A stretch of DNA of 64,000 nt from Ancylobacter oerskovii (GTDB taxonomy: Bacteria; Pseudomonadota; Alphaproteobacteria; Rhizobiales; Xanthobacteraceae). The stretch covers positions 248,001 to 312,000 of the forward strand of contig NZ_JAHBGB010000019.1 in the NCBI RefSeq assembly GCF_018390555.1, given 5' to 3'. Under the pieces are notes generated by a model. It was given only the letters and a program-made list of their open reading frames with translations, had not been told where the DNA came from and ran no database searches. Position numbers and translations under genes: made by a program. This document shows positions 1 to 64,000 of this stretch, piece after piece (the first letter of the stretch is position 1; each line of letters starts with the position of its first letter).

Positions 1-1
1 G

Positions 2-397
2 CAGACGCCGGGCATGTTCCGCCAGGCGGCGATCAACCATGCCCGTGTCGGCGCCCAGAAGATCTGGGCCGGCACCGTCACCATCCAGCCCGATGCCAAG
101 ACCGGCGTGCACCATCACGGCGAGCTGGAAAGCGTGATCTATGTGGTGCGTGGGCGTGCCCGCATGCGCTGGGGCGAGCGGCTGGAATATGTCGCCGAGG
201 CCGAGCCGGGCGACTTCATCTTCGTGCCGCCCTTCGTGCCGCACCAGGAGATCAACGCCGATCCGAACCAGCCGCTGGAATGCGTGCTGGTGCGTTCCGA
301 CAATGAGGCGGTGGTGGTGAACATCACCGATGTCGACCCGGTGGAGAAGCCGGAAGCGGTCTATTGGGTCGATCCGATCCACAAGGCGCCGGAGTGA
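2..397 (+). CDS. Cupin-domain protein, 5' end outside the window
   Basis: Only the 3' part is visible: the reading frame is open from base 2 and the Met at base 14 lies within sequence that looks like the usual start of the fold (TPGMFRQA), so the true start is probably upstream of the window. The beta-barrel carries the first cupin motif as HHHGELE and the second as the stretch from GDFIFVPP to the His of VPHQE, which would supply a typical His3-Glu metal site. Single-domain cupins of this kind are dioxygenases, isomerases or binding proteins, and the sequence does not say which. It converges on the methyltransferase at 489-1085. Confidence 0.7.
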   Translation, partial: QTPGMFRQAAINHARVGAQKIWAGTVTIQPDAKTGVHHHGELESVIYVVRGRARMRWGERLEYVAEAEPGDFIFVPPFVPHQEINADPNQPLECVLVRSDNEAVVVNITDVDPVEKPEAVYWVDPIHKAPE

Positions 398-488
398 GCG
401 CGGCGATCAACACCGATCGGCGGCACGCCTGCCGTCGCTGCGGCGCTGCCCCGCCGGCCGGTCGCCGGCGAGGCTTTTCCGCTCATGC

Positions 489-1085
489 TCAGATCATCTT
501 GGCGCGCGCCTTGGCGGGCAGCGCCTTCTTGGCCCGATTTTTCTGAATGATCATCTGGGGCCCCTTGTAGCGAACCCTGTACTCGCCCTTGTGCAGGGCG
601 AGGAAGGCATCGATGCCGTCATGCGGGCGTCGCTCGGGCGGAGCCGCCGTTCCCCAGTGATAATCGTCCCAGATCAAGACGCCGTTGGGCCCCAGCATCG
701 GCCAGGCCAGCAGGCTGGCGCCGAGCGTGTGGTCGCGGTTCTTGCCGCCGTCGAGATAGATCAGCTGGAATTTCCGTCGCTGTTCCTTCAGCCGGTCGAG
801 CGCCGTCACGCCGCTTCCCTTGATCTTCTCCACGCGGTCGCCGAACTCCGCGATGTTCTGATCGAACAGGCGTTCGTAGGGTCCCCAGAAGGTATCGATG
901 CAGGTGACTTTGGCGGAAGGAAAAAAGCGGGCGAAGAAAACCGCCGAGCTTCCCTCATACGATCCCAATTCCAGTACATTGATCGGCAGTTCAGCCCATC
1001 GTCCGAGAATTGGTGTCCAGATATCCACTCTCTTCGACGCGAAGTTACTCGTGAACTCTTTGCCGGCGAACCAATCTACCGTCAT
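489..1085 (-). CDS. Class I SAM-dependent methyltransferase
   Basis: A 198-residue protein with the Rossmann signature of small class I methyltransferases (Methyltransf_24 type). Motif I is VLELGSYEG at about residues 37-45, the acidic ribose-binding strand is VTCIDTF near 60-66, and later strands carry LIYLDGG and LIWDDYHW. The open frame continues upstream, but Met at 1085 is preferred because GGGGAG lies about 8 bases before it and the residues upstream look non-coding. The substrate cannot be read from sequence; relatives act on sugars and secondary metabolites. Its 5' end and leader are visibly richer in A and T than neighbouring genes, which may mark acquisition. It is not obviously tied to either neighbour. 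Confidence 0.75.
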   Translation of the reverse strand: MTVDWFAGKEFTSNFASKRVDIWTPILGRWAELPINVLELGSYEGSSAVFFARFFPSAKVTCIDTFWGPYERLFDQNIAEFGDRVEKIKGSGVTALDRLKEQRRKFQLIYLDGGKNRDHTLGASLLAWPMLGPNGVLIWDDYHWGTAAPPERRPHDGIDAFLALHKGEYRVRYKGPQMIIQKNRAKKALPAKARAKMI

Positions 1086-1329
1086 CTGTCGTCTCCCCGT
1101 TCGACGCGGTCGATATTGTTCGAAGGGAGCAAGATAGTTTATCGCGGACAGATTGAAAACTATGGATTCCCTTAGGGCGTGTGGCGCCGTGTGCTTGCGC
1201 CCGCCGATGGCATGTCGCGCGGCGGGGGGCGGATGACGCACGACCGGCCCGCCCATGCCGCAGGCTCCCGGCGCCCGCCAGGAGGCGCCCGGTCCGTGGC
1301 GCGGGCCTTGCCGGCCCGGGTGCCGCCTC

Positions 1330-2295
1330 CTACCGGTCGCCGCGAACGACCGGCGGGGTTCCATGGGTATGGAAGCTCTCGATGGTCTTGAGGCCCCAGG
1401 CCTGCCCCTTCTTCCGTTCGGTCTCGGTCCAGGTGACGGTCTGCCAGTCGGGATCGAGGATCAGGCGGGCGCCGGCATTGGCGACCTCCACCCGGTTGCC
1501 GGCCGGCTCGTAGACATAGAGGAAGAAGGTCTGCTGCACCGCGTGCTTGTGCGGCCCGGTCTCGATGAACACGCCGTTCTCGAGGAAGAAGTCGGCGGCC
1601 TCCAGCACATGCTCGCGCTGGTCGACCGCATAGGTGACGTGGTGAAACCGTCCCTCGCTGCCGGTGAAGTCGCGCGTATAGGCGATGTCGTAGCTCTTGT
1701 TGTTGATGGTGAACCAGCAGCCGGCTACCTCGCCGGAATCCAGCACGATCTGCTCGGTCACCCGGCTGCCGAGCGCCGCCGGCAGGAAGTCGCGGATCAC
1801 CCCGACATCGCGCGCGAGCAGGTTCAGGTGATCGATGCGCCGCACCGCGCATCCGCGGCCGTGATTGCGCTGCGCCTGGTTCTTCAGGGCCGGGCGCTCG
1901 TCCGGCGGCGGGGCATATTTGCGGGTATCGAAATAGATCTCGAACACATGCTTGTCGGGGTCGTGGAAGCGATAGGCGCGCCCGTGGCCGAGATCGCCGT
2001 CCACCCAGCCTATGCCGGCGCCGAGCTTCTCGATCGCCGCCACGCGGCGCAGCAGAGCCTGCTCGCTGGTCGCCCGGTAGGCGATATGGCCGACCCCGGT
2101 GCGGGAGGCGGCCGTAAGTTTCAGCGTGTGGAACTCATAGTCGTCCCAGGCCCGCAGATAGACGCTGTCGCCCTCGCGCCCGCTCTCGGTGAGGCCGAGG
2201 ATGTTGACGAAGAAGTCGAGGCTTTCGGCGGGCTTGTCGGTCAGGAGCTCGACATGCGCGAGATGGGCGATGTCGTGGATGGGTTCGGGCGTCAT
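1330..2295 (-). CDS. VOC-superfamily extradiol dioxygenase, type I, with unusual active site
   Basis: A 321-residue two-domain vicinal-oxygen-chelate protein of the catechol 2,3-dioxygenase type. The N-terminal domain (about 8-125) is degenerate; the C-terminal domain (about 152-285) holds the candidate Fe(II) ligands His156, His218 or His219 and Glu270, and His251 and Tyr260 match active-site His246 and Tyr255 of XylE by spacing. The position matching the XylE acid/base His199 (motif KAHD) is KSYD here, so Tyr202 replaces His. It is the last gene of the minus-strand liv-gal operon, 24 bases after livF. Known enzymes of the family insert both atoms of O2 next to vicinal hydroxyls. Given the galBCD neighbours, a gallate-like substrate is possible, but this is inference. 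Confidence 0.8.
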   Translation of the reverse strand: MTPEPIHDIAHLAHVELLTDKPAESLDFFVNILGLTESGREGDSVYLRAWDDYEFHTLKLTAASRTGVGHIAYRATSEQALLRRVAAIEKLGAGIGWVDGDLGHGRAYRFHDPDKHVFEIYFDTRKYAPPPDERPALKNQAQRNHGRGCAVRRIDHLNLLARDVGVIRDFLPAALGSRVTEQIVLDSGEVAGCWFTINNKSYDIAYTRDFTGSEGRFHHVTYAVDQREHVLEAADFFLENGVFIETGPHKHAVQQTFFLYVYEPAGNRVEVANAGARLILDPDWQTVTWTETERKKGQAWGLKTIESFHTHGTPPVVRGDR

Positions 2296-2319
2296 TTCCT
2301 GCCTGCTTTCTTTCCGTTC

Positions 2320-3081
2320 TCAGTGCGCCGCGCCTGGCGGCCGGGCGCTGCCGGCGCGCTCCGCCGCCGGCGCGGGGGAGCGTGCCACGCCGAGGAAGCC
2401 CTGCAGCGTCGCGGCGTCGTCGCGCAGGGCCGCGCTGGTCGCTTGGTGCACGATGCGGCCGCGTTCCAGTATCATGGCGTCGTCGGTGATCTTGAGGATC
2501 TTGTGGGCGTGCTGCTCGACGATGATGGCGGCGAGGCCCTCGGCGCGGAAGATGTCGCGCAACGCCTTCAGAAGCTCCTCGACGATGATGGGGGCGAGGC
2601 CTTCGGTCGGCTCGTCGAGCAGCAGCAGCTTCGGGTTGAGCACCAGGGCGCGGCCGATGGCAAGCATCTGCTGCTCGCCGCCGGAGAGCTGGTCGCCCAT
2701 ATTGGCCCGCCGCTCGCCGAGCCGCGGGAACATGCCGAACACCCGTTCGGGCGTCCATGGGCCGGGACGCGCGACGGCGGTGAGGTTCTCCATCACGGTG
2801 AGCGAACGGAAGATGTTGCGCTCCTGCGGCACCCAGCCGATGCCGGCGCGCGCCCGCCTCTCCGGCGCGAAGGCGGTGACGTCGGCGTCGCCCAGCCGGA
2901 TGGCGCCGGCCGTGCGGCGCGTCACCCCGATGAGGCTGTTGAGGAGCGTCGTCTTGCCCACGCCGTTGCGCCCGAGCAGGGCGAGGCTGCGCCCCTCGCC
3001 GAGGCGGAAGCCGATATCGTGCAGCACCGCGGCCTGGCCGTAGCCGGCGAACAGTCCTTCGACGGTCAACAGGTCACGCAT
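2320..3081 (-). CDS. livF: Branched-chain-type ABC transporter ATPase LivF
   Basis: A 253-residue cytoplasmic ATPase of the LivF class. Walker A is GRNGVGKTT, the signature is LSGGEQQMLAIGRAL and Walker B is LLLLDEPTEGLAP, whose TEGLAP tail is typical of LivF. It overlaps the end of livG by 8 bases, as expected for translational coupling. With LivG, LivH, LivM and a LivK-like binding protein it forms a hydrophobic amino-acid-type importer. Members of this family in alphaproteobacteria often carry aromatic acids, and the co-transcribed gallate-route enzymes suggest that here. The last 25 or so residues are Ala/Pro-rich and probably disordered. Confidence 0.92.
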   Translation of the reverse strand: MRDLLTVEGLFAGYGQAAVLHDIGFRLGEGRSLALLGRNGVGKTTLLNSLIGVTRRTAGAIRLGDADVTAFAPERRARAGIGWVPQERNIFRSLTVMENLTAVARPGPWTPERVFGMFPRLGERRANMGDQLSGGEQQMLAIGRALVLNPKLLLLDEPTEGLAPIIVEELLKALRDIFRAEGLAAIIVEQHAHKILKITDDAMILERGRIVHQATSAALRDDAATLQGFLGVARSPAPAAERAGSARPPGAAH

Positions 3082-3832
3082 CGCCGCTCTCTCCGCCCAG
3101 ATAGGCCGCCCGCACCGTCGGATCGGCGGCGATGGCGGCGGGCTCGCCTTCGGCGATCACCGTGCCGTTCACCAGCACGGTGATGCGGGTGGCGAAGCGG
3201 AAGACCAGATCCATGTCGTGCTCGATCAGCAGCACGCTGACCTCCGCCGGCAGCTCGGACACGATGTTGAGCAGGTCCTGCCGCTCGGCTTCCGGCACGC
3301 CGGCGGCGGGCTCGTCGAGCAGCAGCACCTTGGGACGGGCGGCGAAGGCGGCGGCGATCTCCAATTGGCGCTGCTTGCCGTAGGACAGCGTGGCGATCGT
3401 TTCCCCGATCACGTCGTCGAGCCGGAAGCGCTCGGCGATCGCCGCCGCCTCCCGCACCAGATCCGCGCGCGCGTCGAGCCGGCTCCACAGGTGCAGCCCG
3501 CGTCCCTCGCGCTCGCCGAGCACGAGCAGCAGCATCTCCAGCGGCGTCATGGTGCGGAAAAGCTGGTTGATCTGGAAGGTGCGGCTCATGCCGAGCCTTA
3601 CCCTCGCTTCCGGCCGGCTATGGGTGACGTCCCGCCCTTCGAGACGGATCGCGCCCCCGGAAGGCTTCAGCACGCCGGTCAACTGGTTGACGAAGGTGGT
3701 CTTGCCGGCGCCGTTCGGGCCGATCAGCGCGTGGCGCGCCCCGCGCTCCAGCGTAAAGGAGACGCTGTTGGTGGCGAGAAGGCCGCCGAAGCGCTTGACG
3801 AGGTCGAGGGTCTCGAGAACCGGGGCGCTCAT
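3074..3832 (-). CDS. livG: Branched-chain-type ABC transporter ATPase LivG
   Basis: A 252-residue ATPase of the LivG class. Walker A is GPNGAGKTTF, the signature region is the family variant LSYGKQRQLEIAAAF and Walker B is VLLLDEPAAGVPE, where AAG after the DEP is typical of LivG. Its start codon overlaps the livM stop by 4 bases and its end overlaps livF. It should dimerise with LivF on the cytoplasmic face of the LivHM permease and power uptake of the operon's substrate, probably an aromatic or other carboxylate rather than leucine, judging from the catabolic genes in the same operon. Confidence 0.92.
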   Translation of the reverse strand: MSAPVLETLDLVKRFGGLLATNSVSFTLERGARHALIGPNGAGKTTFVNQLTGVLKPSGGAIRLEGRDVTHSRPEARVRLGMSRTFQINQLFRTMTPLEMLLLVLGEREGRGLHLWSRLDARADLVREAAAIAERFRLDDVIGETIATLSYGKQRQLEIAAAFAARPKVLLLDEPAAGVPEAERQDLLNIVSELPAEVSVLLIEHDMDLVFRFATRITVLVNGTVIAEGEPAAIAADPTVRAAYLGGESGDA

Positions 3833-4929
3833 GGGCGGCGGCCTCCGAACAGGCCGGCAATCTTCAGGCCGGCAATCTTGCGGCGCAGCGCCGCGCCGGC
3901 CTTGTGTACCGCCTCGCGGCCGCCGGAGACGAAGACCACCAGCAGCAGCCCGACCCAGAACTGCCAGTATTGCGGCGTGGCGGCGGCGACGGCGTCCTGG
4001 AACAGCTCGAACAGCACCGCGCCGATCAGCCCGCCATAGAGCCAGCCGGTGCCGCCGATGATCAGCACCAGCATCAGGTCGGCCGAGCGGTGGAACTCCA
4101 GCACGTCGAGCGAGACGAACTGGGTGGTCTGGGCGAGCAGCGCCCCGGCGGCGCCGGCATAGGCGGCGGCGAGCGTGTAGACGACGACAAGCCGGCCATT
4201 GACCCCGACCCCCGAGGCGGAGGCGCGCAGCCGGTTGTCGCGTATGGCGCGCAGCGACAGGCCGAAGGGCGAGCCCATCATCCGCCGGGCCGCCAGGAAC
4301 AACAGGAACAGCACGGCGAGCGAATAGAGATAGGCGGTGCGTCCCTTGAGGTCGAAATCGAACAGGCCGAGCACCGGATCCATGGCGATGCCCTGCAGCC
4401 CGTCGGCGCCGCCGGTGAGCGAGCGCCAGCTATTGGCCGCCTCGAACACCAGCAGCGCCACCCCGAGCGTCACCATCAGCCGGGTGAGATCGGTGCCGCG
4501 CAGCACCAGGAAGCTGGAAAGAAAGCCCAACGCCGACGCCGTGAGCATCGCCACCAGCAGGCCGGCCAGCGGGTCGGCGTTCACGTTCAGCGCGAACAGG
4601 CCGGCGGCATAGGCGCCGACGCCGAGAAAGGCGGCATGGCCGAGGGAGACGATGCCGGCATAGCCGAGGATGAGGTCGAGCGACAGCGCGAACAGCGCGA
4701 GGATCGCGATCTCGTTCATCAGCAGCATGGAGCGCGGCAGCACCAGCGGCGCGACGAGCGCGACGGTCCAGAACAGGAATTCGGCGGGCTTCCAGCGCCG
4801 TGCGCGCCGTACCGCCTGCTCGGCCGGCGCGACATCCCGGGCAAGCGGTGCCGGCGGGGGCGCGGCGGGCACGATCTCGGGCGGCAGGGGGGAGGCGGGC
4901 AGGGGAGCGGAGGGAGTGCCGGCCGTCAT
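3829..4929 (-). CDS. livM: Branched-chain-type ABC transporter permease LivM
   Basis: A 366-residue inner-membrane permease with about ten hydrophobic segments and the LivM hallmark LILGYAGIVSLGHAAFLGVGAY. The open frame runs far upstream, but the ATG at 4929 overlaps the livH stop as ATGA and begins the recognisable protein. The first 50 residues form an Ala/Pro-rich cytoplasmic tail before the first membrane segment, longer than in textbook LivM. The C-terminus carries a basic stretch (RRKIAGLK). It pairs with LivH to form the translocation channel. Confidence 0.92.
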   Translation of the reverse strand: MTAGTPSAPLPASPLPPEIVPAAPPPAPLARDVAPAEQAVRRARRWKPAEFLFWTVALVAPLVLPRSMLLMNEIAILALFALSLDLILGYAGIVSLGHAAFLGVGAYAAGLFALNVNADPLAGLLVAMLTASALGFLSSFLVLRGTDLTRLMVTLGVALLVFEAANSWRSLTGGADGLQGIAMDPVLGLFDFDLKGRTAYLYSLAVLFLLFLAARRMMGSPFGLSLRAIRDNRLRASASGVGVNGRLVVVYTLAAAYAGAAGALLAQTTQFVSLDVLEFHRSADLMLVLIIGGTGWLYGGLIGAVLFELFQDAVAAATPQYWQFWVGLLLVVFVSGGREAVHKAGAALRRKIAGLKIAGLFGGRRP

Positions 4930-5780
4930 CGCGCCACCGCGAACAGGCCCTGCGGGCGAAACAGCAGCACCACGATCATCAGGGCGTAGATGAGGAAGGC
5001 GCCGGCTTCGGGGACGTAATATTTTCCGGCGACGTCGACGATGCCGATGAGCAGGGCCGCGATGAAGGGGCCGATGAGCCCGGCGCGGCCGCCGACGGTC
5101 ACCACGATGAGGAAGTAGATCATGAATTTCAGCGGAAAGGTGGGATCGAGCCCGAGCATCTCGGCGCCGAGCGCGCCGCCGAGGCCGGCCAGCCCGGAAC
5201 CGACGGCGAAGGTGAGGGTGAACAGCAGGCCGACCTCGATGCCGAGGCCGCGGGCGACGCGCTGGTCGTCCACCGCCGCGCGCAGCTGGCTGCCGAAGCG
5301 GGTGCGCGCCAGCACGAACTGCAGCAGCACCGCGACGACGATGCAGACGCCGATGACGAAGCTGCGGTAGCGGCCGATGCCGGTGCCGGCGATGTCGAAG
5401 CGGCCCTGCAGCCAGGACGGCACATGCACCAGCTGCTGCTGCGAGCCCATGAAGTAGTCGACCGCCGCCACCGACATGAACACCAGCCCGATGGAGAACA
5501 GCACCTGGTCGAGATGCGACTTGTCGTAGAGCGGCCGGTAGAGCGTGCGCTCCAGCACGGCGCCGATCAGCGCCGGCATCAGGAAGGCGACCGGCAGCGT
5601 CGCCAGGAAGCCCATGCCGTAGCGCTGCATCAGCACCACGGTGACGTATCCTCCCGCCATGGCGAAGGACCCGTGAGCGAGGTTCACGAAGTTCATCAGG
5701 CCCAGCGTGACGGCGAGGCCGGACGCCAGGATGAAGAGCAGCATCCCGTAGGCCACGCCGTCGAAGAGGATGGTCAGCAT
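4926..5780 (-). CDS. livH: Branched-chain-type ABC transporter permease LivH
   Basis: A 284-residue inner-membrane permease beginning LTILFDGVAYGMLLFILASGLAV, the usual LivH N-terminus, followed by the family motif GLMNFVNLAHGSFAMAGGYV. Eight or so hydrophobic segments cover the length, as expected. It starts 5 bases downstream of galC and overlaps livM by 4 bases. This places the permease genes directly behind the catabolic enzymes, so transport and degradation are likely expressed from a single message. Confidence 0.92.
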   Translation of the reverse strand: MLTILFDGVAYGMLLFILASGLAVTLGLMNFVNLAHGSFAMAGGYVTVVLMQRYGMGFLATLPVAFLMPALIGAVLERTLYRPLYDKSHLDQVLFSIGLVFMSVAAVDYFMGSQQQLVHVPSWLQGRFDIAGTGIGRYRSFVIGVCIVVAVLLQFVLARTRFGSQLRAAVDDQRVARGLGIEVGLLFTLTFAVGSGLAGLGGALGAEMLGLDPTFPLKFMIYFLIVVTVGGRAGLIGPFIAALLIGIVDVAGKYYVPEAGAFLIYALMIVVLLFRPQGLFAVAR

Positions 5781-5785
5781 CGCGC

Positions 5786-6475
5786 TCAGCCTTCCGGGTC
5801 GTCGATATAGACGAGGCCGGCCTTGGCGAGCGGCTCGCGCATCGCATACATGTCGAGGCCGAGCACGCCGGAGGCGAGGCGCCGGCGCTTCTCCTCCTCA
5901 TTGGCCTCGCGCTGGCGGGCGGCGGCGGCCACCGCCGCGGCTTCGAGGCGCGGTACCACCACGACGCCGTCATCGTCGGCCACCACCACGTCGCCGGGAT
6001 TGACCAGCACGCCGCCGCACACCACCGGCACGTTGACGCTGCCGGGCGTCGCCTTCACCGTGCCCTTGGCGGAGATCGCCTTGGCCCAGACGGGGAAGCC
6101 CATCTCCTTCAGCACCTTGACGTCGCGCACCCCGGCATCGGTGACGAGGCCGATGCCGCCGCGCGCCTTCAGCGAGGTGGCGAGCAGGTCGCCGAACATG
6201 CCGTCGGTATTGTCGGCGGTGCAGCCGACCACCACGATGTCGCCCGGCTTCACCTGCTCGATGGCGACATGCAGCATCCAGTTGTCGCCGGGCTGGGCGA
6301 GCACCGTCACCGCCGTGCCGGCGATCTGCGCACCGGGATAGATCGGCCGCATATAGGGCTTCATCAGCCCGAGCCGGCCGAACGCCTCATGGGTGGTGGA
6401 GACGCCGAGCTCGCCGAGGGTGGCGATGTCGGCGGCGTCGGCCCGCTTGCTGGTACGAATGACGACGGGCTTCAT
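5786..6475 (-). CDS. galC: 4-carboxy-4-hydroxy-2-oxoadipate aldolase / oxaloacetate decarboxylase (RraA fold)
   Basis: A 229-residue RraA-fold class II pyruvate aldolase. Family residues visible are [12 protein letters not shown], the loop GDLLA before LVTDAGVRD (the Arg-Asp pair that binds substrate carboxylate and Mg2+), and the tail DDDGVVVVP. The upstream extension of the frame is shadow; ATG at 6475 overlaps the preceding gene by 4 bases. In gallate and protocatechuate 4,5-cleavage pathways the family (GalC, LigK, ProA) splits 4-carboxy-4-hydroxy-2-oxoadipate into pyruvate and oxaloacetate. The flanking GalB- and GalD-like genes make this assignment much stronger than the RraA fold alone. 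Confidence 0.83.
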
Positions 6476-7197
6476 GCCAGGATCTCCACGGCTTCGGGGA
6501 ACAGTCGCTGATAGGCCTCGCCATAGGTCATGGAGCGGCCGGAATTGCGCCCGCCCTGCATGCCGCGATTGAGCGCGACGCGGGTGTAGTATTCCCAGAG
6601 GTGCTGCTGGGCGGCGAGCACCTCGAAGGCGCGGCGCTTCACCTCCCACACCTCGTCGATGTTGAGGATCAGCGTCGGCTTGTAATTGCACTGCTCCGGC
6701 TGGTGCGGCTCGAACAGGAACACCGGCGGCGCCGAATAGGGGCGGTTCGGATCCGGCTTGTGGCCGGCGGCCTGGGCGATGATGCGCGCCTCCTGGGCGA
6801 AGCGGGTCGCCTCGGGATGATCGACGTTGTAGGGGTCCTGCAGCGAATGGGTGAGCACGAAGCTCGGGTTCAGGTCGTGGAAGATGTCGACGGCGCGGTC
6901 GAGCATCGCCTCGGTGGTGCGCAGCGGGTAGTCGCCGGCATCCATGAACTCGATCTCGGCGCCGAGGATGGCGGCGGCGCGCTCGGCCTCGTCGCGGCGC
7001 TGCGCCTTGACGTCCTCCATCTTCACCCCGGCCTTCTTCCAGGCGAACTGGCTCTCGCCGCGTTCGCCATAGGAGAGGCACAGGATCTTCACCCGGTAGC
7101 CGCGCTTGACGTGCAGCGCGACCGCGCCGCCCGTCCGCCACACGAAGTCGCCGGGATGCGCGGTGACGACCAGACCTGTCTTCTGCAGGCTCGACAT
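6472..7197 (-). CDS. galB: PIG-L family hydrolase, probable 4-oxalomesaconate hydratase
   Basis: A 241-residue member of the PIG-L/LmbE family. The zinc-binding motif AHPGD lies near residues 11-15 and the second site is in [14 protein letters not shown]. Most PIG-L proteins are N-deacetylases, but GalB of Pseudomonas putida is a PIG-L-fold hydratase that converts 4-oxalomesaconate to 4-carboxy-4-hydroxy-2-oxoadipate. Its placement between the aldolase (overlap of 4 bases) and the GalD-like tautomerase supports the GalB role. Met at 7197 (MSSLQKTG) is the chosen start. A deacetylase acting on another substrate remains possible. Confidence 0.78.
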
Positions 7198-7222
7198 GCG
7201 AACTGGATCCTCTCGGTTTTGA

Positions 7223-8335
7223 TCATTCGGCGGCACGGAGCGCCCCGGCCGGTGCCGAGGCGGCGCGCGCCGGTACATAGGCGTAGCCGTCCATCAGGAG
7301 GCGAGCGGTGCGCAGCAGGCCGCCGCGCTCGATCACCGGGCGATCCGGCGTGCCGCCGACCGTCAGGTGCACGGTGAACTCGCCGGTGGGATGCTCCACC
7401 GACACCGATTTCTCGCGCCCCGGCGGCAGCCGGGCCACCGAGGCCGCCGGCGAGCCGGGCAGGGCGGCGGCGGTGGCGACGGTGAGCGCCGCGAACACGC
7501 CGATCGAGGCGTGGCATTCGTGCGGGATGAAGCTGCGCGTCGCGATGGCGCCGCCGGCCTGTGGCGCCGCCACCAGCGTGATCTTCGGCACCACCTTGCC
7601 GGCGACGTCGCCGAGATGCATCAGCGGCCCGGCGGCGAGGCGGATGCGCTCGATGCGCGCCTTCAGCTCGGTGTCCTTGTCGAGCGCCTCGCGGCTTTCA
7701 TAGCCGGTGCGCCCGACATCGGCGGCGCGCAGCACGATCACCGGCATGCCGTTGTCGATCAGCGTCACCTCGACGCCGTCGACCACGTCCACGGCGTTGC
7801 CGGTCGGCAGCAGGGCGCCGCAGACCGAGCCCTCGGTGTCCCGGAAGCCAATATTGATCGGCGCCGACGTGCCGGGCACGCCGTCGATCCGGGCCTCGCC
7901 CTCGCTGCGCGCCTCGCCGCCCTCGATCTCGATCCGCAGGTCGGCGATGGTGCCGGTGTTGAGCGTGCGCACGCGCACCGTCGTCACCGGCTCCTCGGTC
8001 CTCACCAGCCCGCGGGCGATGGCGAAGGGACCGACGCCGGCGAGGATGTTGCCGCAATTGGGCGTGGTGTCGACGCTCGCCGTCTCGACGCCTACCTGCG
8101 CGAACAGGAAGTCGACGTCGCAGGCGGGATCGGCGGAGGGCGAGACGATCGCCACCTTGCTGGTGAGGGGGTGTGCCCCGCCCAGCCCGTCGATCTGGCG
8201 CTTGTCCGGCGATCCCATCACTGCGAGCAGCAGGGCGTCGCGGGCCGGGCGCTCCTGCGGCAGCTCGCTCGCCAGGAAATAGGCCCCCTTGGACGTGCCG
8301 CCCCTGACGAGCATGCACCTGACCCGCTGTTGCAT
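7223..8335 (-). CDS. galD: 4-oxalomesaconate tautomerase (PrpF family)
   Basis: A 370-residue PrpF/DAP-epimerase-fold isomerase. It begins with the family signature CMLVRGGTSKGAYF and has the second-half motif NCGNILAGVGPFA. GalD of Pseudomonas putida isomerises the keto and enol forms of 4-oxalomesaconate after gallate ring cleavage. PrpF proteins also act on aconitate isomers, but the neighbours galB and galC favour GalD. It lies 25 bases upstream of galB and 3 bases downstream of a Bug-type binding protein in the same operon. Confidence 0.83.
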   Translation of the reverse strand: MQQRVRCMLVRGGTSKGAYFLASELPQERPARDALLLAVMGSPDKRQIDGLGGAHPLTSKVAIVSPSADPACDVDFLFAQVGVETASVDTTPNCGNILAGVGPFAIARGLVRTEEPVTTVRVRTLNTGTIADLRIEIEGGEARSEGEARIDGVPGTSAPINIGFRDTEGSVCGALLPTGNAVDVVDGVEVTLIDNGMPVIVLRAADVGRTGYESREALDKDTELKARIERIRLAAGPLMHLGDVAGKVVPKITLVAAPQAGGAIATRSFIPHECHASIGVFAALTVATAAALPGSPAASVARLPPGREKSVSVEHPTGEFTVHLTVGGTPDRPVIERGGLLRTARLLMDGYAYVPARAASAPAGALRAAE

Positions 8336-8338
8336 CGC

Positions 8339-9337
8339 TTAGCCTCCGCCGGTGATCTGCGCCTGGGTGATGACCTCGCGCCAGACCGGGAGTTCCGCGG
8401 CGATCAGCTCGCCGAAGCCTTCGGGCGTGCGGGGCATCGCGACCGCGCCGTCCCTCTCCAGCACCGCCGCGAATTCGGGGGTGGAGAGCTGGGCGTTGAT
8501 CTCTCGGTTGAGCCGGTCGACGATCTCGCGCGGCGTGCCGGCCGGCGCGACGATGCCGTACCACTGCACCGCTTCGAAGCCCGGCAGCCCGCTCTCGGCG
8601 AGGGTCGGCAGCTGCGGCGCGAAGGAGGCGCGCGCGGCGCTGGCGATGCCGAGCGCCTTCAGCTGCCCCTTGGCGGCGAAGGGCAGCACGGCCGGCCCGC
8701 CGGTCAGCGTGAACTGCACGACGCCGGCGACGAGGTCGACCACCGATGGCGCCGTACCCTTGTAGGGAATGTGGACGGCCTGGAAGCCGGCCTTGTAGGC
8801 GAGGTAGGCGCCGGCGATGTGCGCCGCGCTGCCCTGGCCGCCGGAGCTGTAGTTCAGCTTGCCGGGATTGGCCTTGGCGTAGGCGACGAATTCCTGGAAG
8901 TCCTTCACCGGGAGTTCCGGATTGACGACCAGGATGTTCGGCACCGACGCCACCAGCGCCACCGGCTGGAAGTCGCGGATCGGGTCGTAGGGCAGGTTGG
9001 GATAGAGGGCGGGATTGAAGGCGAGCGTGCCGATATGGCCCATCATCAGCGTGTGGCCGTCGGGCGCGGCCTTGGCCACCGCCGAAGCGGCGATGGTGCC
9101 GCCGGCGCCGGGCTTGTTGTCGACGATGAAGCCGGGGCCGCCGAGCGCCGGGGCGATCTTGGCGGCGATCAGCCGGGCCAGCACGTCGGTGCTGCCGCCG
9201 GGCGTGAAGGGCACGACGATCTTGACCACCTGCGAGGGCCAGGCCTGTGCCGGTCCGCCCGCCTGGGCGCGCAGCAGGGTGGGGGCGCACGCGCCGGCGA
9301 GGCCGAGCCCCGCGATGAGGGAGCGTCGATTGAGCAT
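8339..9337 (-). CDS. Bug/TctC-family periplasmic binding protein (orphan)
   Basis: A 332-residue extracytoplasmic binding protein of the Bug (TctC) family. The N-terminus LNRRSLIAGLGLAGA followed by LLRAQA resembles a Tat or Sec signal peptide. The mature part starts WPSQVVKIVVPFTPGGSTDVLAR, which is the family opening, and NKPGAGGTIAA is the ligand-loop motif. There is no tctA or tctB in this operon; Bug proteins are often found without their own membrane partners. The nearest TctAB are at 12849-14915. It could bind the aromatic acid or a ring-fission product, or act as a sensor. The order livK-bug-galD is tight, so co-transcription is likely. Confidence 0.88.
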   Translation of the reverse strand: MLNRRSLIAGLGLAGACAPTLLRAQAGGPAQAWPSQVVKIVVPFTPGGSTDVLARLIAAKIAPALGGPGFIVDNKPGAGGTIAASAVAKAAPDGHTLMMGHIGTLAFNPALYPNLPYDPIRDFQPVALVASVPNILVVNPELPVKDFQEFVAYAKANPGKLNYSSGGQGSAAHIAGAYLAYKAGFQAVHIPYKGTAPSVVDLVAGVVQFTLTGGPAVLPFAAKGQLKALGIASAARASFAPQLPTLAESGLPGFEAVQWYGIVAPAGTPREIVDRLNREINAQLSTPEFAAVLERDGAVAMPRTPEGFGELIAAELPVWREVITQAQITGGG

Positions 9338-9360
9338 GGTTCGTTCCTCCGCGGTTCGGG

Positions 9361-10542
9361 TCAGAGCCCGGCCTTCGACGGGTCCTTGACGTTGGGCACG
9401 GTGGCGAACTCGACATTGTAGAGTTCGCCGTCCACGCGCTCGACGCGGCGGATGTAGATGTTCTGGATCGGCTCGCGGGTATTGGGGTCGATGGTGACCG
9501 GCCCGCGCGGGCTCTCCCAGGACAGGCCCTTCATCGCCGCCACCAGCGCCGCGCCGTCGGTCGCGCCGCCGGTCTTCTTCAGCGCCTCGTAGATCAGGTG
9601 CATGCCGTCATAGGCTTGCACGGCGATGTGGTTGGGCCGGTGGCCATAGGCCTTGCGGAAGGCCGCGACGAAGGCGGCGTTCTCCGCGCTCCTGTGGGCC
9701 GCGGAATAGTGGTGCGCGGTGATCATGCCGAGGACGGAATCGTCCATCTGGGTGAGGATGTCGTCCTCGGTGACGCTGCCTTCGCCGAGCACCTTGATGC
9801 CGGACTTGTCGAGGCCGCGCTCGACGAACTGCTTCATCAGCGCCGCGCCGAGGCCGGTCGGCACGAACACGAACAGCGCCTCCGGCTTGGCGTCGACCGC
9901 CCGCTGGAGGAAGGGCGCGAAGTCGCGGGTGCTGAGCGGGACGCGGATGGCTTCGAGGACCTCGCCGCCCTTGGCCTTGAAGCGGGTGTTGAAGCCGGCT
10001 TCGGAATCGAGGCCCGGTGCGTAGTCGGCGACGATGCTCACCACCTTGCGGATGCCGTTGTCATAGGCCCAGTCGGCGAGCGGCACGGTGGTCTGCGCCT
10101 GGGTGAAGGCGGGGCGGACGATGAAGGGCGAGCGTTCCGTGACCACCGAGGTCGCCGCCATCATCACGATCTCCGGCACCTTGGCCTGGGTGGCGAGCGG
10201 CGCCACCGCCAGCGCCAGCGGCGTCAGGCCGAAGCCGGTGAGGATCTTCACCCCGTCATTGGCCACCATTTCCTGCGCGATGCGCTTGGTGACGTCGGCG
10301 ACGCCGGTGTCGTCGCGCAGGACGAGCTCGATCTTCTTGCCGGCGACGGTGTCGCCGGCCTGCTTGATGTAGAGCCGGGCGCCTTCCTCCAGCATGCGGC
10401 CGGTGGAGGTGAACGGGCCCGTCATCGGAGCGATGAGGCCGATCTTGACGACATTGTCGTCCGCCCTGGCCGGGAGGGCCATGGCGGAGCCTGCGAGCGC
10501 CAGGCCGGTGCTCGCCAGAAAGCTGCGGCGATTGAGGGACAT
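9361..10542 (-). CDS. LivK-like ABC transporter substrate-binding protein
   Basis: A 393-residue type I periplasmic binding protein and the first gene of the minus-strand operon. The signal peptide begins SLNRRSFLASTGLALAG and ends near ALPARA, with a twin-arginine-like pair. The mature protein starts VKIGLIAPMTGPFTSTGR, typical of LivK and aromatic-acid binding proteins. The C-terminal part includes GPVTIDPNTREPIQNIYIRRV, a common family feature. It should deliver ligand to LivHMGF encoded downstream. The 219-base leader contains a good dyad for LysR control. Confidence 0.9.
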   Translation of the reverse strand: MSLNRRSFLASTGLALAGSAMALPARADDNVVKIGLIAPMTGPFTSTGRMLEEGARLYIKQAGDTVAGKKIELVLRDDTGVADVTKRIAQEMVANDGVKILTGFGLTPLALAVAPLATQAKVPEIVMMAATSVVTERSPFIVRPAFTQAQTTVPLADWAYDNGIRKVVSIVADYAPGLDSEAGFNTRFKAKGGEVLEAIRVPLSTRDFAPFLQRAVDAKPEALFVFVPTGLGAALMKQFVERGLDKSGIKVLGEGSVTEDDILTQMDDSVLGMITAHHYSAAHRSAENAAFVAAFRKAYGHRPNHIAVQAYDGMHLIYEALKKTGGATDGAALVAAMKGLSWESPRGPVTIDPNTREPIQNIYIRRVERVDGELYNVEFATVPNVKDPSKAGL

Positions 10543-10761
10543 GAGGCGTTTCCCCGAATGTTCTGTGGCGTTTTGTTGTTGGCGCGGCCTTCAGGCCGCG
10601 CTCCGCCGGGCGCCTGCATGCAGCCCCGCCGGTCGTCAGCGCCGGCGGTGTCGTCAGCGTGCGTGCAGGCATGCCCCGGTTGCGTCGTCACCAAGGTTGC
10701 GGGCAAAGCATTGCTGAATCAAATGAGAGTTTTGCAGCGATTGATGCAGGTCTTGCATCTA
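10543..10761 (-). promoter_or_regulatory. Leader and putative promoter region of the liv-gal operon
   Basis: This gap separates the operon's first gene from the end of a same-strand LysR gene. Its half near 10700-10760 is richer in A and T than its surroundings and holds a 17-base dyad, reported separately. The rest is GC-rich with no other structure I can support. No promoter elements are called with confidence. Confidence 0.4.
10743..10759. promoter_or_regulatory. Dyad GATGCA-N5-TGCATC, candidate LysR operator
   Basis: Perfect 6-base inverted arms with a 5-base spacer (GATGCAGGTCTTGCATC). It fits the T-N11-A pattern of LysR-type binding sites. It starts 200 bases upstream of the livK-like start and ends 2 bases from the stop of the LysR gene at 10762-11667. 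A TTGCAG half-site lies about 10 bases to its left. Either neighbouring LysR protein could be the ligand-responsive activator. Confidence 0.45.
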
Positions 10762-11667
10762 TCAGTCGGCGGCGATGCTCGCATGCAGCGAGGCCACCAC
10801 CAGGTCCAGCAGGTCCTGCGCCGCCGGGCTCAGCGGCAGGCCCTTGCGGGTGATGATGCCAAGCGTGCGGGTCACCGTCGGCGCGCGCAGCGGGATGGCG
10901 ACGATGTCGTCCCTCGACACCACGTCGAGGGCCAGCTTCGGGACCACGGCATAGCCGATGCGCGCCCGCACGAGGCTCACGGCGGTGACCACGCGCTGCA
11001 CCTCGTAGTTCCAGAGCAGGCTCTCGCTGCGCGAGCCGAGCGCATCGTCGATGAGGATGCGGTTGCCGGTTTCCGAGCTGATGCGGACCAGCGGCACGCC
11101 GTCGAGCTCGGCCCAGGCCAGCGACCCGGCGCCGGCCAGCGGCATGCTGCGATGGCAGACGAGGACGAACGGTTCCTTCACGATCGGCTGGAGCTCAAGG
11201 TCCCAGCGATTGGCCGAGACGATGGTCACCCCGAACTCGGCCCGCCCGGATTGCACCTTGTCGGCGATCTCCGAGGCGGAATTGTCGTGGACGATCACCT
11301 GTATGTCGCCATAGCGGGCGATGAAGGCGGCGATGACGTCCGGCATGCAGCGCATCGCCACGGTGGGCAGGCAGCCCATGACCACGCGCTCCTGCGCCTC
11401 GCGGGCGGTGCTGCGCAGGTCCTCCAGCGTGGTGCCCAGCTCCTCGAACACCTTGCGGGCGCGCGGCAGCAAGGCGAGGCCGGCCGGGGTCAGCGTGACC
11501 TGCCGGGTGGTGCGGACCAGCAGCTGCAGCGAGAGCGATTCCTCCAGCTTGCGGATGCGGTGGCTGAGCGCGGTCTGCGACAGGTTGAGGTGCGAGGCGG
11601 CGGCGCGGAAGCTGCCGCGCTCGGCGATGCTGACGAAGGCCTGCAGTCCCAGCACGTCGATACGCAT
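10762..11667 (-). CDS. LysR-family transcriptional regulator
   Basis: A 301-residue LysR protein. The winged HTH covers about residues 1-65 (VLGLQAFVSIAERGSFRAAASHLNLSQ...), followed by a linker and an effector-binding domain with the usual end near 295. The open frame continues upstream, but Met at 11667 gives the standard length. It is transcribed toward the liv-gal operon, from which it is separated by 219 bases, and diverges from a second LysR gene. The most economical role is control of that operon in response to an aromatic acid. This is inference from position. Confidence 0.88.
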   Translation of the reverse strand: MRIDVLGLQAFVSIAERGSFRAAASHLNLSQTALSHRIRKLEESLSLQLLVRTTRQVTLTPAGLALLPRARKVFEELGTTLEDLRSTAREAQERVVMGCLPTVAMRCMPDVIAAFIARYGDIQVIVHDNSASEIADKVQSGRAEFGVTIVSANRWDLELQPIVKEPFVLVCHRSMPLAGAGSLAWAELDGVPLVRISSETGNRILIDDALGSRSESLLWNYEVQRVVTAVSLVRARIGYAVVPKLALDVVSRDDIVAIPLRAPTVTRTLGIITRKGLPLSPAAQDLLDLVVASLHASIAAD

Positions 11668-11842
11668 GGCGGCCTCCGGTTGCGGGCGCGTGGCTGCGAC
11701 TGGCTTAGCCGATGCCGGCCCCGGCGAACAGCGCCGGCCGCCGGCAAGGCTGGACAAGCCGGGGCGGATATCGACAAGCTTGGCGGCGGGCACGCATCGC
11801 CCGTCGCGATCACCGGCGGCAGGGCAGGACGGACACCGCATC

Positions 11843-12787
11843 ATGCGTCAGAAGCTGAGCAGCCGGCTGAGGCTGCGGCAGGTGGAAATCGTCATCGCCG
11901 TCGCCGAGCAGGGCAGCTTCCTCGCCGCTTCGCACCAGCTGGGGCTGAGCCAGCCGGCGGTATCGAAGGCGGTGCGGGAGATCGAGGCGGTGCTCGGCCA
12001 GCCGGTCTTCGACCGGATGCCCCGCGGCGTGATGATCAATCCCTTCGGCCGGGCGGTCGTCGAGCGCGGGCGCGCCATGCTGTCGCTGGTCGACCGGCTG
12101 GGCGACGATATCGGCCTCATCGAGCAGGGCCTCGCCGGCACGCTGGTGATCGGCGCCCTGCCAACCGCGGCGTCGAGCGTGCTCCCCGCGACGCTCGGCC
12201 GCCTGCGCGTGTCCAATCCCGATCTCGACATCCGCCTGGTGCAGGGACGCACGGTGGAACTCATGCCGCAGCTGGAAAGCGGCAAGCTGGACCTCATCGT
12301 CGGCCGCCTCTACGAGGCCGATACCTCGAAGGACGTGCAGCGCGAGACCATCTATCACGAGCCGATCTCGATGCTGGCGCGGGCCGGCCATCCGCTGTTC
12401 GAGGAGGGGGAGCCCGATGTCGCCGCGCTGCGCCGCTATGGGCTGGTGCTGCCGTCGCTGGAGCAGCGGCTCGGGCAGGAGGTGGATTCGGTGCTGGCCT
12501 TTTCCAACCTGCTGCCGGACCGGCCGACTTTGCGCTCGACCTCGATCTCGTTCATCCGCGAGCTCATCCTCGCCAGCGATGTCGTGACCGTGCTTCCCCG
12601 CCTGATGCTGGCGGGCGATCTCATCCGCGGCGCGGTGCGGATGGTGCCGGTCCCGCTGATGTCGGTCAGCCGGCCGGCCGGCATCGTGTCCCTGCGCCAC
12701 CGCCGGCGGGCGGCCAGCGTGCTGGCGCTGATCGCGGCGCTGCGCGAGCATTTGCACGAGCTTCGCCAGACGGGGCTGCTCGACTGA
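11843..12787 (+). CDS. LysR-family regulator, GbpR/PcaQ-like
   Basis: A 314-residue LysR protein starting MRQKLSSRLRLRQVEIV. The HTH (about 8-68) has the sequence style of the GbpR/PcaQ subgroup (RLRQVEIVIAVAEQGSFLAA, then QPAVSKAVREIE), whose members include PcaQ for protocatechuate and GbpR for sugar-binding protein control. The C-terminal domain is full length. It is divergent from the LysR gene at 10762-11667 across 175 bases and converges on tctA. It may control the liv-gal operon or the tct genes; sequence alone does not decide. Confidence 0.86.
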   Translation: MRQKLSSRLRLRQVEIVIAVAEQGSFLAASHQLGLSQPAVSKAVREIEAVLGQPVFDRMPRGVMINPFGRAVVERGRAMLSLVDRLGDDIGLIEQGLAGTLVIGALPTAASSVLPATLGRLRVSNPDLDIRLVQGRTVELMPQLESGKLDLIVGRLYEADTSKDVQRETIYHEPISMLARAGHPLFEEGEPDVAALRRYGLVLPSLEQRLGQEVDSVLAFSNLLPDRPTLRSTSISFIRELILASDVVTVLPRLMLAGDLIRGAVRMVPVPLMSVSRPAGIVSLRHRRRAASVLALIAALREHLHELRQTGLLD

Positions 12788-12848
12788 CCCCCGTCTTGGC
12801 GGGGGCCGTCGGGTGTGGTCCGTCCATGCGGCGCTGTCCGTCGCCGGA

Positions 12849-14393
12849 TCAGGCGCGCGAGCTTCCGCTCCCGGCCGCCCCGGCCGGTTCATGGCGCCCC
12901 GAACCGCGCGCGAGGTCGATCAGCTTGCCGATCAGCGGCCAGAACAGCATGACCAGCGCCAGGGTGGTGATGGTGCCGACCAGCTTGTTCGACCAGAAGA
13001 TGCCGAGCCCGCCATCGAGGCCGATCATCGATTGGCGGAAGGCATCCTCCGCCTTGTCGCCGAGCACGAGCGCCAGCGTCATCGGCGCCAGCGGGATGCC
13101 GGTCTTCTTGAACAGGTAGCCGACCACGCCGAAGCCGAGCATCAGCCAGATGTCGAACATAGCGTTCTGCACCGCGAAGGCACCGATGGCGCAGGACACG
13201 ATGATCATCGGCGCGATGGTGGCGAAGGGCACGCGCAGCACCGAGGCGAACAGCGGCACGGTGGCGAGCACGATGATCAGCCCGGCGATGTTGCCGAGAT
13301 ACATCGAGGCGATCAGGCCCCAGACGAAGTCCTTCTGCTCGACGAACAGCAGCGGGCCGGGCTGCAGGCCCCACACCATCAGGCCGCCGAGCAGCACCGC
13401 CGCGGTGCCGGAGCCGGGAATGCCCAGCGCCAGCATCGGCAACAGCGCCGAGGTGCCGGCGGCATGGGCGGCGGTCTCCGGTGCCAGCACGCCCTCGATC
13501 TTGCCCTTGCCGAAATTGGCCCCGTCACGCGAGAAGCGCTTGGCGAGGTTGTAGCCCATGAAGGAGGCGGCGATGGCGCCGCCCGGCGTCACCCCCAGCC
13601 AGCAGCCGATGGCGGAGGAGCGCAGCAGGGTCACCCAGTAGCGCGGCAGCGTCAGCCAGGTGCGCCACACCACCGACAGGCGGATCTTCGCCTCCTGCCC
13701 CTTGAAGGCGAGATGCTCCTCCATGGCGAGCAGGATCTCGGAGATGCCGAACAGGCCGATCACCGCGACCAGGAAGTCGAAGCCGCGCAGCATTTCGACC
13801 GAGCCGAAGGTCATGCGCAGTTCGCCCGACACCGTGTCCATGCCGACCGCCGCCAGCAGGAAGCCGAGCGCCAGCGAGATGACGATCTTGTGGCGGGCTT
13901 CCTTGCCGAGGCCGACAAAGGAACAGAAGGTCAGGAGGTAGACGGCAAAGAATTCCGGCGGCCCGAAGCGCAGCGCGAAGGTGGCGATCCACGGCGCCAG
14001 GAAGGTGATCAGCATCACCGCGGCGATGGAGCCGAAGAAGGAGGCGGTGAAGGCGGCGGTGAGCGCTTCGGCCGCCTGGCCCTTCTGCGCCATCGGGTAG
14101 CCGTCGAAGGTGGTGGCCACCGACCACGCCTCGCCGGGAATGTTGAACAGGATCGAGGTGATCGCCCCGCCGAACAGCGCCCCCCAATAGATGCAGGACA
14201 GCAGCACGATGGCCGAGGTGGGGTCCATGGTGAAGGTGAGCGGCAGCAGGATGGCGACGCCGTTCGGTCCGCCGAGGCCGGGCAGCACGCCCACCAGGAT
14301 GCCGAGGCAGATGCCGACCAGCATCAGCAGCATGTTGTGGAAGGTCAGCAGGACGCCGAAGCCGTGGAGAAGGGAATCGAGAGCTTCCATCAC
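12849..14393 (-). CDS. tctA: Tripartite tricarboxylate transporter large membrane subunit TctA
   Basis: A 514-residue inner-membrane protein with about 11-12 hydrophobic segments. It carries the conserved TctA glycine/proline motifs GVLPGLGGPNGVAILLP near the N-terminus and GVTPGGAIAASFMGYNLAKRF in the middle, and the loop GIPGSGTAAVLLGGLM. It lies 9 bases after tctB and is last in the order dehydrogenase-tctC-tctB-tctA. With TctB and TctC it imports a carboxylate using the membrane potential. The substrate is unknown; the adjacent 2-hydroxyacid dehydrogenase suggests a hydroxy acid. Confidence 0.93.
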   Translation of the reverse strand: MMEALDSLLHGFGVLLTFHNMLLMLVGICLGILVGVLPGLGGPNGVAILLPLTFTMDPTSAIVLLSCIYWGALFGGAITSILFNIPGEAWSVATTFDGYPMAQKGQAAEALTAAFTASFFGSIAAVMLITFLAPWIATFALRFGPPEFFAVYLLTFCSFVGLGKEARHKIVISLALGFLLAAVGMDTVSGELRMTFGSVEMLRGFDFLVAVIGLFGISEILLAMEEHLAFKGQEAKIRLSVVWRTWLTLPRYWVTLLRSSAIGCWLGVTPGGAIAASFMGYNLAKRFSRDGANFGKGKIEGVLAPETAAHAAGTSALLPMLALGIPGSGTAAVLLGGLMVWGLQPGPLLFVEQKDFVWGLIASMYLGNIAGLIIVLATVPLFASVLRVPFATIAPMIIVSCAIGAFAVQNAMFDIWLMLGFGVVGYLFKKTGIPLAPMTLALVLGDKAEDAFRQSMIGLDGGLGIFWSNKLVGTITTLALVMLFWPLIGKLIDLARGSGRHEPAGAAGSGSSRA

Positions 14394-14402
14394 GTCCTCC
14401 CG

Positions 14403-14915
14403 TCAGAAGCCGAAGGCCGCTTCGAGCGGACCCTTGGGCATGAGCACGTTGAACTGGACGTCGAAGACGTAGAACATCAGCGCCGAGAACACGAAGCCGG
14501 TGAGCAGCGATTTCCAGACCGCCAGCCTGCCGACGAACACCATGAAGGCGGCGATGAAGACGAAGCTCGCCACATAGAGCCCGATAAGCTGCACCAGCAG
14601 CACGAAGCCGATCGTGGGCAGGAACACCCGCAGCACCCGTCCGAAGGCGGAGCGGCCGACGAAGATCTCCTCGCGCAGTTCCTCGCTGCGCAGCGCCGCC
14701 GCGATGCCCCACAGGCTGGCGCCGCCGAGCAGCACCGCCAGATAGAAGGGGAAGTAGCCGGGCTGCGGCCCGTCCGGCGCCCAGCCGGCGCCGAGGCGCC
14801 AATTGTCCCAGCCGAGGAAGATCGCCAGGCACAGGAGCAGCGCCATCACCGCCAGCTCGACGCTGCGCGTCGATACCAGGGCGGGATCGAGGTCCGCGTG
14901 CGGTCCATCCGACAT
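14403..14915 (-). CDS. tctB: Tripartite tricarboxylate transporter small membrane subunit TctB
   Basis: A 170-residue protein with four predicted membrane segments and the typical low sequence complexity of TctB. The family feature of a hydrophobic hairpin followed by a cytoplasmic loop and two further segments is clear: LAVMALLLCLAIFLGWDNW, FPFYLAVLLGGASLWGIAAAL, then two C-terminal segments ending VQFNVLMPKGPLEAAFGF. It sits between tctC (69-base gap) and tctA (9-base gap). Confidence 0.9.
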   Translation of the reverse strand: MSDGPHADLDPALVSTRSVELAVMALLLCLAIFLGWDNWRLGAGWAPDGPQPGYFPFYLAVLLGGASLWGIAAALRSEELREEIFVGRSAFGRVLRVFLPTIGFVLLVQLIGLYVASFVFIAAFMVFVGRLAVWKSLLTGFVFSALMFYVFDVQFNVLMPKGPLEAAFGF

Positions 14916-14984
14916 CGGTAGTCTCCAGAAGAGGTCGTGAGCGGACGTGCCGGCGCCGAGCGCGCCGGCACGCGGAGGATCGCG

Positions 14985-16001
14985 TCAGTTGGTGGCGACG
15001 AAGCCCGACTGGGTCATCAGGTCCTTGTAGAGGGCCTCGTCCTTCTCCAGGAACTTTACCATCTCCGCTCCCTTGAGATCGGAGGGCTTCAGCGCCTGCT
15101 TCTCGAGATAGTCCTTGAACTCCGTCGTCTGCACGAGCTTGCCCAGCAGGTCCTGGTAGAAGGCGACCTGATCGGGCGTCACGCCCGAGGGCAGGAACAC
15201 GCCGCGCAGCATGATCCACTGGAAGTCGATGCCCTGCGACTTGCAGGTGGGGATGTCCTTCCAGGACTGGTCGGCGGTCACCTTGGCCGGGTAGTTCATC
15301 GGCTCGGTGTCGAACACGCACAGTGCCCGCACCTGCCCGGCGCGCCACACCGCGACGTTCTCCGAGGGGTTGTTGACGTTGACCTTGATGTGGTCGCCGA
15401 CCAGCTGGGTCGCCGCCTCGCCGCCGGACTTGTAGGGGATGTAGCTGAACTTCACCCCGGCGATGCGCTCCACCGCGGCGGCGAGGATATGGTCCTCGCG
15501 CTTGGAGCCGGTGCCGCCGAGCTTGAAGGCGCCGGCCGGCTCCTTCTTCACCGCCTCGACGAAATCCTGCGTGGTCTTGTAGGGCGAGCCGGCATTCACC
15601 CACAGCACGAAATTGTCGAAGGCGAGGATGCTGACCGGGGTGAGCTTGCGCCAGTCGAAGGGCAGCTTGTTGGCCAGCGGCAGCGTGTAGATGGCCGAGT
15701 TGGAGATGACCATCTTGTAGGGGTCGCCGGCGCTGGCCAGCATGTCCATCAGCCCCTCGCCGCCATTGGCGCCGCCCTTCAGCGTCACCACGATCGGGGT
15801 GGGCGAGAGTTTGTTGTTCTGGATGGCGGCCTGCATCATGCGCGCCATCTGGTCGGAGGCGCCGCCGGCGCCGGCCGGCACGATGATCTCGATCGGCTTG
15901 GTCGGCTGCCAGGCCGCCATGGCCGGGGCGCCGATGCCGAGGCAGGCGGTGACGCAGGCGGTCAGCAGGGCGGCGCGTTTGGCAACGAAGCTCTTGAGCA
16001 T
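14985..16001 (-). CDS. tctC: TctC/Bug-family periplasmic binding protein of the TctCBA system
   Basis: A 338-residue binding protein. Met at 16001 (MLKSFVAKRAALLTACVTA) starts a clear Sec signal ending near APAMA; the longer open frame upstream runs through AT-rich leader DNA and is not coding. The mature protein opens WQPTKPIEIIVPAGAGGASDQMAR, matching the Bug family. It should capture the substrate for TctAB. The leader of 138 bases holds a 19-base palindrome 74-92 bases upstream of the start, so tctCBA can be expressed separately from the dehydrogenase gene. Confidence 0.92.
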   Translation of the reverse strand: MLKSFVAKRAALLTACVTACLGIGAPAMAAWQPTKPIEIIVPAGAGGASDQMARMMQAAIQNNKLSPTPIVVTLKGGANGGEGLMDMLASAGDPYKMVISNSAIYTLPLANKLPFDWRKLTPVSILAFDNFVLWVNAGSPYKTTQDFVEAVKKEPAGAFKLGGTGSKREDHILAAAVERIAGVKFSYIPYKSGGEAATQLVGDHIKVNVNNPSENVAVWRAGQVRALCVFDTEPMNYPAKVTADQSWKDIPTCKSQGIDFQWIMLRGVFLPSGVTPDQVAFYQDLLGKLVQTTEFKDYLEKQALKPSDLKGAEMVKFLEKDEALYKDLMTQSGFVATN

Positions 16002-16074
16002 GCGACGTTTCCTCTCTTGTTCGGGGGCCCGATGGCGTCGGGGCGGCCCAGGCGTTTCCTCAGTTTTTTTGAGT

Positions 16075-16093
16075 TTTGCATTCATAATGCAAA
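16075..16093. promoter_or_regulatory. Palindrome TTTGCATTCATAATGCAAA, candidate GntR/FCD operator
   Basis: Perfect 8-base arms with a 3-base centre CAT. On the minus strand it overlaps a plausible -10 (CATTAT) placed 17 bases after TTGCGC, so a protein bound here would block tctC transcription. The core TGCATTCATAAT recurs at 19178-19189, upstream of the dehydrogenase and aminotransferase genes. The nearby GntR/FCD gene at 20613-21299 is the best candidate for the binding protein. Confidence 0.6.
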
Positions 16094-16139
16094 TGCATGA
16101 CAGGAGGCGCAAGCACGTTTTGACCGGTTCGAAACTTTC

Positions 16140-19112
16140 CTATTCCGCGGCCTCCAGTCGCTGTTCCCGCCGGGCCCGGGCTGCCGTCACGCTCGCCGCC
16201 AGCACCCGGACGACGTGGACGGCCTCGCGTGCGGCGCCGTCATGGATCTGGTGGCGACAGGAGGTGCCGTCAGCGACGACGAGCGCGTCGGCGGGCGCCT
16301 TGCGCACCGCCGGCAGCAGCGACAGCTCGGCCATGGCGAGCGAGGTGTCGATGGTTTCAGTGTGATAGCCGAAGGCGCCGGCCATGCCGCAGCAACTCGA
16401 TTCCACCACCTCGACGGCGAGACCCGGCACCAGCCGCAGCGCCTTCTCCACCGCGCCCATGGCGCCGAAGGACTTCTGGTGGCAGTGGCCGTGCAGCAGC
16501 GCGGTGTCGGCCACCGACGCCAGAGGCAGCTGGAAGCGGCCGGCATCGATCTCGCGGGCGATGAATTCCTCGATCAGCAGCGCATGGGCGGCGAGGCGCT
16601 GCGCCGGCTCGCCCGGCAGCATCGCCGGCAATTCGTCGCGGAAGGCCAGCAGGCAGCTCGGCTCCAACCCGATGACAGGGACGCCGCGTTCCACGAAGGG
16701 CGCGTAGGTGTCGATCACCCGCGCCGCCTCGGCCCGCGCCTCGTCGACGAGGCCGGCGGAGAGGAAGGTCCGCCCACAGCAGAGCGGTTGCGACCGGCCG
16801 TCCACCGGCCGCGGCAGATGCACGCGATAGCCGGCGGCGGTGAGCACGGTGAGCGCGGCGTCGAGGTTCTCGCTTTCGAACCAGCGGTTGAAGGTGTCGG
16901 CGAACAGCACCACCTCGCGTCCATCCACCGGACCGACGGCGAGCGCGTCCTCGCGGAAGCCGTCCGAGCGCCAGCGCGGCAGGCTGCGCCGGGCGCTGAA
17001 CTGCGCCAGCTTTTCCGACAGTTTCGCGGCGCCCGGCAGCCGGTCGCGCAGGTTCATCAGCCACGGCACGCGGGCGGCGAGCCCGGCATAGCGCGGCAGA
17101 TAGGCGACGAGGCGCTGATGCAGGTCGATGCCCCTGGACTTCGCCCGCGCGGCCAGCGCCTCGATCTTCATCCTGGCCATGTCGACGCCGGTCGGGCATT
17201 CGCGCCGGCAGCCCTTGCAGGAGACGCACAGCTTCAGCGTCTCCATCATCTCGTCGGAGGCGAGCGCATCGGGGCCGAGCCGGCCGGAAATGGCGAGGCG
17301 CAGCGTGTTGGCGCGTCCGCGCGTCACGTCCCGCTCGTTGCGGGTGACGCGGTAGCTCGGGCACATCACGCCGCCCGCCGCCTTGCGGCAGGCGCCGTTG
17401 TTGTTGCACATCTCGATGGCGCCCTGCAGGCCGCCGCCCTCGCCGGAATAGCCGGTCCAGTCGAGCACGGCGCGGATCGGCTCCACCTTGTAGTCGGGCG
17501 CGTAGCGGAACAGCGAGCGGTCGTCGAATTTCGGCGCCCGGACGATCTTGCCGGGATTGTAGAAGCCGGCCGGATCGAAGCGGTCCTTCACCGCCTCGAA
17601 GGCCCGCACCAGCCGCGAGCCGAACATCGCCTCGTGGAACTCCGAGCGGACGATGCCGTCGCCATGCTCGCCGGAATGCGAGCCTTTGTAGTCGCGCACC
17701 ATGGCGAAGGCGTCCTCGGCGATGGCCCGCATCGCCTTCACGTCCTTCTCCTGCCGCAGGTTCAGCACCGGGCGGACATGCAGGCAGCCCTCGGAGGCGT
17801 GGGCGTACCAGGTGCCGCGGGTGCCGTGCTTCTCGAACACCTGCGTCAGCCGCGCCGTGTAGTCGGCGAGATGCTCCAGCGGCACCGCGCAGTCCTCGAC
17901 GAAGGAGACCGGCTTTCCCGCCTGCTTCATCGACATCATGATGTTGAGGCCGGAGGTGCGCACATCGGCGATGGCGGCCTGCAGCCCGGCCTCGCGCACC
18001 GGCACCACGCCGCCCCAGCGGGCGCCGTCGCGGTCCCAGCCGAAGCCGAGATCGCCCATGGTGTCGGCGAGCAGCTTCAGCCGCCGCTCGTTCTCCGCCT
18101 CGTCCTCGGCGAATTCGACCAGCAGGATCGCTTCCGGCCGGCCCTGAACGAACTGCTTCAACGTTGCCTGGAACATCGGGATCTCGCTGGCCAGCGCCAG
18201 CAGGGTGGAATCCACCAGCTCCACCGCGATGGGCTTGAGCTTGACGAGATGCTGCGCCGCGTCCATCGCCGCGTAGAAGCTGCCGAAATGGCAGGCGCCG
18301 ATCACCTTCTTGCCGATCAGCGGCCAGAGCTTGAGCTCGACCCGGGTGGAATAGGCGAGCGTGCCCTCCGAGCCGACGAGGATATGGGCGAGGTTGGTGC
18401 CGCGCTCGTCCGGCACCAGCGCGTCGAGATTGTAGCCGCCGACCCGGCGCTGCACCTGCGGGAAGCGGGCCGCCACCTCGCCGGCCTCGCGCCGGCCGAT
18501 GTCGAGGAGGTCGCGCGCCAGCGGTGCCAGCGGCGAATCCACCGGCAGGCCGGCAAGGTTGTGGTCCACCGGCCCGAAATGCCCCGGCGTGCCGTCCGCC
18601 AGGACCGCGTCGATGGACAGCACATTGTCGCGCATGGTGCCGTAGCGCAGCGAGCGGCCGCCGCAGCTGTTGTTGCCGGCCATGCCGCCAATGGTGGCGC
18701 GCGAGGCGGTCGACACGTCCACCGGGAACCACAGGCCGTGCGGCTTCAGCGCCCGGTTGAGATCGTCGAGCACGACGCCCGGCTCGACGACGCAGCGCCG
18801 GCCCTCGACATCGAGCTCGACGATGCGGTTGAGATGCTTCGAGCCGTCGACGATCAGCGATTGGTTGATGGTCTGGCCGCATTGCGAGGTGCCGCCGCCG
18901 CGCGCGGTGACGGGGATGCCCTCGGCGCGGGCCAGCGCGATGGCGCGCTCGGCCTCTTCCACCGTGCGCGGCACCACCACGCCCACGGGCATGATCTGGT
19001 AGAAGGAGGCATCCGTGGCGTAGCGCCCGCGATTGAAGCGGTCGAACCACACATCTCCCGATAGTTCCGCCTTCAGGCGCCGTTCCAGTCCCGGCGCCAG
19101 CCGTGCCGTCAT
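16140..19112 (-). CDS. FAD/Fe-S D-2-hydroxyacid dehydrogenase, YdiJ/GlcDF-type fusion
   Basis: A 990-residue flavoprotein fused to an iron-sulfur and CCG-domain half. The N-terminal PCMH-type FAD domain includes VTARGGGTSQCGQTINQSL and GGMAGNNSCGGRSLRYGT; the FAD-oxidase C-terminal domain follows to about residue 535. The Fe-S region has a variant cluster around CNNNGAC and a canonical CVSCKGCRRECPTG. Two cysteine-rich domains near the C-terminus carry LCCGRTF and SSCCGMAG. The layout and size match E. coli YdiJ, a D-2-hydroxyglutarate dehydrogenase, and relatives of GlcDF. It likely oxidises an imported 2-hydroxyacid and passes electrons to the quinone pool. The tct genes downstream and the aminotransferase opposite support a hydroxyacid pathway. 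Confidence 0.87.
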   Translation of the reverse strand: MTARLAPGLERRLKAELSGDVWFDRFNRGRYATDASFYQIMPVGVVVPRTVEEAERAIALARAEGIPVTARGGGTSQCGQTINQSLIVDGSKHLNRIVELDVEGRRCVVEPGVVLDDLNRALKPHGLWFPVDVSTASRATIGGMAGNNSCGGRSLRYGTMRDNVLSIDAVLADGTPGHFGPVDHNLAGLPVDSPLAPLARDLLDIGRREAGEVAARFPQVQRRVGGYNLDALVPDERGTNLAHILVGSEGTLAYSTRVELKLWPLIGKKVIGACHFGSFYAAMDAAQHLVKLKPIAVELVDSTLLALASEIPMFQATLKQFVQGRPEAILLVEFAEDEAENERRLKLLADTMGDLGFGWDRDGARWGGVVPVREAGLQAAIADVRTSGLNIMMSMKQAGKPVSFVEDCAVPLEHLADYTARLTQVFEKHGTRGTWYAHASEGCLHVRPVLNLRQEKDVKAMRAIAEDAFAMVRDYKGSHSGEHGDGIVRSEFHEAMFGSRLVRAFEAVKDRFDPAGFYNPGKIVRAPKFDDRSLFRYAPDYKVEPIRAVLDWTGYSGEGGGLQGAIEMCNNNGACRKAAGGVMCPSYRVTRNERDVTRGRANTLRLAISGRLGPDALASDEMMETLKLCVSCKGCRRECPTGVDMARMKIEALAARAKSRGIDLHQRLVAYLPRYAGLAARVPWLMNLRDRLPGAAKLSEKLAQFSARRSLPRWRSDGFREDALAVGPVDGREVVLFADTFNRWFESENLDAALTVLTAAGYRVHLPRPVDGRSQPLCCGRTFLSAGLVDEARAEAARVIDTYAPFVERGVPVIGLEPSCLLAFRDELPAMLPGEPAQRLAAHALLIEEFIAREIDAGRFQLPLASVADTALLHGHCHQKSFGAMGAVEKALRLVPGLAVEVVESSCCGMAGAFGYHTETIDTSLAMAELSLLPAVRKAPADALVVADGTSCRHQIHDGAAREAVHVVRVLAASVTAARARREQRLEAAE

Positions 19113-19170
19113 GGTGCTCGCTCCCAGCTACCGCGCTCTTCATGTCGCGAACGACATCGGCGGGCTTGAC

Positions 19171-19192
19171 TGCATTCTGCATTCATAATTCA
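19171..19192. promoter_or_regulatory. Second copy of the TGCATTCATAAT operator
   Basis: The core TGCATTCATAATTCA (19178-19192) differs from the tctC palindrome by one base in the right arm and is preceded directly by an extra half-site TGCATTC (19171-19177). It lies 66-80 bases upstream of the dehydrogenase start and about 100 bases upstream of the aminotransferase start, in the shared divergent promoter region, so one protein bound here could control both directions. Confidence 0.55.
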
Positions 19193-19292
19193 TTTGCGCA
19201 AGAGGTCACGGATCGGGAAGCTCGGTTCCCGCCGGTTGGGAAGGACGGCCGAAGGCGCGGGGACCGCCGCGCGGCCAAGGGAGAACACGCCG

Positions 19293-20498
19293 ATGTCCAG
19301 CAATGCCGCCCGTGTCGCGGGTCGCCATTTCCTGCAGATTCCCGGCCCGACGCCGGTGCCGGACCGCATCCTGCGGGCCATGGACATGCCGACCATCGAT
19401 CACCGCGGGCCGGAGTTCCAGAAGCTCGGCAAGCGGGTGCTGGAGGGCATGAAGACGGTCTTCAAGACCGAGAATCCGGTGATCATCTACCCCGCCTCGG
19501 GCACCGGGGCGTGGGAGGCGGCGCTCGCCAACGTGCTGTCGCCGGGCGACAAGGTGCTGATGTTCGAGACCGGCCACTTCGCCACGCTGTGGAAGAACAT
19601 GGCGCTGAAGCTCGGGCTCAAGCCGGAGTTCATCGCCTCCGACTGGCGCATCGGCGCCGATGCCGACGCCATCGAGGCGCGGCTGCGCGAGGACAGGAAC
19701 CACGAGTTCAAGGCGGTCTGCGTCGTCCATAACGAGACCTCGACCGGCTGCATCTCGCGCATCGACGAGGTGCGCCGGGCCATCGACGCCGCCGGCCACC
19801 CGGCGCTGCTGATGGTGGACACCATCTCCTCGCTGGCCTCGATCGACTTCCGCCACGACGAATGGGGCGTCGACGTCACCGTCTCCGGCTCGCAGAAGGG
19901 GCTGATGCTGCCGCCGGGCCTCTCCTTCAACGCGGTTTCCGACAAGGCGCTCAAGGCGGCCAAGGCCTCGACCGCGCCGAAGCTGTTCTGGTCGTGGGAG
20001 GAGATGCTGCCGCACAACGCCAAGGGCTTCTTCCCCTACACGCCCGGCACCAACCTGCTCTACGGCCTCGCCGAAGCCATCGACATGCTGCACGAGGAGG
20101 GGCTCGGCAACGTCTTCGCCCGCCACGATCGCCATGCCGAGGCGACGCGCCGCGCCGTGCGCGCCTGGGGCCTCGAGGTGCTGTGCCGCGACCCGAAATA
20201 CTATTCCTCCTCGCTCACCGCGGTGCTGATGCCGGAGGGCCACGACGCCGACGCCTTCCGCGAGAAGACGCTCGACCATTTCGACATGTCGCTGGGCACC
20301 GGCCTCACCAAGCTCGCCGGGCGGGTGTTCCGCATCGGCCATCTCGGCGATACCAACGATCTCACCATCCTCGGTGCGCTGTCGGGGGTGGAGATGGGGC
20401 TGTCGGTGGCCGGGGTGCCGCACAAGAAGGGCGGCGTCCAGGCCGCCATGGACTATCTCACCGAATGTGCGGTAAAGCCGCTGCAGGCGGCCGCGTAG
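19293..20498 (+). CDS. Class V aminotransferase, serine--glyoxylate type
   Basis: A 401-residue PLP enzyme. Met at 19293 starts a protein with HFLQIPGPTPVPDRILRAMD, the N-terminal signature of serine-glyoxylate aminotransferases. The PLP lysine is Lys202 in VSGSQKGLMLPPG, and Asp176 in LLMVDTISS is the pyridine-nitrogen partner. Family members transfer amino groups to glyoxylate, from serine, alanine or ureidoglycine. It is divergent from the FAD dehydrogenase across a shared operator, so a simple reading is that the dehydrogenase makes a 2-oxoacid such as glyoxylate and this enzyme aminates it. That reading is inference. It is followed by a stem-loop and the GntR gene. Confidence 0.87.
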   Translation: MSSNAARVAGRHFLQIPGPTPVPDRILRAMDMPTIDHRGPEFQKLGKRVLEGMKTVFKTENPVIIYPASGTGAWEAALANVLSPGDKVLMFETGHFATLWKNMALKLGLKPEFIASDWRIGADADAIEARLREDRNHEFKAVCVVHNETSTGCISRIDEVRRAIDAAGHPALLMVDTISSLASIDFRHDEWGVDVTVSGSQKGLMLPPGLSFNAVSDKALKAAKASTAPKLFWSWEEMLPHNAKGFFPYTPGTNLLYGLAEAIDMLHEEGLGNVFARHDRHAEATRRAVRAWGLEVLCRDPKYYSSSLTAVLMPEGHDADAFREKTLDHFDMSLGTGLTKLAGRVFRIGHLGDTNDLTILGALSGVEMGLSVAGVPHKKGGVQAAMDYLTECAVKPLQAAA

Positions 20499-20507
20499 GC
20501 CGCAGGG

Positions 20508-20556
20508 GCCCGGCCGGCATCCTTTCGCGCAACTTGCGAAATTCGCCGGCCGGGGC
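20508..20556 (+). terminator. Nested stem-loop after the aminotransferase gene
   Basis: The outer arms CCCGGCCGGC (20509-20518) and GCCGGCCGGG (20545-20554) pair perfectly. Inside, TTTCGC (20523-20528) pairs with GCGAAA (20536-20541). There is no strong T-run after it (CAATTTAG follows), so it may be an attenuator or an mRNA-stabilising structure rather than a classical terminator. It lies between the aminotransferase stop and the GntR start. Confidence 0.45.
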
Positions 20557-20612
20557 AATTTAGAAGCGAACCGCCTCATCCGCTTTGCGGGACATCGAGA
20601 GTAGATCGTCGC

Positions 20613-21299
20613 ATGGCGCTGTCCGAAACCGCCATCATTCCGCGCCGCAGCCTGCATCACGAGCTGGCCTCCCAGTTGCGCGACATGATGGTGCGCGGCG
20701 ATCTCAAGGCCGGCGACAAGATCAACGAGCAGGCGCTGTGCCAGCGCTTCGGCGTGTCGCGCACGCCCTTGCGCGAGGCGCTCAAGGTGCTGGCCAATGA
20801 CGGGCTGGTGATCCTTCTGCCCAATCGCGGCGCCAGCGTCGCCCGCATCAATCCCGGCGAGATCGACGAGCTCTTCCCGATCATGGGCGCGATGGAAGCG
20901 CTCGCCGGCGAGGCCGCCTGCGCCCGCGTCACCGATGCCGAGATCGCCGGCGTGCAGGCGCTGCATGACGAGATGCTGGCCTTCTACCGGGCGGGCGACC
21001 CGGCCGGCTATCTCCGGCTCAACCGCCGGATCCACGAAAGCTTCTTCGAGATCGCCGGCAACACCTCGCTCACCCAGCTCTATCAGACGCTGATGGTGCG
21101 CATCCACGCCGTCCGCTTCACCGCCCAGAAGTCCATGGAGCGCTGGCGCGAGGCGGTCGAGGACCACGAGGCGATGATGGCCGCCCTCAAGGCCCGCGAC
21201 GGCGTGCGCCTCGGCACCATCCTGAAGGAGCACCTGCGCCACAAGGCGGCGATGGTGCACGAGGCCCTCGACCAGCTGGATTCCCGGGCCGCCGAATAG
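20613..21299 (+). CDS. GntR-family regulator with FCD ligand-binding domain
   Basis: A 228-residue regulator. The winged HTH lies at about 8-75 (ELASQLRDMMVRGDLKAGDK, then RFGVSRTPLREALKVLANDG). The all-helical FCD domain follows, with likely metal and carboxylate ligands in NRRIHESFFEIAGN, VEDHEAMMAAL and the final RHKAAMVHEAL. FCD regulators usually repress genes for uptake and oxidation of small organic acids and release DNA when the acid binds. Two copies of an 8-3-8 palindrome upstream of tctC and the dehydrogenase are its probable targets. It ends just before a strong bidirectional terminator. Confidence 0.9.
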   Translation: MALSETAIIPRRSLHHELASQLRDMMVRGDLKAGDKINEQALCQRFGVSRTPLREALKVLANDGLVILLPNRGASVARINPGEIDELFPIMGAMEALAGEAACARVTDAEIAGVQALHDEMLAFYRAGDPAGYLRLNRRIHESFFEIAGNTSLTQLYQTLMVRIHAVRFTAQKSMERWREAVEDHEAMMAALKARDGVRLGTILKEHLRHKAAMVHEALDQLDSRAAE

Positions 21300-21351
21300 C
21301 GATCCGGCCCGCCATCCGGCACTCACAGCGGCATCGTCATCCCGAATGGAA

Positions 21352-21384
21352 AAAGGCTCCCGGCGAGGTCCGCCGGGAGCCTTT
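21352..21384. terminator. Bidirectional rho-independent terminator
   Basis: A 14-base perfect stem (AAAGGCTCCCGGCG at 21352-21365 with its complement at 21371-21384) and a 5-base loop. A-rich sequence on the left and TTTG on the right let it act for both convergent genes, the GntR regulator and the MHS transporter. Confidence 0.85.
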
Positions 21385-21435
21385 GTTCATGAGGGATGGG
21401 CCCGTGGACCGGCGCGTTCCCGCCGGCACCGGGGC

Positions 21436-22767
21436 TCAGTCGCCGGAGGTCGCCATCTCGATGCGCTTGTTGAAGCGCAGGGCGAGCAGCGTGCACACCG
21501 CGCCGGAAAGCAGGTAGGCGCCAGCGGCCAGCAGGCCGAAATTCGAGGCCAGCAGCAGCGCCGCCAGCGGCGCGAAGCCGGCACCGAACAGCCAGGCGAA
21601 GTCGTTGGTCAGCGCCGAGGCGGTGTAGCGGTATTTCGGCGCGAAGTTCGAGGCGACGACGCCCGAGGACTGGCCGAAGGAGATGCCGAGCAGGATGAAG
21701 GCGAGGATCATGAAGATCGATTCGCCGACGAAGCCGCCGCTCAGCAATTGCGGGGCGAAGCCGGAGAACACGGCGATCGCCGCCGCCGAGCCGCCGAGCA
21801 GGTTACGCCGGCCGATCCGGTCGGCGATCACGCCCGAGACGAACACCGATACCAGGCCGCAAAGAGCGGCGATGGCCTCGATGATCAGGAAGTGGGTCGG
21901 CCCCTCGGTGGTGAACAGGAACACCCAGGACAGCGGGAACACCGTCACCATGTGGAACAGCGCGAAGGTGGCGAGCGGCGCGAAGGCGCCGACAAGGATG
22001 CCCTTGCCCTCAGCGCGCAGCGTGTCGGAGACGCGGGCCGGCTGCAGGTCGCCGCGCTTGAACAGCTCGACATAGTCGGGCGTCACCGCCATGCGCAGGC
22101 GGGCGAACAGCGCCACCACGTTGATGGCGAAGGCGACGAAGAACGGGTAGCGCCAGCCCCAGCTGAAGAAGTCCTCGGCCGAGAGGTTGCCGAGGAAATA
22201 GGCGAACAGCGCGCTCGCCACGATGAGGCCGATGGGCGCGCCGAGCTGCGGCAGCGCGGCATAGAAGCCGCGGCGCTGCGCCGGCGCGTTGATGGCGAGC
22301 AGCGGAGCGAGGCCGTCCCAGGTGCCGCCCCAGGCGAGGCCCTGGCCGACACGGAAGGCGGCGAGCAGCCAGATCACCAGCGTGCCGAGCGTGTCGTAGC
22401 CGGGCAGGAAGGCGATGGCGACGGTGGAGGTACCGAGCAGGAACAGCGCCACGGTCAGCTTGGCGCTGCGCCCGTAGCGGCGGTCGATCGCCATGAACAG
22501 CGCGGTGCCGAAGGGGCGGGCGATGAAGGCGAGCGCGAAGATGGCGAAGGAGTAGAGCGTGCCGGTCAGCGGATCGACGAAGGGGAAGATCAGCTTGGGG
22601 AACACCACCACCGAGGCGATGGCGTAGACGAAGAAGTCGAAGAATTCCGAGGCGCGGCCGATCACCACGCCGACCGCGATTTCGCCCGGGTCGACCTCGC
22701 CGTCCCGGTGGCCGTCGGCATGGATTTGCCGCGCGTCGCGTTCAAGGGTCGACGTGGGAAGCGCCAT
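21436..22767 (-). CDS. MFS transporter, metabolite:H+ symporter (MHS) type
   Basis: A 443-residue, 12-segment permease. The start region SEFFDFFVYAIASVVVFPKLIFP is the MHS-family pattern around helix 1, and RPFGTALFMAIDRRYGR followed by KLTVALFLLGTSTVAIAFLPGY matches the A-like motif between helices 2 and 3. The family takes up citrate, ketoglutarate, shikimate, proline/betaine and similar compounds. Met at 22767 is chosen; an alternative Met lies three codons upstream. It is not co-transcribed with any neighbour and diverges from cyoA across 187 bases. The substrate is unknown. Confidence 0.87.
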   Translation of the reverse strand: MALPTSTLERDARQIHADGHRDGEVDPGEIAVGVVIGRASEFFDFFVYAIASVVVFPKLIFPFVDPLTGTLYSFAIFALAFIARPFGTALFMAIDRRYGRSAKLTVALFLLGTSTVAIAFLPGYDTLGTLVIWLLAAFRVGQGLAWGGTWDGLAPLLAINAPAQRRGFYAALPQLGAPIGLIVASALFAYFLGNLSAEDFFSWGWRYPFFVAFAINVVALFARLRMAVTPDYVELFKRGDLQPARVSDTLRAEGKGILVGAFAPLATFALFHMVTVFPLSWVFLFTTEGPTHFLIIEAIAALCGLVSVFVSGVIADRIGRRNLLGGSAAAIAVFSGFAPQLLSGGFVGESIFMILAFILLGISFGQSSGVVASNFAPKYRYTASALTNDFAWLFGAGFAPLAALLLASNFGLLAAGAYLLSGAVCTLLALRFNKRIEMATSGD

Positions 22768-22885
22768 CGTTCTCACTCAGATTCAGAACTGGACAAGGAC
22801 TATAGTATCATAGGTTGGTGGCGACGGGCCGCGAGGCTTGCCGGACCACACGGTGTCGTTATTGCGTGCGATGCAGCAAGTCGGC

Positions 22886-22904
22886 ATTGGACAAATTGTC
22901 CAAT
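22886..22904. promoter_or_regulatory. Palindrome ATTGGACAAATTGTCCAAT upstream of cyoA
   Basis: A perfect 9-1-9 inverted repeat, 50 bases before the cyoA TTG start. A TGGACAA half-site also lies at 22790-22796 near the start of the divergent MHS permease, close to a possible -10 (TACTAT on the minus strand). The shape suggests a dimeric repressor or redox regulator that could control both directions. I do not recognise the site as a known regulator's consensus. Confidence 0.5.
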
Positions 22905-22954
22905 AGCCCCTTTGCTGCACCGCAGCTACCCGTTCGCCGTTTGGCAACGCCATT

Positions 22955-24196
22955 TTGGCAAGAACCATAGCAGGTTTCCCATTGCGCCGCCTCCGTCTCC
23001 TCGCCCTGCTCCCGCTGCTGGCCGCCCTTGGCGGCTGCAAATTCGAGGTGCTGGCCCCCACCGGTGATATCGCAGCGCAGCAGCGCGATCTCCTGGTGAT
23101 CTCGGTCCTCCTGATGCTCATCATCATCATCCCGGTGATGGCGCTGACCGCCTTCTTCGCCTGGAAGTACCGGCAGTCGAACAGCGAGGCGCGCTACGAG
23201 CCCGACTGGCACCATTCCACCCAGCTGGAGCTGGTGATCTGGGCGGCGCCGCTGCTCATCATCATCTGCTTGGGCGCCATGACCTGGATGGGCACGCATC
23301 TGCTCGATCCCTACCGGCCGCTGGACCGCATCGGCTCGCGCACCGTGGTCGCCGCCGCCGACAAGCCGCTGGTGGTGAACGTCGTCGCGCTCGACTGGAA
23401 GTGGCTGTTCATCTATCCCGAGCAGGGGGTGGCGACGGTCAACGAGCTGGCGGTGCCGGTCGACCGGCCGATCCACTTCCAGATCACCGCCTCTTCGGTG
23501 ATGAACGCCTTCTACGTGCCGACGCTGGCGGGGATGATCTACGCCATGCCGGCGATGAAGACCCAGCTGCACGCGGTGGCCAACCAGCGCGTCGAATCGC
23601 GCGGCTTCTCGGCCAATTACAGCGGCGCCGGCTTCTCCAAGATGTTCTTCGCCTTCCGGGCGATGTCGGATTCGGAATTCGATTCCTGGGTCCGCGAGGC
23701 CAAGGGCAGCACGGAATCGCTGACCCGCCAGGCCTATCTCGAACTCGAGAAGCCCAGCGAGGCGGTGCCGGCGACCTTCTTCAACGATGTCGATCCGACC
23801 CTGTTCGACGCCATCCTCAACCTGTGCGTCGAGCCCGGCAAGATGTGCATGAAGGAGATGATGGCGATCGACGCCAAGGGCGGCGCCGGCCTCGAGAGCG
23901 CCTCCGCCAACCTGCTGCCGCTGATGCACGACAAGCACGCCCGACGCGGCACCGTTTTCGGCGGCGCCCCGTCCTATGTGGTCGGCATCTGCACGCCGGA
24001 GGAGCTCGCCACCGCGCTCACCCTCTCGGCGGCGGACACCTCCGCGGCGGCGTCCCATCGCGCCGACAGCGCGCCGGTCTCCGGCGCTGGCCTGCCGATC
24101 CCCGGCTTCTCCCCGGCGCTGCTGCCCGCCTTCACGTCGCCCCTTCTGCCGACGAGCGAGGCCGATATCGGTCCGCGCCGGCCTTCCAACAGCTGA
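22955..24196 (+). CDS. cyoA: Cytochrome bo3-type ubiquinol oxidase subunit II
   Basis: A 413-residue subunit II. The start is TTG at 22955 or TTG at 22982; both lead into a lipoprotein signal, LLPLLAALGGC, whose Cys would be lipidated. Two membrane helices follow, then a cupredoxin domain lacking the CuA ligands, as in quinol oxidases (HSTQLELVIWAAP..., LDWKWLFIYPEQGVATVNELAVP). The protein is about 90 residues longer than E. coli CyoA; the C-terminal extension after about residue 300 contains Cys-rich CVEPGKMCMKEMM and a Ser/Ala/Pro-rich tail. It heads cyoABCD, 9 bases before cyoB. Confidence 0.9.
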   Translation: MARTIAGFPLRRLRLLALLPLLAALGGCKFEVLAPTGDIAAQQRDLLVISVLLMLIIIIPVMALTAFFAWKYRQSNSEARYEPDWHHSTQLELVIWAAPLLIIICLGAMTWMGTHLLDPYRPLDRIGSRTVVAAADKPLVVNVVALDWKWLFIYPEQGVATVNELAVPVDRPIHFQITASSVMNAFYVPTLAGMIYAMPAMKTQLHAVANQRVESRGFSANYSGAGFSKMFFAFRAMSDSEFDSWVREAKGSTESLTRQAYLELEKPSEAVPATFFNDVDPTLFDAILNLCVEPGKMCMKEMMAIDAKGGAGLESASANLLPLMHDKHARRGTVFGGAPSYVVGICTPEELATALTLSAADTSAAASHRADSAPVSGAGLPIPGFSPALLPAFTSPLLPTSEADIGPRRPSNS

Positions 24197-24205
24197 CGGC
24201 CCGCC

Positions 24206-26218
24206 ATGACAGAATCTCCCATCGTCCAATCGACCTTCCTGCTGGGCCGCTTCAACCTGCAGGCCATCCCCTATCACGAGCCGATCCTGGTCTTCACCTT
24301 CATCGGCGTCGCCATCGGCGGCGCCGCGGTGCTGGGCGCGCTCACCTATTTCCGCCTCTGGGGCTATCTGTGGCGCGAGTGGTTCACCTCGGTGGACCAC
24401 AAGAAGATCGGCATCATGTACATGGTGCTCGGCCTCATCATGTTCATCCGCGGCTTCGCCGACGCCATCATGATGCGCCTGCAGCAGGCCTGGGCCTTCG
24501 GCGGCTCCGAGGGCTACCTGCCCGCCCATCACTATGATCAGGTCTTCTCCGCCCACGGCGTGATCATGATCTTCTTCGCGGCCATGCCGTTCGTGACCGG
24601 GCTGATGAACTATGTCGTGCCGCTGCAGATCGGCGCCCGCGACGTGTCCTTCCCCTTCCTGAACAATTTCTCGTTCTGGATGACGGTGTCGGGCGCGGCG
24701 CTGGTCATGACCTCGCTGTTCGTCGGCGAGTTCGCGCAGACCGGCTGGCTCGCCTATCCGCCGCTGTCGGGCATCGCCTACAGCCCCTATGTCGGCGTCG
24801 ACTATTACATATGGGCATTGCAGATCGCCGGCGTGGGAACCACGCTGTCGGGCATCAACCTCATCTGTACCATCGTGAAGATGCGGGCCCCCGGCATGGA
24901 CATGATGAAGATGCCGGTCTTCACCTGGACCTCGCTCTGCACCAACGTGCTGATCGTCGCCTCCTTCCCGATCCTCACCGCCACGCTGGCGCTGCTGACC
25001 GCCGACCGCTACCTCGGCACCAACTTCTTCACGAACGATCTCGGCGGCAACCCGATGATGTACGTGAACCTGATCTGGATCTGGGGCCACCCGGAGGTCT
25101 ACATCCTCATCCTGCCGGCCTTCGGCATCTTCTCCGAGGTCACCTCGACCTTCTCCGGCAAGAAGCTGTTCGGCTACACCTCGATGGTCTACGCCACGGT
25201 GGTCATCACCATCCTGTCGTATCTCGTCTGGCTGCACCACTTCTTCACCATGGGCTCCGGCGCCAGCGTGAACTCGTTCTTCGGGATCACGACCATGATC
25301 ATCTCGATCCCGACGGGCGCGAAGATGTTCAACTGGCTGTTCACCATGTATCGCGGCCGCATCCGCTTCGAGCTGCCGATGATGTACACGGTGGCGTTCA
25401 TGCTGATCTTCGTGATCGGCGGCATGACCGGCGTCATGCTCGCGGTGCCGCCCGCCGACTTCGTGCTGCACAACTCGCTGTTCCTGATCGCCCACTTCCA
25501 CAACGTGATCATCGGCGGCGTGGTGTTCGGCGTGTTCGCCGGCATCGCCTTCTGGTGGCCCAAGGCGTTCGGCTTTAAGCTGGATCCGTTCTGGGGCAAG
25601 ATGTCGTTCTGGTTCTGGGTGGTCGGCTTCTTCTTCGCCTTCATGCCGCTCTACGTGCTCGGGCTGATGGGCGTCACCCGCCGCCTGCGCGTGTTCGACG
25701 ATCCCTCGCTGCACATCTGGTTCATCATCGCGGCCTTCGGCGCGGCGCTCATCGCCTGCGGCATCGCCTCCTTCATGATCCAGATCGGCGTGAGCATCCT
25801 GAAGCGCGACAAGCTGCGCGACACCACCGGCGATCCGTGGAACGCCCGCACGCTGGAATGGGCGACCTCCTCGCCGCCGCCGGACTACAACTTCGCCTTC
25901 ACCCCCGTCGTGCACGACTCCGATGCCTGGTGGGACATGAAGCAGCGCGGCTATGTCCGTCCGCTGTCGGGCTTCAAGCCGATCCACATGCCCAGGAACT
26001 CCGGTACCGGCCCGGTTCTCGCGGGGATCAGCTTCGTGCTCGGTTTCGCGCTGATCTGGTACATCTGGTGGCTGGCGGCGGTGAGCTTCGTGGCGCTGCT
26101 GGCGGTCGCGATCCACCACACCTTCAACTACGACCGCGACTTCGACATTCCCGCCGAGGACGTCGTCCGTACCGAGGAGGAGCGCACCCGCCTCCTCGCC
26201 GCGCAGGTGAACGCATGA
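24206..26218 (+). CDS. cyoB: Cytochrome bo3-type ubiquinol oxidase subunit I
   Basis: A 670-residue haem-copper oxidase catalytic subunit with about 15 membrane segments. Visible ligands are the low-spin haem His in [16 protein letters not shown], the CuB/crosslink His and Tyr in [15 protein letters not shown], the HH pair in WLHHFFTMG, and the high-spin and low-spin haem His pair in [11 protein letters not shown]. It pumps protons while reducing O2 with quinol electrons. It overlaps cyoC by 4 bases (ATGA). Length and extra terminal helices match CyoB rather than cytochrome aa3 CoxA. Confidence 0.95.
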
Positions 26219-26841
26219 GCACGACCGTGACCGCCACGAGCGAGGCGCCCGTCTTCTACGAGGTCGACGAGCACCCGCATCCCGAAGGCCACAGCACCGC
26301 GCTGGGCTTCTGGATCTACCTGATGAGCGACTGCCTCATCTTCGCGATCCTGTTCGCCACCTTCGGCGTGCTCGGCGGCAACTACGCCGCCGGGCCGGGG
26401 CCGCGCGACCTGTTCGACCTGAATCTGGTGGCGCTCAACACCACCATGCTGCTCCTGTCCTCCATCACCTATGGCTTCGCCATGCTGGCGATGGACAAGG
26501 AGCGGGTGAAGGCGACGCAGGTCTGGCTGGTGATCACCGGCCTGTTCGGCCTCGCCTTCCTGTCGATCGAGCTCTACGAGTTCCACCACATGATCGCCGA
26601 GGGGGCGGGGCCGCAGCGCAGCGCTTTCCTCTCCGCCTTCTTCACGCTCGTGGGCACCCACGGCCTGCACGTCACCTTCGGCATCATCTGGCTGGTGACG
26701 CTGTTGGTGCAGGTGCAGAAGCGCGGCCTGATCCTCGCCAACAAGCGTCGGCTGATGTGCCTCTCCATGTTCTGGCACTTCCTCGACGTGGTGTGGATCG
26801 GCGTGTTCACCTTCGTCTATCTTCTGGGGATGCTGCGATGA
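26215..26841 (+). CDS. cyoC: Cytochrome bo3-type ubiquinol oxidase subunit III
   Basis: A 208-residue COX3-family subunit with five membrane helices, the bo3-type arrangement. Family features are [21 protein letters not shown] near the N-terminus, the conserved Glu in [13 protein letters not shown] and the final [20 protein letters not shown]. It overlaps both cyoB and cyoD by 4 bases, so translation is coupled along the operon. Confidence 0.95.
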
Positions 26842-27224
26842 GCGCGAACGCCCACAACGACGCCCACGGGCACGACGTCCATCACGAGCTCGGCGTCGCC
26901 CACGGCTCCATGCGCAGCTACATGACCGGCTTCATCCTGTCGGTCATCCTCACCGCCGTGCCGTTCTGGCTGGTGATGAGCGGCAAGATCGGCAACCCGA
27001 CCTGGACCGCCGCCATCGTCATGGCCTTCGCGGTGGTGCAGATCGTGGTGCACATGATCTACTTCCTGCACATGAACTTTAAGTCGGAAGGCGGCTGGAA
27101 CATGCTGGCGCTGGTGTTCACCCTCATCGTGGTGGGCATCGCCATGGCCGGCTCGCTCTGGGTCATGTACCACCTCAACACCAACATGATGCCCGGCGCC
27201 CACGACATGAGGCAGATGCTATGA
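26838..27224 (+). CDS. cyoD: Cytochrome bo3-type ubiquinol oxidase subunit IV
   Basis: A 128-residue subunit with three membrane helices and the CyoD motif VQIVVHMIYFLHMNFKSEGGWN. The N-terminus is His-rich (HNDAHGHDVHHELG), which is common in alphaproteobacterial CyoD. It overlaps the SURF1 gene by 4 bases. No cyoE (haem O synthase) is in the window, so the haem modification must come from elsewhere in the genome. Confidence 0.93.
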   Translation: MSANAHNDAHGHDVHHELGVAHGSMRSYMTGFILSVILTAVPFWLVMSGKIGNPTWTAAIVMAFAVVQIVVHMIYFLHMNFKSEGGWNMLALVFTLIVVGIAMAGSLWVMYHLNTNMMPGAHDMRQML

Positions 27225-27973
27225 GCCTTCCGCCCCTGCGGGCGGACGAGCATGCGAGGCCGCAGGCGGGAAAGAGGGTCGCCCTCCTTCTCGCCTGCTG
27301 CGTTATGGCCACCCTGTTCGCCGGCCTCGGCGCCTGGCAGGTGCAGCGCCTCTTCTGGAAGCTCGACCTCATCGAGCGGGTGGAGGCGCGCATCCACGCC
27401 GATCCGGCGGAGGCGCCGGCCACCGCTTCCGCCGCCGACGAATACCGGCGGGTGCGGCTCGCCGGGCATTTCCTCAACGACCGCGAGACGCTGGTGCAGG
27501 CCGTCACCGAGCTCGGCGGCGGCTTCTGGGTGCTCACGCCGCTGGTGAGGGATGACGGCACCACCGTGCTGGTCAATCGCGGCTTCGTACCGCCGGACCG
27601 GCGCGATCCGGCGAGCCGCGCCGCCGGCCAGGTCGAGGCGCCGGTGGCGGTGGTCGGCCTGCTCCGCCTCACCGAGCCGGGCGGCGGCTTCCTGCGCCAC
27701 AACGATCCGGCCGGGGAGCGCTGGTATTCCCGCGATGTCGCGGCCATCGCCGCCGCCCGCGGGCTCGCCGGGCCGGTGGCGCCCTATTTCGTCGATGCCG
27801 ACGCGACCCCGGTGCCCGGCGGGATGCCGGTCGGCGGGCTCACCGTGGTGCGGTTCGCCAACAACCACTTCGTCTATGCGCTCACCTGGTTCGCGCTCGC
27901 CGGCATGTGCGTGGCGGCGGCGGTGTTCCTCCGGCGTCGCCCGGCCGGGGCGGGCGGGGTGCCGGCACCGTGA
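27221..27973 (+). CDS. SURF1-family oxidase assembly factor
   Basis: A 250-residue SURF1 protein with two membrane helices, near residues 20-42 and 210-235. Family motifs seen are FAGLGAWQVQRLFWKLDLIERVE near the N-terminus, VLVNRGFVPPDRRD in the centre and NNHFVYALTWFALA before the last helix. SURF1 proteins help insert haem into haem-copper oxidases. Its overlap with cyoD and with regB (GTGA) makes it part of the same unit, as expected for an assembly factor of this Cyo enzyme. Confidence 0.92.
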   Translation: MSLPPLRADEHARPQAGKRVALLLACCVMATLFAGLGAWQVQRLFWKLDLIERVEARIHADPAEAPATASAADEYRRVRLAGHFLNDRETLVQAVTELGGGFWVLTPLVRDDGTTVLVNRGFVPPDRRDPASRAAGQVEAPVAVVGLLRLTEPGGGFLRHNDPAGERWYSRDVAAIAAARGLAGPVAPYFVDADATPVPGGMPVGGLTVVRFANNHFVYALTWFALAGMCVAAAVFLRRRPAGAGGVPAP

Positions 27974-29241
27974 GCACGCCCGAGCGCGACACCGCCAACC
28001 GCGAGAACCTGTTCCTGCTGACGCAGCTGCGCTGGCTGGCGGTGGCGGGGCAGGTCGTCACCATCCTCATCGTCGACTTCGTCCTCGGCATCGACCTGCC
28101 GCTGCAGGAAATGGGGATGGTGCTGGCCTGCCTGGTGGCGCTCAATCTGGCGACGCTGGTCTATCACGAGCGGCGGATGGCGATCTCCGACACCGAGCTG
28201 CTGCTGGAGCTGCTGCTGGACGCGGCGGCGCTCACCATCCAGCTCTATCTCAGCGGCGGTGCCTCCAACCCCTTCGTCTCGCTCTATCTGCTGCAGGTGG
28301 CGCTCGGCGCCGTGCTGCTGCCGAGCTGGTCGGCCTGGGTGCTGGCGGGGGTGGTGTCCAGCGGCTTCGTCCTGCTGATGCGGACGTTCCGGCCGCTGCC
28401 GCTGTCGGAGGAGCTGCATGGCGACCTGTTCACCCTGCATATCGGCGGCACCTTCATCTGCTTCGTGCTGGCGGCGCTGCTGCTGGTGGCGTTCATCACC
28501 CGCATCGGCCGCAACCTGCGCGAGAGCGACGCCCGCCTCGCCAGCCTGCACCGCCAGCAGGCGGAGGAGGACCACATCGTGCGGATGGGCCTGCTGGCCT
28601 CCGGCGCGGCGCACGAGTTGGGCACGCCGCTCGCCACCGTCTCGGTGATCCTCAGCGACTGGCGGCGCATGCAGCTGCTGCGCGACCGGCCGGACCTCGC
28701 CGAGGACATCGCGGAGATGCAGCGCCAGCTCGACCGCTGCAAGGCGATCGTCTCCGGCATCCTGATGTCGTCGGGCGCGGCGCGCGGCGAGGGCACGCTG
28801 CGCACCACTGCGGCGGCCTATTTCGACGGCATGATGAGCGAGTGGCGGGCGCGGCGCTCGCCGTCCGCCTTCGACTACCGGCGCGAGCTCGCCGACGAGG
28901 AGGAGATCATCTCCGACGTCGCGCTCGAGCAGATCGTCTTCAACCTGCTCGACAATGCGGTGGAGGCGTCGCCGGAATGGGTCGGCGTGTCGGTGCGGCG
29001 ACACGCCGATGTGATCGTGCTGGAGGTGCGGGACCGCGGTCCGGGCTTTACCAAGGACATGCTGGCCGCCTTCGGAACGCCCTACAATTCCACCAAGGGG
29101 AGGCCGGGCGGCGGCCTCGGCCTGTTCCTGGTGGTGAATGTCGTGCGCAAGCTGGGTGGACATGTGGAGGCGGTGAACGAGGCGGACGGCGCCCGCGTCA
29201 CGCTGACCCTGCCGCTCGAAGCCCTCTCGGCGGAGGCCTGA
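27970..29241 (+). CDS. regB: RegB/PrrB/ActS-type redox sensor histidine kinase
   Basis: A 423-residue membrane kinase. GTG at 27970 overlaps the SURF1 stop. Six membrane segments occupy about residues 20-180 and include the RegB quinone-binding motif GGASNPF at 96-102. The H-box is ASGAAHELGTPLATV, where the EL GTPL form is specific to RegB. The Cys in QLDRCKAIV just after the H-box is a good candidate for the redox-switch cysteine. The ATPase domain has NLLDNAVEAS (N-box) and GGGLGLFLVVNV (G2). It senses the quinone pool and phosphorylates RegA, encoded 3 bases downstream. Confidence 0.93.
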   Translation: MSTPERDTANRENLFLLTQLRWLAVAGQVVTILIVDFVLGIDLPLQEMGMVLACLVALNLATLVYHERRMAISDTELLLELLLDAAALTIQLYLSGGASNPFVSLYLLQVALGAVLLPSWSAWVLAGVVSSGFVLLMRTFRPLPLSEELHGDLFTLHIGGTFICFVLAALLLVAFITRIGRNLRESDARLASLHRQQAEEDHIVRMGLLASGAAHELGTPLATVSVILSDWRRMQLLRDRPDLAEDIAEMQRQLDRCKAIVSGILMSSGAARGEGTLRTTAAAYFDGMMSEWRARRSPSAFDYRRELADEEEIISDVALEQIVFNLLDNAVEASPEWVGVSVRRHADVIVLEVRDRGPGFTKDMLAAFGTPYNSTKGRPGGGLGLFLVVNVVRKLGGHVEAVNEADGARVTLTLPLEALSAEA

Positions 29242-29244
29242 CAG

Positions 29245-29823
29245 ATGACCGACCTTTCCCCGCAGCCGGACATGCCGGATACCGATGCGCCCCATCCCGA
29301 CAAGCGCCTGCTGATCGTCGAGGACGACGCCTCCTTCGCCCGCGCGCTCACCCGCTCCTTCGAGCGGCGGGGCTACGAGGTGCGCGTCAGCCACAGCCTC
29401 GACGGCGTGGAGGCGGCGCTCGACGGCGCGTCCCCCGGCTATGCCGTGGTGGACCTGAAGCTCGCCGGCGGCTCCGGCCTCGAATGCGTGAAGATGCTGC
29501 ATGCCCGCGATCCGGCGATGAAGATCGTGGTGCTCACCGGCTTCGCCAGCATCGCCACCGCGGTGGAGGCGATCAAGCTCGGCGCCTGCCACTATCTCGC
29601 CAAGCCGGCCAATACCGATGATATCGAGGGGGCCTTCGCGCGCGCCGACGGCGACACGTCCATCGCGGTGGCGGCGCGGCCCACCTCGCTGAAGACGCTG
29701 GAATGGGAAACCATCCACGAGACGCTGGTCGATACCGACTTCAACATCTCCGAGACGGCGCGGCGGCTCGGCCTGCACCGGCGCACGCTGGCCCGCAAGC
29801 TGGAAAAGAAGCAGCTGCCGTGA
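29245..29823 (+). CDS. regA: RegA/PrrA/ActR-type response regulator
   Basis: A 192-residue two-domain regulator. The receiver has the acidic pair in LLIVEDDASF and the phospho-acceptor Asp in AVVDLKLAGGSG. The C-terminal Fis-type HTH reads NISETARRLGLHRRTLARKLEK, almost invariant in RegA proteins, and the linker carries PTSLKTLEWE. In photosynthetic and non-photosynthetic alphaproteobacteria it controls respiration, CO2 and N2 fixation genes according to redox state. Placement directly behind cyoABCD-SURF1-regB suggests that the oxidase and its redox sensor are produced together. Confidence 0.95.
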   Translation: MTDLSPQPDMPDTDAPHPDKRLLIVEDDASFARALTRSFERRGYEVRVSHSLDGVEAALDGASPGYAVVDLKLAGGSGLECVKMLHARDPAMKIVVLTGFASIATAVEAIKLGACHYLAKPANTDDIEGAFARADGDTSIAVAARPTSLKTLEWETIHETLVDTDFNISETARRLGLHRRTLARKLEKKQLP

Positions 29824-29942
29824 CCTTGCGTCGCGAGGGAGCGGGCGACGGTTTCAACCCCGTGGAAACAAATCGTCGCTAGGATACCCCGATGCCCGGC
29901 CGCCGCGATGCGCGAGGCCGCCGGGACAGGGGGAACCGGACG

Positions 29943-31556
29943 ATGAAGAACCTGACCATCCGCCAACGGGTTCTCGCGAGCTTTCTCGCCATTCTCGTGG
30001 TGCTTTCCGCCGTGGCCGGAGCATCCTTCTACTGGTTCACCCTGGCCGAGCGCGAGGCGGTGAAGGTGGAAACCAGCACCGTGCCCGCGCTGTCCTCCAG
30101 CCTCCGGCTGATGACCGCCTGGACGCGGGCGCAGAGCCTGCTGCGCGCGCTGGCGCTGGAAGACACCCCGGCCGGCCGCACCCAGGTGCTGGAGCGCATC
30201 AAGACCAATCGCGATACCGCGAACAAGCTGATGTCGGACTACGAGCAGACGCTCGACACCGAGCAGGACCGCCGCAATTTCGCGGCGTTCCGCGAGGCGA
30301 TCGCCCGCTATGACCGGCTGCAGGAAGCGGCGCTCGGCCAGTCCGAGAGCGAGCTGCGCGCCACCATCGTCCACGACCTCGCGCCGGCGCTCTCCCAGGT
30401 CCAGCAGGCGCTCGAGGAGACGGTGGCGTTCAACCAGCAGGAAGCCAACGATTCCACCGCCACCATCGTCAGTGTCGTGCGTCGCGCCGAGCTCGGGCTG
30501 GCCATCGGCTTCGTGGTCGCGCTGGGCCTGTCGGTGCTGTGCGGCTACCTGCTCTATCGCGCCGTGGTCGGGCCGCTCGGCCGGCTGCTGGCGATGGTCG
30601 GGCTGATGCGCACCGGCGACTTCTCCGAGCGGCTCCAGCTCGAGAACCGCGACGAATTTGCCACCCTGTCCGACGGCTTCAACGCCATGGCCGACGAACT
30701 CACGACGCTGATCGGGCAGGTGCAGCGCTCGGGCATCCAGGTCAACACCTCGATCACCGAGATCGCCGCCACCTCGCGGGAGCAGCAGGCGACGGCCGGC
30801 GAGATCGCCGCCACCACCACCGAGATCGGCGCCACCGCCAAGGAAATCTCCGCCACCTCGCGCGAGCTCGTCCACACCATGGGCGAGGTGTCCGGCGTCG
30901 CCGAGCAGACCGCGACGCTGGCGGGCGGCGGCCAAGCCGGCCTCGCCCGCATGGAGGCGACCATGCGCCACGTCATGGAGGCGGCCGGCGCCATCAACGC
31001 CAAGCTGGCGGTGCTGTCCGAGAAGGCCGGCAACATCAACCAGATGGTCACCACCATCACCAAGGTGGCGGATCAGACCAACCTCCTGTCGCTGAACGCC
31101 GCCATCGAGGCGGAGAAGGCCGGCCAGTACGGGCGCGGCTTCGCGGTGGTCGCCACCGAGATCCGCCGCCTCGCCGACCAGACCGCCACCTCCACCTACG
31201 ACATCGAGCAGATGGTCAAGGACATCCAGTCGGCGGTCGCCGCCGGCGTGATGGGCATGGACAAGTTTTCCGAGGAGGTCCGCCGCGGCATGACCGAGGT
31301 GCAGGAGGTCGGCGGCCAGCTGTCGCAGATCATCGCCCAGGTGCAGGGGCTGGTGCCGCGCTTCGAGGACGTCAACGAGGGCATGCAGGCGCAGGCCACC
31401 GGCGCCGAGCAGATCAGCGAGGCGCTGGCCCAGCTCAGCGAGGCGGCGCAGCAGACGGTGGAATCGCTGCAGCAGTCGACGCTGGCGATCGACGAGCTCA
31501 ACCAGGTTTCCTCGGGATTGCGCAACTCGATCTCGCGGTTCAAGCTCCGGGCATGA
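29943..31556 (+). CDS. wspA: Methyl-accepting chemotaxis protein, WspA-type surface sensor
   Basis: A 537-residue receptor. Membrane helices lie near 10-32 and 180-203, flanking a helical periplasmic domain of about 145 residues. A HAMP domain follows (GPLGRLLAMVGLMRTGDFSER). The signalling tip reads VADQTNLLSLNAAIEAEKAG then YGRGFAVVATEIRRLADQT; the EAEKAGxYGRGF form is typical of WspA. Met at 29943 is chosen because it begins the signal anchor. It is first of seven same-strand genes in wspABCDEFR order, with a 119-base leader after regA. Confidence 0.9.
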   Translation: MKNLTIRQRVLASFLAILVVLSAVAGASFYWFTLAEREAVKVETSTVPALSSSLRLMTAWTRAQSLLRALALEDTPAGRTQVLERIKTNRDTANKLMSDYEQTLDTEQDRRNFAAFREAIARYDRLQEAALGQSESELRATIVHDLAPALSQVQQALEETVAFNQQEANDSTATIVSVVRRAELGLAIGFVVALGLSVLCGYLLYRAVVGPLGRLLAMVGLMRTGDFSERLQLENRDEFATLSDGFNAMADELTTLIGQVQRSGIQVNTSITEIAATSREQQATAGEIAATTTEIGATAKEISATSRELVHTMGEVSGVAEQTATLAGGGQAGLARMEATMRHVMEAAGAINAKLAVLSEKAGNINQMVTTITKVADQTNLLSLNAAIEAEKAGQYGRGFAVVATEIRRLADQTATSTYDIEQMVKDIQSAVAAGVMGMDKFSEEVRRGMTEVQEVGGQLSQIIAQVQGLVPRFEDVNEGMQAQATGAEQISEALAQLSEAAQQTVESLQQSTLAIDELNQVSSGLRNSISRFKLRA

Positions 31557-31572
31557 CGGCGAGGAAGGCTCG

Positions 31573-32037
31573 ATGCTGTTCCTGATGTTCCGCATCGGCA
31601 GGGATCGCTACGTCCTCGACGTCGAGCAGGTCGAGCAGGTGCTGCCGCTCATGGCGGCCAAGTCGCTGCCCGGCGCGCCGCCCGGCATGGCCGGGCTGAT
31701 CAATTATCGCGGCGAGCCCGTGCCGCTGATCGACCTCAGCCAGCTCGCGACCGGCCGCCCCGCCGCGCCGGTGATGAGCACGCGCATCATTCTGGTGCGC
31801 TATCCCGCGCCCGGGGAGGGCGCCCATCGCCTCGCGCTCTGCGCCGAGCAGGTGATCGACACCGTCCAGCGCGATCCCGACGCCTTCGTTGCCACCGGCG
31901 TCGAGGCCGGCATGCCGGACTGGCTCGGCCCCGTCGCCGCCGATGCCGGCGGCTTCGTCCAGTGGGTGCGGGCGCCGGCGCTGCTGACCGACGAGATCCG
32001 CGCCATCCTGTTCCACCCGGCGGGGGTGGAGGCATGA
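31573..32037 (+). CDS. wspB: CheW-like scaffold protein WspB
   Basis: A 154-residue single CheW domain (FRIGRDRYVLDVEQVEQVLPL, then PGMAGLINYRGEPVPLIDLSQL). CheW proteins tie receptor signalling tips to the CheA kinase. Position two of the operon and the presence of a second CheW at 33329-33973 match WspB of the Pseudomonas Wsp system. Its stop overlaps the cheR start by 4 bases. Confidence 0.88.
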   Translation: MLFLMFRIGRDRYVLDVEQVEQVLPLMAAKSLPGAPPGMAGLINYRGEPVPLIDLSQLATGRPAAPVMSTRIILVRYPAPGEGAHRLALCAEQVIDTVQRDPDAFVATGVEAGMPDWLGPVAADAGGFVQWVRAPALLTDEIRAILFHPAGVEA

Positions 32038-33332
32038 TCCTCGACGATGTCGAGCAATTGCTGCACGAGCGCATCGGCCTCGATGCCGGCACCGTCGGCG
32101 CCTCGGGGCTCAACTATGCGCTGAAGCAGCGCATGGCGGCCTGCGGCGTCGCCGATCCGTCGGCCTATTGGCAGCGGCTCCTCGCGGCGCCGCCGGAGCT
32201 GCAGGAGCTCATCAACGCCGTCATCGTCCCGGAAACCTGGTTCTTCCGCGATCCCGGCGCCTTCGCGGCGATGACGCGGCAGGCGCTGGCGATGCGCGGT
32301 CCGGCCGGCGCGGCGCGGGGGCGCCCGCTGCGCCTCGTCAGCCTGCCCTGCTCGACCGGCGAAGAGCCCTATTCCATCGCCATGGCGCTGTTCGATGCCG
32401 GCCTCGCCGCGCCGGACTTCGTCATCGATGCCGTCGACGTCTCCACCCGCAACCTCGCCGCCGCCGCGCACGCCGTCTATGGCCGCAATTCGTTCCGCGG
32501 CCGCGATCTCGATTTTCGCGACCGGCATTTCAAGCCGGTCGAGGGCGGCTACCGCCCGCAGGCGGAAATCCGCCGCCAGGTGCGGTTCCGTTACGGCAAT
32601 CTGCTGGATCCGGTGCCGGCCGACGCCGAGCCCTATGACGTGGTGTTCTGCCGCAACCTGTTGATCTATTTCGACCGCGAGACCCAGCAGCGCGCGCTCG
32701 CCACGCTGCACCGGATGCTGGCGCCGCACGGCGTGCTGCTGGTGGGGGCCGGCGAGGCGGGGTTGCCGCTGGCGCGGGGCTTCGCCTCGCTGCGGCTGCC
32801 GATGGCCTTCGCCTTCGTGAAGCAGGCCGCCGGCGAGCGCCACAACGAGCCGGCCCGGCTTCCTGCCGGCGTGCCGGCCCTGCACCTGCCGCCGTCCCGT
32901 CCCGCGCCCGCCCCGCCGCTGCGCACGCGCATGCCGGCCCGCCCGGCACCCGCACGCCCGACAGTGACCTCCCCGGCGGCGGCACCGCTACGCGCGGTCC
33001 CGCCGCGCGAGGCGGCGGGCGACAGTCTCGGCGCCATCGAGCGGGCGGCGAATGAAGGGCGCCTCGGGGAAGCGCGGCAGGCGGTGCGCCGGCATCTCGA
33101 TGCCTTCGGCCCCTCGGCGGCGGCGTTCTATCTGCTCGGCCTCGCCTGCGATGCCGAAGGCGCGGGCGAGGAGGCCGTCGAGGCCTATCGCAAGGCGCTC
33201 TATCTGGCGCCGGACCACCGCGAGGCGATGGCGCATCTGGCGCTGCTGCTGCGCCAGCGCGGCGACGCCGCCGGGGCGAAGGCGCTCGGCGAGCGGCTGC
33301 GGCGGCTCGAAAAGAGGAGTGAGCACCGATGA
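32034..33332 (+). CDS. wspC: CheR-type methyltransferase with C-terminal TPR, WspC
   Basis: A 432-residue protein. The CheR domain (about 1-270) includes ETWFFRDPGAF, the SAM-binding LPCSTGEEPYSIAMAL and VVFCRNLLIYFD. A Pro/Ala-rich linker follows (about 280-345), and then two or three tetratricopeptide-like helical repeats (about 350-430: AFYLLGLACDAEGAGEEAVEAY and following). CheR fused to TPR is the WspC architecture. It methylates receptor glutamates of WspA and opposes the methylesterase WspF encoded downstream. It overlaps both neighbours by 4 bases. Confidence 0.9.
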   Translation: MILDDVEQLLHERIGLDAGTVGASGLNYALKQRMAACGVADPSAYWQRLLAAPPELQELINAVIVPETWFFRDPGAFAAMTRQALAMRGPAGAARGRPLRLVSLPCSTGEEPYSIAMALFDAGLAAPDFVIDAVDVSTRNLAAAAHAVYGRNSFRGRDLDFRDRHFKPVEGGYRPQAEIRRQVRFRYGNLLDPVPADAEPYDVVFCRNLLIYFDRETQQRALATLHRMLAPHGVLLVGAGEAGLPLARGFASLRLPMAFAFVKQAAGERHNEPARLPAGVPALHLPPSRPAPAPPLRTRMPARPAPARPTVTSPAAAPLRAVPPREAAGDSLGAIERAANEGRLGEARQAVRRHLDAFGPSAAAFYLLGLACDAEGAGEEAVEAYRKALYLAPDHREAMAHLALLLRQRGDAAGAKALGERLRRLEKRSEHR

Positions 33333-33973
33333 GCGCCGGAGCCGGAGACGGATCGTCCGATCGTCCGGGACCTGCCGCGGCGCCGCGGCAGGAGGCGGTC
33401 GGCCGCCTGCTCGACCGTGCCTTGCCGCCGGGCTACCGGGAGGAGTGGGCCCGCTATTTCGCGCAGGCCGCCGATGCGTTGGGCGGGGAAGCCGCCGCCC
33501 GCGAAGGGAGCGGGGAGCGCCGGCTTCTCGTCTTCCGCCTCGCCGACGAGTGGCTGGCGCTTCCCGCCACCCTGGTGCAGGAGATCACCGAGCCGCGTCC
33601 CCGCCGCAGCCTGCCGCACCGGCGCGGCGAACTGGTGCTGGGGATCGTCAACATCCGCGGGGAATTGCTGGTCGAGGTCTCGCTCGCCGCGCTCATCGGC
33701 GTCGGCGAGCCGGCGGGCGCCGCGACGCAGGCCCGCCTCGCCGCCTTCGCGCGGCTGGTGGTGATCGGCCGCGACGGCCGCCGGGTGGCCTTCCGCGTCG
33801 ACGAGGTGCATGGCCTCCACCAGCACGCGGCGCGCGATCTGGTCGAGCTGCCGGCGACGATCGGCAAGTCGGCGTCGAGCTTCGCGACCTCGATGGTCGC
33901 CTGGCAGGGCCGCATGCTCGGACGCCTCGACGGCGGGCTCCTTCTCGACGCCATCGACCGGGGCATCGCATGA
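33329..33973 (+). CDS. wspD: CheW-like scaffold protein WspD
   Basis: A 214-residue protein with a CheW domain at about 65-210 (LLVFRLADEWLALPATLVQEI, GIVNIRGELLVEVSLAALIG) preceded by an N-terminal extension of about 60 residues. The longer second CheW placed between CheR and CheA is WspD in the canonical operon. It overlaps wspC and wspE by 4 bases each. Confidence 0.88.
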   Translation: MSAGAGDGSSDRPGPAAAPRQEAVGRLLDRALPPGYREEWARYFAQAADALGGEAAAREGSGERRLLVFRLADEWLALPATLVQEITEPRPRRSLPHRRGELVLGIVNIRGELLVEVSLAALIGVGEPAGAATQARLAAFARLVVIGRDGRRVAFRVDEVHGLHQHAARDLVELPATIGKSASSFATSMVAWQGRMLGRLDGGLLLDAIDRGIA

Positions 33974-36243
33974 GCACGCCGGATTATGGCAGCTTCTCCA
34001 TGCTCGACCTGTTCCGGGCCGAGCTCGACATGCAGTCGCAGGCGCTGACCGCCAGCCTGCTGGCGCTGGAGCGCAACCCGGTCGCCGCCGGCGAGCTCGA
34101 GGCGGCGATGCGGGCGGCGCATTCGCTGAAGGGCGCGGCGCGGATCGTCGAGCTGATGCCGGCGGTGCAGGTGGCCCACGCCATGGAGGAATGCCTCGTC
34201 GCGGCGCAGAACGGGCGGCTGCGGTTGCGGCAGGAACATATCGACGCCTTGCTCCGGGGCGTGGACCTGCTCGGCGCCGTCGCCACGGACGAGGCGGCGG
34301 CGGGGGCCGCCGGACCGCAGGTCGCCGCTTTCCTGGAAGGTTTGGAGGCGGCCTCCCGCGCCGCGCCGCCCGAGGCGGAGCCGGCCGCGGCGGTGGAGCC
34401 GGCCGCCGATGTATCCGTTGCGGCCGAGCCGCCTGCCGCAGCGGCGGCGGGGCTGCCGGCGGCTACGGGTGCGGGGGAAGCGCCGGCCGCCGGCGCCGAG
34501 CGCATGATCCGCATCACCGCCCAGAGCATGACGCGGCTATTGGGCCTCGCCGGCGAATCCCTGATCGAGGCCCGGCGCCTGCGGCCCTTCGCCGACAGCC
34601 TGCAGCGGCTGCGGCGTCACCATGCCGAGCTCGCCCGCGCGCTCGACGGTGCCCGCGCCGGCCTGCCGCCGGAGGCGGAGGACGGGCCCGCCGCCCAGGC
34701 GCTCGCCACCGCCCGGGCGGTGCTGGGCGAGAGCCGCGACTTTCTCGCCGCGCGGCTCGCCGAACTCGATTCCATCGACCGGCGCGGCACCGATCTCGCC
34801 AATCGCCTCTATGCCGAGACGCTGGAGAGCCGCATGCGTCCCTTCGAGGACGGCGTGCGTGGCTATTCGCGCACCGTGCGCGACCTCAGCCGCGCGCTGG
34901 GCAAGCAGGCGCGCCTCGCCATCGTCGGCGGTTCCAGCGGCATCGACCGCGACATTCTCGACCAGCTCGACGCCCCGCTCGGCCATCTGCTGCGCAACGC
35001 CATCGATCACGGGCTGGAGACGCCGGAGGAGCGCCGCGCCGCCGGCAAGCCGGAGGAAGGGCTGGTCCGCCTCGAAGCCCGCCATGCCGCCGGTCTGCTG
35101 CAGATCATCGTCGCCGATGACGGGCGCGGCATCGATCTCGACGGGCTGCGCCGCGCGGTGGTGGCGCGCCAGCTGATCGCCGCCGAGGCCGCCGACCGCC
35201 TCAGCGAGGAGGAATTGCTGGAATTCCTGTTCCTGCCGGGCTTCTCGATGAAGGCGGCGGTGAGCGACGTCTCCGGGCGCGGCGTCGGGCTCGACGCGGT
35301 GCAGAACACGGTCAAGGAGGTGCGCGGGCGGGTCAGCGTCGCCACGCGGCCGGGCGAGGGCACCCGCTTCCTGCTCGAGCTGCCCTTGACGCTCTCGGTG
35401 ATCCGCACCCTGCTGGTCGAGGTGGATGGCGAGCCTTACGCCCTGCCGCTGGCCGGCATCGCCCGCACGCTCAAGCTGCCGCGCGAGGCGGTCGAGACGC
35501 TGGAAGGGCGGCCGCATTTCCGCTTCGGCGACCGCTCGGTCGGGTTGATCACCGCCCATGAGATCCTGGAGCGCGGCACGGCGCAGCCGGATGCGCCCGA
35601 GCTGTCCGTGGTGGTCATCGGCCAGGGGGAGGGCACCTACGGGCTGGTCGTCGACCGTTTCCTCGGCGGGCGCGAGCTGGTGGTGCGCCCGCTCGATCCG
35701 CGGCTCGGCAAAATCCGGGACATCAGTGCCGCGGCGCTGATGGAGGACGGCTCGCCGGTGCTGATCGTCGACATGGACGACCTGCTGCAGTCGGCCGACA
35801 AGCTCGCCATGGCCGGCGCCTTCCGCAGCCTGAAGCGCCATGCCGCCGCCGCGGTGCAGAGCCGGCGCAAGCGGGTGCTGGTGGTCGACGATTCGCTCAC
35901 CGTGCGCGAACTGGAGCGCAAGCTGCTCGACCAGCACGGCTATGCCGTGGAGATCGCCGTCGACGGCATGGATGGCTGGAACGCCGTGCGCTCCGAGGCG
36001 TTCGACCTCGTCGTCACCGATGTCGACATGCCGCGCATGGACGGCATCGAGCTGGTGACGCTGATCCGGCGCGACCCGCGTCTCAACCGGCTGCCGGTGA
36101 TGATCGTGTCCTACAAGGACCGCGAGGAGGATCGGCGCCGCGGCCTCGATGCCGGCGCGGATTATTATCTGACCAAGAGCAGCTTCCACGACGAGACCCT
36201 CATCCATGCCGTCGGGGATCTGATCGGCGCGGCGGTGGAGTGA
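33970..36243 (+). CDS. wspE: Hybrid CheA kinase with C-terminal receiver, WspE
   Basis: A 757-residue hybrid kinase. The HPt domain has phospho-acceptor His51 in [14 protein letters not shown]. An Ala/Pro-rich linker (about 120-175) precedes the dimerisation and ATPase domains, with the N-box [19 protein letters not shown]1 [12 protein letters not shown] and G2 [10 protein letters not shown] CheW-like domain follows ([21 protein letters not shown]), then a receiver at about 635-757 ([25 protein letters not shown]). No P2 domain for CheY/CheB is obvious. It should phosphorylate the WspR cyclase and the WspF esterase. Confidence 0.92.
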
Positions 36244-36274
36244 GGCGGATGGCGGGCATCGGGCGGGCGGGGAC

Positions 36275-37300
36275 ATGAGGATCGGCATCGTCAACGACCT
36301 GCCGCTGGCGGCCGAGGTGCTGCGGCGGGCGGTCGCCTCGGCCCCGGAGCACGAGGTGGCGTGGATCGCGTCCAACGGGCGCGAGGCGGTGGAAGCCTGC
36401 CGGCGCGACCTGCCCGATCTGGTGCTGATGGATCTCGTCATGCCGGAGATGGACGGCGTCGAGGCCACGCGCCGCATCATGGGCGAGACGCCGTGCCCGA
36501 TCCTTCTGGTCATCGCCAGCGTCGACGGCAACATTCCCGGCGTCTACGAGGCGATGGGCCATGGCGCGCTCGACGCCGTCGACATTCCCTCGGTGAACAT
36601 CGCCGACGACATGTCGATCCAGGCCGATGTGCTTTTGAGCAAGATCGCCACCATCGGCAAGCTGGTCGGCGACGGCCGCCCGTCCCGCCCGCCCGGCGCA
36701 TCGAGCCCGTCCGCGATGCCGCCGCTGGTGGCCATCGGCGCCTCGGCCGGCGGGCCGGCGGCGGTGGCGGCGCTGCTCGGCGGGCTGCCGGGCGATTTCC
36801 CGGCCGCGCTGGTCCTCGTCCAGCATGTGGACGCCAAGTTCGTCCCGGGCCTGGCCTCCTGGCTCGGCCAGCACACGACGCTGACGGTGCGCCCGGCGCT
36901 GGAGGGCGACCGGCCGGAAGTCGGCACGGTGCTGATCGCCGCCTCCGCCGACCACCTCGCCCTCACCGCCTCCGGCACCCTCGCCTATACGCCGGAGCCG
37001 CTCGCCTATCCCTATCGCCCCTCGGTGGACGTCTTCTTCAAGAGCGTCGCGCGGTTCTGGCGGGGGGAGGTGGCCGGTGTGCTGCTCACCGGCATGGGAC
37101 GCGACGGGGCCGTCGGGCTGAAGATGCTGCGCGACGCGCATCACCTGACGATTGCCCAGGACAAGGCGAGCAGCGCGGTCTACGGCATGCCCAAGGCCGC
37201 CGCGGCGATCGGGGCGGCCGCCGAGATTCTCCCCCTCGACCAGATCCCCGGCCGCCTGATAGGTACGTTCGGGCGTTCAATGACGGGCATGCCATCATGA
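36275..37300 (+). CDS. wspF: CheB-type methylesterase WspF
   Basis: A 341-residue receiver-esterase. The phospho-acceptor is Asp53 in [13 protein letters not shown]. The esterase triad is visible as Ser157 ([12 protein letters not shown]), His184 (LVQHVDAK) and Asp277 ([12 protein letters not shown]). In the Wsp system this enzyme removes methyl groups from WspA, and its loss locks the pathway on. It starts 31 bases after wspE and overlaps wspR by 4 bases. Confidence 0.92.
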
Positions 37301-38310
37301 GCAACACCGACACCTTCCCGGCCAGCGTGCCGCCGCTGGCGGAGACCTATCGCTCGCTGGTGCTGCTGGTCGACGACCAGGTGCTCATCTGCGAGGCGGT
37401 CCGGCGCGCGCTGCTGGGGGAAGGCGACATCGACCTCCATTACTGCACCAACGCCCATGAGGCGATCCGGGTGGCCGAGGAACTGAAGCCGACGGTCATC
37501 CTGCAGGACCTCGTCATGCCCGGCATCGACGGCCTCGCCCTGGTGCGCCACTATCGCGAGAATCCGGGCACCCACGCGGTGCCGGTCATCGTGCTGTCGG
37601 CCAAGGACGAGGCGGCGATCAAGAGCGCGGCGTTCCAGGCCGGCGCCAACGACTATCTCGTCAAGCTGCCGGACCGCGTCGAGCTGATCGCCCGCATCCG
37701 CTACCACACCCGCGCCTATCTCGATCATCTCCAGCGCGACGCCGCCTATGCGGCGCTGCGCGAGAGCCAGCGCCAGCTGATGCAGGCCAATCTCGAGCTG
37801 GAGCGGCTCACCCGCATCGACGGGCTGACCGGTCTCGGCAACCGGCGCTATTTCGACGAATACATGCTGGCGGAATGGCGGCGCGCCGTGCGCGGCGAGC
37901 TGTCGCTGTCGGTGCTGATGATCGATGTCGACCGCTTCAAGGACTACAACGACACCTATGGCCATCTGGCGGGCGACGAGGTGCTGCGGCGGGTCGCCCA
38001 TGCCATTCGCGGCGGCGCCAGCCGGCCCGGCGACCTTGCGGCGCGCTTCGGCGGCGAGGAGTTCGTCGTCGTCCTGCTGAACAGCGGCGCCGAGGAGGCG
38101 CGGGTCGCGGCCGAGCGGCTGGTGCAGAGCGTGCGCGACCTCGGCATCCCGCATGGCGAGGGGCGGGTCACGGTCAGCGTCGGCGCCGCCTCGATGCGGC
38201 CGCGGGGCGACACGCCGGATGCGATCATCACCGAGGCCGATCTTGCGCTGTTCCGCGCCAAGGCGACCGGCAAGGACCGCTACGAGCTGAGCGGACCGTC
38301 CGGCGGCTAG
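37297..38310 (+). CDS. wspR: Response regulator diguanylate cyclase WspR
   Basis: A 337-residue receiver-GGDEF protein. The receiver has DDQ near residue 26-28 and phospho-acceptor Asp71 ([12 protein letters not shown]). A helical linker of about 30 residues (140-170) joins it to the cyclase, which has GGEEF at 252-256. An intact inhibitory site RPGD lies exactly five residues before it. It should make cyclic di-GMP when phosphorylated by WspE and favour surface attachment. The gene closes the operon and converges on ybaK with a 16-base gap. Confidence 0.94.
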
Positions 38311-38326
38311 CTGTCCTTCCGGCTTC

Positions 38327-38785
38327 TCACCGGCAGACGTCGACCCAGGAGGCGCCAGTGATCTCGGCCATGCGGGCGGGCGCGATCCTCAGCGCCGTAT
38401 AGGGCGAGCCGGCGGCCGGCACCACTTCCTCGAAAGCGTTGAGCGACACGTCGCAATAGACCGGCAGCGGCGTCGCGAGCCCGAACGGGCAGACGCCGCC
38501 GACCGGATGGCCGGTGAGCGCCGCCACCTCCTCGGCGCCGAGCAGGCTCGCCTTGCCGCCGAAGACCGCCTTGGCCTTGGCATTGTCGAGCCGCGCCTCG
38601 CCGCCCGCCACCAGCAGGAAGGCGCGCGCGCCCACCCGCAGCGACAGCGTCTTGGCGATCTGCGCCGGCGCGACGCCGTGCCCGGCCACCGCCTCGGCCA
38701 CCGTGGCGGTGCGCGCCGCCAATTCGACAATGGCGATGTCGGGCGCCCGCTCCGACAGGAAGGCCCGCACGGACTCCACGCTCAT
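38327..38785 (-). CDS. ybaK: YbaK/EbsC-family aminoacyl-tRNA deacylase
   Basis: A 152-residue single-domain YbaK/ProX-type protein. The catalytic lysine is probably that in PAQIAKTLSLRV, and the conserved GHPVGGVCPFGL loop is present. Such proteins hydrolyse mischarged tRNAs, typically Cys- or Ala-tRNA(Pro). Met at 38785 is chosen; the much longer open frame across it is a shadow of other genes. It is monocistronic and unrelated to either neighbour. Confidence 0.88.
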   Translation of the reverse strand: MSVESVRAFLSERAPDIAIVELAARTATVAEAVAGHGVAPAQIAKTLSLRVGARAFLLVAGGEARLDNAKAKAVFGGKASLLGAEEVAALTGHPVGGVCPFGLATPLPVYCDVSLNAFEEVVPAAGSPYTALRIAPARMAEITGASWVDVCR

Positions 38786-38890
38786 CTTCCGCCTCGCTCT
38801 CCCGGGGATTGGGAGCGCCCGACCATGCCCGATTCGGTCGTTGCGGCGCAGCATCGAATGGCCCTTGCGTTGTTGAGCGAATTGGACATA

Positions 38891-38909
38891 ACTAAACACA
38901 AAACTAAAC
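38891..38909. promoter_or_regulatory. Direct repeat ACTAAAC x2 in the ABC-transporter leader
   Basis: Two copies of ACTAAAC start 12 bases apart within an AT-rich island (38870-38910) in otherwise GC-rich DNA, 75-93 bases before the binding-protein start. This is the likely promoter and control region of the ABC transporter/dihydroxyacetone kinase locus. The binding protein is unknown. Confidence 0.4.
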
Positions 38910-38983
38910 GCGGCCGGCAGCCACCGGCACGCGAACGCCAATCGAGGGGGCAGAAGACCCGCCTCGTTCCCTGGGAGGAGAAC

Positions 38984-40318
38984 ATGCTGAAGACGTGGAG
39001 GCCCCTTCTGGGGGCGGCGGTTGCGTTTGGAGCGTTCGCCGGCACGCTCGCCGTGCCGCAGGCCGCCAAGGCCGAGCAGCTGACGCTGTGCTGGGCGGCC
39101 TGGGACCCGGCCAATGCGCTGGTCGAGCTGTCCAAGGATTTCACCGCCAAGACCAAGATCGACATGAAGTTCGAGTTCGTCCCGTGGACGAGCTATGCCG
39201 ACCGCTTCCTCAACGAGCTCAACTCGCACGGCAAGCTCTGCGACCTGATCATCGGCGACAGCCAGTGGGTCGGCGGCGCGGCGGAGAACGGCCACTATGT
39301 GAAGCTGAACGACTTCTTCGCCAAGGAAGGCATCAAGATGGATGACTTCGTGCCGGCGACGGTCGTGGGCTATTCGGAATGGCCGAAGAACACGCCGAAC
39401 TACTGGGCGCTGCCGGCGATGGGCGACGTGGTGGGCTGGACCTACCGCAAGGACTGGTTCCAGAAGCCGGAGTTGCAGAAGGAGTTCAAGGCCAAGTATG
39501 GCTGGGACCTTGCCGCACCCAAGACCTACGACCAGCTGAAGCAGATCGCCGAGTTCTTCCAGGGCCGGGAGATCGACGGCAAGAAGATCTACGGTGCCTC
39601 GATCTATACCGAGCGCGGCTCGGAAGGCATCACCATGGGCGTGACCAACGTCCTCTATGACTGGGGCTTCATGTATGACAACCCCAAGAAGCCCTACGAC
39701 ATGCAGGGCTACGTCAATTCGCCGGACGCGGTGAAGGGGCTCGAATTCTACAAGTCGCTCTATGATTGCTGCACCCCGCCGGGCGCGTCCAACGTCTACA
39801 TGGTGGAATCCGCCGACGCCTTCAAATCCGGGCAGGTGGCGATGCAGATGAACTTCGCCTTCACCTGGCCCGGCCTCTACAAGGACGAGAAGGTCGGCGG
39901 CGACCGCATCGGCTTCTTCCCCAACCCGGCGGAGAAATACCATTTCGCCCAGCTCGGCGGGCAGGGCATCTCGGTGGTGTCCTATTCCGACAAGAAGGAC
40001 GCGGCGCTGCAATACATCAAGTGGTTCGCCCAGCCGGACGTGCAGCAGAAATGGTGGCAGCTCGGCGGCTATTCCTGCCTGAAGGCGGTGGTCGACGCGC
40101 CCGGCTTCAAGTCGAGCCAGCCCTATGCCCCGGCCTTCCTGGAATCCATGGCCATCGTCAAGGATTTCTGGGCTGAGCCGAGCTATGCCGAGCTTCTCCA
40201 GGCCATGCAGAAGCGGGTGCATGACTATGTCATCGCCGGCAAGGGCACGGCGAAGGAAGCGCTCGACAGCCTCGTCAAGGACTGGACCGAGATCTTCAAG
40301 GACGACGGCAAGATCTGA
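38984..40318 (+). CDS. Carbohydrate ABC transporter substrate-binding protein
   Basis: A 444-residue family-1 extracellular solute-binding protein. A strong ribosome site, GGGAGGAG, sits just before ATG 38984. The Sec signal ends near PQAAKA-EQ. The mature part has the usual ELSKDFTAKTKIDMKFEFVP start and a conserved hinge region. The permease and twin-ATPase genes downstream form a CUT1-type importer. The following kinases act on dihydroxyacetone-like ketoses, so the cargo is probably a triose, a polyol or a glycerol-related compound; this is inference. A repeat-rich 313-base gap follows the gene. Confidence 0.9.
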   Translation: MLKTWRPLLGAAVAFGAFAGTLAVPQAAKAEQLTLCWAAWDPANALVELSKDFTAKTKIDMKFEFVPWTSYADRFLNELNSHGKLCDLIIGDSQWVGGAAENGHYVKLNDFFAKEGIKMDDFVPATVVGYSEWPKNTPNYWALPAMGDVVGWTYRKDWFQKPELQKEFKAKYGWDLAAPKTYDQLKQIAEFFQGREIDGKKIYGASIYTERGSEGITMGVTNVLYDWGFMYDNPKKPYDMQGYVNSPDAVKGLEFYKSLYDCCTPPGASNVYMVESADAFKSGQVAMQMNFAFTWPGLYKDEKVGGDRIGFFPNPAEKYHFAQLGGQGISVVSYSDKKDAALQYIKWFAQPDVQQKWWQLGGYSCLKAVVDAPGFKSSQPYAPAFLESMAIVKDFWAEPSYAELLQAMQKRVHDYVIAGKGTAKEALDSLVKDWTEIFKDDGKI

Positions 40319-40631
40319 GGCGACGGGAGGGCGGAGGGGCCGCCAAACCCTCTTCCCCCGGTTCGTGGTCCCTGAGGTATCCACTGGGCCTGCTTGGATC
40401 GCCCCCTTGATCTTCCCTCTCCCCGTTGGGGAGAGGTGGCCCGCGAAGCGGGTCGGTGAGGGGCTCTAGCGATCGGGAAGCCAGGAAGACCCCTCACCCC
40501 ATCCCTCTCCCCCACGGGGAGAGGGAGCTGCCGGAGCTTCCTGCGTCTGTTTTTCCGAAAGGATCGGGCCATGTAGCCCGCCTCGGATCGCCCCGACCCG
40601 GCCCATCCGCTCATCCATCAGGTGAGAGACC
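40319..40631. other. 313-base gap between binding protein and permease genes
   Basis: The stretch holds no credible gene. It contains a composite REP-like palindromic repeat (40415-40525) and little else. The arrangement, right after the binding-protein gene, is common in ABC operons where stem-loops raise binding-protein message over permease message. It also contains an out-of-phase Gly/Pro-type open frame that is a by-product of base composition. Confidence 0.6.
40415..40525. repeat. REP-like palindromic repeat pair
   Basis: Two hairpins share a core of CCCTCTCCCC-3-base loop-GGGGAGAGGG. The left (40416-40436, loop GTT) has 9-base arms, and the right (40503-40525, loop CAC) has 10-base arms. 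Between them GGTGAGGGG and CCCCTCACC form further inverted arms, so the whole region can fold into one large structure. The same core recurs inside the enzyme I gene at 48833-48855, which shows it is a dispersed element. Confidence 0.8.
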
Positions 40632-41600
40632 GTGACCGCTTCACACGACACCTTCTCCGACAAGATGGCCGACGCGGCGGTGCGCGCGACGCCGGAGCCG
40701 CTCGCCACCCGGGTGCGCGGCCTGTCCGACCGTGCCATCGCCTGGCTGTTCATCGCCCCGACCATCGCGCTCCTGCTGGCGATCAACATCTTCCCGCTGT
40801 TCTGGGCGATCTGGCTGTCCTTCACCAATTTCCGCGCCAACCGGCCCAATGCGGCGGTGCGCAATGTCGGGCTCGACAATTACTCGCGCATCCTCAACGA
40901 CCCCGACATCTGGGCGTCGATGCAGACCACGGCGCATTTCGTGTTCTGGACCATCCTCCTGCAGACGGTGATCGGCTTTGCGCTGGCCTGGCTCATCGAC
41001 CGCAAGTTCCGCGGCCACGCCTTCTGGACCACGCTGATCCTCATCCCGATGATGCTGTCGCCGGCGGTGGTGGGCAATTTCTGGCGCTTCCTCTACGAGC
41101 CGCAGATCGGCCTGTTCGCCTATGCCGTCTCCTTCGTGTCGGGCATCCCCACCTCCGACATCCAGATGCTCGGCAACGTCCATCTGGCGCCCTGGGCGAT
41201 CATCATCGTCGATACCTGGATGTGGACGCCCTATGTGATGCTGATCTGCCTCGCCGGGCTGCGCTCCATTCCCGACTACATCTACGAGGCGGCCGAGGTC
41301 GACCGCGCCTCGCCCTGGCGGCAGTTCTGGTCGATCACCGTGCCGATGGCGCTGCCCTTCATCATGCTGGCGGTGCTGTTCCGCGGCATCGAGAACTTCA
41401 AGATGTTCGACATGGTGAACCTGCTCACCGGCGGCGGGCCCGGCTCCACCACCGAAGTGGCCTCCATCGCGCTCAAGCGCGACGCCTTCGAGGCGTGGGC
41501 GACCGGGCGCTCCTCCGCCTTCGCCATCGTGCTGTTCGTCGCGGTGTTCGGCCTCGCCAACATCTATGTGAAGGCGCTCAACAAGGTGAAGCAGAGATGA
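40632..41600 (+). CDS. Carbohydrate ABC transporter permease, MalF/UgpA type
   Basis: A 322-residue inner-membrane permease with six membrane segments, starting at GTG 40632. The cytoplasmic EAA loop reads YEAAEVDRASPWRQFWSITVPM. The N-terminal 35 residues are hydrophilic. It overlaps the next permease by 4 bases (ATGA). It follows the binding-protein gene after a repeat-containing gap. Confidence 0.92.
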   Translation: MTASHDTFSDKMADAAVRATPEPLATRVRGLSDRAIAWLFIAPTIALLLAINIFPLFWAIWLSFTNFRANRPNAAVRNVGLDNYSRILNDPDIWASMQTTAHFVFWTILLQTVIGFALAWLIDRKFRGHAFWTTLILIPMMLSPAVVGNFWRFLYEPQIGLFAYAVSFVSGIPTSDIQMLGNVHLAPWAIIIVDTWMWTPYVMLICLAGLRSIPDYIYEAAEVDRASPWRQFWSITVPMALPFIMLAVLFRGIENFKMFDMVNLLTGGGPGSTTEVASIALKRDAFEAWATGRSSAFAIVLFVAVFGLANIYVKALNKVKQR

Positions 41601-42565
41601 GCTCCGCCAAGACATCTTCCGTCACCGCCGCCCACTCGGTCGTCGAGCCGAGCCCGGCCTCGCGGCGCATCGCCGGCGCCCTCGTCATCCTCTACGCGCT
41701 GGTCACGCTGGTGCCGCTGGCGTGGATCTTCCTCACCTCCATCAAGTCGCCGCCGGATTCGATCTCCTACCCGCCGAAGATCCTGTTCACGCCGTCGCTG
41801 GAGGGCTACTGCAACCTCTTCACCACCCGCACGCGGCAGACGCCGGATTATATCGCCGCGCTGCCGCCGCCCTCGGGCGTGTGCGACGCGGTCACCCGCG
41901 AGCGCAACATGGTGATCGCCGGCCCGTCCAACTTCCTGCCGCGCTTCACCAATTCGCTGATCATCGCCTTCGGTTCGACCTTCCTCGCGGTATCGCTCGG
42001 CACGCTGGCCGCCTATGGCTTCTCGCGCTTCAAGGTGCCGCTGGCCGACGACCTTTTGTTCTTCATCCTGTCGACGCGGATGATGCCGCCCATCGCCGTC
42101 GCCATCCCGATCTACCTCATGTACCGGCAGCTCGGCCTGTCCGACACCGCGCTCGGCATGATGCTGCTCTACACGGCGGTGAACGTCTCGCTGGCGGTCT
42201 GGCTGCTCAAGGGCTTCATCGACGAGATCCCGCGCGAATATGAGGAGGCGGCGATGATCGACGGCTACACGCGGCTGCAGGCCTTCTTCAAGGTGGTGCT
42301 GCCGCAGGCCACCACCGGCATCGCCGCCACCGCCATCTTCTGCCTGATCTTCGCCTGGAACGAATACGCCTTCGCCTCGCTGCTCACCTCCGGCAGCGCC
42401 CAGACGGCGCCGCCCTTCATCCCCACCATCATCGGCGAGGGCGGGCAGGACTGGCCGGCGGTGGCGGCGGGCACCACCATCTTCCTGGTGCCGATCCTGG
42501 TCTTCACCATCCTGCTGCGCAAACAGCTCCTGCGCGGCATCACCTTCGGGGCGGTGCGCAAATGA
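41597..42565 (+). CDS. Carbohydrate ABC transporter permease, MalG/UgpE type
   Basis: A 322-residue permease with six membrane segments and the EAA loop YEEAAMIDGYTRLQAFFKVVLP. Between helices 1 and 2 it has a longer periplasmic loop than usual, with two Cys residues (EGYCNLFTTRTR and SGVCDAVT) that could form a disulphide. It overlaps both flanking genes by 4 bases. Confidence 0.92.
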   Translation: MSSAKTSSVTAAHSVVEPSPASRRIAGALVILYALVTLVPLAWIFLTSIKSPPDSISYPPKILFTPSLEGYCNLFTTRTRQTPDYIAALPPPSGVCDAVTRERNMVIAGPSNFLPRFTNSLIIAFGSTFLAVSLGTLAAYGFSRFKVPLADDLLFFILSTRMMPPIAVAIPIYLMYRQLGLSDTALGMMLLYTAVNVSLAVWLLKGFIDEIPREYEEAAMIDGYTRLQAFFKVVLPQATTGIAATAIFCLIFAWNEYAFASLLTSGSAQTAPPFIPTIIGEGGQDWPAVAAGTTIFLVPILVFTILLRKQLLRGITFGAVRK

Positions 42566-42768
42566 CCGACCATACCCTCGCCCCGAAGAAACCCCGCCGC
42601 CCGTTCTTCCTGCGCCGCGGCCCGATGGAGGCGCTCGCCGTCGCGCTCATCGCGCTGGGCTTCCTCATGCTGTTCCAGCCCTTCGCGCTGGTGCTTTACA
42701 CCTATTCCTTCATCACCCTCCTCGCCGGCACGCTGATGTTCACCATCGTGTCGAAATTCCCGGAGTAG
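42562..42768 (+). CDS. Small two-helix membrane protein within the ABC operon
   Basis: A 68-residue protein with a basic N-terminus (KKPRRPFFLRRG) and two hydrophobic helices (EALAVALIALGFLMLFQPFA and YTYSFITLLAGTLMFTIV). It overlaps the preceding permease gene by 4 bases and is 4 bases before the first ATPase gene. Similar small membrane proteins occur in rhizobial polyol and glycerol ABC operons, where they sit at the same place. Its role is unknown; an accessory subunit of the permease is plausible. Confidence 0.75.
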   Translation: MTDHTLAPKKPRRPFFLRRGPMEALAVALIALGFLMLFQPFALVLYTYSFITLLAGTLMFTIVSKFPE

Positions 42769-42772
42769 GCCG

Positions 42773-43930
42773 ATGGCCGAGATCAGGGTCGACCATTTGC
42801 GCAAGGCCTTCGGCGAGTTCGTCGCGGTGCAGGATTCCTCCTTCACCGTCGAGGACGGCGAATTCCTGGCGCTGCTGGGCCCGTCGGGCTGCGGCAAGAC
42901 CACCACGCTGCGGATGATCGCCGGGCTGGAGCTTCCCACCGGCGGCGCCATTCGGCTTGGCGGCGAGGACGTGACCTACAAGCGCGCCAGCGAGCGCGAC
43001 ATCGCCTTCGTGTTCCAGCTCTTCGCGCTCTACCCGCACATGAATGTGCGGCGGAACATCGGCTTCCCGATGCTGTCGCAGGGCGTGCCGAAGGCGGAGA
43101 TCAGAAAGCGGGTGGAGGAAACCGCCCGCCTTCTGCAGATCGACCATATCCTCGATCGCCCGGTCTCCGGCCTCGCCGGCGGCGACCGCCAGCGCGTGGC
43201 GCTCGGCCGCGCCATCGTGCGGCGGCCGAAATGCTTCCTGATGGACGAGCCGCTCGGCACGCTCGACGCCGAGTTCCGCGATGTGATGGTCCGCGAGCTG
43301 CGCGAACTGCACAACCGCATCCACGCCACCACCGTCTATGTCACCCACGACCAGATCGAGGCGATGGCGATGGCCGACAAGATCGCGGTGATGAATCACG
43401 GCGTCATCGAGCAGTTCGCCACCCCGCGCGAGATCTATAACCGCCCGGCCTCGATGTATGTCGCCGACTTCATCGGCTCGCCGCCGATGAACTTCCTGCG
43501 CTTCACCGCCGGCCTTCAGAAGGGCGCCCGCATCGCCCGCATCGACGGCGCGGACGTGCAGATGCCGGAGCTGCGTGCCGACGTCGCCGAGGGCGAGCTC
43601 GCTTTGGGCGTACGCCCCGAGCACATCCGCTTCTCGGATGCCTCGCCGTTGCGCGGGGCGATCTATGGCGCGGAATATCTCGGCACCAACCAGATCGTCA
43701 CGGTGGAGACGGCCGGCGGCCTCGTCCGCGCCCGGCTGCCGGCCGAGCGCAGCTATCGCATCGGCGACCGGGTCGGGCTCACCTTCCTCGCCGACCGGCT
43801 GTCGCTGTTCGACGTCCGCACCGGCCGCGCCGTTCCCTCCGTGCTGCACGAGGGCGTGCTGGCGCGCGACACCCGCCACCGCGAGGTAGGCGATCTCGAA
43901 ACCTCGACGCGGGAGGCGCGCCATGGCTGA
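42773..43930 (+). CDS. Sugar ABC transporter ATPase with variant signature
   Basis: A 385-residue MalK/UgpC-type ATPase with a C-terminal TOBE-like regulatory domain. Walker A is GPSGCGKTTTLR, Walker B is CFLMDEPLGTLD and the H-loop is VYVTHDQIEAM. The signature is GLAGGDRQRV instead of the usual LSGGQ form, which is unusual and suggests an asymmetric dimer with the second ATPase next door. It overlaps that gene by 8 bases. Confidence 0.92.
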   Translation: MAEIRVDHLRKAFGEFVAVQDSSFTVEDGEFLALLGPSGCGKTTTLRMIAGLELPTGGAIRLGGEDVTYKRASERDIAFVFQLFALYPHMNVRRNIGFPMLSQGVPKAEIRKRVEETARLLQIDHILDRPVSGLAGGDRQRVALGRAIVRRPKCFLMDEPLGTLDAEFRDVMVRELRELHNRIHATTVYVTHDQIEAMAMADKIAVMNHGVIEQFATPREIYNRPASMYVADFIGSPPMNFLRFTAGLQKGARIARIDGADVQMPELRADVAEGELALGVRPEHIRFSDASPLRGAIYGAEYLGTNQIVTVETAGGLVRARLPAERSYRIGDRVGLTFLADRLSLFDVRTGRAVPSVLHEGVLARDTRHREVGDLETSTREARHG

Positions 43931-44939
43931 GGTCACGCTGAAGGGCGTCACGAGGAGCTTCGGCGACAAGCGCGCCGTCGACAGCCTCGACCTCCACATC
44001 GCCGATGGCGAGTTCGTGGTGCTGCTCGGCCCCACCGGCGCCGGCAAGACCACCACGCTGCGCCTCATCGCCGGGCTGGAGAAGCCGGATGCCGGCACGG
44101 TGGAGATCGGCGGGCGGCCGATGAACGGCGCCTCGCCCGCCGGGCGCGACGTCGCCTTCGTGTTCCAGCAATATTCGCTCTATCCGCATCTCACCGTCTA
44201 CGAGAACCTCGCCTTCCCGCTGCGTTCCCCCGCGCGGCGCATGGACAAGGCGACCCTCGACGCCCGGGTGCGGCAGGTGGCGAAGATGGTACGCATCGAC
44301 CACAAGCTGGAAAACCGCTCGACCCGGCTTTCGGGCGGCGAGATGCAGCGCGTCGCCATCGGCCGGGCGCTGGTGCGCCGGCCCTCGATCTATCTCATGG
44401 ACGAGCCGCTCTCCTCGCTGGACGCCAAGCTACGCGGCGAGCTCAGGCTGGAGCTGAAGCGCATCCAGAAGGAGCTCGGCGCCACGCTGCTCTACGTCAC
44501 CCACGACCAGATCGAGGCGATGACCATGGCCGACCGCATCGGCATCCTCGCCGAGGGCAAGCTGGTGCAGATCGGCACCCCGCGCGAGATCTACGCCAAC
44601 CCGGCCAATCTGCACGTCGCCGCCCGGCTCGGCCAGCCGCACATCAATCTGGTGCCGCCGGGGCTGCTGCCCGACGCCGCCACGCCGGCGGGCACCCGCA
44701 CCGTCGGCGCGCGTACCGAGCATCTGGAGATCGCCCGCACCGAGGGCGGCGTCGCCGGCAATGCCGAGGTCGACTGGATCGAGCATCTCGGCGACCAGAA
44801 CCACCTGCACATCAAGGTCGGCGGCCACAAGCTGGTGACGCTCGCCGACCCGGATCTGCCGGTGGAGGCGGGCGACCGGATCAGCGTGCGATTGCGGCAG
44901 CCGCTCTATTTCGGTAGCGACGGCCAGCGCCTCGCGTGA
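43923..44939 (+). CDS. Sugar ABC transporter ATPase, canonical signature
   Basis: A 338-residue MalK/UgpC-type ATPase. Walker A is GPTGAGKTTTLR, the signature is RLSGGEMQRVAIGRAL, Walker B is IYLMDEPLSSLD and the H-loop is YVTHDQIEAM. A TOBE-like domain follows from about residue 235. It presumably forms a heterodimer with the preceding ATPase. The dihydroxyacetone kinase gene starts 63 bases downstream, so the transporter and kinases are likely one unit. Confidence 0.92.
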   Translation: MAEVTLKGVTRSFGDKRAVDSLDLHIADGEFVVLLGPTGAGKTTTLRLIAGLEKPDAGTVEIGGRPMNGASPAGRDVAFVFQQYSLYPHLTVYENLAFPLRSPARRMDKATLDARVRQVAKMVRIDHKLENRSTRLSGGEMQRVAIGRALVRRPSIYLMDEPLSSLDAKLRGELRLELKRIQKELGATLLYVTHDQIEAMTMADRIGILAEGKLVQIGTPREIYANPANLHVAARLGQPHINLVPPGLLPDAATPAGTRTVGARTEHLEIARTEGGVAGNAEVDWIEHLGDQNHLHIKVGGHKLVTLADPDLPVEAGDRISVRLRQPLYFGSDGQRLA

Positions 44940-45002
44940 CATGAAGGGGAGGCGGCGCGGCTCGCCGCGTCGCATCCGGCGTCGGCTAAGGATAGGAAGT
45001 CC

Positions 45003-46637
45003 ATGACGAAACATTTCTTCAACCGCCGCGAGAGCATCGTCACCGAGGCGCTGGACGGCCTGCTGCGCACCACCCCGCCGGGCCGGCTGGCGCGGCTCGA
45101 TACCTATCCCGACATCAAGGTCGTGCTGCGCGCCGATTGGGACAAGTCGAAGGTCGCGGTGGTCTCCGGCGGCGGCGCCGGGCATGAGCCCTCGCATGCC
45201 GGCTTCGTCGGCCGCGGCATGCTCACCGCCGCGGTGTCGGGCGAAATCTTCGCCTCGCCGAGCGTGGAAGCGGTGCTCACCGCCATCCGCGCGGTCACCG
45301 GCGCGCCGGGCTGCCTTCTGGTGGTGAAGAACTACACCGGCGACCGGCTGAATTTCGGCCTCGCCGCCGAGCGCGCCCGCGCCGAGGGCTTCAAGGTCGA
45401 GGTGGTGATCGTCGCCGACGACATCGCGCTGCCCGACCTGCCGCAGCCGCGCGGCATCGCCGGCACGCTGTTCGTGCACAAGATCGCCGGCCACCATGCC
45501 GAGGCGGGGGACGACCTCGCGGGCGTGGCGGCGGCGGCGAAGGCGGCGGCGCACGACATCGCCTCGCTGGGCGTGTCCTTCTCTTCCTGCTCCATCCCCG
45601 GCCAGCCCTTCGCCGAGCGCCTCGGCGAGGCGGAGGGCGAACTCGGCCTCGGCATACATGGCGAGCCGGGCGTCGAGCGCATCGCGGTCGAGCCGGTGGA
45701 CGCCCTGGTCGCGCGCATGGCCGGGCATCTGGCGCCCAAGCTCGACACCGGCGCCGCCTATGCCCTGCTGGTCAACAATCTCGGCGCGGTGCCGCCGCTG
45801 GAAATGTCGCTGATCGCCGACAGCGTGCTGCGCGCCCCGCTCGGCGCCGGGGTGAAGCTGGTGATCGGCCCGCAGGCGCTGATGACGGCGTTGAACATGA
45901 ACGGCTTCTCGCTGTCCTTCCTCAAGCTCGACGCCGCGCGCGAGGCCGCGCTGGCCTCGCCGGTCGAGCCGCTCGCCTGGCGGCCGGTGGTGGCGTCCGG
46001 TCCGGTCGCCGTGGTGCCGGCGCCCGCCGCCGCGCATGAACAGGCGCCGCCCGCCAGCGGCAATGCCGCCGCCGAGGCGGCGATCCGCACCGTCTGCGCC
46101 ACCCTGATCGGGCTGGAGGCGGAGCTGAACCGCCTCGATGCGAAGGCCGGCGACGGCGATACCGGCTCCACCGTTGCCACCGGCGCCCGCGCGGTGGAGG
46201 GCAAGCTCGCCTCCCTGCCGCTCGCCGACACCGCCGCGACGCTTTCCGCCATCGGCGAGACGCTGGCCACCGCCATGGGCGGGTCGAGCGGCGTGCTTCT
46301 GTCGATCTTCTTCACCGCGAGCGCCAAGGCGGTCGCCGAGGGCCGGGACATCCCCGCCGCCCTGCTCGCCGGCCTCGATCGCATGACCTTCTATGGCGGC
46401 GCCACCCCCGGGGCCCGCACCATGGTCGATGCGCTCGATCCCGGCCTGAAGGCGCTGGCGGCGGAAGGCCTGGCAAAGGCCGCCGAGGCGGCCGGCGCCG
46501 GCGCCGAGGCCACCAAGGCGATGACCCATGCCCGCGCCGGCCGCGCCGCCTATGTCGCCGCCCGCGATCTCGAAGGCTCGCCGGATCCCGGCGCGGTGGC
46601 GGTCGCCGCCGTGTTCGCGGCGCTCGCGCGGGGATAG
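45003..46637 (+). CDS. ATP-type dihydroxyacetone kinase, DhaK-DhaL fusion
   Basis: A 544-residue single-chain kinase. The DhaK half (1-330) has SGGGAGHEPSHAGFVGRGM and His219 in LGLGIHGEPG, the residue that binds the substrate carbonyl. The DhaL half (about 355-544) has DGDTGST at 384-390, whose aspartates bind Mg-ATP. A Pro/Ala linker joins the halves. This is the Citrobacter-type ATP-dependent kinase, about 550 residues. Related kinases act on erythrulose or other ketoses, so dihydroxyacetone itself is not certain. Separate PTS-type DhaL, DhaM and DhaK genes lie just downstream. Confidence 0.9.
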   Translation: MTKHFFNRRESIVTEALDGLLRTTPPGRLARLDTYPDIKVVLRADWDKSKVAVVSGGGAGHEPSHAGFVGRGMLTAAVSGEIFASPSVEAVLTAIRAVTGAPGCLLVVKNYTGDRLNFGLAAERARAEGFKVEVVIVADDIALPDLPQPRGIAGTLFVHKIAGHHAEAGDDLAGVAAAAKAAAHDIASLGVSFSSCSIPGQPFAERLGEAEGELGLGIHGEPGVERIAVEPVDALVARMAGHLAPKLDTGAAYALLVNNLGAVPPLEMSLIADSVLRAPLGAGVKLVIGPQALMTALNMNGFSLSFLKLDAAREAALASPVEPLAWRPVVASGPVAVVPAPAAAHEQAPPASGNAAAEAAIRTVCATLIGLEAELNRLDAKAGDGDTGSTVATGARAVEGKLASLPLADTAATLSAIGETLATAMGGSSGVLLSIFFTASAKAVAEGRDIPAALLAGLDRMTFYGGATPGARTMVDALDPGLKALAAEGLAKAAEAAGAGAEATKAMTHARAGRAAYVAARDLEGSPDPGAVAVAAVFAALARG

Positions 46638-46663
46638 TGGGAACCAGCACAGGGGAGGAGCCG

Positions 46664-47278
46664 ATGCATCTCGCCGCCGCCGACCTCGCCGCGCTGATCG
46701 CCCTGTGCCGGGCGGAGATCGACCGGCATGGCGCGCATCTGAGCGCGCTGGACAGCGCCATCGGCGACGGCGACCACGGCGCCAATATGCGGCGGGGCCT
46801 CGAGGCGGTGTTCGCCGAGCGCGACTCCATCGCCAGGCTGCCGCTGCCGGCGGCGCTGGAGAAGATCGGCCTGGTGCTGGTGATGAATATCGGCGGCGCC
46901 GCCGGCCCGCTCTACGGCACGCTGCTGATGGAGCTCGGCCGCGGCCTCGCCGCCCAGGGCTGCGGCGAGGATTTCGCCGCCGCGCTGGAACGAGCGGTCG
47001 CCGCCGTTGCCCGGCGCGGCCGCTCCGGCCCGGGTGACAAGACGCTGCTCGATGTGCTCTATCCGGTGCAGGCGGAGATCGTGCGGCGCTCGGCGCCCGG
47101 GCATATCGCCGCCTGCGCCCGTTCGGCGGCGCAGTCCACGCAGGCCATGCAGGCGCGCCGCGGCCGGGCTTCCTTCCTCGGCGCCCGTTCCATCGGCCAT
47201 GAGGATCCCGGCGCCTCCAGCTGCGCCCTGCTCACCGCCGCCATCTGCGGCTATCTCGCGGAGCATCGCCCCCTATGA
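46664..47278 (+). CDS. dhaL: PTS-dependent dihydroxyacetone kinase subunit DhaL
   Basis: A 204-residue stand-alone DhaL. The ADP-Mg-binding aspartates are in LDSAIGDGDHGANM (Asp30, Asp35, Asp37), and the dimer core contains IGLVLVMNIGGAAGPLYGT, a family motif. An in-frame GTG 27 bases upstream is possible, but ATG 46664 follows a strong AGGGGAGGAG ribosome site. In the PTS system ADP stays bound and is rephosphorylated by DhaM. It overlaps dhaM by 4 bases. Confidence 0.92.
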   Translation: MHLAAADLAALIALCRAEIDRHGAHLSALDSAIGDGDHGANMRRGLEAVFAERDSIARLPLPAALEKIGLVLVMNIGGAAGPLYGTLLMELGRGLAAQGCGEDFAAALERAVAAVARRGRSGPGDKTLLDVLYPVQAEIVRRSAPGHIAACARSAAQSTQAMQARRGRASFLGARSIGHEDPGASSCALLTAAICGYLAEHRPL

Positions 47279-47700
47279 ATGCGCGTGCCGCCCAGCCCTC
47301 CGCGCCCGCTGCCGCCAATGTCGGCATCGTCATCGTCTCGCATTCGCCGCTGGTGGCGAAGGGCGCGGCCGACATGGTGCGCCAGATGGTGGGCGATTGC
47401 GTGCCGCTGGCCTTCACCGGCGGCAATGCCGAGGGCGGGCTCGGCACCCATGTCGCCGGTATCGCCGCTGCCATCGAGGCGGCGTGGTCGGAGGCGGGGG
47501 TGGCGGTGTTCGTCGATCTCGGCGGCGCCGAGACCAATAGCGAGATGGCGGTGGAGCGGCTGGATCCCGCCCGCGCGGCCCGCGTCGCCATCTGCAACGC
47601 GCCGTTGGTCGAGGGAGCGGTGATCGCCGCCGCCGAGGCCTCGGGCGGCTCCAGCCTCGCCAAGGTGGTGGCGACCGCCGAGGAGCTGTCCCCGCGATGA
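47275..47700 (+). CDS. dhaM: DhaM EIIA domain (mannose-type PTS EIIA)
   Basis: A 141-residue protein with a single EIIA-Man-type domain; the phosphorylated residue is His23 in GIVIVSHSPLVAKG. The loop GGNAEGGLGTHVAGI and FVDLGGAETNSEM are DhaM features. In E. coli this domain is fused to HPr and part of EI; here these parts are separate genes placed directly downstream in the same order. Its stop overlaps the HPr start by 4 bases. Confidence 0.92.
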   Translation: MNARAAQPSAPAAANVGIVIVSHSPLVAKGAADMVRQMVGDCVPLAFTGGNAEGGLGTHVAGIAAAIEAAWSEAGVAVFVDLGGAETNSEMAVERLDPARAARVAICNAPLVEGAVIAAAEASGGSSLAKVVATAEELSPR

Positions 47701-48071
47701 GCGAGCCCAGCCCCGCCTTCCCGCGCGAGCGCAGCGGCACTCGCTGGCAGACCGAGGTGGAAGTCACCCACGGCATCGGCCTGCATGCCCGCCCCTCCGT
47801 CGCCTTCACCCGCCTCGCCAAGAGCTTCCCCTGCGCCATCGAGGTGGCGGTGGACGGCTCGCCGGACTGGCTGAACGGCAAGAGCATCGTCAAGATTATG
47901 GGCGCCCGCATCCGCCGCGGCACCCGCCTGCGCATCCGCGCCGAGGGCTTCCGCGCCGAGGAGGCGATCGTGGCGCTCGGCGAGCTGGTGCGGCGCAATT
48001 TCGACGAGGAGCGCAAGAATGCCCGCCCCGATGGCCGCTCCGATGGTCGCCCGGATGGCCGGCCCGCGTGA
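47697..48071 (+). CDS. HPr-family phosphocarrier for the dihydroxyacetone kinase
   Basis: A 124-residue HPr. The active His is His30 in HGIGLHARPSV, and the regulatory-serine region reads NGKSIVKIMG. A 17-residue N-terminal extension and a repetitive Asp-Gly-Arg tail (PDGRSDGRPDGRPA) flank the core. It should pass phosphate from enzyme I to DhaM. The tail is encoded by DNA shared with the start of enzyme I in another frame. Confidence 0.92.
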   Translation: MSEPSPAFPRERSGTRWQTEVEVTHGIGLHARPSVAFTRLAKSFPCAIEVAVDGSPDWLNGKSIVKIMGARIRRGTRLRIRAEGFRAEEAIVALGELVRRNFDEERKNARPDGRSDGRPDGRPA

Positions 48072-49755
48072 GCTGACCGGCAAGGCGGCCTCGCCCGGCC
48101 GGGCGCTCGGGCCGGCCTTTCGCGCGCCCGCGCCGGCCGCGCTGCCGGCCCCGGCCGGGGAGGACGCGCGCGCGGCCCTCGCCGCCGCGCTCGCCCGCGC
48201 GGTCGAGGAACTGCGCGGGCTGGCCGCCGGCGCCGATCCGCAGAGCGCCGCCGTGCTCGATTTCCAGATCGAGATGCTGCTCGACCCGGAGATGGTTGAG
48301 CCGGCGCTGCGGCGCCTCGCCGCCGGCGACGGCGCGGCTCTCGCCTGGGCCGGCGCCATGGACGCGCATATCCGCACGCTGGCGGCCGATGCCGTGCCCG
48401 CCGCCACAAACCCTGCCGGCGAGGACGCCTTCGCCGCCCGTGCCGCCGATCTCGCCGATCTCAAGCAGCGCGTGCTCGACGGGCTCGCCGGCCGGTCGCG
48501 CGCCGATTTCCCGGAAGCCGCCATCTATGTCGGCGAGGACATGCCGCCGAGCGTGTTCCTCGCGCATGACTGGTCGAAGGGCGGCGGCATCGCCCTCGCC
48601 GCCGGCAGCACGGTCAGCCACGTCGCCATGCTGGCGCGGGCGCGGGGGGTGCCGATGGTGATCGGCCTCGGCACGCTGGCGGTGGAGGAGGGGGAATGGC
48701 TGCGCGTCGATGGCGAGGCCGGGCTGGTGCTCCGCGGGCAGATCGCCGGGGATGAAGGGGCCATCCGACCCGATCCGCCTGCCGCCGATGCGCCGAACGC
48801 TTCCCCTCCTGCCGGGAGCGGCCCCCTGCTTTCCCTCTCCCCGGCGGGGAGAGGGAGCAAGGGGTCGGTCCCGCCTGACGCGCCGTCCCCCGGGCCGTCC
48901 GCTGATCGACCGGCCGGTCCCTCCATCCCCTTCCGCCTCGAGGCCAACATCAACAGCCTCGCCGACCTCGATGCCGTCGACCCGGCCAGCATCGACGGCA
49001 TTGGTCTCGTGCGCACCGAGTTCCTGTTCCTCTCGGCGGCGGAGGCGCTGAGCGAGGAGCGGCATGTCGAGAGCTACCGGCGCATCCTCGCGCGCGTCCC
49101 CGGCCGCCCGGTGCGGCTGCGCCTGCTCGATCTCGGCGGCGACAAGGCGCTGCCCGGCCTCGTCGAGGGCGGGCCGGGCTCGCTGCTGGGCGAGCGCGGC
49201 ATCCGCTTCCTGCTGGCGCATCCCGATCTCGCCCGCCTGCAGGCGCGGGCGATCCTGCGCGTCGCCGCCGAGGGCGAGGTCGGCGTGCTGCTGCCGATGG
49301 TGACGCTGCCGCAGGAAGTGGCGGCGGTGGCGCGTCTGTTCGAGGAGGAAGCGGTGGCGCTCGCCCGCCTCGGCGTGCCGGTGCGCTGCCCACCGCTCGG
49401 CATCATGGTGGAGGTGCCGGCGACCGCGCTCACCCTCGACCTGTTCGCGGATGCGGCATTCTTTTCGGTGGGGACCAACGACCTGATGCAGTATCTGTCG
49501 GCGGCGGCGCGGGACAATCCCGCCGTCGCCCCGCTCAATGCCGGCTCGGAGACCGCCTTGTTCCGTCTGTTGGCCCAGATCAGTGCCGCGGCCCGGTCGC
49601 TCGGCAAGCCGGTGGCGATCTGCGGCGATCTCGCCGGCGATCCCGAGGCGGTGGCGCGGCTGGTGGCGCTGGGCTTCGGCGATTTCTCGGTGGCGCCCTC
49701 GCGCCTGTCGGCGCTGCGCGCGCTGGCGTGTCCGCCGGTCCCGGTGGAGGGCTGA
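48019..49755 (+). CDS. PTS enzyme I of the dihydroxyacetone kinase phosphorelay
   Basis: A full-length enzyme I of 578 residues. The phosphohistidine is His201 in GSTVSHVAMLARARGVPMV. The PEP-binding barrel begins LEANINSLADLDAV and includes GIGLVRTEFLFL, VGVLLPMVTLPQEV and FFSVGTNDLMQY. An Ala/Pro/Gly-rich linker of about 57 residues (248-305) joins the two halves and includes a translated REP-like palindrome (residues about 272-280). The start may be ATG 48055 instead of 48019; both overlap HPr. It takes phosphate from PEP, so this PTS does not need the PTS-Ntr enzyme I. Confidence 0.9.
   Translation: MPAPMAAPMVARMAGPRELTGKAASPGRALGPAFRAPAPAALPAPAGEDARAALAAALARAVEELRGLAAGADPQSAAVLDFQIEMLLDPEMVEPALRRLAAGDGAALAWAGAMDAHIRTLAADAVPAATNPAGEDAFAARAADLADLKQRVLDGLAGRSRADFPEAAIYVGEDMPPSVFLAHDWSKGGGIALAAGSTVSHVAMLARARGVPMVIGLGTLAVEEGEWLRVDGEAGLVLRGQIAGDEGAIRPDPPAADAPNASPPAGSGPLLSLSPAGRGSKGSVPPDAPSPGPSADRPAGPSIPFRLEANINSLADLDAVDPASIDGIGLVRTEFLFLSAAEALSEERHVESYRRILARVPGRPVRLRLLDLGGDKALPGLVEGGPGSLLGERGIRFLLAHPDLARLQARAILRVAAEGEVGVLLPMVTLPQEVAAVARLFEEEAVALARLGVPVRCPPLGIMVEVPATALTLDLFADAAFFSVGTNDLMQYLSAAARDNPAVAPLNAGSETALFRLLAQISAAARSLGKPVAICGDLAGDPEAVARLVALGFGDFSVAPSRLSALRALACPPVPVEG
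48833..48855. repeat. REP-like palindrome inside the enzyme I gene
   Basis: Arms CCCTCTCCCC and GGGGAGAGGG around loop GGC match the right-hand hairpin at 40503-40525. It is read in frame as part of the linker (about SLSPAGRG). The surrounding bases (48770-48920) are also repeat-like and code for a low-complexity stretch, so a larger insert is likely. It leaves both catalytic halves intact. Confidence 0.75.
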
Positions 49756-49758
49756 GCG

Positions 49759-50166
49759 GTGGCGCGGGACATCGACGAGGCGGTGATCGCCTATAAGACG
49801 CTGCTGGCCGGCATTCTCGACAACCGGCCCTCCGGCACCCGCCAGCGGCTCGCCTCGGCGCTGGGCAAGCATCGCAGCTTCGTCACCCAGGTGACGAGCC
49901 CGGCCTATGACACGCCGCTGCCGGCGCGGCATCTGCCGACCATCTTCCGCGTCTGCCATTTCAGCCCGGCCGAGCAGGAGCGCTTCCTCGCCGCCTATGA
50001 GGCGGCGCATCCCGGCCGGCTGCCGGATGCCGGCGGCAGCGAGCGGCTGCGTCCGCTGACGCTGATGGCGCCCGATTTCGGCGACGAGAAGAAGAACCGC
50101 CAGTTCGACGACGCCATTGCCGAGCTGGTGCAGAAGATGGCGGCCCTGGCCGGCGGCGGCGAGTAG
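49759..50166 (+). CDS. Small HTH-like protein of the dihydroxyacetone kinase locus
   Basis: A 135-residue protein starting at GTG 49759, three bases after the enzyme I stop. I do not recognise a named family. Residues about 28-62 (RQRLASALGKHRSFVTQVTS and on) resemble an XRE-like helix-turn-helix, and a second helical region (FSPAEQERFLAAYEAAHP) follows. The C-terminal half includes LTLMAPDFGDEKKNRQFDDA and looks amphipathic. It has no signal or membrane segment. Its position between enzyme I and DhaK suggests regulation or a PTS partner role, not catalysis. Confidence 0.65.
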   Translation: MARDIDEAVIAYKTLLAGILDNRPSGTRQRLASALGKHRSFVTQVTSPAYDTPLPARHLPTIFRVCHFSPAEQERFLAAYEAAHPGRLPDAGGSERLRPLTLMAPDFGDEKKNRQFDDAIAELVQKMAALAGGGE

Positions 50167-50231
50167 GCGGCGGTGAGCGCGCGTCCTGCCCATAGCGGCC
50201 GCCGCCGGCCCGCCTCCCGGAGCGCCGGGCG

Positions 50232-51233
50232 ATGAAGAAGATCATGAACGCGCCGGAGCGTTTCGTCGCCGAGAGCCTGGAGGGCCTCGTGCTGGCGCAT
50301 GAGGGGCTGCTGGCCTTTGGCGGGGGGCGGAAATTCGTGCGGCGGCGCGTGCTCGCGCCCGGCAAGGTGGCGGTCATTTCCGGCGGCGGCGCCGGCCATG
50401 AGCCGCTGCATTCCGGCTTCGTGGGGCGGGGCATGCTGGATGCGGCCTGCACCGGCCATGTCTTCACCTCGCCGACGCCGGACCAGATCGTGGCGGCGAT
50501 GGACGAGGTGGATACCGGCGCCGGCTGCCTGCTGATCGTGAAGAATTACGACGGCGACGTGATGAATTTCGAGATGGCGGCGGAGATGGCCGCCCCGCGC
50601 CATGCCGTCGAGACGGTGATCGTCGAGGACGATGCCGCCACCGGTCCCGCGGTGCGCAGCCGCGGCCGCCGCGGGGTCGCCGGCACGGTGGTGGTGGAGA
50701 AGCTGATCGGCGCCGCCGCCGAGCAGGGGGCGGACCTCGCCGCGTTGAAGGCGCTGGGCGAGGACCTCAACGGGCGCATCCGCTCCATGGGCGTTGCCCT
50801 GCGCGGCGTCGCGGTGCCCGACAATGCCCGCGAGACCTTCGTCCTCGGGCCGGAGGAGATGGAGTTCGGCGTCGGCATACATGGCGAGCCGGGCCTCGCC
50901 CGCACCCGCTTCGCCGATGCCGATGCCATCATCCGCCAGCTCGGCGAGGCGATCCTCGCCGAATTTCCCCCGGGGCTTCTTGCGGCGGAGGGGCTGCGGC
51001 CGCTGCTCGTGGTCAACGGCTTCGGCGGCACGCCGCCGATCGAGCTCTATCTCGCCCATGGCCTCGCCCGCCGCTTCTTCGAGGCGCGCGCCATCATGCC
51101 GGCGCGGGCGCTCACCGGCACCTTCGTCACCTCGCTGGACATGGCCGGCCTGTCGCTGACGCTCGCCTTGCTCACGCCGGATCAGTTCGCGCTGTGGAAC
51201 GCCCCGGTGGCGACGCCGGCGCTCGGCTGGTGA
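50232..51233 (+). CDS. dhaK: PTS-type dihydroxyacetone kinase subunit DhaK
   Basis: A 333-residue stand-alone DhaK. The substrate-binding His is His217 in VGIHGEPG, and SGGGAGHEPLHSGFVGRGM is the conserved loop. It completes a PTS-type kinase with the DhaL and DhaM encoded upstream, after a 65-base gap. A DhaQ-like regulatory role is an alternative, since some DhaK paralogues act as coactivators. It converges on dmeF with an 11-base gap. Confidence 0.88.
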   Translation: MKKIMNAPERFVAESLEGLVLAHEGLLAFGGGRKFVRRRVLAPGKVAVISGGGAGHEPLHSGFVGRGMLDAACTGHVFTSPTPDQIVAAMDEVDTGAGCLLIVKNYDGDVMNFEMAAEMAAPRHAVETVIVEDDAATGPAVRSRGRRGVAGTVVVEKLIGAAAEQGADLAALKALGEDLNGRIRSMGVALRGVAVPDNARETFVLGPEEMEFGVGIHGEPGLARTRFADADAIIRQLGEAILAEFPPGLLAAEGLRPLLVVNGFGGTPPIELYLAHGLARRFFEARAIMPARALTGTFVTSLDMAGLSLTLALLTPDQFALWNAPVATPALGW

Positions 51234-51244
51234 GGCGCAGGCCT

Positions 51245-52216
51245 TCAGGCCGCGAGGTCGGCCAGCTTCGGCTCCACCTCGATCGTCACATGCGACAGGT
51301 CGTGGATATGGGCCAGCTTGGCGCGGTAATGCGCCGGCGGCTGCGGGTCGGCGCTGCGCAGCGCCACGATGGCGCCGTGATGGCCGGGGCCGAGCTGCCA
51401 GACATGCAGGTCGGTGATCTCGTCGCCATCGGCCTCCACCGCCTCGCGGATCTCCTCCGGCAAATCCTCGCCCGGCTCGACATAGTCGATCAGCACCGCG
51501 CCGGCGCTGCGGACCAGCCCGAAGGACCAGCGGGCGATCACCAGCCCGCCGACGATGCCCATCATCGGGTCGAGCCACAGCCAGCCATAGAGGCTGCCGA
51601 GCGTCAGCGCCGCGATGGCGAGCACCGAGGTCAGCGCGTCCGCCAGCACATGCAGATAGGCGGCGCGCAGGTTGAGGTCGTGCGCCGGCCCCTCGCCATG
51701 GCCGTGATGGTCATGATGATCGTGCCCGTGGTGATGCCCGTGGCCATGATGGTGGCCGTGGTCCTCGCGCAGCAGCCAGGCGCTGGCGAGGTTCACCGCC
51801 AGGCCGAGCACCGCCACCGCGATGGCCTGCGGGAAATCGATGGCGGTCGGGCTGTAGAGCCGCACCAGGCTTTCCCAGCCGATCAGCAGCGCGATCAGCG
51901 CCAGCACCACGGCGCTGGCGAAGGCGGCGAGGTCGCCCAGCTTGCCGGTGCCGAAGCTGAAGCGCGGATTATGGGCGTTGCGGCGGGCATAGAGATAGGC
52001 GAGCGCGGTGATCAGCATCGCCGCCGCGTGGGTCGCCATGTGCCAGCCATCGGCGACCAGCGCCATCGAGCCGAACACGCTGCCGGCGACGATCTCGCCG
52101 ACCATCATCGTCGCGGTGAGCGCGATCACCAGCCAGGTGCGGCGCTCGTTGCGGGCGTGGTTGTCGCCGAGGAACACATGGCTGTGCGGCGTGGCGAGGC
52201 GGGCGGCGTCGCTCAT
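51245..52216 (-). CDS. dmeF: Cation diffusion facilitator DmeF, cobalt/nickel efflux
   Basis: A 323-residue CDF transporter with six membrane helices. Metal-site residues lie in LVADGWHMATH and HVLADALTS. A His-rich cytoplasmic loop of about 26 residues (150-175, HGHHHGHGHHHG and on) separates helices 4 and 5, as in DmeF. It overlaps the CsoR/RcnR-type regulator gene dmeR by 4 bases. The pair exports Co2+ and Ni2+ in related rhizobia. Confidence 0.92.
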   Translation of the reverse strand: MSDAARLATPHSHVFLGDNHARNERRTWLVIALTATMMVGEIVAGSVFGSMALVADGWHMATHAAAMLITALAYLYARRNAHNPRFSFGTGKLGDLAAFASAVVLALIALLIGWESLVRLYSPTAIDFPQAIAVAVLGLAVNLASAWLLREDHGHHHGHGHHHGHDHHDHHGHGEGPAHDLNLRAAYLHVLADALTSVLAIAALTLGSLYGWLWLDPMMGIVGGLVIARWSFGLVRSAGAVLIDYVEPGEDLPEEIREAVEADGDEITDLHVWQLGPGHHGAIVALRSADPQPPAHYRAKLAHIHDLSHVTIEVEPKLADLAA

Positions 52217-52485
52217 TTCATATAGGTCCTGATGACGTCGATCAGCTCCTCGGCGCCCGCCTCGCGGGCGGCCGGGTCCTCGACGCCGAGCACATGCTCG
52301 TGGATGTGGTCTTCGATCAGCTCGGCGGTGAGGCCGTTGATGGCGCCGCGCACCGAGGCGACCTGGTTCAGCACGTCGGCGCAGGGCGCCTCCGCCTCCA
52401 GCGACCGCTCGATCGCCTCCATCTGCCCCTTCAGCCGGCGGATGCGGGCGAGCAGCTTGGTCTTGTTCTTCGCAATATGGCTCAT
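52213..52485 (-). CDS. dmeR: RcnR/CsoR-family metal-responsive repressor DmeR
   Basis: A 90-residue all-helical repressor. The four ligands of RcnR are all present at the same numbers: His3, Cys35, His60 and His64. This is the Ni/Co-sensing set, not the Cys-His-Cys set of CsoR. It heads the dmeR-dmeF operon. No clear ribosome site precedes ATG at 52485; a dyad operator begins 4 bases upstream of it, so the message may be leaderless or weakly translated. Confidence 0.93.
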   Translation of the reverse strand: MSHIAKNKTKLLARIRRLKGQMEAIERSLEAEAPCADVLNQVASVRGAINGLTAELIEDHIHEHVLGVEDPAAREAGAEELIDVIRTYMK

Positions 52486-52489
52486 GGAA

Positions 52490-52508
52490 TATAGGGGTAT
52501 ACCCTATA
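52490..52508. promoter_or_regulatory. DmeR operator candidate, proximal
   Basis: A near-perfect inverted repeat TATAGGGGTATACCCTATA, sitting just before the dmeR ATG. The G-tract flanked by AT arms is the known style of RcnR-family operators. It would occlude translation or transcription start of dmeR. Confidence 0.6.
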
Positions 52509-52600
52509 TCGGCACCACGCAAGGCCATGACATCGGTGGGATCGCCATTGTCCGGACTTTCCCGTCGCCACGCGACGGGTCCGGGTTCGGTCATCGGCTC

Positions 52601-52620
52601 ATATAGGGGGTGGGTCTATA
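52601..52620. promoter_or_regulatory. DmeR operator candidate, distal
   Basis: ATATAGGGGGTGGGTCTATA shares the TATAGGGG half and the arms TATAG and CTATA with the proximal site, 116 bases upstream of dmeR. It lies close to the terminator of the neighbouring permease gene. Two G-tract sites around the promoter are usual in this family. Confidence 0.5.
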
Positions 52621-52626
52621 CGAAAA

Positions 52627-52654
52627 CGCCGCGCCCGGCTGGCCGGGCGCGGCG
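52627..52654 (-). terminator. Rho-independent terminator of the MFS gene
   Basis: A perfect 12-base stem (CGCCGCGCCCGG with its complement), 4-base loop, followed on the minus strand by TTTTCG. It lies 40 bases beyond the stop of the MFS permease gene and insulates it from the dmeR promoter region. Confidence 0.85.
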
Positions 52655-52693
52655 TCATGTTCGGGAGGCCGCGGCCTCCATGTTCAGGCCGTG

Positions 52694-54031
52694 TCAGCGC
52701 GCGGCGGCGAGGCGGGTCTCGCCGGCCCTTCCGGCCAGCGAGAGCAGGGCGCCGAGCCCCGCCAGCCCGCCGGTGAGGGCGACGATCGACGTCCACCCGC
52801 CGTGCTCCCAGAACCAGCCGCCCATCGAGCCGGTGACGCTGGAGCCGATATAGTAGAACAGCAGGTACAGCGAGGCGGCGTGTCCCTTGGACAGGCCGGC
52901 CAGCGGGCCGACCGAGCTCGAGGCCACGGAATGGCCGATGAAGAAGCCGGTCGCCACCAGCGCCACCCCGCCGGCGATCGCCACCAGCGAGGCCGACAGC
53001 GTCAGCAGCACGCCGGCCAGCATGATCAGGAAGCCGGCGACCAGCAGCGGCCGGCGCCCGAAGCGGTCGGCGAGGCTGCCCGCCAGCGAGGAGGAGACGA
53101 TGCCGAAGCCGAAGGCGAGGAACAGCATGCTCACCGCCGAGGGGGAGAGCCCGTAAGGGGCGCCGGAGAGCCGGAAGGTGGCGTAGTTGAACAGCGTCAC
53201 GAAGATGCTGGTCAGCACGAAGCCGATGGCATAGACGCGCAGCAGCGCCCGGTTGCGCAGGTGCCCGCCCCAGGCGGCAAGGTGGAAGCCGAGGCCGAGC
53301 CCGCGCTGCGGCTCGAAGTTGCGCGAGCGGGGCAGCAGCAGCAGGAAGCCGATCGCCGAGGCGACGCACAGCGCCCCGAGCACGCCGAGCGCCACCCGCC
53401 AGGAGGCGAATTCGGTGGTCAGCCCCATGCCGACCCGGCCCATCATCGCCCCGAAGGCGGTGCCGCCGATATAGAGCCCCATCGCCTTGCCGAGATGCCG
53501 GGGATGGATCTCCTCCGCCAGATAGGCCATCGCCACCGCCGGCACGCCGCCGAGCACGAAGCCTTCCAGCGCGCGGGCCAGCAGCAGCGTGTGCCAGCTG
53601 GGCGAGAAGGCGGCGGCAAGGTTGAACACCGCCGCCAGCGCCATGGAGCCGAAGATCAGCCCGCGCCGGCCGAGCACCTGCGAGAAGGCGCCGGCCAGCA
53701 CGATGGACACCGCGAGCAGCCCGGTGGTGAGCGACAGGGCGAGCGAGCTCTGCGCCGGGCTCAGCGCGAAGCTGCGCGCAAAATCCGGCAGCAGCGGCTG
53801 CACGCAATAGATCAGCGAGAAGCTGGCGAAGCCGGCAAGAAACAGCGCCAGGCCGGCGCGGCGATAATCGGCGGTGCCGCGCTCGATGAAGGCGGGCGCC
53901 GCGCCGATCTCGGGCACCACCAGATCGGGGGCGGCCCGCAGCGCCGGGGAGGCGGCGGCGTCGGAGGCGGAAGGTGCCCGGTCGAGCAGGACCGGGGCGG
54001 CGGCGGCGGCAGGCGGGGACATGATCGGCAA
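52694..54031 (-). CDS. MFS transporter, YnfM-like 12-helix drug/metabolite permease
   Basis: A 445-residue permease with an N-terminal extension of about 55 residues before helix 1 (LALFLAGFASFSLIYCVQPLLP). It has the YnfM-type start motif and the LGRRGLIFGSMALAAVF loop. It is divergent from a LysR gene across 94 bases that hold an inverted repeat, so that LysR probably controls it. The substrate is unknown; relatives export arabinose-like sugars or drugs. Confidence 0.86.
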   Translation of the reverse strand: MPIMSPPAAAAAPVLLDRAPSASDAAASPALRAAPDLVVPEIGAAPAFIERGTADYRRAGLALFLAGFASFSLIYCVQPLLPDFARSFALSPAQSSLALSLTTGLLAVSIVLAGAFSQVLGRRGLIFGSMALAAVFNLAAAFSPSWHTLLLARALEGFVLGGVPAVAMAYLAEEIHPRHLGKAMGLYIGGTAFGAMMGRVGMGLTTEFASWRVALGVLGALCVASAIGFLLLLPRSRNFEPQRGLGLGFHLAAWGGHLRNRALLRVYAIGFVLTSIFVTLFNYATFRLSGAPYGLSPSAVSMLFLAFGFGIVSSSLAGSLADRFGRRPLLVAGFLIMLAGVLLTLSASLVAIAGGVALVATGFFIGHSVASSSVGPLAGLSKGHAASLYLLFYYIGSSVTGSMGGWFWEHGGWTSIVALTGGLAGLGALLSLAGRAGETRLAAAR

Positions 54032-54092
54032 TCCGTAGGGAGGATCCCTGTTTCGCCCGTTGAGATAATTCCGCCGCCATCATCTGTCTAAT

Positions 54093-54116
54093 ATATGGAA
54101 CTGTCGTTCTTCATAT
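54093..54116. promoter_or_regulatory. Inverted repeat between the MFS and LysR genes
   Basis: ATATG and CATAT flank GAAC-TGTC-GTTC, giving a spaced dyad between the divergent genes, 10 bases upstream of the LysR start. It is placed and shaped as a LysR-type self-regulatory site. Confidence 0.45.
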
Positions 54117-54125
54117 GTAACATGT

Positions 54126-55034
54126 ATGGCGATGGAGCTGCGCCACATCCGCTATTTCATCGCCGTCGCCGAGGAGCGGAACTTCACCCGCGCCGCTGCC
54201 CGGCTCGGCATCGGCCAACCGCCCTTGAGCGCCCAGATCAAGGATCTGGAGGCCGAGATCGGCACCCAGCTCTTCCACCGGGTGGCGCACGGCGCCGAGT
54301 TGACGGAGGCCGGCACGGCCTTCCTCACGGCGGTGAAGAGCCTGCCCGACGAGGCCGCGGCCGCCATCCATGCGGCGCGGCGCGCGGCGCGGGGCGAGAC
54401 CGGCCAGCTCAGCGTCGGGCTCACCGGTACCGCGGCGCTCAACCCGCTGTTCCCCGCCGCCATCCGCTCCTTCCGCCGCTCCTATCCCGATGTGGAGCTC
54501 AGGATCGTCGAGGCCAATTCCGTGGTGCTGCTGTCCAGCCTCGTCGAGGGGCGGCTCGACGTCGCCATCTTGCGCCCGGCCGAATCCGATCCCGAGGATC
54601 TGCGCGAGGAACGGCTGATCGACGAGCCGCTGGTGGCGGCGCTGCCGGCGGCGCACCCCGCCGCGTCCCGCCGTACGGGGCTGGATCTCGCGACCTTGAG
54701 CGACGAGCCGTTCATCCTCACCCCGCGCTCGGTCGGCACCAGCCTCCACGATGCCGCGCTCGCCGCCTGCCGGGCCGTCGGCTTCGAGCCCCGGCTCGGC
54801 CAGCCGGCGCCGCAGATCGCCTCGATCCTGTCGCTGGTGGCGGCGGAGTTCGGTGTCTCGCTGGTGCCCGCCTCGCTTGCCGAGCTCAACGTGCCCGGCG
54901 TGGTGTTCCGACGGCTGCGGGCGCCGGAACCGCGGGTCGGGCTGGTGGTCGCCTATCGCAAGCACCGCCCGCCGCCGCTGGCCTTGAACTTCGCGAAGGT
55001 CGCGCGGGCCGCGCGGGCGATGGCGGAGATATAG
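54126..55034 (+). CDS. LysR-family regulator
   Basis: A 302-residue LysR protein. The HTH covers about residues 4-65 (ELRHIRYFIAVAEERNFTRA, LGIGQPPLSAQIKDLE), in the style of the BenM/CatR subgroup. The effector domain follows to residue 300. Divergence from the MFS gene at 52694-54031 suggests it controls that permease. The next gene, a sulfatase, is on the same strand 291 bases later. Confidence 0.88.
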   Translation: MAMELRHIRYFIAVAEERNFTRAAARLGIGQPPLSAQIKDLEAEIGTQLFHRVAHGAELTEAGTAFLTAVKSLPDEAAAAIHAARRAARGETGQLSVGLTGTAALNPLFPAAIRSFRRSYPDVELRIVEANSVVLLSSLVEGRLDVAILRPAESDPEDLREERLIDEPLVAALPAAHPAASRRTGLDLATLSDEPFILTPRSVGTSLHDAALAACRAVGFEPRLGQPAPQIASILSLVAAEFGVSLVPASLAELNVPGVVFRRLRAPEPRVGLVVAYRKHRPPPLALNFAKVARAARAMAEI

Positions 55035-55325
55035 GGCGCGGGCTGCTTCGGGCACCGGCGGCGATCCGACAGGGCGGGGACGTCGGCACTGAGGGGGGCT
55101 TTCGACCGCCCGTCGCCGACAGGCGACAGGCTGTCCCCGGCATCTTCCCGCCGGAAGCGGCAGCTTCGGGCGCCGTCGGGCGAAGCTGCGGGCGAGGTGG
55201 CGGCAGCGTTTCACCGGATTTCCGGCCGGCATGGCGTGCAGCGTCGGGCGCGAAAGGCGCTTATGCTGGCGGCGGCGACGCGCCCGCGCCGTCATCCCGC
55301 CCCGCGAGCCCGTCACGGCCTTCCC

Positions 55326-56888
55326 ATGACCTCAGCCTCTCCCGAAGGTGCGCCGATCCCGGCCCGCCGCCCCAACATCCTGCTGATCACCGCCGACCAG
55401 TGGCGCGGCGACCTCATGGGACCTCATCGGCCGTTCGGCAGCCTGACGCCGCATCTCGATGCGCTCGCCGCCGCCGGCACCCGCTTCGCCAGCCATTATT
55501 GCCAGGCCTATCCCTGCGGGCCCTCGCGCGCCTCGCTCTATACCGGGCTCTATGCCCACAAGCACCGCTCGGTGGCGAACGGCATGCCGCTCGATGCCCG
55601 CCATCCGACGCTGTTCACCGAGCTGCGCCGCGCCGGCTACCTGCCGACGCTGTTCGGCTACACCGATACGACCCTCGACCCGCGCGGGCGGGCGGCGCGC
55701 GATCCCGATTGCGGCACCTATGAAAATCTCTGCCCGGGCATCGCCGCCGGGCTGGTGCTCACCGAGCGCGCGACGCCGTGGCTGGCGCATCTGAAGGCGC
55801 AGGGCTACCGGGTCGATGACCCGGATGCCGGCCGCGAGGCGATCTTCGCCCAGCGCGGCTTCGGCGAGCCGGCGATATTCTCCGCCGAGCATTCGGAGAC
55901 CGCCTTCCTCACCGACCGCTTCCTCGACTGGCTCGGCGTCGTCGGCGCGGCACCCTTCTGCGCCCATCTCTCCTACATCGCCCCGCATCCGCCCTTCGGG
56001 GCGGCCGATCCCTGGCACCGTCTCGTCGACCCCGCCGACATGCCCGAGCCGGTGCGCGGGGCCGATCCCGCGGTCGAGGCGGCGCAGAGCCCGCTGGTCG
56101 CTGCACTGATCGGCCAGATCGGCCTCACCGGACACCTCATCGGCCTCGCCGGACGTGCCGCCGACATGGACCGGAGCCTCATCCGCCGCATGCGCGCCAT
56201 CTATGCCGGCCTCGCCCATGAGGTGGACCACCATCTCGGCCGCATCTTCCGGGCGCTCAGGGAAAATGGCTTGTGGGACAATACCTTGATCGTCTTCACC
56301 GGCGATCATGGCGAGCAGCTCGGCGACCATTGGCTGCTCGGCAAGACCGGCTATTACGACCAGTCCGCCCATATCCCGCTGATCATCCGCGATCCCCGCC
56401 CCTCTGCCGACAAGGGGCGAGGCAAGCTGCTGGAATCGTTCACGGAATCCGTCGATGTGCTGCCCACCCTGCTGGAGGCGGCCGGCGTGCCGACCCCGCG
56501 AAACTGCGACGGCAGGAGCCTGCTCCCCCTCTGCGCTGGCGAGGAAATCCCTGCCGACTGGCGCGACGAGGTGCATTGGAGCTTCCATTTCGGCGACATC
56601 GTCGGGCGGCGCATGGAGCAGGCGCTCGGCCTGCCGACCCCACGGAGCCACCTGCAGGTAGTGCGTGCCAAACATTTGAAATATATAGGTTTTGCTGGAT
56701 TGCCGCCGGTGGTTTTCGATCTCTCGGCCGACCCGGACGAGCTCGCGAATCGTGCCTCGGACCCCGGATCCGCCTCGTTGCGGCTGGAAGGGGCGGAGCG
56801 CCTGCTCGGCTTCCGGCAGCGCCATGAAGAGGAAACCCTCACCGGCTTTCTGGCAAAGGACGGGCAGTTGCATCAGGAAGGAAGATGA
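55326..56888 (+). CDS. Type I sulfatase / phosphonate monoester hydrolase-like enzyme
   Basis: A 520-residue alkaline-phosphatase-superfamily hydrolase. The formylglycine site is Cys64 in PCGPSRASLYTG. Metal ligands include Asp24 in LLITADQWRG and the pair in VFTGDHGEQLGDH; the downstream GKTGYYDQSAHIPLII motif is common to sulfatases and phosphonate monoester hydrolases. Met at 55326 is chosen over a longer open frame. No signal peptide is evident, so it is probably cytosolic. It is monocistronic. No formylglycine-generating enzyme gene is in the window. Confidence 0.87.
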   Translation: MTSASPEGAPIPARRPNILLITADQWRGDLMGPHRPFGSLTPHLDALAAAGTRFASHYCQAYPCGPSRASLYTGLYAHKHRSVANGMPLDARHPTLFTELRRAGYLPTLFGYTDTTLDPRGRAARDPDCGTYENLCPGIAAGLVLTERATPWLAHLKAQGYRVDDPDAGREAIFAQRGFGEPAIFSAEHSETAFLTDRFLDWLGVVGAAPFCAHLSYIAPHPPFGAADPWHRLVDPADMPEPVRGADPAVEAAQSPLVAALIGQIGLTGHLIGLAGRAADMDRSLIRRMRAIYAGLAHEVDHHLGRIFRALRENGLWDNTLIVFTGDHGEQLGDHWLLGKTGYYDQSAHIPLIIRDPRPSADKGRGKLLESFTESVDVLPTLLEAAGVPTPRNCDGRSLLPLCAGEEIPADWRDEVHWSFHFGDIVGRRMEQALGLPTPRSHLQVVRAKHLKYIGFAGLPPVVFDLSADPDELANRASDPGSASLRLEGAERLLGFRQRHEEETLTGFLAKDGQLHQEGR

Positions 56889-56976
56889 GGACGCGGGCGG
56901 CCGAATGCAGCCCGGCTGCCGCCGGTTGACGTCGCGCGCATCAGGGCTTGCCACCGGTTTTGTTCATGAAATGAAG

Positions 56977-56993
56977 TTTGGAATTATTCAAAT
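56977..56993. promoter_or_regulatory. Irr-type iron-control element candidate
   Basis: TTTGGAATTATTCAAAT matches 11 of 14 fixed positions of the rhizobial ICE motif (TTTAGAA-N3-TTCTAAA) recognised by Irr. It lies 135 bases before the siderophore-binding-protein gene in an AT-rich island (56950-57070). A second partial dyad TGGAATCATTTGAA follows near 57028-57041. Both suit an iron-regulated siderophore locus. Confidence 0.5.
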
Positions 56994-57127
56994 ATTTTTT
57001 CGGAAGACTTGAGGCGGGTGTTTTTCTGGAATCATTTGAAGGTAAGCATTAAGAATTGTTTAGTTGACATGAACATATCCCGGGCGGATAGGCAGCGCAG
57101 TTCTCGCTTTGTCGGTGACGCCGATCC

Positions 57128-58261
57128 ATGCTCGCCCTCGGTCCTTCGCCTCTCCTGCCTCGCCGTCGCGATGTACTCGGCCTGATGGCGCTGGCCGCCT
57201 TCGGCTGCGGCCTCGCGCCCGCGGCGGGGGCAGCGATCGCGCTGCGCGACGTGACCGGCCGCGACGTGACGCTGGCCGCACCGGCCTCCCGCCTCGTCAT
57301 CGGCGACGGCCGCTTCCTCCTGGCGCTGGCGCTGATCCATCCCGATCCCGTCTCGCTTCTCGCCGGCTGGCCGCGCGACATCAACCGCATCGGCCGTGCC
57401 GCCTATGCGGCCTGGCAGAAAAAATTCCCTGCGATCAACGACATACCCCAGACGTCGTCCGCGAATGCGGCGATCTCGGTGGAGCGGATCATCGCGGCCC
57501 GACCGGACCTTGCGGTGTTCTCGCTGGGCGCCCAGCCTTCCGGCGAGGAGGTCGCGCGGCTGGAGGCGGCCGGCATCCCGGTGGCGGTGGTCGATTTCTT
57601 CGTCAAGCCGCTCGACAATATGGACGCGAGCCTGAGGCTTCTCGGCCGGGCCATCGGGCGGGAGGCGCAGGCGGAGGAATTCATCGCTTTCCGCCGGACG
57701 CATTTCGATGCCGTGCGGGCCCGCGTCGCCGACCTGCCGGCCGAGAAGAAGCCGCGGCTGTTCTTCGAGGCGCATGCGGCCATGACCGCCGATTGCTGCA
57801 ACTCGCCCGGGCGCGGCAATATCGGCGAGGTGATCGAGGCCGTCGGCGCCACCAATATCGGTTCGGCGGTGATCTCCGGCGCCTTCGGCAAGCTGAACCT
57901 CGAATATGTCATCGCGCAGGACCCGCAAGTCTATGTCGCGACCGGCGGTAGCCATATGGAAGGCACGGCCGGCCTGTTGATCGGCCCCGAATACAGCCCC
58001 GAACGGGCGCGCGAGACGCTGGCCGGCCTCATTCGCCGGCCCGGTTTCGAGGGAATGAGCGCGGTCCGCAATCGCCGCGTCTACGGCCTTGCCCATCAGA
58101 TGCTCAACTCGCCGCTCGACGTGCTCACGCTCGAAGTGCTGGCGCGATGGGCGCATCCCGAGCTGTTCGCCGATCTCGATCCCGACGCGACGCTCGCCGA
58201 GATCAACACGCGCTTCCTCGCCGTGCCCGTCGCCGGGCCGAACTGGATTGCCCTCGACTGA
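57128..58261 (+). CDS. Iron-siderophore ABC transporter substrate-binding protein
   Basis: A 377-residue class III binding protein. The N-terminus is LLPRRRDVLGLMALAAFGCG, a twin-arginine-like signal. The mature protein has the FepB/FhuD layout with VERIIAARPDLAVFS and ARWAHPELF near the end. The downstream genes for catecholate synthesis and the iron-control element upstream support a siderophore-iron role. No permease or ATPase partner lies in the window, so it may use one encoded elsewhere. Confidence 0.85.
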   Translation: MLALGPSPLLPRRRDVLGLMALAAFGCGLAPAAGAAIALRDVTGRDVTLAAPASRLVIGDGRFLLALALIHPDPVSLLAGWPRDINRIGRAAYAAWQKKFPAINDIPQTSSANAAISVERIIAARPDLAVFSLGAQPSGEEVARLEAAGIPVAVVDFFVKPLDNMDASLRLLGRAIGREAQAEEFIAFRRTHFDAVRARVADLPAEKKPRLFFEAHAAMTADCCNSPGRGNIGEVIEAVGATNIGSAVISGAFGKLNLEYVIAQDPQVYVATGGSHMEGTAGLLIGPEYSPERARETLAGLIRRPGFEGMSAVRNRRVYGLAHQMLNSPLDVLTLEVLARWAHPELFADLDPDATLAEINTRFLAVPVAGPNWIALD

Positions 58262-58293
58262 CCGCTTTTCGTCATTCGCAACGGAGACCTGCC

Positions 58294-59469
58294 ATGCGCC
58301 GCGCCGCCCGGATCCATCGACTCTTCGCCGCTCCCTCGCTTGCGGCGCTCGCGACGGGCGCGCTGCTGCTCGCCGCTGCCGGCGGGGCGCAGGCCGAGCC
58401 GGAATTCGTGCGCTCGGTGAAACCCGGCCCCGGTGTCTATGAGCTGGTGTTCAGCGCGCCGATGAACCGCGTCTATGTCGCCGCGGCGGGCACGCGCGGC
58501 TCGACCGAGGCCAAGGTGCTGGCGCTGGATCCGGCGACGCTGGAAACCAAGGAAACCATCGATTTCGGGTCGGAGGCCGCCTTCGGCCTGGGCATCAACA
58601 ACACCACCAGGAAGCTCTACGCCACCCAGACCCGCATCGGCGCCGTCGCCATCGTCGATCTCGCCACCGGCAAGGTGGTGGCGACGGTGAAGAAGGACGA
58701 GAAGGCGCATGTGCGCGAGGCCGTGGTCGACGAGGCCGGCAACCGCATCTACGTCACAGCGATGGGCCGGGACGATGACAGCTCGGTGTGGATCATCGAC
58801 GGCGCCACCGACAAGCTCGTCGGCAGCATCGACAATCTGCCGGGCAGCGTGACCGGCGTCGCCATCGATTCGAAGGGGGGGCGCCTCTTCGCCTCCGCGA
58901 TGAAGAGCAACCAGGTCCATGTCGTCGATCTCGCGACCGGCAAGCTCGTCAAGAGCTTCGCTTCCGGCGGCGAGAACGCCATCAACCTGGCCTATGACGC
59001 CAGCGGCGACCAGCTCTTCGTCGTGCATCAGGGGTCGGGCGATGTCGTCGTGCTCGATCCCAAGGATGGCTCCGTCATCAAGAAGATTCCGACCGGCCCC
59101 GGCGCGCTCGGCATCACCCTCGATCCGGCGCGCAGCCTGGCCTATGTCGCCAATCGCGTCGGCGGCTTCGTCACGCTGATCGACACCAAGACGCTGGAGC
59201 CGGTGGCGAATGTGGTGACGGGCTCGATGCCGAACACCGTCGCGGTCGACCCGACGACCGGCAATGCCTATGTCACCAACAAGTCGAAGATGGTGCCGCG
59301 TCCGCGCCCGGCCCAGCCGCCGGCCGCTGCGGCCTCGCCGGCCGGCGCTCCGGTTGCGGCGACCCCGGCGGCTCCGGCCGGTGCCGCTCCTGGCGGCGCG
59401 GCGCCGGGGGGGCGTCCGGTGCCGATGATCGATCCCTTCGGCGACACCGTCGCGTTGATCAAGCCCTGA
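58294..59469 (+). CDS. YncE-like beta-propeller protein
   Basis: A 391-residue secreted protein. The signal ends near GGAQA. About six or seven YVTN-type propeller repeats follow (KLYATQTRIGAVAIVDLATGK, RIYVTAMGRDDDSSVWIIDG, and so on). Between the last repeat and the final strand FGDTVALIKP a Pro/Ala-rich insert of about 45 residues occurs. E. coli YncE, of the same family, is under iron (Fur) control and next to a TonB receptor, so the placement in an iron locus fits. The molecular role is not known. Confidence 0.83.
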   Translation: MRRAARIHRLFAAPSLAALATGALLLAAAGGAQAEPEFVRSVKPGPGVYELVFSAPMNRVYVAAAGTRGSTEAKVLALDPATLETKETIDFGSEAAFGLGINNTTRKLYATQTRIGAVAIVDLATGKVVATVKKDEKAHVREAVVDEAGNRIYVTAMGRDDDSSVWIIDGATDKLVGSIDNLPGSVTGVAIDSKGGRLFASAMKSNQVHVVDLATGKLVKSFASGGENAINLAYDASGDQLFVVHQGSGDVVVLDPKDGSVIKKIPTGPGALGITLDPARSLAYVANRVGGFVTLIDTKTLEPVANVVTGSMPNTVAVDPTTGNAYVTNKSKMVPRPRPAQPPAAAASPAGAPVAATPAAPAGAAPGGAAPGGRPVPMIDPFGDTVALIKP

Positions 59470-59479
59470 TGCGCCGGCC

Positions 59480-60706
59480 GTGAACAAAGCGTCGGTGGTG
59501 AAAACCTCGGAGAGGACGGGCCAGCAGGTCGATCCGACCGACATGCCCGTCACGACGTCCGCGTGTTTCGCGCTGGTCGGGACCGGCGAGACGGTGGTCG
59601 CGAGCGGCTGCCGGCAGGTTCCGATCCGGGCGGGAGAGCCGCTTGCCCCGCAGCTCGCCGCCGCGCTGGCGGATGCCGGAACGGCCGATGCGGTCCTGGT
59701 GGGCGCGCTCCCTTACGATCGCACGCAACCCGCGCATCTGATGCGTCCGTCGGAGTGGTCGCGCGTCCCCGGGCGGTCCGGGGCCGGCGTCTTCGGCCAG
59801 CCGTCCCTGGTGCGTGTCGGGGGCGAGGCGTCGCAGTGGCGCGTGAGACCGGAGCCGTCTCTGGAGGTCTATCGGGCCGCCGTGACCGAGGCGCTGGCGC
59901 ATATGGAGCGCAGGCCGGATCTGCGCAAGGTCGTGCTGTCCCGTGCCCTGCGGGTCTCGGGGGACCGGCCGATCGATGTCCGCGCGTTGCTCGGCCGGCT
60001 TGCCGAGGACCCCGCCGCCACGGCCTTCTGCGTTCCGTTGCCGCCGCAGGGCGGGACGGGGCGGCTGCTGGTGGGGGCGACCCCGGAGCTCCTGGTCTCG
60101 CGGCGAGGCGAGGTCGTGACCTCGCATCCGCTGGCCGGCTCGGCGCGCCGTTCCGCCGATCCGCTCCTTGATCGCGAAGCCGCGGACGCGCTCGCCATCT
60201 CGGACAAGGACAATCGCGAACATCGGGAGGTGGTGACGGCCATTCTCGACCAACTAGCCCCCTATTGCCGCGAACTCGGCACGCCGGAGGGCACCCGGCT
60301 CGTCGCTACCGCCAGCATGTGGCACCTCGGCACGCGGATCGTCGGGCGGCTGCGCGACACGGCGGTGTCGAGCCTCGAACTCGCCGCCCTGTTGCATCCG
60401 ACGCCGGCCGTCTGCGGAACGCCGCGCGATGCGGCGGCCGAACTCATTTCCGAGCTCGAAGTCCATGACCGCGGCTTCTATGCCGGCGCGGTGGGCTGGT
60501 GCGAGGCGACGGGAGATGGCGACTGGCATGTCGCGCTGCGCTGCGCGGAGATTGCCGGCCGCGAGGCGCGGCTTCATGCCGGCGCCGGCATCGTGCGGGG
60601 ATCCGATCCGGTCGCCGAAGGCGAGGAGACGGCGGCGAAGTTTGCCGCCATGCTGCGGGCGCTCGGCCTCGACGAGGCCATCGCCTTTGAGGGGACGGCG
60701 GCATGA
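59480..60706 (+). CDS. entC: Isochorismate synthase
   Basis: A 408-residue chorismate-binding enzyme starting at GTG 59480. EntC/DhbC-type motifs include [32 protein letters not shown] and [12 protein letters not shown]. It lacks the N-terminal part of TrpE. It converts chorismate to isochorismate, the first step to 2,3-dihydroxybenzoate. It overlaps entE by 4 bases. Confidence 0.92.
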
Positions 60707-62340
60707 TCGAGCTGGTGCAACCCTTTCCGCCGGAATTCGCCGAGCGTTACCGCCAGGCTGGCTATTGGCGCGGCGAGACGTTTCCCGGCATGCTGCGGCA
60801 GCTGGCGGCCCGCTATCCCGAGCGGACGGCCGTGGTCGGCGGCGACCGGCGCTGGAATTATGCCGAACTCGCCGCCAGGGCCGAGCGGGCGGCCGCCGGA
60901 TTCCTTGCGTGCGGGCTGAAGCCCGGCGATCGCGTGGTGGTGCAGCTTCCCAACATCCCCGAGTTCCTCTCGGTGGTGTTCGGCCTGTTCCGCGCCGGGC
61001 TCATCCCGGTCTATGCGCTGCCGGCCCACCGGGTGGTGGAGATCGTGCATTTCGCCCGTACCGCCGAGGCACGCGGCTATATCGTCGCGGACCGGCACGA
61101 GGGCTTCGACTACCGCGGCCTCGCCGAAGAGGTCCGGCGGCAGGTGCCGGCGATCGACAGCGTGATCGTGGTCGGAGAGGCGGGATCGTTCACGTCCTTC
61201 GACGGGCTGGAGGGCGATGTTGCGGCGTTGCCGGGCGACCCGGATCCCTCCTCGGTTGCCTTCCTGCAGATCTCCGGCGGCAGCACGGGTCTTTCCAAGC
61301 TGATCCCGCGCACGCATGACGACTACATCTACAGCTTTCGCGCCAGCGCCGAGATTTGCGGCCTGACGCCCGACAGCATCTATCTCGCGGCGCTGCCGGT
61401 GGCGCATAACTTCCCGATGAGCTCGCCCGGCGTGTTCGGCGTGCTCCATGCCGGCGGCACGGTGGTGATGTCGCCCTCGCCGAGCCCGGAGGTCGCCTTT
61501 CCGCTGATCGAGCGCGAAAGGGTGACGATCACCGGCCTCGTGCCGCCGCTGGCTTTGCTCTGGATGCAGGCGGCGCCGAAGGCGGCACAGGACCTGTCCA
61601 GTCTCGAGGTTCTGCAGGTGGGGGGCGCCAAGTTCATGCCGGAAGCGGCGCGGCGCGTGCGCCCGACGCTCGGCTGCACCCTGCAGCAGGTGTTCGGCAT
61701 GGCGGAGGGGCTGGTGAACTACACGCGCCTCGACGACCCGGAGGAGATCATCGTCACCACTCAGGGGCGCCCGATCAGCGAGGATGACGAGGTGCTGATC
61801 CTCGACGATGCCGGACGGGCGGTGCCGGAAGGCGAGGTCGGCAACCTGCTGGCGCGTGGGCCCTACACCATCCGCGCCTATCACAATAATGACGGTGCCA
61901 ATGCCCGCTCCTTCACCCCGGACGGCTTCTATCGCACCGGCGACATGGTGAAACGCACGCCCGAGGGCTATCTCGTCGTGCAGGGCCGTGCCAGCGACCA
62001 CATCAACCGCGCCGGCGAGAAGATTTCCGCCGAGGAGATCGAGGACCACCTGCTGGGGCATCCGAATGTGTTCGACGCCGCCGTCGTCTCCCTGCCGGAC
62101 GAGTTCCTCGGGGAACGCAGTTGCGCCTTCATCATTCCGCAGGGAGAAAAGCCGAAGGCGGCGGCCTTGAAGGCGTTCATGCGCACGCGGGGCCTCGCCG
62201 ACTTCAAGGTGCCGGACCAGATCGTTTTCGTGCCGGCATTCGAGACAACGGCGGTGGGCAAGGTCAGCCGCAAGGAGTTGCGGGCGGCGTTGCGCCGGCA
62301 GTTCCTCGCCGAGCAGGCGGCCCCGCCGACGGGAGAATGA
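60703..62340 (+). CDS. entE: 2,3-dihydroxybenzoate-AMP ligase
   Basis: A 545-residue adenylating enzyme. The P-loop is [15 protein letters not shown], the aryl-acid marker is [13 protein letters not shown], the A5 region is [16 protein letters not shown] and the catalytic Lys is in [11 protein letters not shown]. It activates 2,3-dihydroxybenzoate and loads it onto the aryl carrier protein. It overlaps entC and abuts the isochorismatase gene. Confidence 0.94.
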
Positions 62341-62342
62341 CG

Positions 62343-62990
62343 ATGTCGCAGAAGCCCGGATTGCCCCGGATCGCCTCCTATGCCTTGCCGACGCCGGCTG
62401 AACTGCCGGCGTCACGGGCGCCGTGGAGGCTCGCGCGTGAACGGGCGGCGCTGCTCATCCACGACATGCAGGGCTATTTCGTCGCTCCTTTCGCCGCCGG
62501 CGAGACGCCGGTCGCACCGGCCATCGCCAATATCGCCGTGCTGGCCGCCGCTGCGCGGACGGCCGGCGTGCCGGTGTTCTATACGGCGCAGGAGGGCAAC
62601 CAGGATCGGCGCGACCGCGGCCTGCAGGCGGATCTGTGGGGACCGGGCATGAGCGACGCGCCGGAACACCAGAAGATCATCTCCGAACTGGCGCCGAAGA
62701 CCGGCGATTTCGTACTGGTGAAGCACCGGTACAGCGCCTTCCAGCGCTCCAATCTGGAGACGCTGATGCGGGTGCGTGGCCGCGACCAGCTGATCGTCAC
62801 CGGCATTTACGCCCATATCGGGTGCCAGCTCACCACCGCCGAGGCGTTCATGCGCGATATCGAGCCGTTCTTCGTCGCCGATGCGCTTGCCGATTTCTCG
62901 CGAGCCAAGCATGACGCCGCGCTCGCCTATGTCGCCTCGACCTGCGGGGTGGTCACAGACACCGCCGCACTGATGGAGGCGCTCCGATGA
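62343..62990 (+). CDS. entB: Isochorismatase (stand-alone EntB N-domain)
   Basis: A 215-residue isochorismatase. The catalytic Asp is in LLIHDMQGYF and the family loop is VTGIYAHIGCQLTTAEAF. In EntB and DhbB a C-terminal aryl carrier domain is fused; here it is absent and encoded as the next gene (4-base overlap). ATG 62343 is chosen because GGGAGA precedes it by 7 bases; an ATG two codons earlier overlaps the entE stop. Confidence 0.92.
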   Translation: MSQKPGLPRIASYALPTPAELPASRAPWRLARERAALLIHDMQGYFVAPFAAGETPVAPAIANIAVLAAAARTAGVPVFYTAQEGNQDRRDRGLQADLWGPGMSDAPEHQKIISELAPKTGDFVLVKHRYSAFQRSNLETLMRVRGRDQLIVTGIYAHIGCQLTTAEAFMRDIEPFFVADALADFSRAKHDAALAYVASTCGVVTDTAALMEALR

Positions 62991-63268
62991 TCGATCCCAC
63001 CCAGATCCGCCGCCTTGCCGAGCCGCGCGAGCCGCTGACGCTGGAGCGGATGCGCCGCGACATCGCCGCCATGCTGCATGAGGACCCCTCCGAGATCGGC
63101 GAGGGCGACAGTCTGCTCGATCTCGGCCTCGATTCCATGCGGGCGATGAACCTGGTGCTGGGCTGGAGCGAGGGTGGGCTCGACCTCGAATTCTCCGAAT
63201 TCGCCGAGGATCCGACGCTTGCCGGCTGGTGGGCGATCGTCGCCCGGCAGCAGGCGCGGCTCGGCTGA
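62987..63268 (+). CDS. Stand-alone aryl carrier protein
   Basis: A 93-residue carrier protein. The phosphopantetheine serine is in DLGLDSMRAMNLV. It is the split C-terminal domain of EntB-type proteins and should accept 2,3-dihydroxybenzoate from EntE. It ends 5 bases before the NRPS gene. Confidence 0.9.
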   Translation: MIDPTQIRRLAEPREPLTLERMRRDIAAMLHEDPSEIGEGDSLLDLGLDSMRAMNLVLGWSEGGLDLEFSEFAEDPTLAGWWAIVARQQARLG

Positions 63269-63273
63269 ACGCC

Positions 63274-64000
63274 ATGTCGGGCTCGTCCGATAGCCGGGGC
63301 TGGCCGCTGACCGAGGCGCAGAGCGGCCTCTGGTATGCGCAGCAACTCGATCCGGCCAACCCGCTGTTCAATACCGGCCAGTATATCGAGCTTGTCGGGG
63401 CGCTGGATCCCGACGCCTTCCGCTCCGCCCTGTCGACGGCGGTGGAGGAGGCCGAGGCGCTTTCCCTGCGCATGATCGATGCCGCCGATGGCCCGCGCCA
63501 GTTTCTGGATGCCGCGCAGAGACCGTCGCTCGACGTCATCGATGTCTCGGGAGCTGAAGATCCGCTCGCCGCCGCCGAGGCCGATATCGCCCGCGACATG
63601 GCGACGCCGATCGATCCGACGCGCGACCCGCTGGCCGCCGAGCGGCTGTTTCGCCTCGGGCCGGAGCGCTTCATCTGGCAGCAGCGGATCCATCACCTTG
63701 CCATAGACGGCTATGGCATGATCCTGCTCACCCAGCGGGTGGCCGATCTCTACAACGCCCGGCGGCGTGGCACGGCTCCGGGACCGGCGCTGCCGGGGCT
63801 CGATGTGGTGCTGGCCGAGGACGCCGCCTATCGCGTGGCGGACAAGCGCGCGGCCGACGCCGCCTATTGGCGCGAGGCGTTCGCCGATCAGCCGGAGGTC
63901 GCGAGCCTAGCGGCCGGTGCCCCGGTGAGCGCCTTCGGCTTCCATCGGCGGGCGGTGGAGGTCGACGCCGCGACCGTCGCTCGCCTGCACGCTCTGGCGA
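63274..64000 (+). CDS. entF: Non-ribosomal peptide synthetase, condensation domain, 3' end outside window
   Basis: An open frame from ATG 63274 to the window's end, 242 codons so far. It begins with a condensation domain (LTEAQSGLWYAQQLDPANP) and has the catalytic HHxxxDG motif as HHLAIDGYG. It follows the carrier protein by 5 bases, so it is likely to condense the dihydroxybenzoyl group with an amino acid, as EntF or DhbF does. Adenylation specificity lies beyond the window, so the siderophore cannot be named. Confidence 0.88.
   Translation, partial: MSGSSDSRGWPLTEAQSGLWYAQQLDPANPLFNTGQYIELVGALDPDAFRSALSTAVEEAEALSLRMIDAADGPRQFLDAAQRPSLDVIDVSGAEDPLAAAEADIARDMATPIDPTRDPLAAERLFRLGPERFIWQQRIHHLAIDGYGMILLTQRVADLYNARRRGTAPGPALPGLDVVLAEDAAYRVADKRAADAAYWREAFADQPEVASLAAGAPVSAFGFHRRAVEVDAATVARLHALA

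Follow-up and report, generated by a model that had tools for sequence, protein, structure and literature searches.

The window, that is, the whole stretch of 64,000 nucleotides of Ancylobacter oerskovii DNA analysed here, comes from a genome of 5.48 Mb with a completeness of 99.76%. Close to its beginning, it contains a run of genes in the order livK-tctC-galD-galB-galC-livHMGF-VOC. These genes are co-directional and either overlap or are separated by gaps of at most 25 bases, and the VOC gene is the last of them. The features of the run and its surroundings are as follows, in window positions.

1330..2295, (-) strand: Tyr202-type VOC extradiol dioxygenase, proposed gallate dioxygenase; last in the co-directional run (open reading frame, family scores, alignment and model)
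2320..3081, (-) strand: livF-like ABC ATPase (open reading frame and start; LivF-like cluster of other loci; named by sequence reading)
3074..3832, (-) strand: livG-like ABC ATPase (open reading frame and start; cluster match; named by sequence reading)
3829..4929, (-) strand: livM-like permease (start set at ATG 4929; labelled by sequence reading)
4926..5780, (-) strand: livH-like permease (open reading frame; cluster match; labelled by sequence reading)
5786..6475, (-) strand: galC, 4-carboxy-4-hydroxy-2-oxoadipate aldolase (TIGR02798, NF006731, PF03737; start ATG 6475)
6472..7197, (-) strand: galB, PIG-L-fold protein, proposed 4-oxalomesaconate hydratase (PF02585, 83.6 bits; start ATG 7197)
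7223..8335, (-) strand: galD, 4-oxalomesaconate tautomerase (NF033377, 512.5 bits against a cut-off of 440; PF04303)
8339..9337, (-) strand: TctC-like tripartite tricarboxylate transporter binding protein (PF03401)
9361..10542, (-) strand: LivK-like periplasmic binding protein, head of the run (PF13458)
10762..11667, (-) strand: LysR-type regulator (PF00126/PF03466; start ATG 11667)
11843..12787, (+) strand: divergent PcaQ-like LysR-type regulator (TIGR02424; start ATG 11843)
12849..14393, (-) strand: TctA permease, operon membership not established (PF01970, 490.5 bits)

The original prediction placed the VOC gene in a galBCD operon, and this placement holds: galD and galC score over the curated cut-offs of their families, galB encodes a PIG-L protein, and the run is tight and co-directional. 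In particular, galC, scanned from position 6421, reaches 355.3 bits with TIGR02798 (cut-off 304.5) and 361.6 bits with NF006731 (cut-off 179). The name galB is proposed from the PIG-L fold and the neighbouring genes; relatives of the gene, 48-98% identical, are found in 64 of 99 loci that carry a Tyr-type VOC gene (see below). The run contains no PDC hydrolase gene. The PcaQ-like regulator obtains 180.5 bits with TIGR02424, which is below the cut-off of 303.8, over residues 182-479 of the open reading frame 11321-12787. A Methyltransf_24 protein (489-1085, minus strand) and a Cupin_2 protein (14-397, plus strand) adjoin the end of the run.

The VOC gene is an intact open reading frame (1330-2295, minus strand) that starts with ATG and encodes 321 amino acids. 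Among named records, the nearest protein is that of Ancylobacter sp. Lp-2 (93% identity). The model TIGR03211 (catechol_2_3) gives the window protein 320.1 bits, just under the cut-off of 320.2, and gives a Tyr-bearing relative from A. tumefaciens 296.8 bits against the same cut-off. PF00903 (Glyoxalase/VOC) matches in two stretches, as expected for two VOC modules in about 300 amino acids; in the NCBIfam and Pfam scans, PF02900, which represents the LigB fold, does not match the protein, and Glyoxalase/VOC models match instead. A structure prediction, which had been proposed along with the original prediction, gave a confident AlphaFold2 model (mean pLDDT 90.4). A Foldseek search with this model matched, over nearly the full length, AphC (7q2a, TM 0.93), XylE (TM 0.86) and, among the best 50 matches listed, entries of homoprotocatechuate 2,3-dioxygenase (HPCD; TM 0.79-0.84), all of which have the fold in common. 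By predicted fold and by residues, the protein is a two-domain type I (VOC) extradiol dioxygenase, for which ring cleavage is predicted.

The active-site residues were located by profile alignment with XylE (1mpy), the XylE residue numbers being counted off the printed alignment. KSYD stands opposite KAHD without gaps around it, and His199 of XylE corresponds to Tyr202, which bears out the observation that Tyr occupies the place where His is expected. The other pairs (XylE residue first) are H153 and H156, H214 and H219, H246 and H251, Y255 and Y260, and E265 and E270; an alignment with HPCD (1f1x) yields the same column pairs. By these alignments, the 2-His-1-Glu iron triad of the C-terminal domain is complete (H156, H219 and E270), and the second-sphere pair (His246 and Tyr255 in XylE) is present as H251 and Y260. 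The residues 156, 270, 251 and 260 are therefore in place as predicted, and of the two candidates 218 and 219 the iron ligand is H219, the second residue of an HH pair. The acid/base His of type I enzymes (His199/His200) is missing; the gap-free alignment and the shared fold suggest that Tyr202 sits in its place. Among the Foldseek structure matches listed are HPCD variants in which H200 is replaced by N, Q, E or C.

Two further features may concern the binding of the substrate. K295 and K296 may hold a substrate carboxylate, which is a guess from the HPCD alignment; both positions are basic in six Tyr-bearing plasmid proteins, and neither is basic in the His-bearing proteins of T. thermophilus and Rhodococcus. 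Also, according to an excerpt of PMC3962378, Glu377' of DesB forms a hydrogen bond with OH(5) of gallate, and for this reason a residue for OH(5) may be expected in the Tyr enzyme too.

To describe the extent of the Tyr type, we collected 135 loci at an identity of at least 60%, which correspond to 114 distinct proteins (63.7-100%, the window protein included). Tyr is found at position 202 in all 114 proteins, which rules out a one-off mutation or a sequencing error, and the iron ligands, H251 and Y260 are kept in 134 of the 135 loci, the remaining one being partial. The next nearest proteins (four loci, L158-L161, 47-49% identity) all have His, and so do 20 of 21 proteins below 40% identity, the other one having Leu. 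On plasmids, proteins with Tyr that are 62-70% identical occur in Agrobacterium (two), Pantoea (two), Roseomonas and Thermus oshimai; His is found in the plasmid proteins of T. thermophilus (46%) and Rhodococcus (40%), and Ile in that of Halobellus (34%). In a maximum-likelihood tree of 63 rows, all Tyr proteins and the PDB entry 9wgj form one clade (support 100/98) adjoining L158-L161; note that some rows, including 9wgj, have long branches. There are 31 clade-specific positions, at which 46 or all of the 47 Tyr rows, but no more than one of the nine His rows, have the same residue; these include N199, T246, H249, A252, Q254, T256, A272, N273 and Q298. Tyr202 is the mark of a conserved, monophyletic clade, of which 9wgj is a solved outlying member.

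The entry 9wgj, deposited as catechol 1,2-dioxygenase, is 53% identical to the window protein over 309 residues and has the motif NKSYD with Tyr. It differs in having S at position 249 (SPSKH instead of GPHKH), and CSG takes the place of the NAG-type residues of the clade. We found no paper for this structure code in the open-licence literature. AphC, an alkylcatechol 2,3-dioxygenase of Rhodococcus (3lm4/7q2a), resembles the window protein in its two-domain VOC fold (37-38% identity by Foldseek) and has the same iron ligands and equivalents of H251 and Y260; however, its residues at positions 202, 246 and 249 are His, A and D, respectively, and D and T stand in the places of K295 and K296. XylE and HPCD likewise share the fold and the frame of the active site, but have His199 and His200, respectively, in the place of the Tyr, and other known substrates.

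The genes around the VOC gene were compared using 99 Tyr loci with their flanks, of which two duplicates were dropped to leave 97, and 18 His-type loci as controls. The original prediction had called for a search for close relatives beside galBCD. At least two of galB, galC and galD are found near the VOC gene in 65 of the 97 Tyr loci and in none of the 18 His-type loci (Fisher P 3.8e-8, a value that is indicative only, since the loci, collected by similarity, are related to each other), and all three are found in 51 of the 97. Locus L130 has a piece of galD according to clustering, yet is scored as galD-absent in this count. An O-demethylase of the LigM/DesA type lies near the gene in 25 of 97 Tyr loci and in none of the His-type loci; its cluster has 28 proteins, and with one that is cut left out, both the LigM and the DesA models match all 27. 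When the demethylase is counted together with the gal genes, 72 of 97 Tyr loci have at least one of them nearby, against 0 of 18. In the other 25 Tyr loci the flanking DNA contains neither a gal gene nor the demethylase, and just six of these are shorter than 15 kb. Of the 97 loci, 15 have MTHFR nearby and 9 a LigI-like protein; for one representative of each, the comparison with solved structures led to 7xg9 (MTHFR) and 4d8l (2-pyrone-4,6-dicarboxylate hydrolase), respectively.

Several other proteins recur in these loci. A DUF1932/NAD_binding_2 dehydrogenase occurs in 41 of 99 Tyr loci by clustering (for example, L100:11047-11940), and also on the A. tumefaciens plasmid pAt and the T. oshimai plasmid. 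In eight loci of family genomes there is a cluster whose one searched member resembles 4,5-dihydroxyphthalate decarboxylase. A MetE-like protein of the cobalamin-independent methionine synthase type is found in L085 (8895-10004) and 15 other loci, as well as in L193 (2879-3994); in many loci of Bosea, its gene directly precedes the VOC gene, and the protein is possibly a methyl-group handler.

The usual ring-opening enzymes of gallate, GalA and DesB, share with the window protein the proposed reaction (gallate to 4-oxalomesaconate, OMA) and the gal companions, but have the LigB fold (PF02900), which is unrelated to VOC. The original prediction noted that the window contains no LigAB/GalA-type dioxygenase. 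This holds and can be widened to the whole genome, in which PF02900 matches nothing at E <= 0.001. A galA-type gene elsewhere in the genome would have spoken against the proposed role; in this search none was found, and the proposal is not refuted by it. The genome also has no LigM/DesA over the cut-off and no close LigI, with one match at 38%. Two more galD-like genes score over the cut-off (L182 9833-10966 on contig C4 and L183 9842-11002 on contig C23), each accompanied by relatives of LysR, TctC and TctA. A second gallate operon at these places was considered and rejected, as no galB or galC match is found in the surrounding 18-20 kb; these genes perhaps encode PrpF-type isomerases of other tricarboxylates.

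Among the named loci, 54 have two or more gal genes, and we surveyed the genomes of 50 of them in the same way. With PF02900, 27 of these genomes have no match (1e-8), the matches of 12 are all weaker than 1e-40, and 11 have stronger ones; that is, 23 of 50 have some LigB-family match, the strongest (269 bits) being in the genome of locus L138. A LigB relative lies close to the VOC gene in 4 of 99 loci (L124, L131, L137 and L139), and these four are 44-47% identical to the LigB of a Roseomonas plasmid described below. A LigI-like match at 1e-40 is absent in 27 of 50 genomes. The beta subunit of protocatechuate 3,4-dioxygenase (pcaH) is found over the cut-off in 47 of 51 genomes, including that of the window; it is absent in G733, G739, G743 and G751, and G743, the genome of L138, has a LigI-like protein along with its strong LigB. 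Neither LigB nor LigI is found in 15 of 50 genomes, 14 of which have pcaH. In these genomes, the gal genes need a direct maker of OMA, for which the VOC protein is the candidate.

A broader comparison covered 391 family genomes, of which 181 have a VOC match at 1e-60, with residue 202 checked in the retrieved loci only. galD is over the cut-off in 85 of the 391, and 80 of these 85 were searched for LigB, which was matched in 56. LigB is missing in 18 of the 47 galD-bearing genomes with the VOC gene, against 6 of the 33 without it (Fisher P 0.08). Mutual exclusion of LigB and the Tyr VOC is thus not clearly borne out, and the absence of LigB where the VOC gene is present is a tendency only. In three VOC-less genomes (G034, G102 and G215), some 4-5 kb separate LigB and galD, an arrangement known from the usual route.

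The plasmid loci show the gene in various contexts. The conjugative plasmid pAt of A. tumefaciens 186, which comes from walnut, carries in this order a LIV transporter, PIG-L, Tyr-VOC, galC, galD and tannase (L194 7252-12623; tannase PF07519, 437.9 bits), possibly a gallotannin route on one element. Relatives of this tannase are near none of the 99 Tyr loci, and it is a telling single case, not a rule. A plasmid of A. vitis has the same gal/VOC core with a carboxylesterase. In Pantoea piersonii p174224, about 6 kb lie between galB-galC-galD and the VOC gene; in Pantoea At-9b, no annotated gal gene is found within 9 kb of it. On the Roseomonas plasmid (L191 6064-8981), LigA and LigB lie one gene upstream of the Tyr VOC: the run is LigA, LigB, an alpha/beta hydrolase and Tyr-VOC, so that both dioxygenase classes are adjacent. 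The Thermus oshimai plasmid pTHEOS01 (L189) has Tyr-VOC with PIG-L, GalC, DUF1932, DUF6282 and a PobA-type 4-hydroxybenzoate 3-monooxygenase, and no annotated galD in the cluster; judged from these genes, the cluster is readable as a protocatechuate route, in which DUF6282 may be a lactone hydrolase replacing LigI.

Taking these data together, we consider that the protein is probably a VOC-type Fe(II) gallate dioxygenase, perhaps acting also on 3-O-methylgallate, that would form OMA as a non-homologous replacement of GalA/DesB. The original prediction had suggested, with the substrate as an inference, that this VOC-fold protein may cleave the ring of gallate or of a similar trihydroxy compound. 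The comparative evidence supports this suggestion: the gal neighbours, LigM/DesA, MTHFR and LigI-like proteins in some loci, one tannase, a genome without LigB, and pcaH in nearly all genomes. In the proposed reaction, gallate would bind Fe(II) via neighbouring hydroxyls, O2 would be activated, and the C4-C5 bond would be opened. Since C5 bears the third hydroxyl, the product would be the tricarboxylate OMA rather than a semialdehyde. GalD tautomerises OMA, GalB hydrates it, and GalC splits the product into pyruvate and oxaloacetate. Tyr202 probably replaces the acid/base His, and might form a hydrogen bond with the third hydroxyl or with the bound oxygen.

Cleavage between C4 and C5 of gallate is extradiol with respect to the 3,4-diol and intradiol with respect to the 4,5-diol, and either mode would lead to OMA. 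It is conceivable, though unlikely, that the Tyr clade is a VOC-fold enzyme that works on gallate in the intradiol style. A substrate with three hydroxyls would free the family from the acid/base His, whose place the aromatic Tyr would take over. The H200F variant of HPCD is said to carry out intradiol cleavage with some substrate, and the deposited name of 9wgj, catechol 1,2-dioxygenase, would fit as well, although it may be a mere label.

Other substrates have to be weighed against gallate as well. Rather unlikely, in our view, is a protocatechuate 4,5-dioxygenase, whose product CHMS would be converted by oxidation, possibly through the DUF1932 protein, to PDC, which LigI or DUF6282 would hydrolyse before galD, galB and galC act. 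The Thermus oshimai cluster with its PobA-type enzyme, DUF1932, DUF6282, PIG-L and GalC speaks for it, and the decarboxylase-like cluster, the LigI-like proteins, the four genomes without a pcaH match and the recurrence of DUF1932 point in the same direction; a simple gallate pathway has no use for a DUF1932 dehydrogenase, which does not fit our main reading. However, nearly all genomes, including that of the window, already have pcaH, and one of the exceptions (G743) has its own LigB and LigI-like protein. Moreover, more than half of the surveyed genomes have no LigI-like match, the window run has no PDC hydrolase gene, and a tannase adjoins the gal and VOC genes on pAt. Clearly improbable is 3-O-methylgallate as the main substrate, alone or on a par with gallate, in a syringate route leading to both PDC (with loss of methanol) and OMA. 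Demethylase, MTHFR and LigI-like PDC hydrolase genes near a minority of loci would suit it, and so would GalA, which, according to PMC12481942, turns 3-O-methylgallate into a product that becomes PDC; but the demethylase is missing from the neighbourhood in 72 of 97 loci, and the window's genome has neither LigM/DesA over the cut-off nor a close LigI.

The remaining alternatives concern the type of reaction. An ordinary catechol or alkylcatechol 2,3-dioxygenase, with Tyr standing in for His and an incidental position beside galBCD, would agree with the TIGR03211 score a hair under the cut-off and with AphC, solved with 4-ethylcatechol, being the closest His-bearing structure among the matches listed. 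This is very unlikely, as the 31 clade-specific positions changed with or around Y202 and gal genes accompany the Tyr loci but none of the His-type loci. A VOC enzyme that does not cleave rings (an isomerase or lyase of the OMA branch, for instance) would explain the loss of the usual acid/base residue, and a few loci do have a LigB relative at hand for ring opening. We regard it as extremely unlikely: the iron ligands, H251 and Y260 are kept throughout, and without the VOC protein neither the window run nor, as judged with PF02900, the genome would have a gallate-type ring opener. Note that the clade need not be uniform. Part of it may act on protocatechuate or another compound, as the 25 loci without gal genes or demethylase, the Thermus cluster, the decarboxylase-like cluster, DUF1932 and the Roseomonas LigAB suggest.

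We found no description of a VOC-type gallate dioxygenase in the open-licence literature, which was surveyed mostly at the level of listings. In an excerpt of the AromaDeg paper (PMC4250580), the substrates of type I enzymes are listed with the words "among others" and gallate is absent from the list, and gallate dioxygenases are assigned to the LigB superfamily. An excerpt of PMC13254512 describes PraA of Paenibacillus as a protocatechuate 2,3-dioxygenase with a gene of 881 bp. What is new here is a type I extradiol clade with a natural change of His to Tyr and a probable new role; the substitution itself has already been crystallised in 9wgj. The clade is a natural replacement of the His that was mutated in HPCD, and lets the role of this residue be probed in an evolved enzyme.

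If our reading is true, the enzyme fills the missing step of gallate ring opening, and hence of the use of syringyl lignin and tannin units, in many alphaproteobacteria, and gallate cleavage has evolved a second time, in an unrelated protein family. The records with a Tyr-VOC gene bear the names Bosea, Ancylobacter, Mesorhizobium, Rhizobium, Agrobacterium and Rhodobacteraceae, to which Pantoea and perhaps Thermus plasmids can be added. In these records, the gene is mostly annotated as "VOC family protein" or "catechol 2,3-dioxygenase".
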